DNA of 64,000 bases, from NCBI RefSeq assembly GCF_000312045.1, contig NZ_HE978634.1, forward strand, positions 801,940 through 865,939. Reading direction: 5' to 3'. This document shows, piece after piece, positions 1 to 64,000 of this stretch; positions within the stretch are counted from its first letter, which is position 1, and the number at the start of each line of letters is the position of its first letter. Under the pieces are notes generated by a model. The model had not been told where the DNA came from, did not search any database, and saw only the letters and a program-made list of their open reading frames with translations. The position numbers and the translations under genes were made by a program. This DNA comes from Noviherbaspirillum massiliense JC206. Its GTDB lineage: Bacteria; Pseudomonadota; Gammaproteobacteria; Burkholderiales; Burkholderiaceae_D.

Positions 1-41
1 CCAATGTTGCGGTAACGCTCGATAGGGGTTTTGCGAGGCAT
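1..41 (-). CDS. fusA: Elongation factor G, N-terminal fragment (cut by window edge)
   Basis: Only the first 13 codons and two bases of the next are inside the window. They read MPRKTPIERYRNI followed by GG, which matches the very conserved start of bacterial EF-G just before its first GTP-binding motif. EF-G is the GTPase that translocates tRNA and mRNA on the ribosome. A good Shine-Dalgarno (AGGAGAG, complement of 44-50) sits three bases before the ATG, which fixes the start. There is no rpsG upstream; the upstream side is repeat-rich sequence, so this is probably a stand-alone fusA copy rather than the one in the str operon. Burkholderiales often carry two fusA copies. Identity is fairly sure from the N-terminus, but paralogue status is inference. 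Confidence 0.8.
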   Translation of the reverse strand, partial: MPRKTPIERYRNI

Positions 42-98
42 GGCTCTCCTCCCTGCGAATGCTTGCAGGCAATGCACGCATGGCGCGTGTGCCAGATC

Positions 99-127
99 AT
101 TATAGGAAAGGAGCGCGGCAGCGAACT
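99..127 (-). promoter_or_regulatory. Possible promoter for fusA
   Basis: On the minus strand a perfect TATAAT (99-104) lies about 58 bases before the fusA ATG. No good -35 hexamer is seen at the right distance, so this is a weak call resting on the -10 box and position. Confidence 0.3.
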
Positions 128-153
128 CCTGCGCCGTCAGACGTTCACGGAAG

Positions 154-241
154 GTAGGGTGCGCCATGCGCACCAGTTATCGGGAAGGGCTGAATCAGCT
201 ACCTGAACCGAAAGAGGAATGGTGCGCATGGCGCACCCTAC
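154..241. repeat. Interspersed palindromic repeat, copy 1
   Basis: An 88 bp element starting GTAGGGTGCGCCATGCGCAC and ending in the inverted form GGTGCGCATGGCGCACCCTAC-like end. The ends are about 12 bp inverted repeats and each end is itself a small palindrome (GTGCGCnnnGCGCAC). The middle holds a conserved AACCGAAAGAGGAATGGTG block. Five copies occur in the window. The form suggests a REP/MITE-like element moved by an unseen transposase. Confidence 0.85.
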
Positions 242-310
242 ACTGTCGGGTCGCAGCTAACGCGCACGGTGAGATGTTGGATCTGGCCCAACCCACGAAC
301 GCCAAATTCT

Positions 311-341
311 GCCGACATGCCAGGCGATGTTCGGCTTTTTG
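311..341 (+). terminator. Inverted repeat followed by T-run, terminator or activator site
   Basis: GCCGACAT and ATGTTCGGC can pair around a short loop with one bulged base, followed by TTTTT (336-340). It could be an intrinsic terminator. It also lies about 75 bp upstream of a sigma-54-type promoter, so it could instead be an enhancer-binding site: the half-site ATGTTCGG resembles the inverted repeat inside the leader at 415-434. Confidence 0.4.
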
Positions 342-387
342 TCCTTCATAAGGCGCCTACATGCCGGTTTATGCACTGAACCGGGAC

Positions 388-403
388 TGGCATGCGCATT
401 GCT
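388..403 (+). promoter_or_regulatory. Sigma-54 (-24/-12) type promoter of the small peptide gene
   Basis: TGGCATGCGCATTGCT matches the RpoN consensus TGGCACG-N4-TTGCW at all but one position, with the invariant GG (389-390) and GC (401-402) at the correct spacing. It lies 76 bases (from the GC) before the ATG at 477. The peptide gene at 11442 has an equivalent box at the identical distance, which supports function. Confidence 0.65.
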
Positions 404-414
404 CAATACCTTCC

Positions 415-434
415 CGAACATGGCGACATGTTCG
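415..434 (+). promoter_or_regulatory. Perfect inverted repeat in the 5' leader
   Basis: CGAACATG-GCGA-CATGTTCG is a perfect 8 bp inverted repeat with a 4-base loop, just downstream of the predicted transcription start. It can be an RNA hairpin in the leader or an operator. The leader of the related gene at 11442 has a hairpin at almost the same offset. Confidence 0.6.
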
Positions 435-476
435 ATGTGAACCACCAACCATTCATTTACTTTCAGGAGAAGCACG

Positions 477-653
477 ATGACTACGCTCGTAATCAAGGAT
501 CTGATCAAGCACGAGGAACTGGACCACGAGGCGATGATTGCCATTCGTGGCGGGATCATAGGCGGCTGCGGCTATTTTTACGGAGGCATGACGGTACAGG
601 AAGCCGTTGAAACGTTTGTCTGCCGCGCCGGGCAAGCGAGCCACAGCCGCTAA
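477..653 (+). CDS. Small double-glycine-leader (bacteriocin-like) peptide precursor
   Basis: A 58-residue protein starting MTTLVIKDL with a leader ending in AMIAIRGG (GG at residues 25-26). This looks like the double-glycine leaders cut by C39-peptidase ABC exporters; leaders with an ELDxxAM-xxxRGG pattern occur in small peptide families of Beta- and Gammaproteobacteria. The predicted mature part is 32 residues, glycine-rich at its start (IIGGCGYFYGG) with two cysteines (31 and 49) that could form a disulfide. A strong Shine-Dalgarno (AGGAGA, 465-470) sits six bases before the ATG, and a sigma-54-type promoter lies at 388-403. No exporter, immunity gene or modification enzyme is adjacent. Repeat copies flank the gene on both sides (154-241, 667-753). 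The toxin or signal role is inference; it is confidently a translated small gene of the double-glycine type. Confidence 0.75.
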   Translation: MTTLVIKDLIKHEELDHEAMIAIRGGIIGGCGYFYGGMTVQEAVETFVCRAGQASHSR

Positions 654-666
654 TGGCAAAGCAGTC

Positions 667-753
667 GTAGGGTGCGCCGCGCACACCGCTGCCGAGAAAG
701 GCTGCAGCGACGCAGGGGTTTGAAAGAGAAATGGTGCGCATGGCGCACCCTAC
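667..753. repeat. Interspersed palindromic repeat, copy 2
   Basis: An 87 bp member of the same family, begins GTAGGGTGCGCCGCGCACAC and ends GGCGCACCCTAC. The inner part is more diverged than in copies 1, 3 and 4. It begins 13 bases after the stop codon of the small peptide gene. Confidence 0.85.
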
Positions 754-820
754 GCCCCCTTATGAATGTTCACGCCGTAGCGTGGGGATGGTGGAGAAGG
801 CCGCCAAACGTTCATGGAAC

Positions 821-907
821 GTAGGGTGCGCCGCGCGCACCGGTATCGAAAAAGGCTGAATCAACACTGCGAACCGAAAGAGGAATGGTGGGCATGGCGC
901 ACCCTAC
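821..907. repeat. Interspersed palindromic repeat, copy 3
   Basis: An 87 bp copy with GTAGGGTGCGCC at the left and GGCGCACCCTAC at the right, and the inner block GAACCGAAAGAGGAATGGTG. It is part of the 154 bp tandem unit. Confidence 0.85.
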
Positions 908-974
908 GCCCCCTCATGAATGTTCATGCCGTAGCGTGCGGATGGTGGAAAAGGCCGCCAAACGTTCACGGAAC

Positions 975-1061
975 GTAGGGTGCGCCGTGCGCACCGGTAC
1001 CGGTATAGGCTTAATCAACACAGCGAACCGAAAGAGGAATGGTGCGCACGGCGCACCCTAC
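975..1061. repeat. Interspersed palindromic repeat, copy 4
   Basis: An 87 bp copy, nearly the same as copy 3 and inside the second tandem unit. It ends 20 bases short of the stop codon of the MBL-fold gene read from the other strand, so it may shape the 3' end of that transcript. Confidence 0.85.
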
Positions 1062-1081
1062 GCCCACCGACTCCCCTTGCT

Positions 1082-1861
1082 TCAAACCGCGAATTCCAGC
1101 GTTTCCCCGTCCGCAGGAATCCGCAGGCGGTCGTCCACGCCCGCATGGGCCGCAGCACTCCTGAGTTCCGTCCGTTGCACCGGGCAATGACTCAGCGCTT
1201 CCAGGTGATTCGCCACGGTGATGCCTTGCGCGGCCCGGGCAAACGCGAGGACTTCCGTCGTGCCCATGATGATTTCATGTCCGACCTCAAACCGCGCGCC
1301 GCCGGCCGGGACCACGGAAATGTCGGGCTGATGACGCGCGAGGAATGCAAGCACCTCTGGCGTCAGTATGGTATCGCCGGACAGGTACAGGCTCGGCTCC
1401 CCCGGCATCTCGATAAAGTAGCCGACGCCGTGTTCCATCAGCAGGCCGACCATGCCCCTGCCATGCCTGCATGTCACCGTCCTGATCCGTCCGCCAAGGA
1501 AAGGCTGCGGTTCATGATGCTGCTCCGGCAGCGGCAGCACGTTCAGGCCGCGCTGGCGAAGATGGCCGGCATCGTGCGGCGTGCAGATGACCGGGATTTG
1601 CCTGCCGCGCAGCCAGTGCTTGCCCGCGCGGTCGAGATGGTCGAAATGGCCTTTCTGGCAATGCGTGATCAGGCAATGGGTCACCGTGTCCAGTGCCGCA
1701 TCGGCCTCCGGCGGCAGATCGACGATGGGATTGCGCTCGCGCTGACTTAAAAACTTCAAGGGCGGCAGTGCGCCTTTGGGCGCCAGCATCGGATCCACGA
1801 GGATCCGGTAAGCGCCGATCTCGATGATGGCCGTGGCATTGCGGAGCTGGGTGATTTTCAT
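1082..1861 (-). CDS. MBL-fold metallo-hydrolase (UlaG-like)
   Basis: A 259-residue cytoplasmic protein of the metallo-beta-lactamase superfamily. The fold start (a strand then ILVDPML) and a later LSGDTI metal-ligand strand fit. The usual HxHxDH site appears here in extended form, H67-CQKG-H72-F-D74-H75, with three extra residues between the first two histidines. A further histidine (NHLEALSHC) near residue 223 may complete the site. The substrate is unknown. The start has an AAAGGA Shine-Dalgarno. It is divergent from a GlxA-family regulator across a short shared region, which suggests that regulator controls it. Confidence 0.8.
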   Translation of the reverse strand: MKITQLRNATAIIEIGAYRILVDPMLAPKGALPPLKFLSQRERNPIVDLPPEADAALDTVTHCLITHCQKGHFDHLDRAGKHWLRGRQIPVICTPHDAGHLRQRGLNVLPLPEQHHEPQPFLGGRIRTVTCRHGRGMVGLLMEHGVGYFIEMPGEPSLYLSGDTILTPEVLAFLARHQPDISVVPAGGARFEVGHEIIMGTTEVLAFARAAQGITVANHLEALSHCPVQRTELRSAAAHAGVDDRLRIPADGETLEFAV

Positions 1862-1953
1862 GGTCTATCCTTTCTGATGGGATGACGCATTGTGCTCTGG
1901 GCAGTGGCCAGCTTAGAATGGCTAAAATTGACATAAAACAACCATTTCCTGCC

Positions 1954-2964
1954 ATGCCTGCATCGCGTCCCTTGCCACGCTCCTCTTCAAGCCCTTCGCC
2001 AGGTCCTTTCCGTATCGGTTTGCTCCTGTACCCGGAATGCATGCCGGCCGGGCTGTTGGGCTTCACCGATCTTCTCCATGCGGCGAACCGGCGGACCGGG
2101 GCAAGGCTGTTCGAACCCGTGTTTGTGGCGGCGCAGGCGGGCACGGTCGAATGCGCTCACGGCCACGTGATCAAGGCCGCGTCATCGGTCCGGGATGCGC
2201 GTCTCGACGCGGTACTGATCCCCGGCTTCTGGGCCGAATCGCCGCGGCAGATCGCCGGCACGCTCGCGGCAAATGCCGGGCTGATCGCGGCACTGGCGGG
2301 GCTGCAGAAAAACATGGCGATGTGGAGCTACTGCACCGGCGTCTGCCTGGCTGCCGCATCAGGGAGGCTGAACGGGCAGAATGCGACGATTACCTGGTGG
2401 CTGGCGGACATGGTGCGGGAACAGTACCCCAAGGCGCTCTGGCAAGTCGAGCGCACCAGCGTCTTCAACACGCTGACCGCGACCGCGTCCGGGGTCAACG
2501 GCTATCTGCCGATCGCCCAGGCATTCATCGAAACGCGCATCAGCAAGGAAGCCTACCGGGACCTGACGAAGCTCATGGTCCTGCCGCGTCCCGAGCGCAC
2601 CCATCACGCCTTTCAGACGATGAACCTGATCGAACAGCCGAACCGCCTGCTGCGCGAGCTGCACATGATCGCGGAGCGGCTGCCGGCCTTCGAAGCGACG
2701 GTGGGCAGACTGGCTGCGGAGCTGCACATGACGGAGCGCACCCTGGCCCGGAAGGTCGCCGCCGCCACGGGATTGCCGGTCGCAAGCTATGTGCGCCGCA
2801 TCAAGCTCAACCAGGTCAGCGAGCGCCTGATCCATACCACTGCACCGGCGGCCACAATCAGCGCCGAACTCGGCTTCAGCAGCGATTCCGGCATGCGGCG
2901 CATGTTCAAGGAGTTGACGGCGCTGACGCCAATGCAATACCGGCAGGCATTCGGAAGGTCGTGA
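1954..2964 (+). CDS. GlxA-family transcriptional regulator (DJ-1/PfpI plus AraC HTH)
   Basis: An N-terminal DJ-1/PfpI-like amidase-type domain (from FRIGLLLYP; the nucleophile elbow region reads WSYCTGVCLAA) is followed by a C-terminal AraC-type double helix-turn-helix (ELHMTERTLARKVAAATGL, then ISAELGFSSDSGMRRMFKE). This is the GlxA/FtrA regulator architecture, which usually senses a small metabolite and activates a neighbouring operon. The frame is open further upstream, with possible starts at 1882 and 1918. I chose 1954 because it leaves room for divergent promoters and fits the normal N-terminus, but no clear Shine-Dalgarno decides it. The likely target is the divergent MBL-fold gene. 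Confidence 0.85.
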   Translation: MPASRPLPRSSSSPSPGPFRIGLLLYPECMPAGLLGFTDLLHAANRRTGARLFEPVFVAAQAGTVECAHGHVIKAASSVRDARLDAVLIPGFWAESPRQIAGTLAANAGLIAALAGLQKNMAMWSYCTGVCLAAASGRLNGQNATITWWLADMVREQYPKALWQVERTSVFNTLTATASGVNGYLPIAQAFIETRISKEAYRDLTKLMVLPRPERTHHAFQTMNLIEQPNRLLRELHMIAERLPAFEATVGRLAAELHMTERTLARKVAAATGLPVASYVRRIKLNQVSERLIHTTAPAATISAELGFSSDSGMRRMFKELTALTPMQYRQAFGRS

Positions 2965-3056
2965 ATGTGAAGGTCGTGAATGTCGCCATATCTGCGGCGC
3001 ATCATGTCTGCAGTGCCGGCACGCGCCGGCACGGGACGTGAGAGGCTGATGATTGC

Positions 3057-3446
3057 CTAGGCCTGCCTGCTGTCCCGGGCATCCATGTCGGCCAGCGACT
3101 CCCGCCCGCGCTCGGTGAGGTCATATCCGTCGCCTGCTGCCCTCGGCGCGATCAGTCCCTTTCTGGTCAGGAAGGTGGCGACATCCGCATCGAGGGATGC
3201 CGGTGCGGCAGCCACCGCCGCCGCGTTTGCTACTGCGCGCAGCCCATCGACGCAGCGTTTCACGAACAGTGTCTGCTGTCCTTTTTCAGTCAGCGAATAT
3301 GTGCCATCGCGGGCGCTCGTCACATACTTCAGCCCGATCAGCTTCTTGGCATTGCGTGCGACGCAGGCGCTGGGCTTGACCCCTTTTTTCAACTGCCGGA
3401 TCTGGGCCAGCGCTTCAAACTCATCCTTCGTCAAACTGTCGTCCAT
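3057..3446 (-). CDS. Hypothetical protein with duplicated winged-helix-like segments
   Basis: A 129-residue soluble protein. Two parts look like copies of one unit: KLIGLKYVTSARDGTYSL followed by TEKGQQTL, and FLTRKGLIAPRAAGDGYDL followed by TERGRESL. Each resembles the recognition helix and wing of a PadR/MarR-like domain, so it may be a small DNA-binding or regulatory protein; this is inference. A Shine-Dalgarno AGGAAAAG precedes the ATG. It lies downstream of the RIO kinase gene on the same strand (24 bp gap), so the two could be cotranscribed. Confidence 0.65.
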   Translation of the reverse strand: MDDSLTKDEFEALAQIRQLKKGVKPSACVARNAKKLIGLKYVTSARDGTYSLTEKGQQTLFVKRCVDGLRAVANAAAVAAAPASLDADVATFLTRKGLIAPRAAGDGYDLTERGRESLADMDARDSRQA

Positions 3447-3470
3447 GTCTTTTCCTGAAATCGATAATCG

Positions 3471-4349
3471 TTAGCGGTGCGCCCACGGCGCGGGGGAGGA
3501 CTCTCGCATCTCCTGCAAGCGCCGCAGCCGCTCTTCCTCTTCTTTGCGGGCAAGGGTGATTTCACGCATGACGGCGCCCACGTCCGCCGGCCGGTCGTCG
3601 GCTGCCACTTGTCCAGTCAGCACGGTATCCGGACGCAGCAAACCTGCGCCGTAGAGCGCCCAGATTTCCTTCCCGTACTGCGTATGCGCGAGCTGCGGTG
3701 CAAACCGGCTGAAAAATGTCGCCAGGTTCGCCACGTCGCGCTCCAGCATCGCGCCGGCCTGCATATTGCCGGCCGCATTGATCGCCTGCGGCAGATCGAT
3801 GATGACAGGCCCGTCGGCATCGACCAGGATGTTGTATTCGGAAAGATCGCCATGGATGACGCCGGCGCACAGCATCAGCACCACCTCGCGCAGCAGTGCC
3901 GCATGATAGGCCAGCGCCAGCTCCTGCGTCAGCTCCACATCGCTGAGCCGCGGCGCGACCTGGCCGCCGGCATCCGTCACCAGGTCCATCAGCAGCACGC
4001 CTTCGAGGCAGATGTGCGGCCTCGGCACGCGCACCCCGGCAGCGGCAAGGCGATACAAGGCATCCACCTCCGCGTTCTGCCATACCTCTTCCTGCATCCT
4101 GCGGCCGTAGCGCGTGCCTTTTTCCATCGCCCGCGCCTGCCGGCTGTTCCTGACCTTGCGGCCCTCCTGGTACGAGGCGGCTTGGCGGAAGCTGCGCTGG
4201 CTGGCCTCCTTGTAGACCTTTGCGCAACGAATCTCCTCGCCACAACGCACCACGTACACCGTCGCTTCCTTGCCGCTCATGAGCTGGCGGATGACCGCGT
4301 CAACCAGGCCCTCATCAACGAGCGGCTGGATTCTTTTCGGTATTTTCAT
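3471..4349 (-). CDS. RIO1-family serine protein kinase
   Basis: A 292-residue kinase-fold protein starting MKIPKRIQPLVDEGLVD. Visible motifs are a nucleotide-binding strand (LMSGKEATVYVV), the invariant lysine strand (IRCAKVYKEA), the catalytic loop IHGDLSEYNIL and the metal-binding IIDLPQ, all as in RIO kinases. Bacterial members of this group are serine kinases with unknown targets, often encoded in proteobacteria. A longer open frame upstream (to 4469) has an atypical, low-complexity N-terminus and is unlikely to be translated. A charged helical tail ends the protein (ARKEEEERLRRLQEM). Confidence 0.85.
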   Translation of the reverse strand: MKIPKRIQPLVDEGLVDAVIRQLMSGKEATVYVVRCGEEIRCAKVYKEASQRSFRQAASYQEGRKVRNSRQARAMEKGTRYGRRMQEEVWQNAEVDALYRLAAAGVRVPRPHICLEGVLLMDLVTDAGGQVAPRLSDVELTQELALAYHAALLREVVLMLCAGVIHGDLSEYNILVDADGPVIIDLPQAINAAGNMQAGAMLERDVANLATFFSRFAPQLAHTQYGKEIWALYGAGLLRPDTVLTGQVAADDRPADVGAVMREITLARKEEEERLRRLQEMRESSPAPWAHR

Positions 4350-4475
4350 GGGATGGCGATGCTCGCAAAGGTGGGCAGGGAAGAGGGAACGGCTGTCGCC
4401 GAAACCGCGCAGGTGCCGCAGTGTATCAGGATGCCGCCTGCTTGCAGGCGGAGCGCGACGGATGGGCACTGCCGA

Positions 4476-4745
4476 TTATTTCCTGCGCTTGCCCGGTGGT
4501 TTGGGCTTCGGCGGCGACGGCGTGCGCGCCTGAGGACGGGACTGACTGATCTGTGCGAACAGTGTTTTCGCGTCCTGCACCGCACGTTCCTGCGTGCGCA
4601 TCGCCGGGATGTCGTCATGCAGCGTGAAGAAATCCGCTGCCTGCGCACGCATCACATGCTTGATCGCAGCGTCGTCGCTCATGTCGAACATCTCTGTCAG
4701 CAGCGTGGTGACTTCGTCCAGGTAAGCTTCGTAGGTCATCGGCAT
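4476..4745 (-). CDS. Conserved hypothetical protein, basic proline-rich tail
   Basis: An 89-residue protein beginning MPMTYEAYLDEVTTLLTEMF (a second Met at 4739 is also possible). The N-terminal two thirds are predicted helical and acidic; the C-terminus is basic and proline-rich (TPSPPKPKPPGKRRK). No function is recognised. It lies upstream of the RIO kinase gene on the same strand. Coding is supported by its even codon use and by antisense frames being less protein-like. Confidence 0.55.
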   Translation of the reverse strand: MPMTYEAYLDEVTTLLTEMFDMSDDAAIKHVMRAQAADFFTLHDDIPAMRTQERAVQDAKTLFAQISQSRPQARTPSPPKPKPPGKRRK

Positions 4746-4847
4746 GGCGGGGCGGCGTGATTGGCGTGAGTATGGTGGGTGAACTTGCATTCGCGGGGAA
4801 AGACCCGATCCGGAACCTGACCGAGCCTGCTCCCATATATGGAAGAT

Positions 4848-5051
4848 TTAATCATTCAATGCCGCCTTCGCGGCTTCTTCGGGCGTCAGGCCTTCATAGA
4901 ACAGGTCCGTGAACCATTCAACCTGCTCCTCGATATGTTCCTGGGCTTCGGCCACGGTCGCCCCGCCGGCGACCAGAAAACCTTCCACCTCGATACACCA
5001 CTTGATCAATGCCTCTGTTTCCGGATCCAGTTTTTCTTTCTTTGCCATCAT
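4848..5051 (-). CDS. Small acidic hypothetical protein
   Basis: A 67-residue, charged, helical protein (MMAKKEKLDPETEALIKWC...). A purine-rich AAAGG lies upstream of two possible ATG codons (5051 and 5048). No domain is recognised. It is on the same strand as the neighbouring small genes. Confidence 0.6.
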   Translation of the reverse strand: MMAKKEKLDPETEALIKWCIEVEGFLVAGGATVAEAQEHIEEQVEWFTDLFYEGLTPEEAAKAALND

Positions 5052-5262
5052 CTTTACCTTTGTGTTCTTGCGCTGAAGTCATCCATCGACAGGATAACCG
5101 CATGTGGCGGACATGAGAAGGTTCCGCGTAGCCGGAAGAGCGCTGCAGGCCATGTCATTTAGCTGATGCATGATTGCAAGAATTGAATGCCGGAAGCATC
5201 GTGGAAAGGGAATTGCCTGAAAAGGGCGAAGAAGGACAGGAGCGCGCCCTGCGCTTGCTGTA

Positions 5263-5493
5263 TCAGCTCTGCTCAGCCAAGGCTGCCCGGGCCTGCTCGC
5301 ACCAGTATCCGACTGCGGCGAGGTATCCATCCCACACGCAGCCATTGCATCCGCGACCGCAGCAAGAGGTCGGCTCTTCCGGCGGATCGCGCAGCAGGAT
5401 TCCGTGTTGGACCAGTTGCGCGCTCAGCTCGGTGATCCATTGTTTGGCTTGATAGGTGCTTTCAGGTGACAGGCGTTGTGGATCGTCATTCAT
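5263..5493 (-). CDS. Oxidoreductase-like domain protein
   Basis: A 76-residue protein with the cysteine-rich motif PPEEPTSCCGRGCNGCVWD (near residues 37-55), the mark of the Oxidored-like domain. The four clustered cysteines suggest metal or iron-sulfur binding. In other organisms the domain stands alone or at the N-terminus of oxidoreductases; the role of the short form is unknown. Confidence 0.75.
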   Translation of the reverse strand: MNDDPQRLSPESTYQAKQWITELSAQLVQHGILLRDPPEEPTSCCGRGCNGCVWDGYLAAVGYWCEQARAALAEQS

Positions 5494-5524
5494 TGCTTAA
5501 CAAACGTGGGGTAAAGCAGTAAAA

Positions 5525-5616
5525 GTAGGGTGCGTCACGCGCACCAATTTGGAAAAGGATATGGGCCAAGTATAACGACGGTCGAGGAGGAAAATGGTGC
5601 GCGTGGCGCACCCTAC
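5525..5616. repeat. Interspersed palindromic repeat, copy 5
   Basis: A 92 bp copy starting GTAGGGTGCGTCACGCGCAC and ending GTGGCGCACCCTAC. The core is more diverged than in copies 1-4 and only the ends are well conserved. It lies between the Oxidored-like gene and the 3' end of the AT-rich ATPase gene. Confidence 0.8.
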
Positions 5617-5643
5617 CTGGCTTAAGTAAAAAATCTAAGGTGG

Positions 5644-7806
5644 TTAAGCGTTGAGATCTTTAACATCTTTATAAAGTTTCTTTAGATGTTCAGGCGCCAT
5701 GTCTAATATTGGCTCATACATAAATGAATTTAAGTGTATGTTTTCTGGCGTCATTAGATTTACCTGCTCGAGCAAAGCTATTGGTCCGAGATCAAGTGGA
5801 TATTTGGCTTTGAACCGTGTGAGCAATTTCGCTGTTTGGTTTTCTGCTATTCCATCTACAAAGTTTTGATCTCCTATCTTTTTAATCATAAATTCTTCTG
5901 CAAGAAGACGTATGGCAATAGATAGAATTATTTTGCTCTCAAGCTCGGCAGTGGCATCTGGCTCAATCAAAATCTCTTCCGCAAGTTCAAAAAGTAGATC
6001 AATAACGTAGCGATCTGAATTGACCAATGAAAGATTAGCTTTGTCTTTGAGGATAGAGCGATATATTGTTTCGAGGTCTTTAATCGTAATACTTTTAGTG
6101 CTTACCTTGAGATGAAGTAAGCATGTCAATTTTAGAAATTCATCTTCGTATCCGCAGTATTCCGCAAGATTTCGAACGAAAGGGATTGCTGATACTACAA
6201 AGCGATGATTTGCAAAATTTTTCTTCCAATGTTCAAACGGATTTTTTTGGTATATCTCTTGTACCAACTTAAGATCCCTACCGTTCTTTACAGCGAATAG
6301 GCGATTTTGTCTGGGAATGCCCAGTCGGCTGGAAATGGTTCTATGGAAGTCGAAGTTATGAGTCAAAAATATGGAATAGAACTCGCCTGCTTCGGAGATT
6401 TCTTTTAAATACTCAACTATTGCGTATTTGTTCTTGTAGTCAAATGAGTCCGCTATATCGTCGACTACAAGAATTGTTTTAAGTCCTTGACGCTTTCTTG
6501 CCGTTAGGTCGAACAGGATATTTAAGATATATAGGGCTCTTTTTTCGCCTTGGCTTAATACTTTAAGCAAAGAATTACGGTCCACTTTGCTTGATACTTC
6601 ATGGTCATAGAAGGTGAAGACAATTTGCGGGATAGATCCCTTCAAAATCACATCGTCTTGGTTTGAAATAGAAATCTTAAAGGGGACTGTAAACCTTTTA
6701 TTAAATATTTCTACCACGTCCTCCCAAGCGGTTCTTTCACTTTTAGCTGCATTGATAGCAGCCTGAATGATTCCTTTACTGACTCTATATTCATTTATGA
6801 GTTCGGAATAGAGATCACGTTGATTTGCTAAATATGAAATCCAAATCTCTTTTTGTAGTTTTTTGTAGTCGGATAGATCTGCAACTATCTCTTTGTGCTC
6901 GAATAAATAGTCCCTAAATCTACGTAGTTCCACGTTCGATAACTTTTTATCGATGGCATCAAATTTTTTCTCGAGTTCAGCGTTACATAAAATTCGCTTT
7001 TTCTCTTCTTCGATTTTTTCATTGAAAAGTTCAGCGGAAATAATTTCTTCCTTATTTTTTCCGTTGAAGAGATTAACCGTGTGATTTGCGGAAAAAAATC
7101 CGTTATCGACCAGATTTTTTTGGACTGTCTTCGCGTGGAAGTGATTAAAACTCTTCTTCAAAAGAGATGAACTGGCTAATAGTTCATTGTAGGTTTCAAT
7201 GTACTCTTTGAGCTCAGTTTGAATTTTTCCCGACTCCAGAAATCCTATCGTTTTATCGTTAAAGAGCTCGGCGTATGAAATGAGTGAAAGTCTAGTATTT
7301 TCAGGTACGCCTACTTTCTCTTCAAGTTCCTCGAAAATCTCAAATATCGAGTCCTTCTGAAAGCACTTCCGCAGTTCGATTTCTGGGGTAACAGCTCTTC
7401 CGGTAAGTCCCGAAAGCTGTTTAAGCTTCGTTATTAATGAGTCTTTTTTCTTCTCGATCTTCAGGACTGCTTCGTCGTAAGTTTTTTTAACAGCTTGATT
7501 AACAACGAGTAATGAAACCTTGTCAGAGCTAAAGTCTTGGTTATATGGCTCAATAACAAAAATATCGTCGCCCTTAATTTCAATGCCGTTTTCGTCTTGA
7601 ATTAACCGCGTTGATAACCGCTCAGGAAAAATTACATCTCCAGTGGGGAGGCCCTTACTAGCATCAGAAAACGTTTTGGAAAAGGACGTTTTCATAAAGC
7701 CATTTGGCGCATAGACCGAATACACTTTCTTATCTTTGAAGTGGAAGTCGTGTGTCAACTGACGAATGCCATAACAGCTTTCGAATCTCACAGACAATGT
7801 CTTCAC
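5644..7806 (-). CDS. SMC/RecF-like AAA ATPase, candidate phage-defence or nuclease-linked ATPase
   Basis: A 720-residue ABC/SMC-type ATPase. The Walker A region reads YAPNGFMKTSF (residues 32-42), where both usual glycines are altered but K39-T40 are kept. A long, charged, probably coiled-coil region follows (about 90-390). Then come the ABC-type signature LSQGEKRALY (about 405-415), a Walker B ILVVDDIADSFD with the family's DD in place of DE, and an H-loop FLTHNFDF. The last 230 residues have no recognised motif and could hold an effector. ATPases of this build occur in anti-phage systems (RloC/PrrC/OLD-like), but no toxin motif was identified. The gene is clearly AT-richer than its neighbours, which suggests horizontal acquisition. 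It stands alone between a repeat and the glnS terminator. Confidence 0.75.
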   Translation of the reverse strand: MKTLSVRFESCYGIRQLTHDFHFKDKKVYSVYAPNGFMKTSFSKTFSDASKGLPTGDVIFPERLSTRLIQDENGIEIKGDDIFVIEPYNQDFSSDKVSLLVVNQAVKKTYDEAVLKIEKKKDSLITKLKQLSGLTGRAVTPEIELRKCFQKDSIFEIFEELEEKVGVPENTRLSLISYAELFNDKTIGFLESGKIQTELKEYIETYNELLASSSLLKKSFNHFHAKTVQKNLVDNGFFSANHTVNLFNGKNKEEIISAELFNEKIEEEKKRILCNAELEKKFDAIDKKLSNVELRRFRDYLFEHKEIVADLSDYKKLQKEIWISYLANQRDLYSELINEYRVSKGIIQAAINAAKSERTAWEDVVEIFNKRFTVPFKISISNQDDVILKGSIPQIVFTFYDHEVSSKVDRNSLLKVLSQGEKRALYILNILFDLTARKRQGLKTILVVDDIADSFDYKNKYAIVEYLKEISEAGEFYSIFLTHNFDFHRTISSRLGIPRQNRLFAVKNGRDLKLVQEIYQKNPFEHWKKNFANHRFVVSAIPFVRNLAEYCGYEDEFLKLTCLLHLKVSTKSITIKDLETIYRSILKDKANLSLVNSDRYVIDLLFELAEEILIEPDATAELESKIILSIAIRLLAEEFMIKKIGDQNFVDGIAENQTAKLLTRFKAKYPLDLGPIALLEQVNLMTPENIHLNSFMYEPILDMAPEHLKKLYKDVKDLNA

Positions 7807-7936
7807 GCCGTCCCCCTTCTTCGATATGGATACTGGCTATGGCCAATAAGTTATGAAGGCCAAAACCATGTAAAAAATATTTTTTTGGCAATTATTCCTT
7901 AGTTAAATGATCTGGTCTATCCCAAGAAGAACATTC

Positions 7937-7970
7937 AATAAAAAAGCCCGCTTATGCGGGCTTTTTTATT
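7937..7970. terminator. Bidirectional intrinsic terminator downstream of glnS
   Basis: A perfect 15 bp stem (AATAAAAAAGCCCGC with its complement) around TTAT, with A- and T-runs on both sides. It lies 25 bases past the glnS stop and also upstream of the ATPase gene, insulating it from glnS read-through. Confidence 0.9.
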
Positions 7971-7994
7971 TCGTCCTGTTTCCGATTATTGGCG

Positions 7995-9737
7995 TTACTT
8001 TGTCCAAGAATCTTTCAAGGTGGTCACCCGATTAAACACCGGTTTCCCCGGCTTCGAATCCACCCGGTCCGCCACGAAGTACCCATGCCGCTCGAACTGG
8101 AACTTGTCGTCGGGTAGGGCGGCCTTCATGCCGTGTTCCAGGTAGGCGGTGATGATTTCCTTCGAGTTCGGGTTCAGAGCAGTCTTGAAGTCCTTGCCGC
8201 CGGCGTCGGGCGTCGGGTCGGTGAACAGGCGGTCGTAGAGGCGCACTTCGGCTTCCAGCGCGTGGGTGGCGCTGACCCAGTGGATGTTGCCCTTGACCTT
8301 GTAGTTGTTCGAGCCTTCGGTGCCGCTCTTGGAATCGGCGAAGTAGTTGCAGCGCACTGCGATGACCTTGCCGTTGGCGTCCTTGTCGCAGCCGGTGCAT
8401 TCGACCACGTAGCCGTAGCGCAGGCGCACCTTGTTGCCGGGGAAGAGGCGGAAGTAGCCCTTGGTCGGCGTCTCCATGAAGTCTTCTTCCTCGATCCACA
8501 ATTCCTTGGTGATCGGGAAGGTCCGGTGGCCGCGTTCCGGATGGTGCGGGTGGACCGGGGCGGTGCATTCGTCGACGAGGTTTTCCGGGAAGTTGTCGAT
8601 GATGAGCTTGAGCGGGCGCAGCACGGCGACGGCGCGCGGGGCCTTGGCGTCGAGGTCGTCGCGCAGCGCGCCTTCGAGCGTGCTCATGTCGATCCAGCTG
8701 TCGGCCTTGGCCACGCCAACGCGGTCGCAGAAGAGCTGGATGGATTCCGGCGTGTAGCCGCGGCGGCGGATGCCGACAATGGTGGGCATGCGCGGGTCGT
8801 CCCAGCCGTCGACGATCTTTTCCTCGACCAGTTGCAGCAGCTTGCGCTTGCTGGTGATCGCGTAGGTCAGGTTCAGGCGCGCGAATTCGGTTTGCTTCGG
8901 CAGCGGGTGCTTGAAGAAGCCGCCTTCGGCGAGGCGCTCCAGCAGCCAGTCGTAGAGCGGGCGGTGATCCTGGAACTCCAGCGTGCAGAAGGAGTGGGTG
9001 ACGTATTCGATCGCGTCCTCGATCGGGTGCGCATAGTCATACATCGGGTAGACGCACCACTTGTCGCCGGTGCGGTGGTGGTGCGCGTGGCGGATGCGGT
9101 AGATCGCCGGGTCGCGCATGTTCATGTTGGGCGAGGCCATGTCGATCTTGGCGCGCAGGATGTGTTCGCCATCCTTGAATTCGCCGAGGCGCATGCGGCG
9201 GAACAGGTCGAGCGATTCGGCGGCGGGGCGGTCGCGGAAGGGCGAGTTCTTGCCCGGCTCGGAAAAGTTGCCGCGGTTCTTCGCCATGTCTTCTGCGGAC
9301 TGGCTGTCGACATAGGCGTGGCCGGCGCTGATCAGGTATTCGGCCATCATGTACATCTGGTCGAAGTAGTCGCTGGCGAAGTAGAGGTGGTCGCCGCCTT
9401 CATCCTTCCAGTCGAAGCCGAGCCATTCGACGGCGTCGATGATGGCGTCGACGTATTCCTGTTCTTCCTTGGTCGGGTTGGTGTCGTCGAAGCGCATGGT
9501 GCAGCGGCCGTTGTATTCGCGCGCCAGGCCGAAGTTCAGGCAGATCGACTTGGCATGGCCTATGTGCAGGTAGCCGTTCGGCTCCGGCGGGAAGCGGGTG
9601 ATGACCTGCGGCAGGAGATGGCCGTTGGGATCGGTGCGCTTGGCGTACTTGCCAGTGGCGAGATCTTCTTCGATGATGCTGCGCAGGAAATTCGATGCCG
9701 GCGCATTGTCGGCGCCGTTCTTGATGTCGTTGCTCAT
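7995..9737 (-). CDS. glnS: Glutaminyl-tRNA synthetase
   Basis: A 580-residue class I aminoacyl-tRNA synthetase that charges tRNA-Gln with glutamine in the cytoplasm. It shows the HIGH motif in PPEPNGYLHIGHAKS (residues 50-64), the KMSKS-type ITSKRKL near residue 290, and a C-terminal anticodon-binding beta-barrel region with typical GlnRS sequence. Length fits the family. The start MSNDIKNGADN is the first plausible Met; the Shine-Dalgarno is weak. A strong terminator follows. Confidence 0.97.
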   Translation of the reverse strand: MSNDIKNGADNAPASNFLRSIIEEDLATGKYAKRTDPNGHLLPQVITRFPPEPNGYLHIGHAKSICLNFGLAREYNGRCTMRFDDTNPTKEEQEYVDAIIDAVEWLGFDWKDEGGDHLYFASDYFDQMYMMAEYLISAGHAYVDSQSAEDMAKNRGNFSEPGKNSPFRDRPAAESLDLFRRMRLGEFKDGEHILRAKIDMASPNMNMRDPAIYRIRHAHHHRTGDKWCVYPMYDYAHPIEDAIEYVTHSFCTLEFQDHRPLYDWLLERLAEGGFFKHPLPKQTEFARLNLTYAITSKRKLLQLVEEKIVDGWDDPRMPTIVGIRRRGYTPESIQLFCDRVGVAKADSWIDMSTLEGALRDDLDAKAPRAVAVLRPLKLIIDNFPENLVDECTAPVHPHHPERGHRTFPITKELWIEEEDFMETPTKGYFRLFPGNKVRLRYGYVVECTGCDKDANGKVIAVRCNYFADSKSGTEGSNNYKVKGNIHWVSATHALEAEVRLYDRLFTDPTPDAGGKDFKTALNPNSKEIITAYLEHGMKAALPDDKFQFERHGYFVADRVDSKPGKPVFNRVTTLKDSWTK

Positions 9738-10057
9738 GAAATGGTTTCTGGAAAAATGCGTGGAATTGAAGAGTTGCAGGCATTTTACCGTAGTGAAGCA
9801 GGGATTTTGCGGGGGCTGCGCCTTGCATCGGCCGGAGCGGCAGGGCGGTTTCCCGGGAATCCGTATCGGAATGTGAAGCCGGGCGTATTACGGCGGGCTG
9901 CCGGCATTATTCCGCTTCGGCCGGGCGGGAATCGGATTTACATTGCGGCTCGTTTCATCGATGCGCCGGCCCTTCGGCGGGAGTGGGGCGGCGAGGAAAC
10001 GGAATCCCGGATAACAACACGAAACTGAGCACCAAGAAACTGAGGAGGAAGTCGATC
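9738..10057. other. Divergent intergenic region, no gene seen
   Basis: About 320 bases between the glnS start and the DUF2157-type gene. It must hold both promoters. No convincing -35/-10 pair, repeat or RNA gene was found; an open frame entering from upstream of 10058 lacks a ribosome site. Confidence 0.5.
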
Positions 10058-11134
10058 ATGGTCAAACGCAAGGATCTGGAAGCGGCAGTGCAGGCGGGGG
10101 TGCTCAACCCGGCCGAGCTGGAACCGCTGTACGTGTTCCTGAACGCGCGCTTCGCGCAGTCGCCGCAGGGCGGGGCGGCCCGCTTTTCCGGTACGCACGT
10201 GCTGTATTACCTCGGCGGCATGCTGGCGATCGGCGCGGCATCGCTGTTCGCCACGCTGGCGGTCGAGGCGCTCGGGATGGGCGCGCTGTTCGTGCTGTCG
10301 CTGCTGTATGCACTGGCGGCGCTGGGCATCGCGGGCGCCCTGGAAAAGCGCGGCTTCGGTATCCCGGCGGGCATCTTCGCCACGCTGGCGATCGCGCTGG
10401 TGCCGCTGGCGGTGTTCGCCCTGCAGCATGTGCTCGGCTTCTGGACCGACGGCCCCGGCGCCCGGCATTACCGCGACTTCCACCGCTACATCGACTGGCG
10501 CTGGCTGGTGATGGAACTGGCGACGCTGGCGGCAGGCGTGGCGCTGCTGCGGCGCTTCCGCTATCCCTTCCTGACGATGCCGGTCGCGGTGACGCTGTGG
10601 TACATGGGCATGGACGTCATCCCGGCCCTGCTGCAGGCGCAGGACGGCGGCGACTGGTTCGGCAGCGCGGCCTGGGAAATGCGCAAGCTGATTTCGCTCG
10701 CCTTCGGTGCGGTAATGCTGCTGCTGGCCTTCTTCATCGACCTGCGCACGCGCCATGACAAGGATTACGCCTACTGGATGTATCTGTTCGGCCTGCTGAC
10801 TTTCTGCGGCGCGCTGTCGGTCATGGGTTCCGGCCAGCTTGCCGGCAAGCTGGCGTATTTCGCGATCCATGCGGGACTGGTGTTTATCGGCGCGGCGCTG
10901 GGACGGCGCATGTTCGCGGTGTTCGGCGGGATCGGCATTGCGGCGGTGCTGTGCGACCTGTCGTGGCACATGTTCAAGAACAGCTTCGCCTTCGTGCTGG
11001 TGCTGACGCTGATGGGCTTTGCGCTGATCGCCATCGGCTTGTGGTGGAGCAAACATGAAGCCGAGCTGTCGGCGAAGCTGCGCACGCTGCTGCCGGCGGA
11101 TTTGCGGGAATTGCTGGAGGCGAGGGCGGCATGA
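10058..11134 (+). CDS. DUF2157-type polytopic membrane protein
   Basis: A 358-residue inner-membrane protein. A short soluble N-terminal segment (MVKRKDLEAAVQAGVLNPAE) is followed by about ten hydrophobic helices in the arrangement of DUF2157-like predicted membrane proteins. The start at 10058 has a strong AGGAGGA Shine-Dalgarno, so the longer open frame from 9983 is not used. A truncated paralogue of the first 130 residues is encoded at 16560. Function is unknown. Confidence 0.75.
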   Translation: MVKRKDLEAAVQAGVLNPAELEPLYVFLNARFAQSPQGGAARFSGTHVLYYLGGMLAIGAASLFATLAVEALGMGALFVLSLLYALAALGIAGALEKRGFGIPAGIFATLAIALVPLAVFALQHVLGFWTDGPGARHYRDFHRYIDWRWLVMELATLAAGVALLRRFRYPFLTMPVAVTLWYMGMDVIPALLQAQDGGDWFGSAAWEMRKLISLAFGAVMLLLAFFIDLRTRHDKDYAYWMYLFGLLTFCGALSVMGSGQLAGKLAYFAIHAGLVFIGAALGRRMFAVFGGIGIAAVLCDLSWHMFKNSFAFVLVLTLMGFALIAIGLWWSKHEAELSAKLRTLLPADLRELLEARAA

Positions 11135-11165
11135 GCTGACCCGGCTTGCGGCCAGTAGTGAGGGG

Positions 11166-11188
11166 AAAAGCGCCTGCGGGCGCTTTTT
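11166..11188 (+). terminator. Intrinsic terminator after the DUF2157-type gene
   Basis: AAAAGCGCC pairs with GGCGCTTTT around a 4-base loop and runs into TTTTTCTTTT. It lies 31 bases past the stop codon. Confidence 0.85.
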
Positions 11189-11250
11189 CTTTTGGGCGAG
11201 GCGGAGGCATCCGCGCTGTTGCTGCCGTCCTGACAGCGGGCATTGGTGTG

Positions 11251-11265
11251 TTGGCCGGGTGCCAA
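11251..11265 (+). promoter_or_regulatory. Inverted repeat upstream of second sigma-54-type promoter
   Basis: TTGGC-CGGGT-GCCAA lies about 100 bp upstream of the -24/-12 box, the usual place for an enhancer-binding site of a sigma-54 activator. It is a weak call based on symmetry and position. Confidence 0.3.
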
Positions 11266-11352
11266 CCATGCGCTTTCGCTTGCACGCCCGCCGGCAATCC
11301 TTGCAGCCGGCAAGTGCTTGATTTTGAAGGATGTGGAGAAGAGGAAAGGTGC

Positions 11353-11368
11353 AGGCACGGGCTTTGCG
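11353..11368 (+). promoter_or_regulatory. Sigma-54 (-24/-12) type promoter of second small peptide gene
   Basis: AGGCACGGGCTTTGCG matches TGGCACG-N4-TTGCW at all but the two end positions, with the invariant GG (11354-11355) and GC (11366-11367). The GC is 76 bases before the ATG at 11442, the same distance as at the gene at 477. Confidence 0.65.
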
Positions 11369-11380
11369 ATCCTGACAAGC

Positions 11381-11395
11381 GCAAGAATCTCTTGC
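11381..11395 (+). promoter_or_regulatory. Leader hairpin of second peptide gene
   Basis: GCAAGA-ATC-TCTTGC is a perfect 6 bp inverted repeat, followed by a smaller GGGC/GCCC hairpin at 11398-11409. Its offset from the promoter GC is within one base of that of the hairpin at 415-434. Confidence 0.45.
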
Positions 11396-11441
11396 AGGGG
11401 CATCAGCCCTGTCCAACCTTCACCAACTCAGGAGAACGCAT

Positions 11442-11630
11442 ATGCAGACCATCATCATTCAGGACCTGCACCGGACTGTCATCAATCAGCATGAACTGAC
11501 AGGCAGGCAAACAGTGCACATCACCGAAGTTCGGGGATCGGATCCCGGATTCGACGTGCTTCATCAACTGGCGGATGTCTTTGCCAAGCCCTTCGACCTG
11601 AACATCGTGTTCAGGAACGGGAAGTGGTGA
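11442..11630 (+). CDS. Small peptide precursor related to the double-glycine peptide at 477
   Basis: A 62-residue protein starting MQTIIIQDLHRT, which resembles the MTTLVIKDL start of the peptide at 477. A possible processing site, ITEVRGS (G32-S33), matches the AIRGG of the other peptide; C39 peptidases accept GG, GA and in some families GS. The predicted mature part (29 residues, from DPGFDVLHQL) is amphipathic, without cysteines, and ends in FRNGKW. The Shine-Dalgarno CAGGAGA sits six bases before the ATG, in nearly the same context as the other gene. Upstream is a sigma-54-type promoter at the same distance. The product and its export are inferred. Confidence 0.65.
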   Translation: MQTIIIQDLHRTVINQHELTGRQTVHITEVRGSDPGFDVLHQLADVFAKPFDLNIVFRNGKW

Positions 11631-11722
11631 TTGCTGCATGCGGCCCACTCCGGCATGAGTACGCCGGGCGGTCGGATGCGGTGCCGGGGTCCGGCGGGAC
11701 TCCGGCCTTCATTGGACCATGC

Positions 11723-13051
11723 TTAACGCGGGTCGACGAGATAGCCTTTCTTGGCAGGCTCCGGCATCGTGACAGCCACCAGCAGCGAGATCACGCTCAT
11801 CGCCGTCACGTACCAGTAGAACCAGCTTTCATGGCCGAGCGACTTCAGTCCGAGCGCCGCGTATTCCGCGGTACCGCCGAAAATCGCATTGGCCAGGGCA
11901 TAGGACAGGCCGACGCCGAGGGCGCGCACTTCCGGGGGAAACATTTCCGCCTTGATCAGGCCGCTGATCGAGGTGTAGAAGCTGACTGCGATCAAGGCCA
12001 GGATCACCAGGCCGAAGGCGGAATAGGGGCTCGTCGTGTCCCGCAGCGCGGACAGCACCGGCACCGTGCACAGTACCGTGGCCACGCCGTACACGATCAG
12101 CGAGGTGCGCCGGCCGATGCGGTCGGACACGGCGCCGATCACCGGCTGCAGCACCATGAAGACGAACAGGGCGGCGGTCATGATCAGGCTGGACGTCTTG
12201 GCATCCATGCCGACCGTGTTGACCAGGTACTTCTGCATGTAGGTGGTGAAGGTGTAGAAGCTCAGCGAACCGGCGGCGGTAAAGCCGATGACGCGCAGGA
12301 AGGCCGCCTTGTGCGGCAGCAGACCGGCCAGCGTGCCGGCATCCTTGCGGCTGCGCGATTCGGCGGTCGAGGTTTCGGCGAGCGAGCGGCGCAGGTAGAA
12401 GGCGACGACGGCCGCGAGCGCGCCCATGAAGAAGGGAATGCGCCAGCCCCATGCCCGGAGCTCGGCATCGCTCAGGAACTGCTGCAGGATGACGATCACG
12501 AGGACCGCGAGCAGCTGGCCGCCGATCAGCGTCACGTACTGGAACGAGGCGAAGAAGCCGCGCCGGCCTGCCAGCGCCACTTCGCTCATGTAGGTCGCGC
12601 TGGTGCCGTATTCACCTCCGACCGACAGACCCTGGAACAGGCGGGCAATCAGCAGCAGCGCGGGGGCGGCCGTGCCGATGCTCGCATAGGTGGGCATGCA
12701 GGCGATCAGCAGCGAGCCGCCGCACATCATGATCACGGAAATCATCATCGAGGTGCGCCGGCCGTAGCGGTCGCCGATGCGGCCGAACATCCAGCCGCCG
12801 ATGGGCCGCATCAGGAAGCCGGCGGCAAACACGCCGGCGGTGTTCAGCAGCTGCACCGTCTGATTGCCCTTCGGGAAAAATGCGGACGCGAAATAGATCG
12901 CGCAGAAGGAATAGACGTAGAAGTCGAACCATTCGACGAGATTGCCCGAAGAGGCGCCGACGATCGCAAAGACCCGCTTGCGGGTATCTTCGGAAGTCAG
13001 TTCGGGTGGTTGGGGTACGCTGGAGGTTGTTGCAGGCGAGGAATCATTCAT
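11723..13051 (-). CDS. kgtP: Alpha-ketoglutarate permease (MHS-family MFS symporter)
   Basis: A 442-residue, twelve-helix inner-membrane proton symporter for 2-oxoglutarate. The sequence follows E. coli KgtP closely, as remembered: [20 protein letters not shown] near the start, the MFS loop [33 protein letters not shown] in helix 4-5, and [20 protein letters not shown] late in the protein. Length matches. It is encoded downstream of a LysR-type regulator on the same strand, 235 bp apart, probably under its own promoter. With the neighbouring Bug protein and N-formylglutamate hydrolase it points to glutamate and 2-oxoglutarate use. Confidence 0.93.
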
Positions 13052-13286
13052 TGCGCTAATCCTGTGAAGAGGGAGCGATCCAAAAAAGCCGGATCAATCC
13101 GTGCAATGAAATATACGCCTTACACGCGCTTCTTTCAGGCGACACGCATGGTGGAAGAGCCGACGGCTGGAGATCTTTCCCTCGCGGCAAGACGGACATC
13201 CATGCAATGGCAGGCATGCATGTGCATTCCTCGCATGAGGAGAAGCGGCGCGACTGCCGTGGATAAAGTGCTGGTGCCGGTCGGGT

Positions 13287-14231
13287 TCAGGCAGGCTGCT
13301 GCGAGTCGCCGGACGCCGGTTCAAGGCGCTCGCTTTGGGCCGTTTCCAGCAGCCACTCGCGGAATGCGGAGAGCGCGGGATGATCGCGCCTTTGTACCGG
13401 CGCGCACAGGTGATATCCGCGTGGCAGGGCGATCGGCAGATCGAAGGGCACGGCCAGCCGGCCTGCATCGAGCTCGTCGCGCACCAGGCAGCGCTGCAGC
13501 ACCGCCACGCCCATGTCGGCGATGACTGCCTGGATCAGGATCGATACCTGGTCGAAGCCGGACGCGAGCGCGGGCCGGGGCTGCGGCACGCCTGCCGCTT
13601 CCAGCCAGAGCTGCCAGTTCGACGGCGCCGAGGTGTGGTACAGCAGGGGCTCGCTCAGCAGGTCGGCCGGCGTGTTCCAGAGTCCGGCGTCGCGGCGTGC
13701 GCGCAGGCGCTGCGGATGCGCGACCGGCACCACCTCGTTGCCGATGATGTAATCGCAGGCCCAGCCGGCGGGCCATTCGCCGGCCACACCGGTCAGGATC
13801 GCGGCATCCGGTGCCGGGCCGGTGAAATCCTCGTCGCGCCGGTAGGGCGCAAAACTGATTTCGATATCGGGATGGCGGCGACGGAAATCCGGCAAGCGCG
13901 GCACCAGCCAGACGCTGGCGAGCGTCGGCACCGCCGACAGGGTGAGGCAATTGCGGCTGGAGCGAGCCAGCAACGTGCCGCTCGCATCTTCGATGGCTGC
14001 CAGCGGACCGCGGATCTGGTCGAGGAAGGCCTGTCCGGCGGGCGTGAGCGTCAGCCGGTGCGCGGAACGCTTGAGCAGGACTTGTCCGAAGTGCATCTCC
14101 AGCCGGCTGATCGCGCGGCTGATGGCCGCCTGCGTCACGCACAGTTCCTCGGCGGCGCGCGTGAAGCTGCCGCAGCGCGCCGCCGTGGCGAATGCATGCA
14201 GTTCTGACATCGAAGGGGAACGGATTCGCAT
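13287..14231 (-). CDS. LysR-family transcriptional regulator (GcvA-like)
   Basis: A 314-residue regulator. The N-terminal helix-turn-helix (FATAARCGSFTRAAEELCVT, then QAAISRAISRLEMHFG) and the LysR substrate domain are complete. The start at 14231 has AAGG upstream; the open frame extends to 14276 but that part overlaps the operator region. It is divergent from the Bug-protein gene. A perfect CATTACC-TTT-GGTAATG palindrome with a T-N11-A core lies 18 bp upstream of its start and is the probable binding site. Likely targets are the Bug/N-formylglutamate hydrolase operon and perhaps kgtP. Confidence 0.9.
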   Translation of the reverse strand: MRIRSPSMSELHAFATAARCGSFTRAAEELCVTQAAISRAISRLEMHFGQVLLKRSAHRLTLTPAGQAFLDQIRGPLAAIEDASGTLLARSSRNCLTLSAVPTLASVWLVPRLPDFRRRHPDIEISFAPYRRDEDFTGPAPDAAILTGVAGEWPAGWACDYIIGNEVVPVAHPQRLRARRDAGLWNTPADLLSEPLLYHTSAPSNWQLWLEAAGVPQPRPALASGFDQVSILIQAVIADMGVAVLQRCLVRDELDAGRLAVPFDLPIALPRGYHLCAPVQRRDHPALSAFREWLLETAQSERLEPASGDSQQPA

Positions 14232-14248
14232 TGTTTGCCTTGCTTGTG

Positions 14249-14265
14249 CATTACCTTTGGTAATG
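14249..14265. promoter_or_regulatory. LysR-type operator (T-N11-A palindrome)
   Basis: CATTACCTTTGGTAATG is a perfect 7 bp inverted repeat with a 3-base centre, and holds TTACC...GGTAA with T-N11-A spacing. It sits in the divergent region between the LysR gene and the Bug-protein gene, as expected for an autoregulated LysR box. Confidence 0.65.
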
Positions 14266-14365
14266 CGATTGTACAATTTCGTTGCTTACGAGTAGGGCAA
14301 AAAACGAAGACACTAAGCCTTCCCCCTATTGATTCATTGATACCCACCGAGGAAGGAACCCATCC

Positions 14366-15346
14366 ATGTCCAAACCCAGCGCACTTCGCCGGATCGTCCT
14401 GACGGGTCTGGCCTGCAGCCTCCTGCCGCTGTCCGCCTTCGCGCAAGACGCTTATCCGACCAAGCCGATCACCCTGATCGTGCCTTTCGTACCGGGCGGC
14501 TCGACCGACCTGACCGCACGCCTGGTTGCCAAGTTCGCAGGCCAGGAACTCGGCCAGACCATCATCGTGGAAAACCGCGCCGGTGCCGGCGGCTCGATCG
14601 GCATGGCCCAGGTGGCGCGTGCCAAGCCGGACGGCTACACCATCGGCATGGCGACCGTCAGCACGCACGGCTCCAACCCGGCCGTCTATCCGAAGCTGGC
14701 GTATGACGCGGTCAAGGATTTCACGCCAATCACTAACGTGGCAGCGGTGCCGAGCGTGTTCTCGGTGCATCCGAGCGTACCGGCCAAAACCATGAAGGAA
14801 TTCATCGCCCTGGCACGCGCGAATCCCGGCAAGTACACCTTCGCCTCGCCCGGCCATGGTTCGCTCGGCCACGTGAACATCGAAAACCTGACGATGCAGC
14901 TCAATATCCAGCTGCTGCACGTGCCGTACAAGGGCGCCGGCCAGGCACTGACCGATGCGACTTCCGGCCAGGTGAATGCGATCACCGACAACCTGTCGTC
15001 GAGCCTGCCCTTCATCAAGTCCGGCAAGTTGCGTCCGCTCGCCGTGCTGAGCGCGACCCGTTCGCCTGACCTGCCGGATGTGCCCACCTACGCCGAACTC
15101 GGCACCGACATGAAGGAAGCCGGCTGGTTCGGCATCGTCGGCCCGGCAGGCATGCCTGCGGACGTCGTGAAGCGCCTGAACCAGGCAATCCACAAGGGCA
15201 TGCAGGCGCCGGAATTCAAGCAGAGGCTGGCGGAGATGGGCGGCACCCCGGTGCCCAACACCCCGGAGCAGTTCCAGGCTCAGATCAAGCAAGCCGTGGC
15301 CCGTTACTCGGAAGTCGCGAAGAAAGCCAAGATCCAGCTGGACTGA
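14366..15346 (+). CDS. Bug-family (TctC) periplasmic substrate-binding protein
   Basis: A 326-residue secreted binding protein. The signal peptide runs to AFA-QD (cut after residue 26). The mature start YPTKPITLIVPFVPGGSTD and the ENRAGAGG-x-IG-x2-VA motif are typical of the Bug/TctC family, which binds carboxylates with its two loops. Betaproteobacteria encode dozens of these, often without the TctAB membrane parts, as here. The N-formylglutamate amidohydrolase gene follows after 4 bp, so the ligand may be an N-formyl or other amino-dicarboxylate; that is inference. Confidence 0.9.
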   Translation: MSKPSALRRIVLTGLACSLLPLSAFAQDAYPTKPITLIVPFVPGGSTDLTARLVAKFAGQELGQTIIVENRAGAGGSIGMAQVARAKPDGYTIGMATVSTHGSNPAVYPKLAYDAVKDFTPITNVAAVPSVFSVHPSVPAKTMKEFIALARANPGKYTFASPGHGSLGHVNIENLTMQLNIQLLHVPYKGAGQALTDATSGQVNAITDNLSSSLPFIKSGKLRPLAVLSATRSPDLPDVPTYAELGTDMKEAGWFGIVGPAGMPADVVKRLNQAIHKGMQAPEFKQRLAEMGGTPVPNTPEQFQAQIKQAVARYSEVAKKAKIQLD

Positions 15347-15350
15347 TCCG

Positions 15351-16202
15351 ATGAGTGCATCTTTCGAGCCGTTCGTGCTGCATGTGCCGGCAGGGGAAGC
15401 GATTCCCCTGGTGTGCGACTCGCCGCACAGCGGCACCCAATATCCCGCCGACTTCGGCGCGGCGATCCCGCCGGCGCGGCTGCGCGGCGGCGAGGATACG
15501 CACGTGGATGCGCTCTGGGGCGCCGCGCCGCAAGTGGGCGCAACCCTGCTCGCGGCGAATTTCCCGCGCGTTTACATCGATCCCAACCGCATGCTGGATG
15601 ACCTCGACCCGGAGCTTCTGGCTTCGCCCTGGCCGCTGCCGCTGGCGCCGGGACCGAAAACCAGGCTCGGCTACGGCCTCATCTGGCGCAACATCGACAA
15701 GGCCACGCCGATCTACGAGCGCAAGCTGTCGGTCGAGGAAGTGCAGGGCCGCATCGACCACTGCTACAAGCCGTATCACGCGGCGCTGGCGCAGGCGATC
15801 GACGCTGCCTACCAGCGTTCCGGCGCAGTCTGGCATCTGAACCTGCATTCGATGCCGAACAATGCCTACGAACGCCTGGGCATCGTCAGCCCGCATCCGC
15901 TGGCCGACTTCGTGCTCGGCGACCGCGATGGCACGACCTGCGAGCCGGCCTTCGTCGCGCTGGTGGCGTCGGAACTGCGTGCCCTCGGCTACACCGTGGC
16001 CGTCAACGATCCCTACAAGGGCGTGCAGCTGATCGCCCAGATCGGCAACCCGGCATTGCGCCGTCACAGCCTGCAGATCGAGATCCGCCGGCCGCTCTAC
16101 ATGGACGAAAAGACCCGTGAGCGGAATGAAGGCTTCCCGCAACTGCAGCGCGACCTGACCGTCGTGCTGGAAAAGATTGCCGCGTATATCCGCGCGCAGT
16201 AA
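15351..16202 (+). CDS. N-formylglutamate amidohydrolase family protein
   Basis: A 283-residue protein of the FGase family, which hydrolyses N-formyl-L-glutamate to formate and glutamate (last step of one histidine route) or cleaves related N-acyl amino acids. Visible motifs are PLVCDSPHSG near the start, GEDTHVDALWG with a probable metal ligand, and HLNLHSMPN around residue 165. It follows the Bug-protein gene by 4 bp and is surely in the same operon. No hut genes are nearby, so the role in histidine use is uncertain. Confidence 0.88.
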   Translation: MSASFEPFVLHVPAGEAIPLVCDSPHSGTQYPADFGAAIPPARLRGGEDTHVDALWGAAPQVGATLLAANFPRVYIDPNRMLDDLDPELLASPWPLPLAPGPKTRLGYGLIWRNIDKATPIYERKLSVEEVQGRIDHCYKPYHAALAQAIDAAYQRSGAVWHLNLHSMPNNAYERLGIVSPHPLADFVLGDRDGTTCEPAFVALVASELRALGYTVAVNDPYKGVQLIAQIGNPALRRHSLQIEIRRPLYMDEKTRERNEGFPQLQRDLTVVLEKIAAYIRAQ

Positions 16203-16559
16203 ACCGCATTCCCTCTCCTGACCGGGAGGGAATGCCGGGCAGTCCCGCCCGGCGTCATCTCCCCCACGCCTCCACCTGCCTCTCACGGGCACTCTTATAC
16301 AAGATCATCCGCCCGCGAATCAGACGGCATTCGCCTCTTTCCGCTTGATCTAACTCTACGTAGCGCGAATAAAAAATCGATTTAATACGTTCTGTAACAA
16401 ATCGCGACAAGAATGTGCGAGGGATATTCTGAAAAGCCCGTCATCCATGTGTTCGCGCCGGACATGCACCGATACCGGTGATCTGGCGCAAACACGATGG
16501 CAGGGTTTTGAGAGGTCCTTCAACGCATCGGCAAGCCAGGGAGTTTGAAGGAGTGACGC
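16203..16559. other. Intergenic region with terminator-like hairpin
   Basis: About 357 bases. A perfect CATTCCCTC/GAGGGAATG hairpin (16208-16216 with 16227-16235) lies 5 bases after the N-formylglutamate hydrolase stop; it lacks a T-run. The rest shows no gene. The last part must hold the promoter of the gene at 16560. Confidence 0.5.
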
Positions 16560-16976
16560 ATGAAAATCAAACGCGAAGACCTGGTGGACGCGGCCGGTGC
16601 CGGCTTGTTGCAATACAGGCAGATCGATCCCTTGCTCATCTTCCTGCTGCAACGGGATGTGGCGGCGCGGCGCAGGGCCCTGCATGAACAGGTGCCTGCG
16701 GAGCCGGCGGAAAAGGGGCAGGTCCTGCTGTCCTTACTCGGCGGGATGCTCGGCATTGCGGCGGCGGCTCTGTTCGCGCTGCTGGTCACGGTGCCGGCGG
16801 TCAGGATGTTCGGCCTCGGCAGCCTGCTGACCCTGACGCTGCTGTACGCCTTCTGCGCATTCCGCCTGACTGCCTGGTTCAGGGAACGCGGCACCGGCCT
16901 GTCCATCCGCATCCTGTCCGGTTCCGGAATCGCCCTGATGCCACTTGCGATATTCGCCCTGGAACAGGCGCGCTAG
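16560..16976 (+). CDS. Truncated paralogue of the DUF2157-type membrane protein
   Basis: A 138-residue protein that lines up with the first 130 or so residues of the protein at 10058: KIKREDLVDAAGAGLL against VKRKDLEAAVQAGVL, LLGGMLGIAAAALFALL against YLGGMLAIGAASLFATL, and IALMPLAIFALEQ against IALVPLAVFALQH. It then stops, losing the remaining helices. Three hydrophobic helices remain. A strong AAGGAG ribosome site suggests it is still expressed. It may be a shortened functional form or a decaying duplicate. Confidence 0.65.
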   Translation: MKIKREDLVDAAGAGLLQYRQIDPLLIFLLQRDVAARRRALHEQVPAEPAEKGQVLLSLLGGMLGIAAAALFALLVTVPAVRMFGLGSLLTLTLLYAFCAFRLTAWFRERGTGLSIRILSGSGIALMPLAIFALEQAR

Positions 16977-16989
16977 GCGCCCTGCGCCC

Positions 16990-17454
16990 ATGTCCTATCC
17001 GCTGCTCAAGACCATCCACATCTTCGGCGTGCTGCTGTTCCTCGGCAACATCATCGTCAGCGGCTTCTGGAAGGCATGGGCCGATCGCTCGCGCGACATC
17101 GACGTGATCCGGTATGCGTCGCGCATGATCATTCGCACCGACATGATCTTCACCATCGTCGGCATCGTGGTGCTGCTGGGAGCCGGCCATGCAATGGCGC
17201 CGGCTTACGGCAGCGTGCTGGAAGTCCCCTGGATCGCGTGGAGTTACCTGCTGCTGGCCGGCAGCGCCTTGATCTGGCTGGTGGTACTGGTACCGGTGCA
17301 GCTTGGCCAGTCACGCCTGCTCAGGCGTCCCGCGCCGGACAATATCGTGCCTGCGCGTTACTGGTTGCTGGCCCGGCTGTGGACCCTGGCCGGGATAATT
17401 GCGACGCTCTTGCCATTGCCCGCGGTGTACCTGATGGTGGCGAAACCCGGCTGA
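16990..17454 (+). CDS. DUF2269-family integral membrane protein
   Basis: A 154-residue, four-helix inner-membrane protein starting MSYPLLKTIHIFGVLLFLGN, with the histidine-rich first helix typical of DUF2269. The start at 16990 lies 13 bases after the previous stop, so the two genes probably form an operon; the longer open frame from 16945 overlaps the earlier gene. Function is unknown; the helix-borne histidine recalls heme-binding membrane proteins, but this is only a resemblance. Confidence 0.8.
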   Translation: MSYPLLKTIHIFGVLLFLGNIIVSGFWKAWADRSRDIDVIRYASRMIIRTDMIFTIVGIVVLLGAGHAMAPAYGSVLEVPWIAWSYLLLAGSALIWLVVLVPVQLGQSRLLRRPAPDNIVPARYWLLARLWTLAGIIATLLPLPAVYLMVAKPG

Positions 17455-17507
17455 AGTCGGACCTGACGAGACCGCGTCTGGTTGCTGCTTGAACCTGCGC
17501 AATCCGT

Positions 17508-17708
17508 TCAACTCACCAGGTGCGGCTCTCCCTCCAGGATGAGCATGTACAGGCCGTTTTCATCCGGGCCGAAATAGGCCTTTGCGGTGTAATAGACGTT
17601 GTTGTCCACCATAAACGGTTCCGCAATGGGCGGCATGTGATCCAGTTCCTTGATCCCGAATTCGGTTTTGGCGCCGGCTGCGTCTTCATGAATCACTTGT
17701 ACTTGCAT
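17508..17708 (-). CDS. Small hypothetical protein
   Basis: A 66-residue protein (MQVQVIHEDAAGAKTEFGI...) with mainly beta-strand character, including VYYTAKAYFGPDENGLYMLI. The ribosome site AGGAAAG lies before the ATG. No domain is recognised. It is read convergently with the DUF2269 gene and divergently from the MOSC gene. Confidence 0.65.
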   Translation of the reverse strand: MQVQVIHEDAAGAKTEFGIKELDHMPPIAEPFMVDNNVYYTAKAYFGPDENGLYMLILEGEPHLVS

Positions 17709-17813
17709 GATGTCTTTCCTGTCATGGTGAGCTGAGATAGATTCCGCTTTCCGGAAACAGTTTCCGGCCGCACCGACAGGATTGCGCCGGAAGAATTTTT
17801 ACTCGCGATTTCC

Positions 17814-18359
17814 ATGACCGACCTGCGCAGCCTCTCACGCCAGTTTCCCCATCCCGGCCGCCTCGAAGCCATCCTGCTTCGACCGCAGCGCCGCGCCACG
17901 ATCGTCGTGGTCGAGTCCGTGCAAGCGCTTGCCGGTTTCGGCCTGGAAGGCGACCGCAGCGCCACCGGCCGTGGCGGCGGAGCACGGCAGGTCACCCTGG
18001 TCCAGGCGGAACATTTGCCGGTGGTGGCAGCGCTGCTGCGGCGGCCGGATGTCGATCCTGCCCTGTTGAGGCGCAACCTGGTGGTCTCGGGCTTGAACCT
18101 GCTGGCGGCGCGCACCCTGTTCAGGGACCAGGCGCTGCTGCTGCGCATCGGCACCGAAGTGGTGCTGGAAATCACCGGACCCTGCGAACCCTGTTCCCGC
18201 ATGGAAGAAGTGCTGGGCAGGGGCGGTTACAACGCGATGCGCGGTCATGGCGGATTGACCGCGCGGATATGCGCGGGCGGCATGATCCGCAAGGGCGATG
18301 CGGTGACCTGCGAAGTGCAGGGGCCGCCGGTGACCGGGCAGGCGCTTACATCTGCCTGA
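17814..18359 (+). CDS. MOSC-domain protein
   Basis: A 181-residue, single-domain MOSC protein (molybdenum cofactor sulfurase C-terminal type). It shows GLEGDRSA, then [23 protein letters not shown] and the conserved cysteine motif [11 protein letters not shown] (near residue 122). MOSC domains bind or carry sulfur for molybdenum cofactor enzymes, or act in reductions as in YiiM/YcbX. Its stop overlaps the 3' end of the LytTR gene read from the other strand by 14 bp. The exact partner is unknown. Confidence 0.87.
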
Positions 18360-19137
18360 AGAGGTGGGCGTAGATGCGGCTCACCGCCAGGCTTTCGCTG
18401 CGGCCGTGCAGCCTGAGGAAGAGCTTGCCGGCATCGTCGCGTACGGCCGTATGCACCCGCTTGATGTTGACTGCCGTGCCCCGGTGGATCTGCCAGAACT
18501 CGGCGGGGTCGAGCTGCGGCAGCAATTCCTTCAGACTTATGCGGATCAGCGATTCGCTGTCGGCAGTGACTACGTTCACATACTTGTCGGCCGCCTCGAA
18601 GTACAGCACCTCGGAGACCGGGATCATGCGGACCTGGTTGCCGACGGCGGCACGGATGACGGCCAGGCGTTCCGACGCTGCGGACGGCGCCGGCAGCAGG
18701 GTACGCAAGTGACTGACGATGCGCTCCAGCTCCGCGGCGCGTTGCTGGTTCTGCCCGAGCCGGCCTTTCAGGCGCTCGATGGTTTTCAGCAGGCGTGCAT
18801 CGCTGACCGGCTTCAGGATGTAATCGACGGCGGCCTGGTCAAAAGCCTCCACGGCGAAGTCATCGTAGGCGGTGACGAATACGACCAGGGGAAAGGGCGT
18901 ACTTTCCGGCCAGTCCTCCGCCAGCTCCGCCGCGGCTTCCAGCCCGGTCTTGCCCGGCATTTTGATGTCGAGAAAGAGGATGTCGGGACGCTGTGCCAGG
19001 GCTTCCTGCACGGCGGCGATGCCGTGCTCCGCCACGCCGCCGAGCTGCAGCTCCGGCCACAGGCGCTGCAGCGTCTGCACCAGGGTCAGGGCCAGGAGCG
19101 GTTCGTCTTCTGCAATCAATGCGCGGTATGTCGTCAT
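18346..19137 (-). CDS. LytTR-family response regulator
   Basis: A 263-residue regulator: receiver domain (AEDEPLLAL start; phospho-acceptor Asp in [10 protein letters not shown] near residue 57; conserved Lys in YILKPVSD) followed by a LytTR DNA-binding domain ([27 protein letters not shown]). The ATG overlaps the kinase stop by four bases (ATGA), showing translational coupling, so the open frame that continues upstream to 20049 is only antiframe read-through. It is the last gene of a four-gene operon and resembles AlgR/LytR/YpdB-type regulators. Confidence 0.92.
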
Positions 19138-20204
19138 AAGGGAATGCTCAATCGGGCAATGGCGCCGCACGGCGCATTCGGCTCCAGCGAAAAGGAGGCC
19201 CGCTCGCCGTACAGCGCGTGCAGGCGCTCGCGTACATTCGTCGTGCCCAGCCCCATTCCGGCGGAATCCGGGCGGGCATCCTCCAGCCCGAGCCCGGTAT
19301 CGATGACGGCAAGCTGCAGGCTTCCTGCTTCCCGAGCCGCCCGGATGACGATGCGGCCGCCTTCGATCTTCGGCTCGATGCCATGTTTGATCGCGTTTTC
19401 CACCAACGGTTGCAGGAGCATCGGCGGCAGCCTTCTGTCGTGCAATTCTTGCGGCAGCTCCAGGGCATAGGACAGGCGCGGCCCCATGCGGATCGCCATC
19501 AGTTCCAGGTAGGCGCGAATCAGGGCGAATTCCTGCGCGAGCGTGGTCGTTTCCGAGCGCGAGGAAGTCAGGCTGGCGCGCAGGTAGTCGATCAGCTGGT
19601 CGAGCATGTGCTGCGCGCGCGCTGCGTCGACTGCGATCAGGCCCTTCAGGTTGGCCAGGGTATTGAACAGCATGTGCGGCTCGATCTGCGCCTGCAGCAG
19701 ATGCAGCTGCGCTTGCAGGGCCTGTTTCTCGATCGCGGCGGCACGCGCCTTTTCGGCTTCGGCCGTGGCTTTCAGTTCGGACAGCTTGCTGCGGCTCCAG
19801 AACATCCAGGTGCCGAACAGGCAGGCCAGTATGGTCAGGATGAGCAGTCCCTCGGTATGATAGGCGCCGCGCCCCAGCTCCGGCAGCGGCACGCCGAGCA
19901 TGCGCGCCGCGAGAGAGCTGCCGAGGAAGTAGGCGGCTGGCGCGCTGACGGCCAGCAGGGCGAAGAAGGGGATCTTGGGTGGCGGACCGTCGCCCCAGAG
20001 CAGCAGCCGACCGCCATCGATGAACGTCTGGGCCAGCAAGCCGATGCACATCGAGAATACGAGGTTGGTCCAGAAACCGGTGCCGATCCGCATCAGGTAA
20101 GTGACGAGGACTGCGCAGAACACGTTGAAAATGGATGCCGCAACCAGGTCGACCGGAAAGCGCCGGGCAAAGGCATCCAGGTTCTGCGTGATGCGAGCCA
20201 TCAT
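19134..20204 (-). CDS. LytS/YehU-type sensor histidine kinase
   Basis: A 356-residue membrane kinase. About four hydrophobic helices fill residues 15-155, then a His-kinase domain of the LytS family with its phospho-acceptor in QIEPHMLFNTLANLKG, and a HATPase domain (LVENAIKHG, DTGLGLED, GMGLGTTNVRERL). The start is ATG at 20204 (or 20201), overlapping the end of the preceding 2TM gene region. Together with the following LytTR gene it makes a complete two-component system. The input signal is unknown; the 2TM and DUF2306 proteins in the operon may be sensory partners. Confidence 0.92.
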   Translation of the reverse strand: MMARITQNLDAFARRFPVDLVAASIFNVFCAVLVTYLMRIGTGFWTNLVFSMCIGLLAQTFIDGGRLLLWGDGPPPKIPFFALLAVSAPAAYFLGSSLAARMLGVPLPELGRGAYHTEGLLILTILACLFGTWMFWSRSKLSELKATAEAEKARAAAIEKQALQAQLHLLQAQIEPHMLFNTLANLKGLIAVDAARAQHMLDQLIDYLRASLTSSRSETTTLAQEFALIRAYLELMAIRMGPRLSYALELPQELHDRRLPPMLLQPLVENAIKHGIEPKIEGGRIVIRAAREAGSLQLAVIDTGLGLEDARPDSAGMGLGTTNVRERLHALYGERASFSLEPNAPCGAIARLSIPL

Positions 20205-20209
20205 TCCGT

Positions 20210-20485
20210 TCAATGCTTTCCTTCGAGGCGGGCGATTTCGCGGTTGATCATGCGCTCTTTCCATGTGCTGCCGTGCCCATTCAGAAACACGGCCAGCCCA
20301 TGGAAGGACAGGCCGATTCCCCATCCGAACAGCGGCCACAGGGACCAGAGGAAGCGTGGGTTGTGCAACAGGTTGAATAGTATCAGCGCCGCATTCACCA
20401 GCACAAACACCGACAGGTGGATGGAAAAGCCGATCTTGCGGCCGACATGGCGCCGGGCAGTGCGGTAGTTGTCATGGTCTTTCAT
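20210..20485 (-). CDS. 2TM-domain protein
   Basis: A 91-residue protein with two hydrophobic hairpin helices (IHLSVFVLVNAALILFN and LWPLFGWGIGLSFHGLAVF), the 2TM domain. Such domains often stand next to or inside LytTR and LytS-type kinases. It has a GAGGAG ribosome site, starts 10 bases after the DUF2306 stop, and its stop lies 5 bases before the kinase start. Confidence 0.85.
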   Translation of the reverse strand: MKDHDNYRTARRHVGRKIGFSIHLSVFVLVNAALILFNLLHNPRFLWSLWPLFGWGIGLSFHGLAVFLNGHGSTWKERMINREIARLEGKH

Positions 20486-20495
20486 CTCGGTCTCC

Positions 20496-20876
20496 TCAAA
20501 TAACGCCGATTGCCTGCCAGACCAGGATGCCGAAGCGCCGGTGCGGCAGGAGGGTGAATGCCCCGGCTAGGACCAGGCCGATATAGCCGCCCGTCATCCA
20601 GTTCCGGTGCGCCTTGATGTTGCGCCTGAAAACGGAGTACATGGCCATGCCGAGCACGAACAGGATCCAGACCGACAGCAGGTGGATCCAGGAAAAATGC
20701 CCGGTGGTCCTGATGCCGAAGGACAGCAGGGCCGTGGCCAGCATCAGCGCCACCCAGGTACGTCCCAGCAGGCGATGGCTCGCGGTTCCCTTTTTTGATG
20801 CAAGCATGGTGCCGCCGATGGACAGCGCGCCGAATGCCGTCGCAACGTGGGCGAGAATGACCGGAGTAAATTCCAT
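20496..20876 (-). CDS. DUF2306-family membrane protein
   Basis: A 126-residue, four-helix membrane protein starting MEFTPVILAHVATAFGALSI. The histidines in the first helix (LAHVATAF), in SHRLLGRTWV and in RNIKAHRNWM fit DUF2306, a family with heme-like histidine patterns but no assigned role. The start at 20876 has a GAGGAG ribosome site. It is the first gene of the operon DUF2306 - 2TM - kinase - LytTR. Confidence 0.82.
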   Translation of the reverse strand: MEFTPVILAHVATAFGALSIGGTMLASKKGTASHRLLGRTWVALMLATALLSFGIRTTGHFSWIHLLSVWILFVLGMAMYSVFRRNIKAHRNWMTGGYIGLVLAGAFTLLPHRRFGILVWQAIGVI

Positions 20877-21128
20877 GATGTGCTCCTCAAGGTGGTTCGA
20901 TGGAGGCATTCTCGGTACGGGGCTGCGCAGGCGGTAGCGCCATGCGACGAAACGACGGAAGCGGGGAGTGAAGCGACGGATTCCGGGAGCGGACGGGAAC
21001 CGGTTTTTTGCCTGAACGGCATTGCCTGCCGTACAAGTCGCTTTCGCGGCAATCAATCCGGGCCGCGGCTTTGCTAGACTTGTGCACGTTTCGTTTTTGC
21101 CGTTTGCATTTTCTTGAGGTTGTTTCCC

Positions 21129-22559
21129 TTGGATTTCCTTCGTTCCCTGTTCCGCAAGCTCGTCCCGGCCGTCGATTTCTGTTCCCTGCGCCTGGTCGAG
21201 GAAACGAGCGAACACATCACCGTGCGGCAAGATGTCCTGCAGCCGCTGTCCACCGGCGTCGACCGCGGGGCGATGATTGTCGTCATGCACAACGGCGGCT
21301 ATGGTTATGCTGCCACCGGCAACCTGAGCGAAGCCGGCCTGAAGGAGGCTATTGCGCGCGCGCGCGCCTGGGCGGAAGCCAGCGCGGGGCGCTCAGTGGT
21401 GGATTATTCGCGGATTGCTTTGCCGTGGCCGGACGGCAGCTATGCCAGCCCGGCAGCAGTTGCACCGGGCGCAGCGCGCAAGGAATTGATCGATTTGCTG
21501 ATGCGCGAGTCGCAGGCATGCCGCATCGATCCGCGCATCGTCGACTGGCAGGCTTCGGTGTGGACGGCGCACAGCGAGCAGCTTTACCTGACCGCCGACG
21601 GCGCCGACGTATTTCAGCAATTCAGCTACGTGATCCCGAGCCTGGCCGTCACGGCCAACCAGGGCGCGGACACCCAGACCCGCAGCCTCGGCGGGCAATA
21701 CAACGGCTATTGCCGCCAGGGCGGGCTGGAAGTTATCGAACATGCGGGATTGCGTGGCGCCGGCGCGCGCGTGGCGCAGGAAGCGCTGCAATTGCTGGCC
21801 GCACCGAATTGCCCAACCGGCAGCATGGACCTGCTGCTGATGCCGGAGCAGATGATGCTGCAGATCCATGAATCGATCGGCCATCCGCTGGAACTGGACC
21901 GCATCCTCGGCGACGAGCGCAATTTCGCCGGAACCAGCTTCGTCACGCTCGACATGTTCGGTTCCTACCAGTACGGCTCGCCGCTGCTGAACGTGACGCA
22001 CGATCCGAACCGGCCGGAGCAGTTTGCCAGCTACCGCTGGGATGACGACGGCAGCACGGCGGAACGCACTTACCTGATCCGCAACGGCATCCTGGAACGG
22101 CCGCTGGGCGGCGCGATTTCCCAGGCGCGCGCCGGCATCGAAGGCGTGGCAAATTCCCGCGCCTGCAGCTGGAACCGGCCGCCGATCGACCGCATGGCCA
22201 ATCTCAACATCGAACCCGGCAGCTCCACGCTGGAGGAGATGATCAAGTCGGTCAGGCGCGGCGTGATGATGGATACCAATGTCTCCTGGTCGATCGACGA
22301 CTCGCGCAACAAGTTCCAGTTCGGCTGCGAAGTCGGCTACCTGATCGAGGATGGGGAAGTGAAGGGCATGGTGAAGAATCCGAATTACCGCGGCATTTCC
22401 GCGACTTTCTGGCGCTCGCTCAAGGCAGTCGGCGATCATTCCACCTTCCGCGTGATGGGCACGCCTTTCTGCGGCAAGGGCGAGCCCTCGCAGGTGATCC
22501 GCGTCGGCCATGCCTCGCCGGCCTGCCTGTTCGGGGATGTCGAAGTGTTTGGAGCCTGA
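21129..22559 (+). CDS. TldD/PmbA-family metallopeptidase, TldD-like subunit
   Basis: A 476-residue protein of the TldD family. The zinc site is seen as MLQIHESIGHPLELDR (HExxxH type, near residue 245), where the canonical TldD motif has HE-x2-GHxxEGD. TldD and TldE act together as a heterodimeric protease with the active site inside, trimming unfolded peptides and maturing some modified peptides. The start is a TTG (21129) with GAGG nine bases upstream; other TTG codons at 21114 and 21120 are possible. The TldE-like gene follows after 2 bp. The pair differs from canonical tldD/pmbA and is probably an extra copy. Confidence 0.88.
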   Translation: MDFLRSLFRKLVPAVDFCSLRLVEETSEHITVRQDVLQPLSTGVDRGAMIVVMHNGGYGYAATGNLSEAGLKEAIARARAWAEASAGRSVVDYSRIALPWPDGSYASPAAVAPGAARKELIDLLMRESQACRIDPRIVDWQASVWTAHSEQLYLTADGADVFQQFSYVIPSLAVTANQGADTQTRSLGGQYNGYCRQGGLEVIEHAGLRGAGARVAQEALQLLAAPNCPTGSMDLLLMPEQMMLQIHESIGHPLELDRILGDERNFAGTSFVTLDMFGSYQYGSPLLNVTHDPNRPEQFASYRWDDDGSTAERTYLIRNGILERPLGGAISQARAGIEGVANSRACSWNRPPIDRMANLNIEPGSSTLEEMIKSVRRGVMMDTNVSWSIDDSRNKFQFGCEVGYLIEDGEVKGMVKNPNYRGISATFWRSLKAVGDHSTFRVMGTPFCGKGEPSQVIRVGHASPACLFGDVEVFGA

Positions 22560-22561
22560 GG

Positions 22562-23896
22562 ATGCGGGAAACAATGCAGCATTATTTTTACGACCTCGCC
22601 GACTTCATCCAGTCCCGCATCAAGGGAAGGGAACAAAGCACCTGCTGGCTGGCGGCGGAAGCGTCCGACTTCGTACGCTTCAACCGCAGCGCCATCCGTC
22701 AGCCGGGGCATGTGCAGCAGATCTCGCTGTCGCTGCAGCTGATCGACGGCCTGCGCCACGCGGGCAGCAGGCTCACACTGGCCGGTGACCTCGAATCCGA
22801 CCGCGCGCTGATCGAACGCAACCTGGAAGCATTGCGCGCGCAACTGCCGGACCTGCCGGAAGACCCGCACCTGCTGCTGTCGACCGAGCCGCATTCGACC
22901 GAGCACATCGCGCCATCGCAGCTGCCGGCGACGACTTCCATGGTGGATGAGATTCTCGATGCGGCGCGCGATCACGACATGGTGGGCATCCTCGCGGCCG
23001 GGCCGGTCTATCGCGGCTTCGCCAATTCCCTCGGCCAGCGCAACTGGCATGAGACCGCCAGCTTCAATTTCGACTGGAGCCTGTACCACAGCCGTGACAA
23101 GGCGGTGAAGACGACCTACGCCGGCTTTGCCTGGGACAGCGCCCAATTCCACGCGAAATTCGGCAATGCAGTGGACCAGCTTGCCATCCTCGGGCGCGAA
23201 GCGATGACCATCCGTCCCGGCCCTTGCAGGGCTTATCTTGCGCCTGCAGCGCTGAATGAAATCGTCGGCATGCTGAACTGGGACGGCCTTTCCGAAAAGG
23301 CCTTGCGTACGCGCCAGAGCTCGCTGCGCCGCATGCGCGACGAAGGCCTGTGCCTGCATCCGTCGGTGACACTCATCGAAAACACCGCCGAAGGCCTGGC
23401 GCCGGCCTTCCAGGGCGAAGGCTACATCAAGCCGGAACGCTTGACGCTGATCGGGCAGGGGCGTCTGACTGGCAGCATGGTCGCGCCGCGTACCGCCAGG
23501 GAATACGGTATCGCCAGCAATGGCGCCGACAACGGGGAAGGGATGGCGTCGGCAGAACTCGCCGGCGGCGATGTGCCGCTTGCCCGGGTGTTGAAGGAGC
23601 TGGATACCGGGGTCTTCATCGGCAACCTGTGGTACCTGAATTTTTCCGATCGCGCCAATTGCCGTCTTACCGGCATGACGCGCTTCGCCACCTTCTGGGT
23701 CGAGAACGGGGAAATCCGGGCACCGCTGAACGTAATGCGCTTTGACGATTCGGTGTTCCGGATGCTGGGCGACAACCTGGTCGGACTGACGCAGGAACGC
23801 GAACTGCTGATCGATACCGACACCTATGGCGCCCGCAGCACTGCCAGCGCACGCCTGCCGGGTGCGCTGGTGAAGGATTTCATGTTCGTACTGTAG
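22562..23896 (+). CDS. TldE/PmbA-like partner subunit
   Basis: A 444-residue protein of the same superfamily but without a zinc HExxxH motif, as in TldE/PmbA. Typical parts are the beta-rich C-terminal half (APRTAREYGIASNGADNGEG, NLWYLNFSDRANCRLTGMTR). It is spaced 2 bp from the TldD-like gene, so they surely form one operon and one complex. The substrate is unknown. Confidence 0.87.
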   Translation: MRETMQHYFYDLADFIQSRIKGREQSTCWLAAEASDFVRFNRSAIRQPGHVQQISLSLQLIDGLRHAGSRLTLAGDLESDRALIERNLEALRAQLPDLPEDPHLLLSTEPHSTEHIAPSQLPATTSMVDEILDAARDHDMVGILAAGPVYRGFANSLGQRNWHETASFNFDWSLYHSRDKAVKTTYAGFAWDSAQFHAKFGNAVDQLAILGREAMTIRPGPCRAYLAPAALNEIVGMLNWDGLSEKALRTRQSSLRRMRDEGLCLHPSVTLIENTAEGLAPAFQGEGYIKPERLTLIGQGRLTGSMVAPRTAREYGIASNGADNGEGMASAELAGGDVPLARVLKELDTGVFIGNLWYLNFSDRANCRLTGMTRFATFWVENGEIRAPLNVMRFDDSVFRMLGDNLVGLTQERELLIDTDTYGARSTASARLPGALVKDFMFVL

Positions 23897-23914
23897 AAGC
23901 GGTCCGGGTCCGGC

Positions 23915-25153
23915 TCAGACCACGCCCTTGGCGCGCAGGGCGGCGATCTCTTCCGCGCTGTGTCCGAGCAAATCGCCCAGCACGTCGTCGGTGTGCTGTC
24001 CCAGCAGGGGCGGCGGCATGTCGTAGCGCGGCGGCGTGGCCGACATCTTCATCGGGCTGCCGACCAGCTTGACCGTGCCGCCGGTCGGATGCGGCAAGTC
24101 CACGCGCAGGTTGCGCGCGAGCACCTGCGGATTCTCGAACACTTCATCGAGGTTGTTGATCGGCCCGCAGGGCACGCCGGCGGCTTCGAGCGCATCGATC
24201 CATTCCTGCTTGGTCTTGGTCTTGACCATGTCCGCCAGCAGCGGCACCAGCTGGTCGCGGTAGCGCACCCGCGCCGGATTGGTGGCGAAGCGCTCGTCCT
24301 GCGCCAGCTCGGGCCGTCCGCCCGCTTCGACGAACTTGCGGTACTGGCCGTCGTTGCCGACGGCGACGATGATGTGCCCGTCGGACGTGGCGAAGGTCTG
24401 ATACGGCACGATGTTGGGATGCGCATTGCCCCAGCGCCTGGGCGGATTGCCGCTTGCCAGGTAATTGGTGTTCATGTTGGCCAGCATCGCCACCTGCACG
24501 TCGAGCAGCGCCATGTCGATGTACTGGCCTTCGCCGGTGCGGTCGCGGTGGGCCAGCGCGGCCATCACCGCAATCGTGGAATACATGCCGGTCATCAGGT
24601 CGGAAATCGCCACGCCGGCCTTTTGCGGGCCGCCGCCCGGCAAGTCGTCGCGCTCGCCGGTGATCGACATGAAGCCGCCCATGCCCTGCACGATGAAGTC
24701 GTAGCCGGCGCGCTGCGCGTAGGGGCCGGTCTGGCCGAATCCGGTGATCGAGCAATACACGATGTCCGGTTTTTCCCGCTTCAGGGATTCATAGTCGAGG
24801 CCGTATTTCTTCAGCTGGCCGACCTTGTAATTTTCCAGCACCACGTCGGACTGGCGCGCCAGTTCGCGCACGATGTCCTGGCCTTCCTTGCTGGAGATGT
24901 CGAGGGTGATGGAGCGCTTGCCGCGGTTGGCGGCGAGGTAGTAGGCCGCTTCGCTGGTGTCGCGGCCTTCGGCGTCGCGCAGGTAGGGCGGGCCCCAGTG
25001 CCGGGTGTCGTCGCCCGCGCCGGGGCGTTCCACCTTGATGACGTCGGCGCCGAGGTCGGCGAGGTTCTGGGCGCACCAGGGTCCGGCGAGGACGCGGGTG
25101 AGGTCGAGTACGCGGATGTGTCCAAGTGCTTTTTTCAGTGGCGAGTCAGCCAT
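23915..25153 (-). CDS. CaiB/BaiF-family (class III) CoA transferase
   Basis: A 412-residue CoA transferase starting MADSPLKKALGHIRVLDLTR. The sequence LAGPWCAQNLADLGADVIKV, then RGKRSITLDI, and the catalytic aspartate region GVAISDLMTGMYS (near residue 170-180) fit class III enzymes such as formyl-CoA or succinyl-CoA:substrate transferases. The substrate cannot be told. The start codon lies inside the last codons of the GGDEF-EAL gene (19 bp overlap), suggesting transcription together with it. The longer open frame beyond 25153 is not real. Confidence 0.9.
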   Translation of the reverse strand: MADSPLKKALGHIRVLDLTRVLAGPWCAQNLADLGADVIKVERPGAGDDTRHWGPPYLRDAEGRDTSEAAYYLAANRGKRSITLDISSKEGQDIVRELARQSDVVLENYKVGQLKKYGLDYESLKREKPDIVYCSITGFGQTGPYAQRAGYDFIVQGMGGFMSITGERDDLPGGGPQKAGVAISDLMTGMYSTIAVMAALAHRDRTGEGQYIDMALLDVQVAMLANMNTNYLASGNPPRRWGNAHPNIVPYQTFATSDGHIIVAVGNDGQYRKFVEAGGRPELAQDERFATNPARVRYRDQLVPLLADMVKTKTKQEWIDALEAAGVPCGPINNLDEVFENPQVLARNLRVDLPHPTGGTVKLVGSPMKMSATPPRYDMPPPLLGQHTDDVLGDLLGHSAEEIAALRAKGVV

Positions 25154-27777
25154 TTTTCGAATTGCGGAGGCGAGAGTGGTTGAGTGAAGTAGTAACCCTG
25201 GGCGATGTCGCAGCCGCGGTCGCGCAGATAATCCAGCTGCTGGCGGGTTTCCACTCCTTCCGCGACGACATCCAGCCCGAGCGGCTGCGCCATTGAAATG
25301 ATGGCATCGATGATTGCGCAATCATCATCATGGGCAGGCAGGCCGCTGACGAAACTGGTGTCGATTTTAACCTTATGTACCGGAAAGCGCCTCAAGTGCG
25401 TCAGGCTGGAGGAGCCGGTGCCGAAGTCATCGATGCTCAGGCCGATCTCCTTTTCGGTGAGACGGTCGAGCAAGGCCGCCGTCATCGCCTCGCCATGCAT
25501 GACGGTGCTTTCGCTGACTTCCCATTCGAGGCGCAGTCCGGGTATGCCGCAATCCGCGAGCCTGTCTTCGAGCATCGGCATCAGCTGGCGGTCCATCAGC
25601 TGGGCTGTCGACAAGTTGAGCGCGATGTTGAATTCGTCCAGGCCTCGTGCACGCCATGCCTGGAACTGGGCGCAGATATCGTCGACTGCCCACCGATTGA
25701 GTGCCGGCAGCAGTCCCGCCCGTTCCGCCACCGGCAGGAAATGGGCGGGCAGCAGCAGGCCGTATTGCGGATGCTGCCAGCGCAGGAAGGCTTCGACGCA
25801 GCAGACCTTCCCGGTGCGCAAGTCAATCTGCGGCTGGTAGTGATGCTGAAGCGCGCCGGATTCGAGGGCCTTGCGCAAATCGTTTTCCAGTGCCGGCCGG
25901 GAGCTTGCATCCTTTTCCAGCACCGGCGTGGAAAGGCGGTAGCGGTCGCGCCCCGAGGATTTCGCCCGATACATCGCGAGATCCGCCTTTTTCATCAGTA
26001 CGTCGATCTCGGTTCCATCGAACGGGTAAAGGGCAATGCCCACGCTGGCAGTGATATCGATCATCCGGCCGTCGAGGAGGAAGGGGCTGCGCATTGCTTC
26101 CACGATCTGCTGCGCCAGGTCCTCGACCAGGCGGGCGTCGCTCAGGTCGCGCGCCACGAGCATGAACTTGTCGCGCCCCATGCGGGCCAGGACATCGTCG
26201 TTGCGCACCAGGTTCTTCAGGCGCAAAGCCGCCGCTTTCAGCAACTGGTCGGCCGCCGTCTCCCCCAATGATTCGAGGAGCGACCTGAAGCCATCCAGAT
26301 CGACGAAGAAAACCGCGAGCGCCGCCGAGCGCGAGGCGAGCTGCGGGAAGATCTCTTCCGCATGTTCGTACAGCACATGCCTCTCCGGCAGGCCTTCCAG
26401 CTTGCCGCGCTGGACCATGCGCCGCAACTGGGCTTCGGTCTTGCTGCGCCGCGCCTCCTGCGAGGCCAGTGCAATCATTTCTGCGGCGCTGGCGGCGAAA
26501 CCGGCTTCATCCTTGCGCCATTCCCGTGCCTGCCCGAGCTGCGCGAACAGCAGCACGCCATCCTGCCGCACCGGCATCAGCAGCAACGCCTTGATCTCGG
26601 CAGCGTGGAAATATTCGCAATACAGCGCCGTGCGTGCATCCTGGTCGACATCATCGACGACCAGCGGCCGGCCTTGCACCGCTGCCTCATGCAGCAGGGG
26701 ATGGCAGTTCAGGCCAGGTCCCGGCACCGAATCCTGGTGGCTGAAATTCTGTTTTACATCGTCATACATCAGGACGCAGCGGACTGAATCCGGATCGTCG
26801 CCGGCCGTCCAGTAGGCGCAGCGGTGCGCGCCGAGGGTTTTTGCAGACGTTTTCAGGATGGTTTTCAGTGCCATGCTGAAATCGGTCGGTGGACGCTGCG
26901 CCAGCCGGAACAGCTGGCTGACATAGTGCAACTGGCGCCTGTATTCCTGGCTGCGCTTCTGCAGTTCCAGCTGTTGCCAGGTGACGTCGCGGCCGCACAC
27001 CAGCAGGCCGGATACCGTGCCCTTCGCCGACAGATTGCGGACATGCGCCGCGAGGTGGCGCCAGGAGCGATCGCGATGCCTGGCACGGAAAACCGTGGGT
27101 TCCGGCGGCGCGGGCAGATCCAGCCGGAGGGCGCGCTTGAATGTGGCGCGAAGGCGGTGCCGGTCGTCCTTGTGTACCAGGTCCAGTGCCCGCACGCCGA
27201 TCAGCTCTTCTTCGCTGTAGCCGAGAATATCCTTGAAGGAAGGGTTGGCAAACCGGAACCTGGAATCGGGATCGCAGATGCAGACCAGGTCCGGAAAATT
27301 CTCCACGATGGCTTGCAGGCGCCGGATCACCAGCGGCGGGATGGGTTTAGGCGATGGCACATGCATGTCCTGGCGCCGGGGCGCGGGCTGCAGCACCCAT
27401 ATCGTGCATTTCACGTCCGGCAGATTGTCCAGCCGGTGCACCATGAGGTTGAAGTGCGCCAGGTTGCCTTGCCGGTCCACCAGGGCAACATGCACGATGC
27501 GTCCATCCTCGCCGGTCAAGCTTTGCAGAGGGTTGTTCGACAGCGCTGCGCTGGTGTTGGCCGCAGGGAAAAGCGATGCCACGTGCCGGCCGACCAGCTC
27601 GCGCTGGTCGAATCCCAGCCGTTCCGCAAGTTCGTCATTGACGCGCGCGATCAAGCCGTTTTGCAGGAAGATCATTCCGGCATCGGAGCCGCCCAGCATC
27701 TCGGTCAGGGCTTGCCATTCCTCGGGGAAAAGAGATGCCGGGGTATCGGATGAGGTTCTTGATTGGGTACTTGTCAT
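25135..27777 (-). CDS. PAS-PAS-GAF-GGDEF-EAL cyclic-di-GMP protein with degenerate GGDEF
   Basis: About 880 residues, no membrane helices. Two PAS domains (about residues 20-120 and 150-280) and a GAF domain (about 310-450) form the sensory half. The GGDEF domain (about 485-640) has GRDKF instead of GGDEF, so it should not make c-di-GMP and may only bind GTP. The EAL domain (from YQPQIDLRTGKVCCVEAF) has EAF for EAL, but keeps the LNLST asparagine, the EVSES glutamate, DDFGTG, KID, AEGVET and QGYYF, so phosphodiesterase activity looks intact. Start at 27777 (MTSTQSRTS) is chosen; a Met at 27810 is possible. Confidence 0.93.
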   Translation of the reverse strand: MTSTQSRTSSDTPASLFPEEWQALTEMLGGSDAGMIFLQNGLIARVNDELAERLGFDQRELVGRHVASLFPAANTSAALSNNPLQSLTGEDGRIVHVALVDRQGNLAHFNLMVHRLDNLPDVKCTIWVLQPAPRRQDMHVPSPKPIPPLVIRRLQAIVENFPDLVCICDPDSRFRFANPSFKDILGYSEEELIGVRALDLVHKDDRHRLRATFKRALRLDLPAPPEPTVFRARHRDRSWRHLAAHVRNLSAKGTVSGLLVCGRDVTWQQLELQKRSQEYRRQLHYVSQLFRLAQRPPTDFSMALKTILKTSAKTLGAHRCAYWTAGDDPDSVRCVLMYDDVKQNFSHQDSVPGPGLNCHPLLHEAAVQGRPLVVDDVDQDARTALYCEYFHAAEIKALLLMPVRQDGVLLFAQLGQAREWRKDEAGFAASAAEMIALASQEARRSKTEAQLRRMVQRGKLEGLPERHVLYEHAEEIFPQLASRSAALAVFFVDLDGFRSLLESLGETAADQLLKAAALRLKNLVRNDDVLARMGRDKFMLVARDLSDARLVEDLAQQIVEAMRSPFLLDGRMIDITASVGIALYPFDGTEIDVLMKKADLAMYRAKSSGRDRYRLSTPVLEKDASSRPALENDLRKALESGALQHHYQPQIDLRTGKVCCVEAFLRWQHPQYGLLLPAHFLPVAERAGLLPALNRWAVDDICAQFQAWRARGLDEFNIALNLSTAQLMDRQLMPMLEDRLADCGIPGLRLEWEVSESTVMHGEAMTAALLDRLTEKEIGLSIDDFGTGSSSLTHLRRFPVHKVKIDTSFVSGLPAHDDDCAIIDAIISMAQPLGLDVVAEGVETRQQLDYLRDRGCDIAQGYYFTQPLSPPQFEKWLTRH

Positions 27778-27895
27778 TTCCGGGCAGGAAAAACAGATCG
27801 GGCGGATCATGCCGCCCTCGGACGATATGCACGGGAAAGAAAGATCCGCATTAGACTAGCTGCTCCCGCGCGCATTCCATTGAAAATATCGATAT

Positions 27896-28675
27896 ATGTG
27901 GCCCTATCCGAAAGTTGTTGCCCATCGCGGCGGCGGTAGCCTCGCTCCTGAAAATACCCTGGCAGCAATGCGCTGCGGCCTGCAGCACGGCTTTCATGCA
28001 GTGGAATTCGACGTGATGCTGGCCCGGGATGAAGTGCCGGTGCTGGTGCACGACCCGCGCCTGGGGCGCACCGTGCGCGGCATTGGCGAAGTGAAAGATT
28101 TCACCGCGCAGCAGTTGGCGGCAATGGACGCGGGTTCCTGGTTCGGCACCGGGTTTGCCGGCGAACCGGTGCCGACACTGGAGCAGGTGGTGGGGTTCTG
28201 CAAGGAAAACCGGATCTGGATGAACGTGGAAATCAAGCCTTCGCCCGGGCAGGAGCAGCGCACGGGAGAGGTGGTTGCCCTATGCCTGCAACGCCTGTTT
28301 TCCGAGGACTTGGCTGTCGGCGCGCAGGAGAAACATCCCTCGCGCCTGCCGCTGCTGTCCTCCTTTTCCTGGGAAGCCTTGCAGCAGGCACAATTGCATG
28401 CACCGGACCTGCCGCGCGCCTACCTGGTCGAGGTGATCCTGGCAGACTGGCGGGAGCGGCTGGAGATGCTGGAAGCGGTCGCCCTGCACGTCAACCATCG
28501 GCACTTGCTGCCCGAAAAGGCGGGAGCGGTGAAGGAAGCTGGCTTCGGATTGTTTTGCTATACCGTCAATGATCCGCGCCGCGCCCGGGAAATCCTGGCA
28601 TGGGGCGTGGACGCATTCTGCACCGACCGGATCGACTTGATCGGGCCGGATTTTGCCCAAGCTAATCACGTATAA
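27896..28675 (+). CDS. ugpQ: Glycerophosphodiester phosphodiesterase
   Basis: A 259-residue cytoplasmic GDPD that cuts glycerophosphodiesters to glycerol-3-phosphate and an alcohol. The catalytic parts are visible: [28 protein letters not shown] with the metal-binding Glu and Asp, VLVHDP, and later VEIKPSPGQ and the [12 protein letters not shown] strand. No signal peptide, so it is the cytosolic UgpQ type. It stands 41 bp upstream of alaS. Confidence 0.92.
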
Positions 28676-28716
28676 TCAACGGTTTGCAATGCCTTGCCAC
28701 CTTTTCCCGAAAGAAC

Positions 28717-31326
<2,610 letters not shown>

Positions 31327-31344
31327 TTGCGGCGCGGATTCCCG

Positions 31345-31869
31345 ATGACGTATCGCTTTTGTCCGATGTGCGCCGCGCCTCTGGTCGAGCGCGCGGACGC
31401 AGGCGAGGGCGGCAAGGTCCGCTTGGCCTGTCCGGACGGGCATTGGACGCATTGGGACAATCCGCTGCCGGTGCTGGCGGCGCTGGTGGAATACGAGGGA
31501 AAGATGCTGCTGGCGCGTAATGCCGCCTGGCCGGAAAAGATGTTCGCGCTGATCACCGGCTTCATGGAGCGCGGCGAAACGCCGGAGCAGGGCATCGCGC
31601 GCGAGCTGAAGGAAGAAACCAATCTCGATGCCGACGAAATTCACCTGATCGGGGTCTATGAATTCGTTCGCAAGAATGAAGTGATCATTGCCTATCATGT
31701 GAAGGCGTCGGGAACCATCCGCCTGTCCGAGGAACTGGTCGATTACCGGCTGGTCGCCCCGGAAAAACTGCGGCCCTGGCATGCCGGCACGGGATATGCG
31801 GTCGCAGACTGGATGCGGGCCCGCGGCCTGGAGGTGCAGTTCATCGAATTCCCCGGCGGTTCCTCCTGA
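31345..31869 (+). CDS. Nudix hydrolase with N-terminal zinc ribbon
   Basis: A 174-residue protein. A zinc ribbon (CPMC ... CPDGH) is followed by a Nudix domain whose box reads GFMERGETPEQGIARELKEE, then TNLD. It probably cleaves a nucleoside diphosphate derivative in the cytoplasm; the zinc ribbon recalls NudC, though the NudC SQPWPFP motif is absent. It is 18 bp after alaS and is likely cotranscribed. Confidence 0.88.
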   Translation: MTYRFCPMCAAPLVERADAGEGGKVRLACPDGHWTHWDNPLPVLAALVEYEGKMLLARNAAWPEKMFALITGFMERGETPEQGIARELKEETNLDADEIHLIGVYEFVRKNEVIIAYHVKASGTIRLSEELVDYRLVAPEKLRPWHAGTGYAVADWMRARGLEVQFIEFPGGSS

Positions 31870-31946
31870 GCTTGTTGCGTCGCACAAAGACCTCGCCTTT
31901 TCAGTAAAATTATCAACTTCTGTCGATCCAATCGCTTCTCATTACC

Positions 31947-32174
31947 ATGGAATTTCACAAAGAGGTCGATGCCCGCGGCTTGAACTGCCCGCTGCCCATC
32001 CTGAAAGCCAAAAAAGCCCTGGCCGAGCTGGTCAGCGGACAGGTGCTGAAGGTGCTCGCAACCGATCCCGGATCGGTGCGCGATTTCCAGGCGTTCGCAA
32101 AGCAGACCGGCAACGAGCTGCTGTCGCATAGTCAGACGGGCCAGGAATTCGTTTTTTTGATGAAGCGTAAATAA
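31947..32174 (+). CDS. TusA-family sulfurtransferase
   Basis: A 75-residue sulfur carrier of the TusA/SirA family. The active-site motif LNCPLPIL (Cys14) and the fold pattern VDARGLNCP...LATDPGSV...FVFLMKRK fit fully. It hands persulfide sulfur to targets such as the tRNA thiolation or molybdenum cofactor path. Not the canonical tusA by context, so the partner is unknown. Confidence 0.9.
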   Translation: MEFHKEVDARGLNCPLPILKAKKALAELVSGQVLKVLATDPGSVRDFQAFAKQTGNELLSHSQTGQEFVFLMKRK

Positions 32175-32431
32175 CAGGTGTAGCGGACCGCGCTATCATC
32201 CGGCGTTCATTGCTTCAGGCTTGTTTCGGATCAATCTGCCAGTACTTCTTCCGGCACAAGTCATCTCCCGGCAGGTTTTCAAGTGTTTTCATTTTTCATT
32301 AAAAGTTTTAGTAGATATTCTCTACCCTTTAAACGAACGGTCGTGCTAAATTTTCGCGTTCAGCAGCGATCTCTCCTATAATCCGGTTTTAGCTTACGTT
32401 ATCGTCAATATCCCTTTAAAAAGGCAAAACT
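32175..32431. other. Promoter region of the etf operon
   Basis: A 257-base AT-rich gap before etfB. It holds no gene. The A+T-rich part (32288-32350) is the likely promoter area, but I could not choose a single -35/-10 pair. Confidence 0.4.
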
Positions 32432-33181
32432 ATGAAAGTGTTGGTTCCAGTCAAACGTGTCGTTGATTACAACGTCAAGGTCCGTGTGAAGTCGGATGGG
32501 ACGGGCGTGGATGTCGCCAATGTCAAGATGTCGATGAACCCGTTTGATGAAATCGCCGTGGAAGAAGCAACACGCCTGAAAGAAGCGGGCAAGGCCACCG
32601 AAGTGGTCGCTGTCTCCTGCGGCGTGACCCAATGCCAGGAAACCCTGCGCACCGCGATGGCGATCGGCGCTGACCGCGGCATCCTGGTCGAGACCGACGC
32701 GGAATTGCAGCCGCTGGCCGTGGCAAAACTGCTCAAGGCCCTGGCCGACAAGGAACAGCCGCAGCTGATCATCCTCGGCAAGCAAGCCATCGACGATGAC
32801 TGCAACCAGACTGGCCAGATGCTCGCCGCCCTGCTGGGCTGGCCGCAAGCCACCTTCGCATCCAAGGTCACGATCGACAACGGCAAGGCCACGGTTACCC
32901 GCGAAGTGGACGGCGGCCTGGAAACCGTCGCGCTGACCCTGCCGGCAGTTGTCACCACCGATTTGCGCCTGAACGAGCCGCGCTATGTGACCCTGCCCAA
33001 CATCATGAAGGCCAAGAAGAAGCCGCTGGAGGTGGTCAAGCCCGCCGATCTCGGCGTGGACGTGGCGCCGCGCCTGAAGACCCTGAAAGTGTCCGAGCCG
33101 CCCAAGCGCTCCGCCGGCATCAAGGTGCCGGACGTCGCAACGCTGGTCACCAAGCTCCGGAACGAAGCGAAAGTCATCTAA
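32432..33181 (+). CDS. etfB: Electron transfer flavoprotein subunit beta
   Basis: A 249-residue protein starting [20 protein letters not shown], the beta subunit of ETF, which binds AMP and shuttles electrons from acyl-CoA dehydrogenases to ETF-ubiquinone oxidoreductase. The recognition loop (around [17 protein letters not shown]) near residue 190-205 is typical. It is 69 bp upstream of etfA. Confidence 0.96.
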
Positions 33182-33250
33182 CCATCTCCAGACAGAAGAT
33201 GCGCCGGCGCCTTCTAGAGGCGCGCGCTCACCAACAAACAGGAAACCATC

Positions 33251-34183
33251 ATGACCGCACTTGTCATTGCTGAACACGACAACGCTTCGCTCAAGGGAAG
33301 CACCCTCAATACCATCACTGCCGCTGCCCAATGCGGCGGCGATGTCCACGTTCTGGTTGCCGGCCACAACTGTGGCGCGGCGGCCGAAGCCGCTTCCAAG
33401 GTGGCCGGCGTTGCCAAGGTACTGGTGGCCGACGCGGCGCAATTTGCCGACGGCCTGGCCGAGAATGTCGCCGAGCAGGCGCTGGCCCTGGCGAGCGGCT
33501 ATTCGCACATCCTCGCTCCGGCAACCGCCTTCGGCAAGAACGTGCTGCCGCGCGTGGCCGCCAAGCTGGACGTGGGGCAGATCTCCGAAATCACCAAGGT
33601 CGATTCGCCCGATACCTTCGAGCGTCCGATCTATGCCGGCAACGCCATCGCTACCGTGCAGTCGAGCGATGCCGTCAAGGTCATCACCGTGCGTACCACC
33701 GGCTTCGATGCCGCAGCCGCGACGGGCGGTTCGGCAGCCATCGAGAAAGTGGAAGCAGTTGGCGACTCCGGCAAATCCGCTTTCGTGTCGCGCGAAGTGG
33801 CGAAATCCGACCGTCCGGAACTGACCGCTGCGAAGATCATCGTTTCCGGCGGCCGCGGCATGGGCTCGGGCGACAACTTCAAGATCCTGGAACCGCTGGC
33901 CGACAAGCTGGGCGCTGCCATGGGTGCATCCCGCGCGGCCGTGGACGCTGGCTTCGTGCCGAACGACTGGCAGGTCGGCCAGACCGGCAAGATCGTCGCG
34001 CCGCAGCTGTATATCGCCGTCGGCATTTCCGGCGCGATCCAGCACCTGGCCGGCATGAAGGATTCCAAGACCATCGTGGCAATCAACAAGGATCCGGAAG
34101 CGCCGATCTTCTCGGTGGCCGACTACGGCATCGTGGGTGACCTGTTTGAAGTCGTTCCGCAGCTGGTAAAAGAACTGGGCTAA
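33251..34183 (+). CDS. etfA: Electron transfer flavoprotein subunit alpha
   Basis: A 310-residue ETF alpha subunit. The N-terminal domain starts [14 protein letters not shown]; the C-terminal FAD domain has [12 protein letters not shown], then [30 protein letters not shown] and [11 protein letters not shown]. An AGGAAA ribosome site precedes the ATG. Together with EtfB it accepts electrons from the dehydrogenase encoded just downstream. Confidence 0.96.
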
Positions 34184-34202
34184 ATAAAAGTCCATAGACT
34201 GC

Positions 34203-34283
34203 CTGGCAGGATTTGCCGGTTTGTTACGGGTCTGCGGCACATTTCCCGCTGTTCGTAACGAGCCCAGTCCTGCCAGTTTTTTT
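34203..34283 (+). promoter_or_regulatory. Structured intergenic element with terminator-like arm before acyl-CoA dehydrogenase
   Basis: CTGGCAGGA (34203-34211) pairs perfectly with TCCTGCCAG (34268-34276), followed at once by TTTTTTT (34277-34283), then the GGAGAC ribosome site. Inside the loop, GTTACG (34223-34228) pairs with CGTAAC (34254-34259), and GCGG can pair with CCGC. The T-run after the outer stem gives it the look of an intrinsic terminator or attenuator lying right before the start of the next gene. Confidence 0.5.
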
Positions 34284-34293
34284 GGAGACAACA

Positions 34294-36084
34294 ATGAGCT
34301 ACGCCGCCCCCTTGAAGGACATGCTGTTCGTGATGAACGAACTGGCTGGCCTGTCCGAAGTGAATGCCTTGCCCGGTTGTGAAGATGCCAGCCCGGAAAC
34401 CGTGGAAGCGGTGCTGGAAGAGAACGCGAAATTTTGCGCCGAAGTGGTCGCCCCGCTGAATGTCGTCGGGGACAAGGAGCCGAGCTACTGGCACGACGGC
34501 AAGGTCACCACGACCAAGGGCTTCAAGGAAGCGTTCAAGGCGTTCGGCGAAGCGGGATGGCAGGGCGTCCAGCACCCGGTCGAGTTCGGCGGCCAGGGTC
34601 TGCCGAAGCTGGTGGCGACGCCTTGCATCGAAATGCTCCATTCGGCCAATTTGTCTTTTGCGCTTTGCCCATTGCTGACCGACGGCGCGATCGAAGCCTT
34701 GATGACTGCCGGCAGCGACGAACAGAAGCAGACCTACCTCGCCAATCTGATCTCCGGCAAGTGGACCGGCACCATGAACCTGACCGAGCCGCAGGCCGGT
34801 TCCGACCTCGCGCTGGTGCGTACCCGCGCGGTCCCGCAGGGTGACGGCACGTTCAAGATTTTCGGCACCAAGATTTTCATTACCTATGGCGAGCACGACA
34901 TGGCGGAGAACATCGTCCATCTCGTGCTGGCCCGTACTCCGAACGCGCCGGAAGGCGTCAAGGGCATTTCCCTGTTCATCGTGCCGAAGTTTCTGGTCAA
35001 TGCCGACGGTTCGCTGGGCGAGCGCAACGATGTGCACTGCGTGTCGATCGAGCACAAGCTCGGCATCAAGGCCAGCCCGACGGCGGTACTGCAGTTCGGT
35101 GACCATGGCGGCGCCATCGGCACCCTGGTTGGCGAGGAAAACCGCGGCCTCGAATACATGTTCATCATGATGAATGCGGCCCGCTTCGCGGTCGGCATGC
35201 AGGGCATCGCAGTGGCGGAGCGCGCCTACCAGAAAGCCGTGCAATATGCGAAGGAGCGGGTGCAGTCGAAAGACCTCGCCGGCTCGCCCGGCCCGGTCAC
35301 CATCGTCAATCATCCTGACGTGCGTCGCATGCTGATGTCGATGCGTGCACAGGTTGAGGCCGCACGGGCGCTTTCGTACGTCACCGCAGCGGCGTTCGAT
35401 GCTGCACATCATCATCAAGATGATGCAACGCGCAAGGCGAACCAGGCGTTTTACGAATACATGGTGCCGATCGTGAAGGGCTGGTCGACCGAGATGTCGC
35501 TCGATGTCACTTCAACCGGCGTACAGGTACACGGCGGAATGGGCTTCATCGAAGAAACCGGAGCGGCCCAGTACTATCGCGATGCCCGGATCCTGCCGAT
35601 CTATGAAGGCACGACGGCGATCCAGGCAAACGACCTGGTTGGCCGCAAGACGGTGCGCGACGGCGGCGCAACGGCAAAGAGCATCCTCGTGCAGGTGCGC
35701 CGGACCGAGGAAGAGCTTGCCGCATCGTCTTCCGCCGATATGGCTGCAATCCGCGCGCGACTGGCCGCAGGTTCCAAGGCGCTGGACGAAGTCGTGACCT
35801 ATGTCGCGACGAACATGAAGTCCGATATCAAGGCTGTCTTTGCGGGCAGCGTGCCCTATCTGAAGCTCGCCGGAATTGTCCTTGGCGGCTGGCAGATGGC
35901 GCGTGCCGCACTGGCGGCAGAACACAAGTTGAAAGCCGGCGAAGGCGATGCGAAGTTTTATCAGGCGAAAATCGCTACCGCGCGCTTTTTTGCGGATCAT
36001 TTCCTGTCGCAAGCCGCGGCTTATCGCACGGCGATTGTCGAGGGAAGTGCCGGCGCGCTCGCGCTTGCCGAAGATCAGTTCTGA
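34294..36084 (+). CDS. Acyl-CoA dehydrogenase (large DmdC-like type)
   Basis: A 596-residue FAD enzyme that oxidises acyl-CoA to enoyl-CoA and gives electrons to ETF. The N-terminal domain, the FAD-contact motif MNLTEPQAGSDLALVRTRA, the flavin region QVHGGMGFIEETGAAQYYRD and the catalytic Glu in IYEGTTAIQANDLVGRK (near residue 437) are clear. A C-terminal extension of about 130 residues marks the longer group that includes DmdC-type dehydrogenases. The ATG at 34294 has a GGAGAC ribosome site. Adjacent etfBA supply its electron acceptor. Confidence 0.93.
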   Translation: MSYAAPLKDMLFVMNELAGLSEVNALPGCEDASPETVEAVLEENAKFCAEVVAPLNVVGDKEPSYWHDGKVTTTKGFKEAFKAFGEAGWQGVQHPVEFGGQGLPKLVATPCIEMLHSANLSFALCPLLTDGAIEALMTAGSDEQKQTYLANLISGKWTGTMNLTEPQAGSDLALVRTRAVPQGDGTFKIFGTKIFITYGEHDMAENIVHLVLARTPNAPEGVKGISLFIVPKFLVNADGSLGERNDVHCVSIEHKLGIKASPTAVLQFGDHGGAIGTLVGEENRGLEYMFIMMNAARFAVGMQGIAVAERAYQKAVQYAKERVQSKDLAGSPGPVTIVNHPDVRRMLMSMRAQVEAARALSYVTAAAFDAAHHHQDDATRKANQAFYEYMVPIVKGWSTEMSLDVTSTGVQVHGGMGFIEETGAAQYYRDARILPIYEGTTAIQANDLVGRKTVRDGGATAKSILVQVRRTEEELAASSSADMAAIRARLAAGSKALDEVVTYVATNMKSDIKAVFAGSVPYLKLAGIVLGGWQMARAALAAEHKLKAGEGDAKFYQAKIATARFFADHFLSQAAAYRTAIVEGSAGALALAEDQF

Positions 36085-36113
36085 ACTGAATTCGGCACTT
36101 GCATTGGATGAAG

Positions 36114-36138
36114 AGGGCAGCCATGGTGCTGCCTTTTT
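36114..36138 (+). terminator. Intrinsic terminator after acyl-CoA dehydrogenase
   Basis: AGGGCAGC pairs with GCTGCCTT (one G-T pair) around CATGGT, then TTT. It lies 30 bases past the stop. Confidence 0.8.
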
Positions 36139-36214
36139 CATTCCGGGTTGAACTAACAGCTTTTTTTCAGATCTGCCCTATACTGGGTTAAGTAGTTGCA
36201 GTCCGGAGGCGATC

Positions 36215-36649
36215 ATGAAATCCTGGTTGGCGATGGTAGGTCTGCTCTTGAGCTTGGGGATGCCCCCGAATGGTGCAGTGGCGGCCGAAAGCCTGACTGC
36301 AGCGGATGCACAAGCCATCCAGGCCGTCGTCCAGACCCAGCTGGAAGCTTTCATGGACGATGACGCGACAACTGCGTTCCAACTTGCTACAGCCTCGACG
36401 CGCATGCAGATCGGCACTCCGGATAACTTTCTGCGGCTTATCAAGGAACAATACACCCCCATGTATCGCCACGAGACCGCCATTTTTTCCAAGCCGGAAG
36501 TGGTGGATGGCGATGCGATTCAGCTGGTACGACTGACCGATGGCGCAAGCCATGTCTGGCTGGCGATTTTCTGGATGCAACAGGACGAAGACAACACCTG
36601 GAAAGTCGACGGTTGCCAATTGCTCGAGACAACGAGCATTTCGATTTAA
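36215..36649 (+). CDS. DUF4864-family secreted protein
   Basis: A 144-residue protein with a signal peptide (MKSWLAMVGLLLSLG, cut near AVA-AE). The mature part (QAVVQTQLEAFMDDDATTAF, MYRHETAIF, VWLAIFWMQQDEDNTWKVDG) matches the SnoaL-like DUF4864 pattern with a C-terminal WKVDGC motif. Strong GGAGG ribosome site. Function is unknown, probably periplasmic. Confidence 0.82.
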   Translation: MKSWLAMVGLLLSLGMPPNGAVAAESLTAADAQAIQAVVQTQLEAFMDDDATTAFQLATASTRMQIGTPDNFLRLIKEQYTPMYRHETAIFSKPEVVDGDAIQLVRLTDGASHVWLAIFWMQQDEDNTWKVDGCQLLETTSISI

Positions 36650-36840
36650 ATCAAATCTCCTCAAAGAAGAAGCCAGCCCACTTGCAGGAATGCCGCTGCA
36701 GGCCTTGAAGCTGCTGCTCGTTTGCCTATAACTGAATTACGGCGTCAGTTAGCCTGCCCTCACACACAGGCCGGACTCTCCAGACTCGCCTCGGATTAAT
36801 CGCCCTTGTACTCCCAGGGCGCACACCAAGGAGGCTTATC

Positions 36841-37059
36841 ATGACTCGCAAATACATCGATTGCCGTGAATTCCCGAGCGACATGAATTGCTCCGTTGCC
36901 CTGTCGGCTGATACGGAGCAGGAATTGCTGGATGCGGCGGTACAGCATGCGGTGACAGTACATAAGCACCAGGACACACCGGAATTCCGCCAGCAGCTCC
37001 GGCAGATGTTCAAGGAAGGCACGCCACCGGCCGAGCATCCGCTCGGCCATGAAGCATAA
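36841..37059 (+). CDS. DUF1059-family small protein
   Basis: A 72-residue soluble protein starting MTRKYIDCREFPSDMNC. The start, the SALSAD-like turn (VALSADTEQELL) and AVQHAVTVHKHQDTPEF fit DUF1059, a small family of unknown role with conserved cysteines and histidines. Strong AAGGAGG ribosome site seven bases before the ATG. Confidence 0.85.
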   Translation: MTRKYIDCREFPSDMNCSVALSADTEQELLDAAVQHAVTVHKHQDTPEFRQQLRQMFKEGTPPAEHPLGHEA

Positions 37060-37172
37060 TTTGCCGCTGGTTTTAGTCGCGTCGCATGGCTGTGAGCAGG
37101 CAGATAATATTTCCTACTGACAATCAGCATCCGGGAACGGTGCGACGACGGTAACGCAATGAGGGCCGGACG

Positions 37173-37664
37173 TCAGCCGTAGGCACCGCCTGTGTACAAC
37201 AGGTCGAAAACCCGGGCGAGGGTGGCAATGACTGCGACGGCGCCCACTCCGACAGTCAGGACCAGCAGGACGGCCAGCGGCCACCCGGAATCGGATTGCC
37301 TGCCGGAGGAGGGATTGCGCGTCGCATCCCATTTTTCATCCGGCGTCAATCCGATGACAAGCGCTTCGATGAAGCCAGCATAAGTCGCCAGCGGAAGGAG
37401 CGTCAGGATGCTGAAGACAAGCGAATCTGTGGACGAGGCGAGAAAGACGAAGCAGCAATACAAGGAAAAAGCAGCCAGATAAATCCAGGCCCAGAAGTCT
37501 TTCTTTCCATGCAAATAGAAGCGGTGCGCTCCTAAACTGCCAAACAGAAATGCGAGCAGGGTGGCAAGCGTCTTGTTTTTGTGCGGGGCGTTCCTGGCCA
37601 TGTAAGCGTCAAAAAAGTTGGTCGGCGGCTCTTCGAGGGGCAGGGACGGCGCTATCGATCTCAT
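37173..37664 (-). CDS. TM2-domain membrane protein
   Basis: A 163-residue membrane protein. The TM2 motif reads LAFLFGSLGAHRFYLHGKKD, followed by hydrophobic helices and a last helix near the C-terminus (PLAVLLVLTVGVGAVAVIA). Its role is unknown. The start may be the Met at 37664 or the later one at 37601; no clear ribosome site decides it. Confidence 0.8.
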   Translation of the reverse strand: MRSIAPSLPLEEPPTNFFDAYMARNAPHKNKTLATLLAFLFGSLGAHRFYLHGKKDFWAWIYLAAFSLYCCFVFLASSTDSLVFSILTLLPLATYAGFIEALVIGLTPDEKWDATRNPSSGRQSDSGWPLAVLLVLTVGVGAVAVIATLARVFDLLYTGGAYG

Positions 37665-37797
37665 GTCGCTGCCACGAAAGGTCTAGGGGCAGCCCTCAGG
37701 GAAGTGTCTAGTTTGCACGACTAATGCCTCAAGGGCAACGCGTCGTGGACTGTGGGAGCGGGAAGGCTCCCCCAAGTACTTGTCCTCATTGCCAAAC

Positions 37798-37826
37798 TTG
37801 CTGTTGCCTGCTGAATGGACTATAAT
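37798..37826 (+). promoter_or_regulatory. Sigma-70 promoter of the rpsP operon
   Basis: TTGCTG (37798-37803), a 17-base spacer, then a perfect TATAAT (37821-37826), about 45 bases before the rpsP ATG. Confidence 0.75.
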
Positions 37827-37870
37827 TGCCGGCTTTTCCGTGTTCGAACACTTTTTGGAAATAATCAATT

Positions 37871-38125
37871 ATGGTCGTTATCCGTTTAGCTCGCGCTGGT
37901 GCCAAGAAGCGCCCGTTTTTTAATATCGTCGCCACTGACTCCCGCAATCGCCGTGATGGCCGCTTCATCGAGCGCCTCGGGTTCTATAATCCGATCGCTG
38001 CCGAAAGCGCTGAAGGCTTCCGCATTGCGCAAGACCGCCTGGCTCATTGGCAAGGCGTAGGCGCCCAAGTGTCGCCGACCGTTGCCCGTCTGCTCAACAC
38101 GGTTGGCAAAAAAGCTGCCGCCTGA
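37871..38125 (+). CDS. rpsP: 30S ribosomal protein S16
   Basis: An 84-residue bS16 protein ([20 protein letters not shown]; later [12 protein letters not shown]), part of the 30S subunit body. First gene of the conserved rpsP-rimM-trmD-rplS operon. Confidence 0.98.
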
Positions 38126-38151
38126 GATTGTCGAGCAAGGCAGCATCGGGG

Positions 38152-38682
38152 ATGGAAATCCCTGAAGACCTGGTCCTGGTAGGGCATGTCTCCGGCGCAT
38201 ACGGAATTGCCGGATGGGTTCGCATCAAGCCTTACTCTTCCGACGCGGATGCATTGTTGTCGGCAAAGACGTGGTGGCTGGATAAGCCGGACCTCCATGA
38301 CGTGGAGATGATGCAAGCCAAAATCCATGGCGAGGATGTGGTTGCCCAGCTGATGGGCGTGGCCGATCGCAACGCAGCGGAAGCGCTCAAGGGCGCGACC
38401 GTGCAAATCCGGCGCAGCCATTTTCCGCCTCTGGATGACAATGAGTTCTATTGGATAGACCTGATCGGTCTGGCGGTGGAAAACCTGCAGGGCGAACCGC
38501 TCGGAACGGTCAGCGATCTGATGGACAATGGCGCGCATCCGATCCTGCGAGTGACTGTGCCAGGCGAAGCGGTTGCTGACAAGGCGCCGCGTGAAATGCT
38601 GATTCCGTTTGTCGATCAGTATGTCAAGACGGTCGATCAGGCGGCGAAGAAGGTGATTGTGGACTGGGGGCTGGATTATTAA
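38152..38682 (+). CDS. rimM: 16S rRNA maturation factor RimM
   Basis: A 176-residue protein that binds S19 and helps mature the 30S head. The N-terminal [19 protein letters not shown] and the PRC-barrel part with [26 protein letters not shown] fit RimM. The ATG at 38152 (MEIPEDLV) is preferred over the upstream frame, which runs inside rpsP. Confidence 0.96.
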
Positions 38683-38726
38683 GCTTGCAGTCCTTGCGCA
38701 TGGATGTTTTTGGAATAGGCAACGAG

Positions 38727-39476
38727 ATGCAATTTGATGTCATCACGCTGTTTCCTGAAATGTTCACTGCGCTGACGCAGTCGGGAATTACCCGGCGTGC
38801 GTTCGAGCAGAAGAAATGCTTTTTGTCGCTCTGGAATCCACGCGATTTCACGACCGACAATTATCGCACTATCGACGACCGCCCCTACGGAGGCGGGCCC
38901 GGAATGGTGATGCTGGCCAAGCCGCTGGAAGCGGCAATACAGGCAGCCAGGGCACGTCAGGCGCAGGCAGGATTGCCGGCTCCGCGCGTGGTGTACATGT
39001 CGCCTCAAGGCCGTAGGCTCACGCACGGACGAGTGATGGAGCTGACGGCAGAACCCGGACTGGTATTGCTGTGCGGGCGTTATGAGGCAGTGGACCAGCG
39101 CTTGCTGGATCGTTGCGTGGACGAAGAAATCAGCCTCGGCGACTTCGTCCTGTCAGGCGGAGAATTGCCTGCCATGGCGTTGATGGATGCAGTGATCCGG
39201 CAATTGCCGGAAGTGTTGAATGATGATGCGTCAGCGGTCGAGGACAGTTTCGTCAACGGCTTGCTGGATTGTCCGCACTACACTAGGCCGGAAATTTATG
39301 AAGGCATTGCGGTGCCGCCGGCCTTGCTTAGCGGGCACCACGCCGAGATCGAAAAGTGGCGGCGCGAACGGGCGCTGGAAGTAACGGCCAGAAAGCGGCC
39401 GGATTTGATCGAACGGGCGCGGGCAGCGGGATTGCTGTCGCGATCCGATGAAAAGTTTTTGAGCAGTTTGCAGTAG
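38727..39476 (+). CDS. trmD: tRNA (guanine-N1)-methyltransferase
   Basis: A 249-residue SPOUT enzyme that makes m1G37 in tRNA. It shows [13 protein letters not shown] at the start, [14 protein letters not shown], the knot motif [15 protein letters not shown] and [18 protein letters not shown], all trademark. The family starts at MQFDV, so 38727 is chosen over an earlier ATG at 38700. Confidence 0.97.
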
Positions 39477-39588
39477 CAGTTTGCAGTAACGAGCAGGCGG
39501 ATTTCGCCTGTATGTATAACCCCATCCTCTACTGGGCAAGAAGCTGTGCGAATCAGCGGCGCCAGCAAGATGGTAATTGGAGCACATC

Positions 39589-39972
39589 ATGGACTTGATC
39601 CAGCAACTCGAGAAAGAAGAAATTGCCCGTCTGGGCAAAAACATTCCCGACTTCGCCCCGGGCGATACCGTCGTGGTCAGCGTGAACGTCGTCGAAGGCA
39701 CGCGCAAGCGCGCCCAGGCTTATGAAGGTGTGGTGATTGCACGCCGCAACCGCGGCCTGAATTCCAACTTCATCGTCCGCAAGATCTCTTCCGGCGAAGG
39801 CGTGGAGCGTACCTTCCAGCTGTATTCCCCGCTGATCGCATCGATCGAAGTCAAGCGTCGCGGAGATGTCCGTCGCGCCAAGCTTTACTATCTGCGCGAG
39901 CGTTCCGGCAAATCGGCGCGCATCAAAGAGAAACTGTCGAGCCGTCGTACCGACGAACAAGCGGCAGAGTAA
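39589..39972 (+). CDS. rplS: 50S ribosomal protein L19
   Basis: A 127-residue bL19 protein ([53 protein letters not shown]). The last gene of the rpsP operon, 112 bp after trmD. Confidence 0.97.
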
Positions 39973-39988
39973 TCGGCGAGCGCTGCGT

Positions 39989-40016
39989 AAAAAGGGCACC
40001 CAGGGTGCCCTTTTTT
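39989..40016 (+). terminator. Intrinsic terminator of the rpsP operon
   Basis: AAAAAGGGCACC and GGTGCCCTTTTT pair perfectly around CAG, followed by T. It lies 16 bases past the rplS stop. Confidence 0.92.
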
Positions 40017-40088
40017 GCATTTGTCGAATCGAATTGTGTAGTTTGCATGGAGCCACGAAGGCCATGCCGGCAATTGAAGGAACTGGTT

Positions 40089-40757
40089 TTGTCCAAGCTG
40101 ATTTTTGATCCCGAAGCGAGCCCGGTTGAGGGCCTGGCCGGCGAACCTGCTGTTGCTCCCGAGCGCCTGTCGGTCGAATGGCTGCGTGCGCGCTTTGCGA
40201 ATCCGCCTCTGTGGCCGCACGAAAAAACCGAGGAATACCGCTTGCGTGAAGGCATGCCTTCACCGATCCCGGCGGCAGTGCTGATGCCGCTTGTCGTGCG
40301 CGAAGGGGGGCTGACCCTGCTGCTCACCCAGCGTACTGCGCATTTGCACGACCATGCAGGGCAAGTCAGCCTGCCGGGCGGGCGCATGGACCCGGACGAT
40401 ATCTCCTCGATTGCAACGGCCTTGCGCGAAACGGAAGAGGAAGTCGGGCTAGCCCAACGCCATATCGAAGTTCTGGGGACCATGCCGGACTATTTCACCG
40501 GAACCGGCTTTCGCGTTACACCTGTCGTAGGCATCGCGCGGCCACCCTTCGAATTGCGGGCCGACCCTTTTGAAGTGGCGGAGATTTTTGAAGTCCCGCT
40601 TTCATTCCTGATGAACGGCATGCATCACCAGCGCCGCTCGGTCCAGCTGCCGAATGGCAGCCGGCGCAGCTTCTATGCCATTCCTTACGACCGCTTCTTC
40701 ATCTGGGGAGCAACCGCGGCGATGGTCCGCAACCTGTTTCATTTCCTACGGGCCTAG
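40089..40757 (+). CDS. CoA pyrophosphatase (NudL-type Nudix)
   Basis: A 222-residue Nudix hydrolase of the CoA-pyrophosphatase type, which cuts CoA to 4'-phosphopantetheine and 3',5'-ADP. The box starts LPGGRMDPDD and runs to ALRETEEEVGL, with the family's LLLTQRT before it. I propose a TTG start at 40089, giving MSKLIFDPEAS, because AAGGA lies eight bases upstream and family members start alike; a longer reading from 40005 would overlap the terminator. Confidence 0.88.
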   Translation: MSKLIFDPEASPVEGLAGEPAVAPERLSVEWLRARFANPPLWPHEKTEEYRLREGMPSPIPAAVLMPLVVREGGLTLLLTQRTAHLHDHAGQVSLPGGRMDPDDISSIATALRETEEEVGLAQRHIEVLGTMPDYFTGTGFRVTPVVGIARPPFELRADPFEVAEIFEVPLSFLMNGMHHQRRSVQLPNGSRRSFYAIPYDRFFIWGATAAMVRNLFHFLRA

Positions 40758-40870
40758 TCCTTCCTTCACATGCAATTGCTCGTGTGCCAATGAATGCAGA
40801 GCGCAGGCGGTTTGATTCCGGGCTTACGCTGCGTTATCGTATCGGCTAGACGATTTTTCAAGGCAGTCTG

Positions 40871-41830
40871 ATGACATTCATTTCCATTCTTTGCGCGCTG
40901 ATCATCGAGCAGCTGAAGCCCCTGCGTGCAGACAATCCGATATACGACAGCATCAAAACTTTGGCGGCGCGAGTGGAGGCCTGGTTCAATGCAGGCAGGG
41001 AAAGCCACGGACGAATGGCCTGGTTCGCCATGGTGCTGGCACTGATGCTGCCAACCGCCCTCGTGTACTGGCTGTGCATGAAGATCAGCCCGCTGGCGGC
41101 GCTGGCATGGAATATTCTGGTCGTTTATCTGACTCTGGGCTTTCGTCATTACAGCCATTACTTCACTGCGATCCAGCTGGCGCTTGGCAGCGGCGACGAG
41201 GCAACTGCGCGCAAGATGCTGGCGGAGTGGACCGGGCAGGAAACCACCGGCCTGGAGGCCAAGGAGATTGCGCGGCTTGCGGTCGAAAATGCGCTGGTCA
41301 CCACCCACCGCAATGTATTTGGGGTTTTCTTCTGGTTCCTCTTGCCTGTTGGTCCGGCCGGTGCGGTGATGTACCGGGTGACGGAATACCTTGCGCGAGC
41401 CTGGAACGAACCGGAGCACTTGCGCAACGAAGCCTTTGGCCAGTTCGCGATCAAGGCTTTTTACTGGATCGACTGGATTCCGGCCAGGTTGACCGCTGTT
41501 GCTTTTGCCGTCGTCGGCAATTTTGAGGACGCAGTTTACGCCTGGCGCAACTTTGCCCATCGCTGGCAGGATGAAGCCGTTGGCATCATTCTTTCTGCAG
41601 GCTCTGGCGCCATGGGAGTTCGTCTTGGTACACCGGACGAAATTGCCGTCGGGCTTGTATCTGATGACGCAGCAACGCTCGAAGGGGTGGCAACGGTCGA
41701 AATGGACAGTCCTCCGGGCGAGGAAGTCACGCCGCGCGCCTTGCAGAGCACGGTTGGGCTGGTGTGGCGCGCCTTGTTGCTCTGGATGCTGATGCTGCTC
41801 CTGATATCGCTGGCCGTCTGGCTGGGATAA
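40871..41830 (+). CDS. CobD/CbiB-family membrane protein
   Basis: A 319-residue inner-membrane protein. Starts MTFISILCALIIEQLKPLR and has four or five hydrophobic segments. The central pattern RLAVENALVTTHRNVFGVFFWFLLPVGPAGA, split here as RLAVENALVTTHRN and FGVFFWFLLPVGPAGA, fits the CobD/CbiB (AmpE-like) family, where the step is attachment of aminopropanol to cobyric acid. Betaproteobacteria often have this stand-alone member outside cobalamin clusters, and no cob gene is near, so a role in B12 synthesis is uncertain. Confidence 0.83.
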   Translation: MTFISILCALIIEQLKPLRADNPIYDSIKTLAARVEAWFNAGRESHGRMAWFAMVLALMLPTALVYWLCMKISPLAALAWNILVVYLTLGFRHYSHYFTAIQLALGSGDEATARKMLAEWTGQETTGLEAKEIARLAVENALVTTHRNVFGVFFWFLLPVGPAGAVMYRVTEYLARAWNEPEHLRNEAFGQFAIKAFYWIDWIPARLTAVAFAVVGNFEDAVYAWRNFAHRWQDEAVGIILSAGSGAMGVRLGTPDEIAVGLVSDDAATLEGVATVEMDSPPGEEVTPRALQSTVGLVWRALLLWMLMLLLISLAVWLG

Positions 41831-42123
41831 GCCCTAGTCGTCCTGTTCCGCTTCCCGGAAGCCGGGAGAAGGCAGCCAAGGCAGTTGGGAAGCGCTCACC
41901 CTCATAATATCTGCCTTTGTGGCACTTAAACCCGGTTTCCGGCTCCAAGAATCGTGATTCTCGGGCCCGGAAATACCCGCCGCTTCGTTCATTGCCCTGA
42001 GCCGACAAGCCAGCGAACGCTTTTTTAAAAGAAAGACCTGACAGGGAGCGGCCGTATTGCTTTCACATATTATTTCCAGCAGGTCTTATATAAGATATCA
42101 TATGCAAGAATACTGAGGGCGTT
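41831..42123. other. Intergenic region before the DUF3579 gene
   Basis: About 293 bases without a recognised gene. AT-rich stretch near 42060-42110 is the likely promoter of the DUF3579 gene. Confidence 0.45.
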
Positions 42124-42525
42124 GTGCCACATAATGGCAAATCGCAACTCCAGCCAGCAACCGCTAAAGAAGCCGAGCAGATGGCCGATCCCAAGCAAAT
42201 CCCGAAAAAGCTTGCTCGCGAGTTTTTCATCCAGGGTATTACCAGCAATGGCAGAACGTTTCGTCCTAGCGATTGGGCGGAGCGCTTATGCGGCGTCATG
42301 GCCTGTTTTCGCCCTGAAGGATCGGGTGGTCCGAACGCACATCTGAAATATTCTCCCTACGTCCGGCCAACGGTACTCAATGGCATCAAGTCAGTGGTGG
42401 TGAACGAGGAGTTGCGGGAGATTGAGCCACTGGCTTATCACTTCGTGCTGAATTTTGCCAAGGACAATGATCTCCAGATTGTTGATGCATGTTTGCTGCC
42501 GGACGCAGAAACAAAAAAAGCCTGA
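42124..42525 (+). CDS. DUF3579-family protein
   Basis: A small soluble protein of 133 residues (or 114 if the ATG at 42181 is the start). The core, REFFIQGITSNGRTFRPSD, then WAERLCGVMACF and YSPYVRPTVLNGIKSVVV, matches DUF3579, common in Betaproteobacteria. A GTG at 42124 has a GAGGG ribosome site and is used here, while MADPKQIPKK at 42181 is also reasonable. Function is unknown. Confidence 0.8.
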   Translation: MPHNGKSQLQPATAKEAEQMADPKQIPKKLAREFFIQGITSNGRTFRPSDWAERLCGVMACFRPEGSGGPNAHLKYSPYVRPTVLNGIKSVVVNEELREIEPLAYHFVLNFAKDNDLQIVDACLLPDAETKKA

Positions 42526-42908
42526 GTATTAACAGGAAAACCTTCCCTGTATTGGCGGCGCTATTCTTCTTCTCGAGCGCTCCCTAGCGCACCTGCTTCG
42601 CGCCCGTCCTCGATTCTTTCCCCGCCCGTTTCGCTTGGTCTTCAAGACCTTCGTGTGCGTTCAAGACGCAGACAATCCATCGGACCATCGCCAGCAAGAG
42701 CAGAGCATTGTTGAGAAGGCGATCCACTTTCCATGCTGGCAAGTGGCTGCGCGAGTTGGTGGAGTTTCGTCTACATAGTCACAACCAGCCATCCGCCGGA
42801 TTGATCCGTTCGTCGGCAGCATTACTTTATTGCAATTGCCTTAGGTAAGGTGGAAATGCCTTAAGGAAACAATAGTTTCCGAGGTATGACGACTTACGAG
42901 GAATAGCA
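42526..42908. other. Region upstream of the pilin cluster, no gene
   Basis: 383 bases. The last part has two near-copies GCCTTAGGTAAGG (42838-42850) and GCCTTAAGGAAAC (42860-42872). They may be regulatory. No -24/-12 box was found. No coding or RNA gene was seen. Confidence 0.5.
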
Positions 42909-43376
42909 ATGAAGAAGACAAAGGCCCAGGACCAGGGTGGCTTCAAGCGATCGAATGCCGGGCAAGCGGGTTTTACGCTGATCGAACTGATGATCACCGT
43001 GGTAATCGTTGGAATTCTTGCAACCGTCGCCGTGCCTTCCTATCGCGACTATGTAACGCGCAGCCGAATTCCCGATGCGACATCCAACTTGGCCGCGAAG
43101 CGTGTACAGATGGAGCAGTTCTTCCAGGACAACAAGACTTATGCGAGCGCGCCTGCCTGCACCTCCGACAGCACTTCGAGCAAATACTTCACCTTCGACT
43201 GCGGCACGACCGCGCCTACCAGCACGACCTTCGAACTGCGTGCTGTCGGCACCGGTCCCATGGCAGGCTTTGAATATTACGTCGACCAGAGCAACAGCAA
43301 GCGAAGCGTCATCACCGCTTCCGGCTGGACGGGCAGCACCTCATGCTGGGTCACGCGCAAAGGTGGCGTATGCTGA
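42909..43376 (+). CDS. pilE: Type IV minor pilin PilE
   Basis: A 155-residue prepilin with a 21-residue leader ending in G21, then F-TLIELMITVVIVGILATVA with Glu at mature +5. The C-terminal domain has paired cysteines (DCGTT and TSCWVTRKGGVC). It is processed by PilD and inserted in the pilus fibre or tip. First gene of the minor pilin cluster. Confidence 0.9.
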   Translation: MKKTKAQDQGGFKRSNAGQAGFTLIELMITVVIVGILATVAVPSYRDYVTRSRIPDATSNLAAKRVQMEQFFQDNKTYASAPACTSDSTSSKYFTFDCGTTAPTSTTFELRAVGTGPMAGFEYYVDQSNSKRSVITASGWTGSTSCWVTRKGGVC

Positions 43377-43963
43377 GCCGCCTGCCAAGCCAGCGAGGCG
43401 TGACCCTGATCGAGCTCATGATAGGGCTCGTGATCATGGCCATCGTTCTGGGCTTCGGCGTTCCCAGCTTCAGCAACTTCATCCAGAGCAGTCACATACG
43501 CAATGCCGCGGAGGCGGTGCAAAACGGGCTCAGTCTCGCCCGTTCAGAAGCTGTGCGGCGCAATACCCAGGTCAAATTCGTTCTCGGCACCGGGTCCTCA
43601 TGGAGTGTCGGTTGCGTTACTGCAGACCCCGACAATTGTCCTGATCCCATCACTAGTCGGGATGCGGCTGAAGGCTCCTCCAAGGCATCAGTCACGACGT
43701 CCGAAGTCGTGGCATCCACCAATGCGGCCGTCGCAAGTCCGGCTTTTACGGACACGCTGGTTTTCAATGGTCTCGGCCGGGAACGCACGCTGCCTCCTGC
43801 AAACAATGCAGTGTTCGACATCACCAATCCGGACGGAGGCACCTGTGTCGCGGCAGGCGGAAAGATGCGGTGCCTGCGTGTGGTTGTCACGCCGGGTGGC
43901 CAGATCCGCATGTGCGATCCGGCGATCCCCGCCGCCACGCCCCCCAACCCTCAAGCATGTTGA
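43370..43963 (+). CDS. fimT: FimT/GspH-type minor pseudopilin
   Basis: A 197-residue prepilin. Leader MLSRLPSQRG, then VTLIELMIGLVIMAIVLGFG, with Glu at +5. The C-terminal GspH/FimT domain has several cysteines and AANPQ-type tail. Its ATG overlaps the pilE stop (7 bp), a sign of coupling. A GGTGG ribosome site lies just before it. Confidence 0.88.
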   Translation: MLSRLPSQRGVTLIELMIGLVIMAIVLGFGVPSFSNFIQSSHIRNAAEAVQNGLSLARSEAVRRNTQVKFVLGTGSSWSVGCVTADPDNCPDPITSRDAAEGSSKASVTTSEVVASTNAAVASPAFTDTLVFNGLGRERTLPPANNAVFDITNPDGGTCVAAGGKMRCLRVVVTPGGQIRMCDPAIPAATPPNPQAC

Positions 43964-43970
43964 ATGAGCT

Positions 43971-44408
43971 ATGGCGAAACCCTTTCAAAACTTGTCCCGG
44001 GAAGCAGGCATCGTCCTGCTGGAAGGTTTGATTGCAATCGTGATCTTCGCGCTTGGCATTCTCGCGATCGTGGGCATGCAGGCCGCCGCCGTGAAGCAGT
44101 CGACCGATGCGCGATATCGCTCTGAAGCATCCCTGCTGGCGGACAAAATGATCGGGATGATGTGGGCGAGCGATCGTACGCCGGCTTCGCTGAAAGCCAA
44201 TTTTGCCACCGACGGCCCAGTTTATACCGCGTGGAAGGACAACCAGGTGGCTACCACGCTGCCGGGAGTAGAGGCCAATCCGCCGGACGTGAACGTCAAT
44301 GATGACGGCACGGTGACGATCACGATCCAGTGGCTTGCGCCGAGCGAAAAGGCCGGAACCCTTCCGCACAAGCATGTCGCGATTGCGCAAATTCGGCCAA
44401 ATAGCTAA
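43971..44408 (+). CDS. pilV: Type IV pilus minor pilin PilV
   Basis: A 145-residue prepilin: leader MAKPFQNLSREAG, then IVLLEGLIAIVIFALGILAI with Glu at +5. This LLEGLIAIVIFALG pattern is typical of PilV. It starts 7 bases after fimT. The product helps prime and anchor the pilus tip. Confidence 0.9.
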   Translation: MAKPFQNLSREAGIVLLEGLIAIVIFALGILAIVGMQAAAVKQSTDARYRSEASLLADKMIGMMWASDRTPASLKANFATDGPVYTAWKDNQVATTLPGVEANPPDVNVNDDGTVTITIQWLAPSEKAGTLPHKHVAIAQIRPNS

Positions 44409-44418
44409 GGAGGGCAAC

Positions 44419-45513
44419 GTGGTCCGCAAGCCCCAATCATTCCTTCATCGCGCCGCCGGCCTGGGGCTGGTAGAGATCATGGTCGGCCTGGCGATCGGCA
44501 GCTTCGCCGCCATCGTCATGCTGCAGGTTTTTGCCATGTCCGAGGGGCGGAAGCGCACAACCACCAGCGGCGGCGACGCGCAAAGCAACGGCATCATCGC
44601 CTTCAATCAGCTGCAGCGCGACATCAGCCAGGCAGGTTATGGCATCGCCGCGCTCAATCTTTTCAATTGCAATACGACCTGGACATTGGGTAGCGGCACT
44701 ACCAGCATCACCAATCCGGTTCGGCTTGCTCCGGTGACCATCAACCCAGGTACGATACCCGCCGGCGATGCCAATACCGATACCTTGCTAGTGGTATATG
44801 GCAATACCGACGGACAGCCTCAGGGCAATAACATCCTGTCCCAGGACGGCGCGAAGAACACGGTGCAGATGCCTACCGCCTTCGCTGTCGGCGACCGGGT
44901 CATCATCGCGCCGGCCGCATGCTCATCCAACCTGCTGATCGACAGGGTTACCGCGACTGCGACGACCACTGTGACCGTGACAAACGCGGCGACGGGCACC
45001 GCGATGTACAACCTAGGCAACTCGCCCAGCATACTGGCCTATGCCGTTCGCGGCGGCAACCTGACTGTATGCGACTACATGGTGAACGACTGCGGCAAGG
45101 CTGCCGACAAGGATAAGCCGTCGGTCTGGGTTCCGGTCGCGAACAACATCATCAGTATCAAGGCCGTGTACTGGCGCGATACAAAGAATCCGACAGGCAC
45201 CCCGGGCTCGCGCAATCAAACCACGCCGACCGACAACCTTGACTGGACAAAGGTTTGTGCCGTGAACCTCGCACTGGTCGCGCGCAGCGGCGAATACAGC
45301 AAGGACATCGTGACCGCGACTGCACGCAATGCACCCCAGCCGGTGAATGCCCCGACCTGGTCCGACAATGCCGCCGCCCCGATCATTGGTACGGGCAGCC
45401 TCGGGCCCGATGCCGTGCCCGACGAGCCATGGAAGCATTACCGCTACAAGGTATTTGAAGCAGTAATCCCAATTCGTAATGTCGGATGGATGCAGGGGAG
45501 TGCCGGATGTTAG
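44419..45513 (+). CDS. pilW: Type IV pilus minor pilin PilW
   Basis: A 364-residue prepilin with a GTG start at 44419, chosen because AAGGAGGG lies five bases upstream; the long frame extending into pilV is not used. Cleavage is predicted after G14 in AAG-LGLVEIMVGLAIG, giving Glu at +5. A PilW domain fills the rest, with QLQRDISQAGYG typical. Confidence 0.9.
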   Translation: MVRKPQSFLHRAAGLGLVEIMVGLAIGSFAAIVMLQVFAMSEGRKRTTTSGGDAQSNGIIAFNQLQRDISQAGYGIAALNLFNCNTTWTLGSGTTSITNPVRLAPVTINPGTIPAGDANTDTLLVVYGNTDGQPQGNNILSQDGAKNTVQMPTAFAVGDRVIIAPAACSSNLLIDRVTATATTTVTVTNAATGTAMYNLGNSPSILAYAVRGGNLTVCDYMVNDCGKAADKDKPSVWVPVANNIISIKAVYWRDTKNPTGTPGSRNQTTPTDNLDWTKVCAVNLALVARSGEYSKDIVTATARNAPQPVNAPTWSDNAAAPIIGTGSLGPDAVPDEPWKHYRYKVFEAVIPIRNVGWMQGSAGC

Positions 45514-46124
45514 CGAAAACACTTATCTCCATGGCGCCGGCGCCTCGTTCCAGGCAGAAGGGTGTCGTGCTGATCGTCGCGCTGGTCGTGCTGGTGGCGA
45601 TGACGCTGGCCGCCATCGCCCTGGTTCGCTCCGTGGATACGAACACGATCATCGCGGGCAACGTGGCATTCCAGCAGGCGGCCATTCATTCCGCCGATAC
45701 CGGCATCGAAACGGCTGTCGCCTTTCTCGAGGCTAACAAGACGGGTAATGCCCTCGATGCCGACGATTCGACGAACGGCTATGCGGCGAACGGTGCCAGC
45801 ACCGACATGAGCCCGGCTTCCGGTCAATCTTGGGACGCCTTCTGGCAGCAATCCCTGGATAACCGGGCCTACAAATTCACCAGCCCCGACGAAGCCGGCA
45901 ATACCGTTGCCTTCGTCATCGACCGTTTGTGCAGAAATGCGGGTGCCAGGACAGCCGGCGCGTCCTGCGTTGCTTCTCCATCGGTTACAGCGGCGACCGG
46001 AAACGCGGAAGAGGCGGGCGAAGTCCAGCTCAACGCGCCTTCCGTCGTTTACTACCGCATTACGGTGCGGGTCAGCGGGCCGAAAAACACAGTCAGCTAT
46101 GTGCAGTCGGTGGTGGCCCTGTAA
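45507..46124 (+). CDS. pilX: Type IV pilus assembly protein PilX
   Basis: A 205-residue minor pilin-like protein: leader ending G19, then VVLIVALVVLVAMTLAAIAL. Glu at +5 is replaced by Val, as is normal in PilX. The PilX N-terminal domain (VRSVDTNTIIAGNVAFQQA) is clear. Its ATG overlaps the pilW stop by seven bases. Confidence 0.9.
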   Translation: MLAKTLISMAPAPRSRQKGVVLIVALVVLVAMTLAAIALVRSVDTNTIIAGNVAFQQAAIHSADTGIETAVAFLEANKTGNALDADDSTNGYAANGASTDMSPASGQSWDAFWQQSLDNRAYKFTSPDEAGNTVAFVIDRLCRNAGARTAGASCVASPSVTAATGNAEEAGEVQLNAPSVVYYRITVRVSGPKNTVSYVQSVVAL

Positions 46125-46188
46125 CAGGGACGCCGACGGACCAAAAATTTTACGTATGCAGGATATGCTTCAGATTCAGGAGACCGCC

Positions 46189-49100
46189 ATGACCCTCGAT
46201 CGACCGTTCAAAGCAATCAGGGGCTTGCTTATCGTTTCGGCTTTCATCGCCGCGCAGGCTGGAGCGACGGACATCTCGACCGAACCGCTGAACACCTATT
46301 CGGCGACTTCGAGCACCGACGTGAAGCCGAATGTGTTTTTCGTGCTGGACGATTCGGGAAGTATGGACTGGGATTTCATGCCCGACTGGGCGTGCGCCAG
46401 CTACTCGACAACCAACAGCAGCTGTTCAAGCACGGGACAAGACCCGAGATCCACGCCCACCCAAGCTCTTTTCCGGAACGCTGCTTATAACGGCATCTAC
46501 TACAATCCGGCAATCACCTATAAACCGCCGATTGCCGTTGACAGCAGCGGGGCGCTCGATACCTCGAAGTATCCCAGCATGACAGGGATGAGCACTGCGA
46601 CCGGCGCAAATTCGACGACCAAGCCGAATTGGAAGGCCGTCAAGAACGACGCCTATGGTGTCCAAAGCACTTCCTCGTCCGATCTGCAATCCAACCCGCC
46701 CTCGTTTTACACCATAGTAGCGGGGGAGTACTGCACATCGGCGAGCCTGCGGACTTGCGTAACCGCCAACGCTCCAACCACTGTTGGCGGCGTTGCCTAC
46801 AACTTTCCGGCGAAGTTGCGCTGGTGCGATAGTACCGGTTTAAGCAACTGCCGTGCAGCCTTCGACACGAGCTTCAGCTATGCGCGCGCTCCTTCGCCAC
46901 GCGAAACCAGCATCACGATTAGTAGCGTGTCAAGCGGTGCCAGCATTACTAGCATCAAAGTGAATTCGCAGGAAATCCTGCCAGCGACTGTTACCGCGGG
47001 CTCCAACAGTACAAGCGCTATGGCTGCTGCTATCGCTGCTGCCATCAATAACTGCAATGGAACGGCCACGGGGAACTGCACGGTGCGCGGTTTTGCCGCT
47101 GAAGTTTCAGGCAGCACTGTCACCATTACTGCTGGCATGATGGCTACACTTACCACCCCGTCGATATCAAGATCGGGAAGCGTTAGCTGGAACACCCTCA
47201 ATGCATTTACCACCAGCGCAGTCCCCGGTTACAACCTGAAGACCGTCATCGTGCCGGGCACCAGTGCCGTCTACCCCTTCCCGGGCACAACGGCCAAGCA
47301 TACTGACAGAAAGGATTGCGCCGGCAGCCTTTGCACCGGCAATGAGGAAATGATCAACTATGCGAATTGGTGGACGTATTACCGGACGCGTATGCAGATG
47401 ATGAAGACAGCTGCGAGCAATGCCTTCGCGCAGATTGACTCGGCAAGCGATCTGGTGAACAACGTATCGCGTTTCCGTCTGGGCTATATGAGCATCAACA
47501 ACAATACTGGCAGCGACTTCCTTAACCTGGGAGAATTCGCAGGCGCGCAAAAATACAACTGGTATAACAAGCTCATCAGTGCCAATCCAAACAGTTCGAC
47601 GCCGGTGCGCGCTGCATTGGCAAAGGCTGGCCGGCTCTATGCGGGCAAGCTCAATGGCCAGACCCTGAACGGAAGCAGAGTGGTCGATCCGCTTCAGTAT
47701 TCCTGCCAGCAGAACTACACCATTCTCTCCACCGACGGTTTCTGGAACGAAGGTTCAGGATTCAATCAGATGGATGGCAGCACTACTGTCGGAAACCAGG
47801 ATGCCGGCCTGCCGCGTCCATACTACGACGGCGGAAGCGCTCGCCTCCAGACGAGGACCAGTCGCCTTCAAACGCGAACCGGCAAGCTGCAAAAACGCAC
47901 GAAATCAGGGAGCCGGTGGGGCAGCTGGAGCAATGCGACCAGCTGCATGCCCGGCACCAACACCCAATGCCAGTATTCCTGGGGTTCTTGGGCGAATACG
48001 TCAACCAGCTGCACCGTGAATTACAGCAGCGGCTCAGGCAACTGGACGATCGCCAATGGAACGGATTGCCAGTACGCCGCCTGGACTTCCTGGGCCAATG
48101 CATCGTCCTGCACGCCGGCGGCGCAATCTCCCGGACCCAACTATACGGTGATCACCGCGAGGGAGTGCGAGACCAATCCCGTGACCGGCACCTTCAACAC
48201 TCTGGCGGACGTCGCCGCCTACTATTACGGTACCGATTTGCGTGATCCGGATCCGGACCTGGGCACCGGCACCTGTACCGGCCCCGTCGTGCCTCCCGCA
48301 ACCACGCCGAACAACCTGTGCGACAACAACGTGCCGGCCAACGGGCGCGACGTCGCGACGACGCAGCACATGACGACCTTTACCCTCGGCCTGGGTGCAC
48401 AGGGCAAGATGATTTATGCGCCGAACGATGGGAAGGATTACTGGAACGATACAAGCGGGGACTTTTACGATGTCCTCAAAGGCACCAATGCGAACCCGGC
48501 AACCGGTATCTGCTCGTGGCAGAGCAGCGGCGCATGCAACTGGCCCACACCGGTATCGAACGAGAACACCACCATCGATGACTTGTGGCATGCGGCGGTG
48601 AATGGCCGCGGCGCCTACTTCAGTGCGAAGGATCCGACCTCATTGGCCGACAGCCTGACTTCGACGTTGAAGTCGATCATGAATACACCCAGGCCGGGTA
48701 CGGCGGCCGCGGCGGCGAGCAGTAACCCGAACGTCAGCGCCAGCGACAACTATGTATTCAGCTCTTCCTACAAGTCGATTGAATGGTATGGTGAGCTGAT
48801 CCGCCAGCAGATCACGGAAACCGGAACCCTGACCGCACAAAATTGGTCGGCGATGAAGCTGGTCGATTGTGCGACCACTACCTGGCAGCCTTCGACCACG
48901 TATGTAGTCGGGAATGTGTACAGGCGGGGAAGCTCCTGCTACACGGTTACGCAGGAATACACCTCGGGAACAACTTTCGATGGCAGCAGCACGGGCACCG
49001 ACGGAGCGAACATCGAAGTCGTGCATGTCGATGAAGCCGCAGAATCACCGGTTGCTGTGACTGCGCCGACGTCGCGCACCATCTATACAAAGGGTGCGGC

Positions 49101-50838
49101 CGGACTCATATCGTTCGACTGGGCCAGTCTGCAGACTGCCGGGCTGACTTCCCATTTCACTACGCCCCATATCAGCTTTGTTTCCGATACGGTCGGCTTG
49201 TCCCAGTTCTGCTCTTCGGGCGGCAACTGCCTGAGTGACACTGACCAGACCAATGCAGCGGGAGAAGCGCTGGTGAACTTCTTCCGCGGGGATCGCAGCA
49301 ATGAGGGCAGCTATTTCCGGCAACGTACCCATGTCCTGGGCGACATCGTGTCTTCGGAAGCAAGATATGTTCAGGCGCCGATGTTCAACTATATCGACGC
49401 CGGCTACAGTGCCTTCAAGACAGCGAAAGCCGCGCGCAGCGGCACGGTCTACGTGGGTGCCAACGACGGCATGCTGCATGCGTTCGATGCGGCGACCGGC
49501 AAGGAATTGTGGGCATACGTTCCTAGCATGGTCCTGCCTGACCTGTACAAGCTGGCTGACAAGAACTATGCATCCAAGCACCAGTTCCTCGTCGATGCTT
49601 CACCAGAAACCGGCGACATCTGTCCCAACGCACCGGCATCGACCTGCACCGGCAGTCAGTGGAAAACCATCCTGGTCGGGGGGCTGAATCGTGGCGGCAA
49701 AGGCTATTACGCACTGGATATCACTAATCCCGCCAGCCCGACGCTGTTATGGGAGTTCACCAACGCCAATCTCGGCTATTCCTATGGGAACCCGAAAATC
49801 ACCAAGCTGAAGGATGGCACCTGGGTTGTCCTGCTGAGCTCCGGCTATAACAACGCCGACGGCATCGGCCGGCTGTTCGTGCTGAACGCGAATACCGGCG
49901 CCCTGATCCGTACCATCAGCACCAGCGTAGGCACGTCAGACAATCCGAGCGGTATGGCACGCATCAGTGCCCATGCGCCCCAGTCGATGACGGACAACAC
50001 GACGGTGGCGGCGTATGGCGGCGACACTTATGGCAATCTATGGCGTTTCGACGTCAACGGCGACATCGGCGACGCCGGCTATGATGCGCAGCTGCTGGCG
50101 ACCTTCAAGGACGAAGACGGCAAGCCTCAGCCGGTTACCGTCAAGCCGCTGGAGGCGACGGTCAATGGCATGCCGATCGTTTATGTCGGCACCGGCCGCT
50201 TCCTGGGGGTGAGCGATGTCGGTGATACCAGCAAGCAGTCGTTCTATGCAGTGAAGGACAACCTCGGCAACACGAGTTACGGCAATCCGCGCCTGGCGAC
50301 GAACAAATTCGTCAAACAGACGCTGACCGACGATAACTGCCCGGCCGATGCCCCGACCACGGTATGCGCCCCGGGCCAGACGGTGCGCACGGGCACCAAC
50401 AATCCGGTGGACTGGGGCATTAACAACGGCTGGTATATGGATTTCCTTGTTCCCGGGGAGCGCTCCAGCAGCGATCCGTCGCTGGGCTTGGGCACGCTGC
50501 TGTTCACTACCATCACTCCTCAAAGCTCCTCGATGAGCGCGTGCGGCGCTACTGCAGCGAACTCGTCCGGCAGCTTTGTCTATGCGCTCGACTATCTTAC
50601 CGGCGGGCCGGTGGAAGGCTCTAGCGGCGTGGTGGGTATCAACCTGGGCTCCAGCCTCGTGACGCGCCCAGTCCTAATCGAACAGGCGGACGGCACGGTG
50701 CGGGCGCTGATCCGGACATCAAGCGGGGCATCGAGCGGCACTGACCTCGGCGGCACCGTGGTTATTACCCCGCCGGTCAAGCCGTCGATAGGCAGCGGCA
50801 CGCGGCGCGTCTCATGGAGAGTATTGACCACCCGATAA
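46189..50838 (+). CDS. pilY1: PilY1-type pilus tip adhesin
   Basis: A 1,549-residue secreted protein: signal peptide (LLIVSAFIAAQAGA), a von Willebrand A-like region with the MIDAS motif FFVLDDSGSMDW, a linker of three RLQTRT-type heptads and three W-x2-W-type motifs (about residues 550-640), and a C-terminal PilY1 beta-propeller starting near residue 1050 (GTVYVGANDGMLHAFDAATG, ALDITNPASPTLLWEFTNA). A candidate calcium loop is DVNGDIGDAGYD near 1290. PilY1 caps the pilus with the minor pilins and works in adhesion and retraction. The ATG at 46189 has an AGGAGA ribosome site; the open frame upstream to 45907 overlaps pilX. Confidence 0.9.
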   Translation: MTLDRPFKAIRGLLIVSAFIAAQAGATDISTEPLNTYSATSSTDVKPNVFFVLDDSGSMDWDFMPDWACASYSTTNSSCSSTGQDPRSTPTQALFRNAAYNGIYYNPAITYKPPIAVDSSGALDTSKYPSMTGMSTATGANSTTKPNWKAVKNDAYGVQSTSSSDLQSNPPSFYTIVAGEYCTSASLRTCVTANAPTTVGGVAYNFPAKLRWCDSTGLSNCRAAFDTSFSYARAPSPRETSITISSVSSGASITSIKVNSQEILPATVTAGSNSTSAMAAAIAAAINNCNGTATGNCTVRGFAAEVSGSTVTITAGMMATLTTPSISRSGSVSWNTLNAFTTSAVPGYNLKTVIVPGTSAVYPFPGTTAKHTDRKDCAGSLCTGNEEMINYANWWTYYRTRMQMMKTAASNAFAQIDSASDLVNNVSRFRLGYMSINNNTGSDFLNLGEFAGAQKYNWYNKLISANPNSSTPVRAALAKAGRLYAGKLNGQTLNGSRVVDPLQYSCQQNYTILSTDGFWNEGSGFNQMDGSTTVGNQDAGLPRPYYDGGSARLQTRTSRLQTRTGKLQKRTKSGSRWGSWSNATSCMPGTNTQCQYSWGSWANTSTSCTVNYSSGSGNWTIANGTDCQYAAWTSWANASSCTPAAQSPGPNYTVITARECETNPVTGTFNTLADVAAYYYGTDLRDPDPDLGTGTCTGPVVPPATTPNNLCDNNVPANGRDVATTQHMTTFTLGLGAQGKMIYAPNDGKDYWNDTSGDFYDVLKGTNANPATGICSWQSSGACNWPTPVSNENTTIDDLWHAAVNGRGAYFSAKDPTSLADSLTSTLKSIMNTPRPGTAAAAASSNPNVSASDNYVFSSSYKSIEWYGELIRQQITETGTLTAQNWSAMKLVDCATTTWQPSTTYVVGNVYRRGSSCYTVTQEYTSGTTFDGSSTGTDGANIEVVHVDEAAESPVAVTAPTSRTIYTKGAAGLISFDWASLQTAGLTSHFTTPHISFVSDTVGLSQFCSSGGNCLSDTDQTNAAGEALVNFFRGDRSNEGSYFRQRTHVLGDIVSSEARYVQAPMFNYIDAGYSAFKTAKAARSGTVYVGANDGMLHAFDAATGKELWAYVPSMVLPDLYKLADKNYASKHQFLVDASPETGDICPNAPASTCTGSQWKTILVGGLNRGGKGYYALDITNPASPTLLWEFTNANLGYSYGNPKITKLKDGTWVVLLSSGYNNADGIGRLFVLNANTGALIRTISTSVGTSDNPSGMARISAHAPQSMTDNTTVAAYGGDTYGNLWRFDVNGDIGDAGYDAQLLATFKDEDGKPQPVTVKPLEATVNGMPIVYVGTGRFLGVSDVGDTSKQSFYAVKDNLGNTSYGNPRLATNKFVKQTLTDDNCPADAPTTVCAPGQTVRTGTNNPVDWGINNGWYMDFLVPGERSSSDPSLGLGTLLFTTITPQSSSMSACGATAANSSGSFVYALDYLTGGPVEGSSGVVGINLGSSLVTRPVLIEQADGTVRALIRTSSGASSGTDLGGTVVITPPVKPSIGSGTRRVSWRVLTTR

Positions 50839-50886
50839 GCAGGAGAGGCCGGCGTGATGCGTGCATGATCCATCAGGCTGGCCTAC

Positions 50887-51591
50887 ATGAAACTCGTGCA
50901 GCGCCCATCCTCCCATTTAGCCATTTTCCTGTTGTCGGTCGCCCTGCATCTTGGCGTGGCTGCCGCTATTGGTCCGAAGAACGGAATCGCAGGCGGGCAG
51001 AGCAGCCGCCCGGAACCTGCGAGCACGATTGCCGTTGAGTTGAAATCATCTGAGAGCCGGGTACTATCCGAAAAGGCGTCGGCCGTGGAATCGGAGAAGA
51101 CGATTGAGCCGGCGCAGTCGCGCACGACCTTCGAGAACCATAAACACGAATTCGATGAACATGCTGCGGATGCCGAAGACCGGCCGTCAGCGGAGCAGAC
51201 CCGATTTCAGCGGGAACGTCGAGAAAAGGTGGCTGCGGTTCCGGTTCTGCCAGCATCGGATCTCCGCTATTTCCCGTTGTCTGACTTGACGGAAGCTCCC
51301 GTTGTCGTGGAGGACATCCCTTCGGGCAGGACATTGATCCTTCCGGATGTCGCCCCTCCGCCAATAAATGTAAGCCTGCTGATCAACGAGCAGGGAGAGG
51401 TGGATGAAGTCGTGATACATGAAACCGCGTTGTCCGAGCTGGCGACGCGTTTCATCACCAATGCTTTCCTGAAGACCAAATTCCGCCCAGGAAAAATAGG
51501 CTATGTCGCAGTGAAGAGCGAGCTCAACATCGAAGTCAGGCTGGAAGACCTCGCGGTAATCTCGGTGCAGAAGCCTGTGCCGGTTTATTGA
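50887..51591 (+). CDS. TonB C-terminal-like periplasmic protein
   Basis: A 234-residue protein with one N-terminal membrane segment (LAIFLLSVALHLGVAAAIG), a charged, proline-poor linker, and a C-terminal domain resembling TonB_C: INVSLLINEQGEVDEVVIHE, then FLKTKFRPGKIGYVAVKS. True TonB has a proline-rich linker and lies with exbBD; neither is so here. Located 48 bases after pilY1, it is probably the last gene of the pilus operon, with unknown role. Confidence 0.7.
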   Translation: MKLVQRPSSHLAIFLLSVALHLGVAAAIGPKNGIAGGQSSRPEPASTIAVELKSSESRVLSEKASAVESEKTIEPAQSRTTFENHKHEFDEHAADAEDRPSAEQTRFQRERREKVAAVPVLPASDLRYFPLSDLTEAPVVVEDIPSGRTLILPDVAPPPINVSLLINEQGEVDEVVIHETALSELATRFITNAFLKTKFRPGKIGYVAVKSELNIEVRLEDLAVISVQKPVPVY

Positions 51592-51798
51592 GATCAGGCA
51601 TTTCAATGCCATGCCTGCGGACTCTTTAATTTGAGCTAATGTGCGGCACGTCATTAAGCCGGCGAAAACTTGGCCCCAATATCGGGGTCTGACTTTCGAG
51701 GCCGGCTGGCATGGCGGGAAAGCAGGGCGGCGCAGCATTCAGTATCCCGTTCGTGGCAGCTCCTGTTTCCTTCAATAAGCCTACATCGTGAAGAACAC

Positions 51799-51822
51799 GG
51801 TTTGCGCCCGCAGGCGCAAACC
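51799..51822 (+). promoter_or_regulatory. Strong hairpin in the fumC leader
   Basis: GGTTTGCGCC-CGCA-GGCGCAAACC is a perfect 10 bp hairpin, ending 23 bases before the fumC ATG. A second small inverted repeat (CTTAC/GTAAG) follows. There is no T-run, so an RNA regulator or processing site is more likely than a terminator. Confidence 0.55.
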
Positions 51823-51845
51823 TTACATTTCCCAAGGTAAGAGGC

Positions 51846-53255
51846 ATGGCAAACAGAAAAGAACGCGACACTTTCGGCGAGATCGACGTCCCCAGCGACC
51901 GCCTGTGGGGCGCGCAAACCCAGCGCTCGCTCCACCATTTCCACATATCCACTGAGCGCATGCCGCAGGAACTGATCTTCGCGCTGGCGATGGTCAAGCG
52001 GGCCTGTGCCAGAGTTAACCGCGACCTCGGCCGGCTGAAGGCGGAGAAGGCAGAGGCGATCATCAAGGCGGCGGACGAGGTGCTGGCGGGCCGGCATCCG
52101 GATGAGTTTCCGCTGTCCGTGTGGCAAACCGGCTCTGGCACGCAGAGCAACATGAACATGAATGAAGTGCTGGCCAACCGCGCTTCGGAATTGCTGGGCG
52201 GGCCGCGCGGGCAGGGGCGGCTGATTCATCCAAATGACGACGTCAACATGGGCCAGTCATCGAATGATGTCTTCCCGACGGCGATGCATGTAGCGGCTGC
52301 AATCGCCGTGCAGAAGCATCTCGCTCCGCCCTTGCAGGCATTGCGCTCTACGCTGGAGGGCAAGGCGCGGGCCTTCGACGATGTCGTGAAGATCGGGCGC
52401 ACGCATTTGCAGGATGCCACGCCTTTGACGCTCGGCCAGGAATTTTCGGGTTATGCCGCGCAGCTCGGCCATGCCGAATCCCTGGTTGCGGCTTGCGTGC
52501 CCATGCTGTGCGAGCTGGCCATCGGGGGGACGGCAGTCGGAACCGGGCTGAATACGCATCCGGAATTCGGCGACCGGGTGGCAGCCGAACTGGCGAAGGA
52601 TGCCGGCCTGCCGTTCAGGAGCGCTGCCAACAAGTTCGCCGCATTGGCCGGCCATGAGGCACTGGTGGCAGCGCACGGCACGATGAAGACGCTGGCTGCC
52701 GCACTCATGAAGATTGCGAACGACGTGCGCTGGCTGGCTTCCGGCCCGCGGTCGGGGCTGGGGGAGATCAGCATTCCGGAAAACGAGCCCGGAAGCTCGA
52801 TTATGCCGGGCAAGGTCAATCCGACCCAGTGCGAAGCACTGACCATGCTGTGCTGCCAGGTTTTCGGCAATGACGTGGCGATCAACATCGGCGGGGCCTC
52901 CGGCAATTTCGAGCTGAATGTCTTCAAGCCCCTGATCGCGCATGGCTTCCTGCAAAGCGCGCGCCTGCTGGCCGACGGCATGAAGAGCTTCGACGAGCAT
53001 TGCGCGCGCGGCATCGAGGCGAACCGGGAACGGATTGCCGAACTGATGGCCCGTTCGCTGATGCTGGTGACGGCGCTGGCGCCGCACATCGGCTATGACC
53101 GCGCCGCGCAGATTGCGAAGAAGGCGCACAAGGAAGGCAGCACGCTGAAGCAGGCGGCGCTGGACCTCGGTTATGTCAGCGATGCCGATTTCGACCGCTG
53201 GGTGCGGCCGGAGGAGATGACGCATCCGGAAGGCGACGCCGGGGGTGCCGACTGA
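51846..53255 (+). CDS. fumC: Class II fumarate hydratase
   Basis: A 469-residue iron-free fumarase converting fumarate and malate in the TCA cycle. The class II signature [11 protein letters not shown] (near residue 318), [38 protein letters not shown] split across the substrate sites, and [15 protein letters not shown] all fit. Convergent with the LysR gene downstream. Confidence 0.96.
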
Positions 53256-53261
53256 AGGGCT

Positions 53262-54191
53262 TCAGGATGAGCGCGACGAAGCCGGCTGACGCTTTCCGAA
53301 GGATTGCATGATCTGTTTGCGCAGCCAGACATTGGCCGGGTCCTTGTCGACGTTGGCATGCCAGTACAGGAACACATCCAGCGGCGGCAGTTCGATCGGA
53401 AAGTCGAGGATCTGGTTGTCGAATTGTCGGCTCGCTACCTGCGCGTAACGGCCCGGCATGGTCAGGATCAGGTCGGTCTGGCTCACCACGCGGCAGGCGG
53501 CGAAGTAATGCTGGCAGCGCAGGCGGATGCGCCGCTGCAGGCCGAAGCGGCTCAATTCGAAATCTTCCAGCCCCGGCCCGCGGCGGCGCGAGCTTGCCAG
53601 GATGTGATCCTGCTGCAGGTAGGTGTCGAGGTCGATCGAGCCATGGATGGCGGGATGGCCTTTGCGCGCCACGACTACGATGGTGTCCTGCCCGATGCGC
53701 GTGCGATGGATGTCGTTGGACAGTGCAAGCAGGACGTCGATTGCGCCATCCAAAGTTCCCGCCGCCAGTTCGCTTTCCAGTTCGCGCCTGTCCACCTGGC
53801 TTGCGGTAATGCCGGCCTGAGGTGCCGCCTTGCGCACGCGCTGCATGAGCGGCGGCAGGATGGTCGCTTCCAGCACATCGCGCAGCGCGAGGTTGAACTG
53901 CTTGGTGGTGGTTGCGGGGTCGAAGCGCTCCAGTCCGGTGAGCGTGACTTCCAGGCCGCGCAGGGAACGGCGCACCGGTTCGATCATGCTGCGCGCCAGT
54001 GGCGTCGACACCATCGCATGGCCTTGCCGGACGAACAGCGGGTCCTTGAACATTTCGCGCAGGCGCGCCAGGGCATGGCTGATGGCGGGCTGAGTCAGGT
54101 TCAGCTTCTGGCTGGCGCGCGTGACGCTGCCCTCGGTATAGATCGCCTCGAACACGATGAAAAGATTCAGGTCGACGCGCGATATATGCAT
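53262..54191 (-). CDS. LysR-family transcriptional regulator (NodD/NahR-like group)
   Basis: A 309-residue regulator starting MHISRVDLNLFIVFEAIYTE, with the helix-turn-helix TRASQKLNLTQPAISHALAR and DPLFVRQG that mark the NodD/NahR/PcpR subgroup. Divergent from the phosphatase gene at 54288, so it may control the phosphatase/SDR/thioesterase/dehydrogenase genes. Confidence 0.92.
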   Translation of the reverse strand: MHISRVDLNLFIVFEAIYTEGSVTRASQKLNLTQPAISHALARLREMFKDPLFVRQGHAMVSTPLARSMIEPVRRSLRGLEVTLTGLERFDPATTTKQFNLALRDVLEATILPPLMQRVRKAAPQAGITASQVDRRELESELAAGTLDGAIDVLLALSNDIHRTRIGQDTIVVVARKGHPAIHGSIDLDTYLQQDHILASSRRRGPGLEDFELSRFGLQRRIRLRCQHYFAACRVVSQTDLILTMPGRYAQVASRQFDNQILDFPIELPPLDVFLYWHANVDKDPANVWLRKQIMQSFGKRQPASSRSS

Positions 54192-54287
54192 GAGACTTAT
54201 TGACGCTGATTCCGATTATTCATTTGATCGATTCTATGCGGGCCGGTAAGCTTTGGGCAAGCCAAGAAAAAATCTTACGCATCCTCC

Positions 54288-54995
54288 ATGGGCCAAATCT
54301 ATCTGATCCGCCACGGGCAGGCATCCTTCGGCAGTGCGAATTACGACCAGTTGTCCGACCTCGGCCAGGAGCAGGCGCGCCTGCTCGGCGAATGGTTTGC
54401 CAATTGCAAGCAGGAATTTCATCGGGTCGTCGTCGGCGGCATGCAGCGCCACCGGCAAACGGCGGAAGCCTGCCTTGCCGGGCTGGCGCATGCAGCGCCT
54501 GCCAATAGCGAATGGGTCACCGATCCCGGTTTCAATGAATATGACCACCACGAGGTACTGGTGCGCTATCGGCCGGAATTCGATGATCCGGTAGCCGCCA
54601 GGCGATTTTTTGTAGAAACCAAGAATCCTCGCCAGGCTTTCCAGGAGATTTTCCAGGCGGCGATGGCGCGCTGGATGAGCGGCGAACACGATGCGGATTA
54701 CAGCGAGCCCTGGCCGCATTTCCGCCAGCGCTGCGTCGCCGCGCTCGAACGCCTGGTGTCATCTCCGGGGCAGTCGCAATCGATCGCGGTGTTTACCTCC
54801 GGCGGTACCATCGCCACCCTGTGCCAGCACCTGCTCGGCCTGCAGGACAGGCAGGTGGCGGACCTCAACTGGATGCTCGTCAACAGCGCTGTGACCAAGC
54901 TCCTGTACCGTCCGGGCAGGGTCACTCTCAGTTACCTGAACAATTATTCCCACCTGGAGTGGCTCGGGCAGCCGCATACCATTACCTATCGATAG
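54288..54995 (+). CDS. Histidine phosphatase family protein
   Basis: A 235-residue phosphoglycerate-mutase-like phosphatase. The RHG motif IRHGQASFG (His near residue 9) and the later TSGGTIATLCQ, which holds the region of the second catalytic part, are present. Substrate unknown. It is followed 9 bases later by the SDR gene, indicating an operon. Confidence 0.85.
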   Translation: MGQIYLIRHGQASFGSANYDQLSDLGQEQARLLGEWFANCKQEFHRVVVGGMQRHRQTAEACLAGLAHAAPANSEWVTDPGFNEYDHHEVLVRYRPEFDDPVAARRFFVETKNPRQAFQEIFQAAMARWMSGEHDADYSEPWPHFRQRCVAALERLVSSPGQSQSIAVFTSGGTIATLCQHLLGLQDRQVADLNWMLVNSAVTKLLYRPGRVTLSYLNNYSHLEWLGQPHTITYR

Positions 54996-55004
54996 AGGAC
55001 CATC

Positions 55005-55775
55005 ATGTCAGCTACCAATCTGTTCGATTTGACCGGCAAGGTCGCGCTGGTGACCGGCGCCAGCCGCGGCATCGGGGAATCCATTGCCAAGGCCCTGGCT
55101 GCTTACGGCGCCCATGTGATCGTATCCAGCCGCAAGGCGGAAGCCTGTGAAACCGTGGTCGCCGCGATCAAGGCCGCGGGCGGCTCGGCGGAAGCGCGTG
55201 CCTGCCATATCGGCGAGCTGGCGCAGATCGAAGCGCTGTTCCAGGCGATCGAGAGTACCCACGGCCGCCTCGACATCCTGGTCAACAATGCGGCGACCAA
55301 TCCCTACTTCGGGCCTATCCTCGACACCGACCTGTCTTCCTTCCAGAAGACGCTCGACGTAAACATCCGCGGCTATTTCTACAGCTCGGTCCATGGCGCG
55401 AAGCTGATGGCGAAAAACGGCGGGGGCAGCATCATCAATGTCGCCTCGGTCAACGGCGTCATTCCGGGCGACGGGCAGGGCATCTATTCGATCACCAAGG
55501 CAGCGGTGATTTCGATGACGCAGGCCTTCGCCAAGGAATGCGCGGGGTCGGGTGTGCGCGTCAATGCACTCCTTCCGGGCGCGACCGATACCAAGTTCGC
55601 CGCCGCGCTGGTGCAGAACGAAGCAGTGCTGAAACGGCTGATGCCGCATGTGCCGATGCGGCGTGTCGCGCAGCCCGGCGAAATGGCGGGCGCGGTGCTC
55701 TATCTCGCGTCGAACGCGGCGAGCTATACCACCGGCACCTGCATCAACGTCGACGGCGGCTACCTGATCGGCTGA
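55005..55775 (+). CDS. SDR-family oxidoreductase
   Basis: A 256-residue short-chain dehydrogenase: cofactor motif TGASRGIG, NNAAT, catalytic Ser in INVASVNG and the YSITK (Tyr near residue 160). It resembles FabG/3-oxoacyl reductases. With the following thioesterase and acyl-CoA dehydrogenase it suggests acyl-CoA metabolism. AGAGGA ribosome site. Confidence 0.9.
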   Translation: MSATNLFDLTGKVALVTGASRGIGESIAKALAAYGAHVIVSSRKAEACETVVAAIKAAGGSAEARACHIGELAQIEALFQAIESTHGRLDILVNNAATNPYFGPILDTDLSSFQKTLDVNIRGYFYSSVHGAKLMAKNGGGSIINVASVNGVIPGDGQGIYSITKAAVISMTQAFAKECAGSGVRVNALLPGATDTKFAAALVQNEAVLKRLMPHVPMRRVAQPGEMAGAVLYLASNAASYTTGTCINVDGGYLIG

Positions 55776-55806
55776 GCGGCTTTCAAGCTTGCGGGGAGGC
55801 AGAACC

Positions 55807-56232
55807 ATGCATGATCAGGCGGAGAGGCTGAAGCAGGCGGTACTCGCAATGCCGATGGCGAAATCGCTCGGCCTGCAATTCCTTGACATCGGTGCAGGCA
55901 CGGTGGAGCTTGAAATCCCTTATCGGGATGAGCTGAGCTTTCGTCCCGGGCAGTTACAGGCGACGGCGATTTTTGCGGCGGCCGACTTTGCTGCGGTCGC
56001 GGCTGCGGGAACCCTGCTGCCACCAGGCTGGATCAATGCCAGCATCGATTGCACGCTCAAGATTGTCGGCCCTGCCAATGGCGACAAGCTGCTTGCGCGC
56101 GGGCGGGTGGTCAGCCCGGGCAAATTGATCACGGTGTGCGCCGCCGAGGTTTATTCGGTGCGGGGCGGGCAGGAAACCCTGTGCGCGAGCGCGCTGGCGA
56201 CGGCGCGCAACATCGAGCCGGTGACGCACTGA
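55807..56232 (+). CDS. PaaI-like hotdog thioesterase
   Basis: A 141-residue hotdog-fold protein starting [12 protein letters not shown]. The core shows [13 protein letters not shown] with the helix and catalytic Asp region, and the strand [19 protein letters not shown]. It probably hydrolyses acyl-CoA thioesters. The start at 55807 has GGGAGG upstream; 55789 is less likely. Operon with the neighbouring genes. Confidence 0.85.
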
Positions 56233-56293
56233 GGCTTGCGGCCAGAGATTTTTTACGAAAACTGCGCATGGCGCGCATCAAGACGGAGCAAAC

Positions 56294-57526
56294 ATGGATT
56301 TCCAGTACAGTCCCAGAGTCAAGGAGTTGCAAGCCCGCCTGAATGCCTTCATGGACGAGCATGTCTATCCGAACGAAGCCCGCTTTCACGCCGAAATCGA
56401 GGAAAACCGGAAGAAGGGCGATGCCTGGGTGCCGACCATGGTGATGGAAGAGCTGAAGGAAAAGGCGCGTGCCGCAGGGCTGTGGAACCTGTTCCTGCCG
56501 GAGTCGGAACACGGCGCCGGGCTGACTAACCTCGAATATGCGCCGCTATGCGAGATCATGGGCCGCGCCGGTTGGGCGGCGGAAGTCTTCAATTGCAGTG
56601 CGCCGGATACCGGCAACATGGAAGTGCTGGCCCGTTATGGCACGCCGGAACAGCAGGAACAATGGCTCAAGCCGCTGCTGGAAGGAAAGATCCGCTCCTG
56701 CTTCGCCATGACCGAACCGGCGGTGGCGTCCTCGGATGCGACCAACATCGAAAGCCGCATTGAACTTGACGGCGACCACTACGTGATCAACGGCCGCAAG
56801 TGGTGGTCGTCCGGCGCAGGCGATCCGCGCTGCAAGGTCTTCATCTTCATGGGCAAGAGCGATCCCGACAATCCGAACAAGCACAAGCAGCAATCGATGA
56901 TCATCGTGCCGCGTGACACACCGGGCGTACGCGTCGTGCGGCATCTGCCGGTGCTCGGCTTCGACGATGCGCCGCATGGCCATGCCGAGATCGTGTTCGA
57001 GAATGTGCGGGTGCCGGCTTCCAACATGCTGCTCGGGGAAGGGTGCGGCTTCGAAATCGCCCAGGGCCGGCTCGGGCCGGGACGCATCCACCACTGCATG
57101 CGCCTGATCGGGCTGGCCGAGCGCGCCCTGGAAAAGATGTGCCAGCGCACCATGAATCGCGTCGCTTTCGGCAAGCCGATCGCGGAACAGACCGTCACCC
57201 TGGAACGCATCGCCAATGCCCGTATCCTGATCGATCAGGCACGCTTCCTGGTCCTGAATGCGGCGCAGATGATGGATACCGTCGGCAACAAGGCTGCCCT
57301 CAAGGAAATCGGCATGATCAAGGTGGCGGCGCCCAATATGGCGTGCCAGGTGATCGACTGGGCCATCCAGGCGCACGGCGGCGGCGGCATGGCCGATGAA
57401 TTCCTGGCGCATGCCTATGCAAGCGCACGCTCCCTGCGCCTTGCCGACGGCCCGGATGAAGTCCATCGCAACCAGGTCGGCAAGCTGGAACTGGCGAAGT
57501 ACAGGCAGACGCCGAAGCCGCATTGA
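56294..57526 (+). CDS. Acyl-CoA dehydrogenase (ACAD11-like)
   Basis: A 410-residue dehydrogenase. It shows [34 protein letters not shown]-type region ([20 protein letters not shown]) and the C-terminal [20 protein letters not shown], typical of the ACAD10/11 group. Electrons go to ETF (etfBA at 32432). Last gene of the operon. Confidence 0.9.
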
Positions 57527-57910
57527 AGACCAGCCTTGCCGGCATCCGGCGGGGAAAACCGATGCGGGATGGAGGCGGCCGACCGCAGCCTGGCTGCCTC
57601 CATCCGGTTTGGCTTGGTGCAATGCGAGGTCAGGCGATGAAGGAGCGGGGCTCCATTCCTTGTGGATCCACAGATGAGGCGAAGGGTATCGCCGTCCGCC
57701 GTACCCGACAATGCGCATGCGGCACCCTGAATCGATGTCATTTTTCCAAGTGTGCCTACGCAATATCCCGCATGTTTTTGCCCGTTTTTCTACTTTAGAC
57801 TAATCGCGCCGATCATATTGCGGCTAAGATTCAGTTAGTCCGGCTATTCGTGCCGGCTTGAATCTACCCGTTCCTCAAGCTGTTTCGAAATAAATCTAAA
57901 GGAGACCAAC
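57527..57910. other. Intergenic region with terminator-like hairpin
   Basis: 384 bases. A perfect GGATGGAGGC/GCCTCCATCC stem (57567-57576 with 57596-57605) lies 40 bases past the dehydrogenase stop, with only a weak T-run, a possible terminator. The rest should hold the TAXI gene promoter; no gene was seen. Confidence 0.5.
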
Positions 57911-58870
57911 ATGCGATTTGGAATTTTGCGCCGTCTTTTGGCTGTGGCAGGCGTATCCCTGCTGGCTGCAGCCCCGGTTCATGCTCAGCAACAATTCGTC
58001 AACATCCTCACCGGCGGCACCAGCGGCGTGTATTACCCCATGGGCGTTGCTCTGTCCCAGATCTATAGCAAGATGCTCCCGGATGCAAAGGTTTCGGTGC
58101 AGGCGACCAAGGCGTCGGCCGAGAACCTGAACCTGCTCCAGAGCGGCCGCGGCGAACTCGCATTCACGCTGGGCGACTCCCTCTCGGACGCATGGAAAGG
58201 TTCGGAGGAAGCCGGTTTCAAGGCCCCGCTGAAAAAGCTGCGCGGTGTGGCCGGCATCTACCCGAACTACATCCAGATCGTTGCTTCGGCTGACTCCGGC
58301 ATCAAGACCCTGGCCGACCTCAAGGGCAAGCGTATCTCGGTTGGCGCACCCAAGTCCGGCACCGAACTGAATGCCCGTGCGATTTTCAAGGCCGCAGGCA
58401 TGGGCTACAAGGATTTTGCCAAGGTCGAATACCTGCCCTTCGGCGAATCGGTGGAACTGATGAAGAACCGCCAGCTCGACGCGACCTTGCAGTCGGCCGG
58501 CCTGGGTGTTTCTTCCCTGCGCGACCTCGCGTCGTCGGTCAGGATCGTGGTGGTGCCGATTCCTGCGGAAGTTGTCAAGAAGGTCGGCGACGCGGCTTAC
58601 CAGTCGGCCACTATCCCTGCCAATACTTATGAGGGCCAGACGGCCGATGTGCAGACTGCCGCAGTGCAGAACTTCCTTGTGACGCATCAAGGCGTGCCGG
58701 CGGATACCGTCTACAAAATGACCAAGGCGATCTTCGAGAACAAGGACCAGCTGCTTGCTGCCCATGCTGCGGCAAAGGCCATCAATAAGGAAACTGCAGC
58801 GCAGAACATGCCGGTGCCTTTGCATCCCGGGGCAGAAAAGTACTATCGCGAAGCCGGCCTGCTCAAGTAA
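57911..58870 (+). CDS. TAXI-family TRAP transporter substrate-binding protein
   Basis: A 319-residue periplasmic protein. Signal peptide to VHA-QQ, then the family start FVNILTGGTSGVYYPMGVAL. TAXI proteins bind organic acids (for example glutamate or dicarboxylates) and serve a fused permease. AAAGGAG ribosome site; permease gene follows 67 bp downstream. Confidence 0.92.
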   Translation: MRFGILRRLLAVAGVSLLAAAPVHAQQQFVNILTGGTSGVYYPMGVALSQIYSKMLPDAKVSVQATKASAENLNLLQSGRGELAFTLGDSLSDAWKGSEEAGFKAPLKKLRGVAGIYPNYIQIVASADSGIKTLADLKGKRISVGAPKSGTELNARAIFKAAGMGYKDFAKVEYLPFGESVELMKNRQLDATLQSAGLGVSSLRDLASSVRIVVVPIPAEVVKKVGDAAYQSATIPANTYEGQTADVQTAAVQNFLVTHQGVPADTVYKMTKAIFENKDQLLAAHAAAKAINKETAAQNMPVPLHPGAEKYYREAGLLK

Positions 58871-58937
58871 GGCATCAGGAACTCGCACCGATGGAAGGCT
58901 GAGCGCCTTCCATCGCAGCTACTTTTAGGAACACGTC

Positions 58938-61025
58938 ATGTCTACTATCGATCTGCACGCCCATCCCCAGGGCAAAACTCCCTCACCCGAAGAATTTCAG
59001 GAACACGGCGTACAACGCCAGCTGGCCGGCCTGTCGCTGAAAGTTCTGTTTGCGGCGGCGCTGGCATTCTCGGTCTACCAGCTCATCGTTGCCGCTTTCC
59101 ACCCGCTTTCCAGCCTCGTGATCCGCTCGCTGCACGTAGGCTTCCTGCTGATGCTGTGCTTCCTGCTGTATCCCGCAGTCAAGCGCGGCACTCATACCAG
59201 CATTCCCTGGTATGACTGGCTGCTCGCCGCAGGCGCCTTCGCCATGGGCACTTACCACTGGATTTTCGAAGCCGATCTGATCCAGCGCGCTGGGGACCCC
59301 ACCACGGCCGATCTGGTGGTCGGCACCATCGCGGTAGTGATGGTGTTCGAAGCCGTGCGCCGGGTAATGGGCCTTGCGCTGCCGCTGGTGTGCGGCGCTT
59401 TCCTGCTGTACGGCTTGTTCGGACAATACCTGCCGGGCGCGCTCGCGCATCGCGGCTACGACTACGGCCAGATCATCGACCAGCTGTTCACCGGAAGCGA
59501 AGGCATTTTCGGCACTCCGACCATGGTGTCGGCGACCTACATCTTCCTGTTCATCCTGTTCGGGGCTTTCCTTGAACATGCCGGGATGATCAACCTGTTC
59601 AATTCCCTGGCGCTGGGCCTGGTCGGCCATGCCAAGGGCGGTCCGGCCAAGGTCGCGGTGATTTCCTCCGGCTTCATGGGCACGATTTCGGGTTCCGGCG
59701 TGGCCAACGTGCTGACGGTCGGCCAGTTCACCATTCCCCTGATGAAGCGCTTCGGCTACAGCGGCGTGTTTGCCGGCGCAGTGGAAGCCACCTCGTCCAT
59801 GGGCGGGCAGATCATGCCGCCGGTGATGGGCGCCGTCGCCTTCATCATGGCCGAGACGCTCAACGTGCCTTATGTCGACATCGTCAAGGCGGCGGCAATT
59901 CCGGCCATCCTGTACTACCTGACCGCATTCTGGATGGTCCACCTGGAAGCCGGCCGTGCCGGACTGTCCGGCCTGCCCAAGGATCAAATCCCGAATCCCT
60001 GGCGCGCGCTCAAGGCGAACTGGCACCTGATCCTGCCGCTGGCCGCGCTGGTGGCCATGCTGTTTCACGGCTTCACGCCGATGTTCGCCGGCCTGACCGG
60101 ACTCGCACTGACCGCGATCCTGATCCTCGGCGCTGCAGTGGCAGCCGGATTGTCGAAGCAGGCGTTCCGCTATGTGTTCTGGGTCGCCCTTGGTCTGGCA
60201 GCCGCGACCTTCCTCCAGTGGGGCATCTATTCGATCCTTGCGATCATCGCGCTGCTGGTGGCGGCCTGCTTCGTCGTCCAGGGCGGCCGGGAAACCCTGC
60301 GCTCCATGAAGATGAGCCTGATCGATGGCGCCAAGCAGGCCTTGCCGGTCGGGCTGGCCTGCGCGATCGTCGGCGTGATCATCGGCGTGCTGACCCTGAC
60401 AGGTGCGGCATCCAGTTTCGCCGGCTTCATCCTCGATGTCGGAGCGAAGAGCCTGTTCCTGTCGCTGTTCCTGACCATGATCGTCTGCCTGGTGCTGGGC
60501 ATGGGCATCCCCACCATTCCGAACTACATCATCACGAGTTCGATCGCGGCGCCGGCCTTGCTCAATCTGGGCGTGCCGCTCATCGTCAGCCACATGTTCG
60601 TGTTCTATTTCGGGATCATGGCTGACCTTACCCCGCCGGTCGCGCTGGCCGCCTTTGCAGCGTCCTCCATCGCCAAGGAATCGCCGATGAAGATCGGCTT
60701 CAAGGCAACCCAGATTGCGATTGCCGGCTTCGTGATTCCCTACATGGCGGTCTACGATCCCGCCTTGATGCTGCAAGGCGACTGGACGGTGCTGGCAGTG
60801 GCTTACGTGGTGTTCAAGACTGTGCTTGCCATCATCCTGTGGGGTGCCACTGCAGTCGGCTACCTGTGGACGCCGCTCAAGGTGTACGAGCGCATTTTCA
60901 CCGGCGTGTCGGCCCTGCTGCTGGTGGCAGCGGTGCCCATCACCGATGAAATCGGCTTTGCGATGGCAGCGCTGTTCTTTGCCTGGCAGTTCGTGCGGAA
61001 ACGCCGGCTGGCGGTGGCGGCGTGA
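58938..61025 (+). CDS. TRAP transporter fused permease (4TM/12TM)
   Basis: A 695-residue inner-membrane protein with about 16 or more hydrophobic helices, the small and large TRAP subunits in one chain. Typical stretches are VMVFEAVRRVMGLALPLVCG, GFMGTISGSGVANVLTVGQF, EATSSMGGQIMPPVMGAVAF and GMGIPTIPNYIITSSIAAPA. It uses a sodium gradient. The ligand is unknown. Confidence 0.93.
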   Translation: MSTIDLHAHPQGKTPSPEEFQEHGVQRQLAGLSLKVLFAAALAFSVYQLIVAAFHPLSSLVIRSLHVGFLLMLCFLLYPAVKRGTHTSIPWYDWLLAAGAFAMGTYHWIFEADLIQRAGDPTTADLVVGTIAVVMVFEAVRRVMGLALPLVCGAFLLYGLFGQYLPGALAHRGYDYGQIIDQLFTGSEGIFGTPTMVSATYIFLFILFGAFLEHAGMINLFNSLALGLVGHAKGGPAKVAVISSGFMGTISGSGVANVLTVGQFTIPLMKRFGYSGVFAGAVEATSSMGGQIMPPVMGAVAFIMAETLNVPYVDIVKAAAIPAILYYLTAFWMVHLEAGRAGLSGLPKDQIPNPWRALKANWHLILPLAALVAMLFHGFTPMFAGLTGLALTAILILGAAVAAGLSKQAFRYVFWVALGLAAATFLQWGIYSILAIIALLVAACFVVQGGRETLRSMKMSLIDGAKQALPVGLACAIVGVIIGVLTLTGAASSFAGFILDVGAKSLFLSLFLTMIVCLVLGMGIPTIPNYIITSSIAAPALLNLGVPLIVSHMFVFYFGIMADLTPPVALAAFAASSIAKESPMKIGFKATQIAIAGFVIPYMAVYDPALMLQGDWTVLAVAYVVFKTVLAIILWGATAVGYLWTPLKVYERIFTGVSALLLVAAVPITDEIGFAMAALFFAWQFVRKRRLAVAA

Positions 61026-61408
61026 TCGGGATCTGCCTTGTGGCAGCGGCATTTTCACTGCCGCTGCCGCATGCGCAATTCACCCTGGCCTGGAACCATT
61101 CCATCGAAAAGATCCGCTGGGAAGAGGATTACCGGGTCGCCGGCGACAGGCTTCGACTGGTCGAAGCCCGTATCCGCGGCAGTGGCGCCGGAATGGAGCC
61201 GCCGGAAGGAGCGGTGCTGAAAGACGGTGCCTGGCATTACGTTCCGCCCCTGCCGCCGCTCGAACGCCTGCGCCTGACGCGCTCTCCCTATGTTCCGGAT
61301 TACACGCTGTGCTGGGACAACACATGCCGGCCGCTGACTGCATTGGTCGGGCCTGTCGAAAACGCTCCCTTGCTTGAAGTGGCGCCGTGCGAAATTCCGC
61401 AGGAATGA
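61022..61408 (+). CDS. DUF1850-family protein
   Basis: A 128-residue small secreted protein, often fixed downstream of TAXI-TRAP permeases. It begins with a GTG that overlaps the permease stop by four bases (GTGA), showing coupling. The pattern FTLAWNHSIEKIRWEEDYRV is typical for DUF1850. Likely a helper of transport; role unproven. Confidence 0.87.
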   Translation: MIGICLVAAAFSLPLPHAQFTLAWNHSIEKIRWEEDYRVAGDRLRLVEARIRGSGAGMEPPEGAVLKDGAWHYVPPLPPLERLRLTRSPYVPDYTLCWDNTCRPLTALVGPVENAPLLEVAPCEIPQE

Positions 61409-61664
61409 CCAGCCGGAACGACAATCGCTAGGCGCATGCCAGGATCCGCCTGTTCTGTCGAATCAGGCCGAAAGCCGTGCGGGAAGCAGCAGCTGCCACG
61501 CACGCACATGCACGCTGCAGTGCTTTCACATCAAGCGGAAAATCAAAGGGAAGAACAGAAGGGCGGGAGAAAATTGTAGTGCAGGAGCCTGCTGAATCCG
61601 GCTTCCTGCACTACCGATGCGTATTTCACGCTGAGTCGGTGCTGGACCGACGGTGTAGTGTGTT
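61409..61664. other. Intergenic region with hairpin
   Basis: 256 bases. GTAGTGCAGGA (61576-61586) pairs perfectly with TCCTGCACTAC (61604-61614). It could end transcripts from either side, though it has no T-run. Confidence 0.45.
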
Positions 61665-61934
61665 TTAACGGGGCGTGCCACGCCGCAGCAGGTTGACGAT
61701 CGCCAGCAGCACGACGGCGCCCAGGAAGGATACCAGCAGCGATCCGATGCTGAAATCATTCTGGTTGATCGTGCCGGTGCCGAACAGCGGTGCCAGCAAC
61801 CATCCGCCTAATAGCGCACCAACGATGCCGACGATGATGTTGAGGAAAAGCCCCTGCTGCGCATCAGTCCGCATCACCATGCTCGCAAGCCACCCGAGAA
61901 TACCGCCAACTACAATCCAAATAATGAAATTCAT
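61665..61934 (-). CDS. GlsB/YeaQ/YmgE-family membrane protein
   Basis: An 89-residue transglycosylase-associated (GlsB) family protein with three hydrophobic helices: MNFIIWIVVGGILGWLAS, NIIVGIVGALLGGWL, and LLVSFLGAVVLLAIV. Such proteins are often stress-induced. Start at 61934 has GGAGG upstream. Confidence 0.9.
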   Translation of the reverse strand: MNFIIWIVVGGILGWLASMVMRTDAQQGLFLNIIVGIVGALLGGWLLAPLFGTGTINQNDFSIGSLLVSFLGAVVLLAIVNLLRRGTPR

Positions 61935-62151
61935 ACTGACCTCCAATATATGTTGATAAACTGGCTAGCTGATAGACTGGCTGAGTATGAAATGGTTCAT
62001 CACCGTTTTTTCTGCCGGGACATCATCAGCATGTGCCGGCAATCTTCCAGCTCCTGCTTCCCTTTCCATATCCCGCATCGCGCAAACCCTCGCATGCATG
62101 TACAGAGCCGTACGAAGTCTTGCTGCGCAGGCTAACGGCGCGCCGGCGCAG

Positions 62152-62439
62152 TCAGGCAGCGTCATTGCGTGCATGCCTGTTCTGATCCGCGGCGGCTGCG
62201 TCATCGCGCAAAGGGAGCGGTGAAAAACCTTCTTCATCTTCTACCAGGACGGTTGCATCCTTCCTGGACCTGGTCAGATCTCTGGCATAGGCATAGGCAT
62301 CCTCCTTGTCGTCAAACGACGCAAATGGTTGTTCAAACCCCTTTTCCGATACATCCCATCTCCCATTGATACCCGGCGATATGCAGATCACCAATTCATC
62401 CAACTGATCATCTCGCCGATCGAATTCCATTTCTCTCAT
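62152..62439 (-). CDS. DUF2188-like small protein
   Basis: A 95-residue acidic protein. The core GRWDVSEKGFEQPFASFDDK, then EDAYAYARDLTRSRKDATVL fits DUF2188, a fold of unknown function found with stress proteins. The start is 62439 (MREMEFDR) or 62430 (MEFDRRDD); the frame to 62523 is less likely. Confidence 0.7.
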   Translation of the reverse strand: MREMEFDRRDDQLDELVICISPGINGRWDVSEKGFEQPFASFDDKEDAYAYARDLTRSRKDATVLVEDEEGFSPLPLRDDAAAADQNRHARNDAA

Positions 62440-62960
62440 CCCTTCGTGAACATATCCATGAGCGTCGTCGACTCCACGCAGCAAGGATGCCGCGGCGCGC
62501 GTGCGAATACATGCGTCATGCATGTTCCTGTACGTTCTGCCAGGTGCTCAACTATTCCCTGCGCTGCACCCGTATTTGCGCCTGACTCATGAAGCATCGG
62601 CCTTCCGGGGACGCCGCTGAAACCAGCCGTTGAAGACCGGCCTTTGCCTCTCATTGCAACGCGAGCAGCTTTCTCGCACGCATGCCGTTCTTGTTTCCCA
62701 TCAACAGCGCGTGTTGGACAGACAGCTTGCACGACGAAAAACATCCTGCAATTCTTGTGCCTATTCGCACCCCGCAAAAATTCCCCTGTGGCGGGGTCGC
62801 CAGATGTGTAAGGCCGTCCTTGACTCGGGAAAAGATTGCAAGGCATGCCCGCAAAGAAGTAAGAGTTACAAGCAGGACGGGGAAGCCATGGAAAAGAGAA
62901 TGAAATGCAAGTGAACTGCCGGCGTGTTCAGTGGGGTCCCGTCACGAGGAATGCTTTGCG
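62440..62960. other. Region without confident gene
   Basis: 521 bases. Short frames on both strands are cysteine- and arginine-rich and have no ribosome sites or family resemblance. No RNA gene or repeat was seen. Likely promoter and spacer. Confidence 0.5.
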
Positions 62961-63800
62961 TCAATGGGACATCAGTACGGGGATCGTCGCTTCTTCCAGC
63001 ACGGTACGCGTGACGCCGCCGAGCAGTATTTCGCGAAAGCGCGAATGACCATAGCCACCCATGATCAGCAGGTCGCATTCGTCTTCGGCGGCAAGCGACA
63101 GCAGGGCGGCACCGATGCCGGTATCGGTTTCCTTCTGTTTCACTTCAACCTGGATGCCATGCCGGGCCAGATAGGGCACGATACCGGAGCCCGGATCCGT
63201 ACCCTGCATCTGCGGCTGCGCTTGCGGATTGAATACCGCAGCCTCCACCACCTGCGCCCGGCGCAACAGCGGAATGGCATTGGTAATTGCCCTCGTTGCC
63301 GGCATGCTGGCATCCCATGCAATCAGCACCCGCCGGCCTATGCTTTCACATCGGCCCGAGCAGGGGACGATCAGCACCGGCCGTCCGGAATTCAATACGA
63401 CATACTGTGGAAAGTCCGGCATCACCACGGCCGAAGGGTGCTCCGGGTCGAGCTGGCCGATCACCACCAGGTCGCAGTAGCGTGCCTGGAGGCAAATCCC
63501 GCCCCCCGCTTCATCATCCACCAGCCGCTTTTCGAATGACGGTATGCCGATCTTTCTTGCGGTCGCTTCGAAGCGTTCCAGCCCGAGCCTGGCCTGGCAT
63601 CGCAGCATGTCGAGATGGGCGGCAAGATGCGGCGTGGGCGCGGACGAAAGCGTGGACTGCTGCAGGAAGCGCGATACGCCGGTGGTGGCCGTGCCGATGA
63701 GGTGGGCATTTTCCGTCATGGCGACCGCGGCAGCGATCTTGATGCGTTCGATGGCATGCTCGGATTCGTCCACATGCACCAGGATGGTTTTATAGGACAT
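62961..63800 (-). CDS. Universal stress protein (tandem UspA)
   Basis: A 279-residue protein of two UspA domains. The start MSYKTILVHVDESEH opens domain 1; domain 2 starts near VLIAWDAS and ends with the ATP-binding pattern GGYGHSRFREILLGGVTRTV (G-2x-G-9x-G-T). Such proteins respond to stress or hypoxia. A GAGGAGT ribosome site precedes the ATG. Confidence 0.92.
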   Translation of the reverse strand: MSYKTILVHVDESEHAIERIKIAAAVAMTENAHLIGTATTGVSRFLQQSTLSSAPTPHLAAHLDMLRCQARLGLERFEATARKIGIPSFEKRLVDDEAGGGICLQARYCDLVVIGQLDPEHPSAVVMPDFPQYVVLNSGRPVLIVPCSGRCESIGRRVLIAWDASMPATRAITNAIPLLRRAQVVEAAVFNPQAQPQMQGTDPGSGIVPYLARHGIQVEVKQKETDTGIGAALLSLAAEDECDLLIMGGYGHSRFREILLGGVTRTVLEEATIPVLMSH

Positions 63801-64000
63801 TTCATACTCCTCGAGCTGCAGTGCGCATCAAGATAATTAGTTCAACCATAGACGGAACGGAAAGCGGCCGCCGAGGCATGCATGCAGGATTTGATTGGAG
63901 TCAAACAAGGAAGGTCTTCCTGCCGGCTGGCTTCGCTTCGTTTCCATAAGCCGCAGCCGATGTGTTCGTGCATCATCTGCTATTGCGCTGCGGAGATATC
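63801..64000. other. Window end, no gene seen
   Basis: 200 bases upstream of the UspA gene. It should hold that gene's promoter. No frame or repeat of note was seen before the window edge. Confidence 0.4.

Follow-up and report, generated by a model that had tools for sequence, protein, structure and literature searches.

The gene for a 58-residue peptide at positions 477 to 653 of the window, by which we mean the whole 64,000-nucleotide stretch of Noviherbaspirillum massiliense JC206 analysed here, is likely, judged on sequence, to be a dispersed cargo gene of an RpoN-dependent regulon of C39-exported peptides. Scattered members of this family of double-glycine (GG) peptides probably share an on-switch and one exporter encoded elsewhere. 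A first-pass annotation of the window had claimed a -24/-12 box, an 8 bp leader hairpin, an AGGAGA ribosome site and a 58-residue peptide with a leader ending in AMIAIRGG. Each of these was found again, and a probable upstream activator-like site (UAS) lies ahead of them:

244..280, plus strand: probable UAS, TGTCGGGTCGCAGCTAACGC-gcacggtga-GATGTTGG, matrix score 12.0 bits, 144 nt upstream of the -24 box
388..403, plus strand: sigma-54 -24/-12 promoter, TGGCATGCGCATTGCT, exact consensus match
415..434, plus strand: 5' leader hairpin, CGAACATG-gcga-CATGTTCG, perfect 8-bp stem with a GCGA loop
465..470, plus strand: ribosome-binding site, AGGAGA
477..653, plus strand: 58-aa GG peptide precursor, ATG at 477, stop at 651-653
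477-554, plus strand: leader, residues 1-26, ending AMIAIRGG at residue 26
555-650, plus strand: predicted mature part, residues 27-58, with two Cys; cleavage after GG is predicted from the leader type

The box carries the GG and GC elements 10 bp apart and has no mismatch to TGGCAYGNNNNTTGCW, a sequence with 7 exact sites in the 4,188,269-base genome. With up to one mismatch allowed there are 63+60 genomic sites, as against 26+19 when the pattern is reversed. The transcript start is predicted by convention at about 414, which is 12 bases past the -12 C, which puts the beginning of the hairpin near +2. AGGAGA-like sites, as judged by eye and uncounted, precede many other starts in the family. 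The precursor reads MTTLVIKDLIKHEELDHEAMIAIRGG/IIGGCGYFYGGMTVQEAVETFVCRAGQASHSR and has RGG at residues 24-26, in keeping with C39-substrate leaders, which end in GG, GA or GS after about 15-30 residues. Peptides encoded near the C39 exporter described below have the same leader pattern, yet the window peptide is not itself N/Q-rich, unlike the array members among them. It had no match in a Pfam search (curlin repeat included), nothing above cut-off in NCBIfam, a best E of 0.08 against PDB sequences, which is chance level, and no tblastn hit in plasmid records. An AlphaFold2 model of the peptide with three relatives was uninformative (mean pLDDT 53.8) and was left unused.

The layout of this promoter recurs in the genus. 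Promoters of congeneric GG-peptide arrays carry the UAS motif TGTCGC-N7-CGAACAG-N10-TGTGTTGG; 15 of 21 such promoters from other genomes have it 159-161 nt ahead of the -24 box, and TTTTCAANGACTTG, which resembles an IHF site, is conserved between the UAS and the box. The UAS matrix was built from 15 promoters of other species, picked for TG[TC][TC]GG near -128, which 15 of the 21 congeneric promoters contain and 6 lack. With this matrix the window gene scores 12.0 bits, compared with 8.4-28.2 for the training sites when each is left out in turn; own-genome arrays score 18.3 and 27.2 bits and two lone GG genes 16.6 and 26.8. A score of 12.0 bits was reached by 17 of 2000 shuffles, which were first-order Markov samples instead of exact dinucleotide shuffles, and by 10 of the 1276 overlapping 200-bp pieces into which the window was cut, the gene's own site being among them. 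Boxes with at most three mismatches (GG and GC fixed) were found at -130..-50 before 29 of 86 candidate GG genes versus 5 of 86 on the reverse strand, for a range set after earlier GG-gene data had been seen. The control range of -430..-350 held such boxes in 14 of the 86, which probably serve, in tandem arrays, the gene that comes before. The idea that the leader hairpin and a terminator-like palindrome (~312-336) have a half-site in common and make up the activator site was also considered and dropped; the position-fixed motif of the relatives lies elsewhere.

A profile spanning the UAS to the -12 element was trained on 23 promoters of other species, with the window's own genome excluded. 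Among the best 150 of 1531 candidates in that genome it gave 9 matches, 7 of which precede genes for peptides with GG/GS-type leaders by a loose test that 57 of 552 window tiles and 134 of 540 random places in profile loci also pass. Within the same best 150 of 1531 candidates, the window gene is the weakest of the 9 (E 0.044, model positions 1-169), and two matches without a GG gene score slightly above it. Across the family, 7 of 60 genomes have matches at E<=1e-4 when the best 45 candidates per genome are scored, making 34 matches under that limit, 30 of them outside the own genome. A stricter, position-limited test found a GG gene after 25 of 26 loci drawn from these 30, some of which are training sites. 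By the same test, 13 of 14 loci in four genera unused in training precede a GG gene, several being near-copies within arrays. A slightly narrower form of the strict pattern occurs in 2 of 552 window tiles and in 65 of 540 random places in profile loci, the loci being rich in GG genes. One lone GG gene, MSTIHIHDLHNARELDAGVMAKVHGG... with box TGGCATGAAGGCTGCT (L105 ~1774-1992, G000:C2:677146), was found only through the promoter profile.

Sigma-54 control, which the first-pass annotation had proposed, gains support at the sequence level from the box, the weak candidate upstream site, an rpoN gene (the one Sigma54_DBD gene in the genome) and an activator gene. The annotation had also stated that the peptide lacks a local exporter or immunity gene. 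None is recognised beside the peptide gene, nor is an activator, although an unlinked or unrecognised immunity gene is possible; however, a genome search for a C39-peptidase ABC transporter and an RpoN activator, which it had suggested, located both, adjoining one another on the second replicon. Three Peptidase_C39 matches are present, all outside the window, one of them in the exporter and the others in open frames of ~250-260 aa. The exporter, 1019 aa long, has two cNMP-binding matches and C39 (E 5e-40), membrane and ABC domains, and its C39 domain keeps DCGAAC...H...DP, which fits the C39 catalytic motif DCG...H...DP. It sits between a PPIase gene and the sigma-54 activator gene, the latter directly downstream. 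This activator (Sigma54_activat 9e-70) has a short N-terminus and a weak Fis-type HTH match, and it is one of 13 Sigma54_activat matches in the genome, nine of them full-length. Because nine full-length matches exist, the exporter-linked activator remains a candidate; naming it rests on linkage and on its presence together with the UAS in three other genera. The own-genome exporter stretches scanned gave no UAS above 13.5 bits, while one precedes the corresponding genes in one Burkholderia record and in one congeneric genome, where an additional small ORF intervenes.

All 15 of the 15 congeneric genomes have the exporter (80-87% identity in those other than the own genome), and in each of them the PPIase and activator genes flank it. 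It was found in 2 of 250 genomes of the order, own genome included, with the best 3 candidates scored per genome, and on that count its distribution seems patchy. Six family genomes common to both searches have neither an exporter match among the best 3 candidates nor a profile match among the best 45. At ~9-30 kb from the exporter on the second replicon, within one stretch of ~34 kb, lie genes for a PP2C phosphatase, GG peptides, a Ser/Thr kinase, a caspase/FGE-sulfatase protein, two DUF4399 proteins, an FHA-GAF-HD protein, an outer-membrane factor (OMF), a two-FHA protein with no Pfam ABC domain, and HlyD. The FHA-GAF-HD, OMF, two-FHA and HlyD genes (L092 464-7875) adjoin a peptide cluster, so export may be phosphorylation-controlled. 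A GG-peptide array (L039 5291-9044, G000:C2:437-441 kb) has three members sharing TNVSVI.QNGIGNV. One scanned array peptide (L039 8574-8780) matches Curlin_rpt at E 0.0046 and 17.3 bits, below the cut-off of 20.7, and matches CsgA/CsgB models weakly, also below cut-offs. GG arrays adjoin kinase, caspase, DUF4399, OMF and HlyD genes. A single stretch in Caballeronia sp. SBC2 contains most of these gene types and ends with the exporter and activator. Activator and exporter lie near arrays in 3 of the 4 genera unused in training; the fourth is represented by an 18.8-kb contig with kinase and caspase-like pieces only.

The first-pass annotation had made conservation of the leader in relatives a point on which its reading could fail, and a leader match was obtained in 15 of 15 genus genomes at E<=1, the best outside the own genome being 7e-7 and three reaching only 0.11-0.36. 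Most of these matches stop at residues 26-43 and a few extend to 52. Two long ones, when read, proved to be array peptides with N-rich mature parts, and not orthologues. A scan of named genomes gave three loci, in Caballeronia fortuita, C. hypogeia and Cupriavidus sp. Both Caballeronia peptides begin their mature part with IIGGC, as does the window peptide, and have the second Cys next to last, while the Cupriavidus peptide has the leader in common and nothing beyond. Among 287 GG reading frames (a redundant set) the IIGGC start was confined, under a strict pattern, to copies of the window gene itself, to which the two Caballeronia peptides are to be added. A search of 399 genomes of the order, without a positive control, gave no match to the mature part of the Caballeronia homologue. 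Mature parts vary widely among family members. In congeneric genomes, tandem arrays contain many GG genes whose mature parts are N/Q-rich (QSQNTLVNNGNNVAFASGITANVNPTQTGSNNINFG is one), and in the own genome the leader-type genes besides that of the window number at least 8, one with a leader that ends RGS.

The hairpin recurs as well. The highest-scoring stem immediately past the predicted start averages 13.5 over 21 distinct leaders against 9.8 +/- 0.58 in shuffles, with 0 of 500 reaching it, and 12.2 against 8.6 +/- 0.85 over nine leaders of other genera (again 0 of 500). The stem begins at positions 2-6 in 18 of the 21 leaders, compared with a mean of 6.5 and a maximum of 12 in 200 shuffle trials. 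Its variants include GAGTG/CGCTC, GAGCG/TGCTC, CGAACATG/CATGTTCG and ATGGAAAG/CTTTCCAT. Because the stems differ in sequence, pairing is favoured as the feature that is kept; the letters GAGC...GCTC are nevertheless common to many leaders, those of other genera included, so that sequence may be what is kept. A stem at the 5' end of an mRNA usually slows decay, and we infer the same role for the family hairpin, which could possibly also be a protein-binding palindrome.

In the mechanism that we propose, a sigma-54 activator, most likely the exporter-linked one, would bind at 244-280 and open the promoter at 388-403, and the mRNA would begin near 414 with the 5' hairpin. The leader would be recognised and the precursor cut after Gly26 by the C39 domain of the exporter with two cNMP-binding domains, and the mature peptide would be released through the HlyD/outer-membrane-factor conduit of the ~34 kb exporter stretch. 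The parts themselves and the promoter layout of the relatives are read directly from the DNA; the action of this activator and exporter on the gene, the cleavage and the release are what we infer. The N/Q-rich array peptides would most likely form surface or matrix material, as proposed for the EbfG proteins, with the 32-residue two-cysteine peptide of the window as minor cargo. More tentatively, and with doubts that outweigh our confidence, we suggest a previously undescribed secretion regulon in certain Burkholderiales. In it one RpoN activator, encoded with a cNMP-gated C39 exporter, would switch on scattered GG peptides through a position-fixed UAS and a recurring 5' hairpin. A kinase, phosphatase, FHA and caspase-like module would control export, and the cargo would build a curlin-like extracellular matrix to which peptides like that of the window add specific functions.

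Among the points against placing the window gene among this dispersed cargo are its UAS, the weakest (12.0 bits, profile E 0.044), and the spacing of 144 instead of ~160. The same weak match and odd spacing would suit a gene read by another RpoN activator and drifting as a stray copy outside the regulon, which we consider unlikely. Eight further full Sigma54_activat matches are available for such a role, no congeneric peptide among the loci examined has the same mature start, and the nearby repeats, together with a gene for an IS200-like transposase, hint at mobile surroundings. Drift of this kind accords poorly with an intact hairpin, ribosome site and leader, and with a -24/-12 box that alone among the family promoters listed is an exact consensus. 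That the ORF is a chance reading frame is scarcely credible: it is short and lacks a database family, but leader, promoter box and hairpin recur in relatives, which argues that the gene is more than chance.

Two functional readings concern the mature peptide. Class II bacteriocins typically have GG leaders and C39 exporters, and both features fit a bacteriocin or microcin whose two-cysteine mature peptide kills competitors after C39 export, as do the IIGGC start and the second Cys near the C-terminus common to the two Caballeronia peptides. We rate this as rather unlikely. No adjacent immunity gene is recognised, the peptide has neither a Pfam match nor an NCBIfam match above cut-off, and among its regulon mates are multi-copy N/Q-rich peptides that do not resemble toxins; the toxin reading is weakened by the lack of a recognised immunity gene and by the structural appearance of the commonest relatives. 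Peptide pheromones use GG leaders too, and RpoN activators often end sensing pathways, so that on general knowledge both would fit a density-dependent signal read by a sensor with the RpoN activator as output. Such a circuit seems improbable here, given that the N-terminal ~95 residues of the exporter-linked activator contain no Pfam sensor or receiver domain and that mature parts differ widely across the family. The overall interpretation of the first-pass annotation, a regulated secreted peptide, possibly a toxin or signal, is partly supported at the level of sequence, where the C39-type leader and the C39 exporter of the genome speak for it along with the sigma-54 features.

Several known systems resemble the proposed regulon in part. 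Curli subunits use Sec and CsgG. The likeness to curli (CsgA/CsgB) lies in the one own-genome array peptide with weak Curlin_rpt and CsgA/CsgB scores below cut-offs; the difference is the GG leader with probable C39 export, and the window peptide has no curlin match. In Synechococcus elongatus PCC 7942, the excerpts of two reports (PMC4997328, PMC9981879) describe EbfG1-4 as small GG-leader proteins from one transcript, exported with the aid of the C39-peptidase ABC transporter PteB and needed for biofilm, with EbfG1-3 reported as prone to amyloid formation and the mechanism that switches ebfG on described as unknown in 2016. Several small GG-leader proteins and a C39-peptidase ABC transporter are common to both, as far as those excerpts go; unlike what they describe, here an RpoN activator gene adjoins the exporter, the cargo genes are spread across two replicons, and genes of kinase, FHA and caspase-like types accompany the exporter. 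HetC of Nostoc PCC 7120 likewise has a cNMP-binding domain fused to a C39-ABC exporter, and ppGpp is reported to bind this domain in vitro (PMC10986499, in part). Its substrate is unnamed in that portion of the source (PMC10986499), whereas here there are two cNMP matches, many candidate GG substrates and an activator gene. The Cdz system of Caulobacter, in the part of PMC5380434 available, has small peptides with leaders ending G[G/A/S], type I secretion and surface aggregates; the leaders and the secretion type are the likeness, and the difference is that Cdz proteins carry glycine zippers and are accompanied by cdzI. The latter is an immunity gene. A screen for GG peptides in Gram-negative bacteria (Dirix 2004) is cited in the portion of PMC3262810 available. 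Among the open-access papers listed for these subjects, judged mostly in outline, none described arrays of GG peptides under RpoN control together with such an exporter.

The exporter of a GG peptide is usually named from neighbouring genes, which leaves orphans unexplained. The promoter signature ties orphan GG peptides to a candidate activator and exporter, and because it links them, cargo can be sought genome-wide by regulation instead of by protein similarity. A small number of deletions would suffice to test the whole circuit. Should the array peptides form fibres, matrix would be built here by a route under RpoN control that bypasses the Sec pathway.

A second likely regulon member is located within the window itself; its site at 11217 was unsuspected until the matrix scan:

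11217..11254, plus strand: second UAS, 21.9 bits, the best matrix score in the window
11353..11368, plus strand: promoter-like box AGGCACGGGCTTTGCG, 2 mismatches, 136 nt after the start of the second UAS
11442..11630, plus strand: 62-aa ORF with a leader-like start, MQTIIIQDL..., ending EVRGS and not RGG

The second UAS has a profile E of 0.0013 over model positions 1-91 only, and it counts among the seven profile matches of the genome that lie ahead of leader-type genes. The ORF has no Pfam match at E<=0.5 and is possibly a divergent member of the same regulon.

The genes on either side of the peptide gene, which encode elongation factor G and a beta-lactamase-fold protein, are on the opposite strand. 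Repeats of the form GTAGGGTGCGC...GCGCACCCTAC surround it (window 154-241, 667-753, 821-907 and 975-1061, with one arm also at 5606), and L042 1781-2832 is grouped with them. The IS200-like transposase gene (L042 2066-2611; Y1_Tnp 23.8 bits, cut-off 23) may be the mobiliser of these repeats. On the minus strand, window positions 5644-7806 encode a 720-aa protein with a weak SMC_N match below cut-off.
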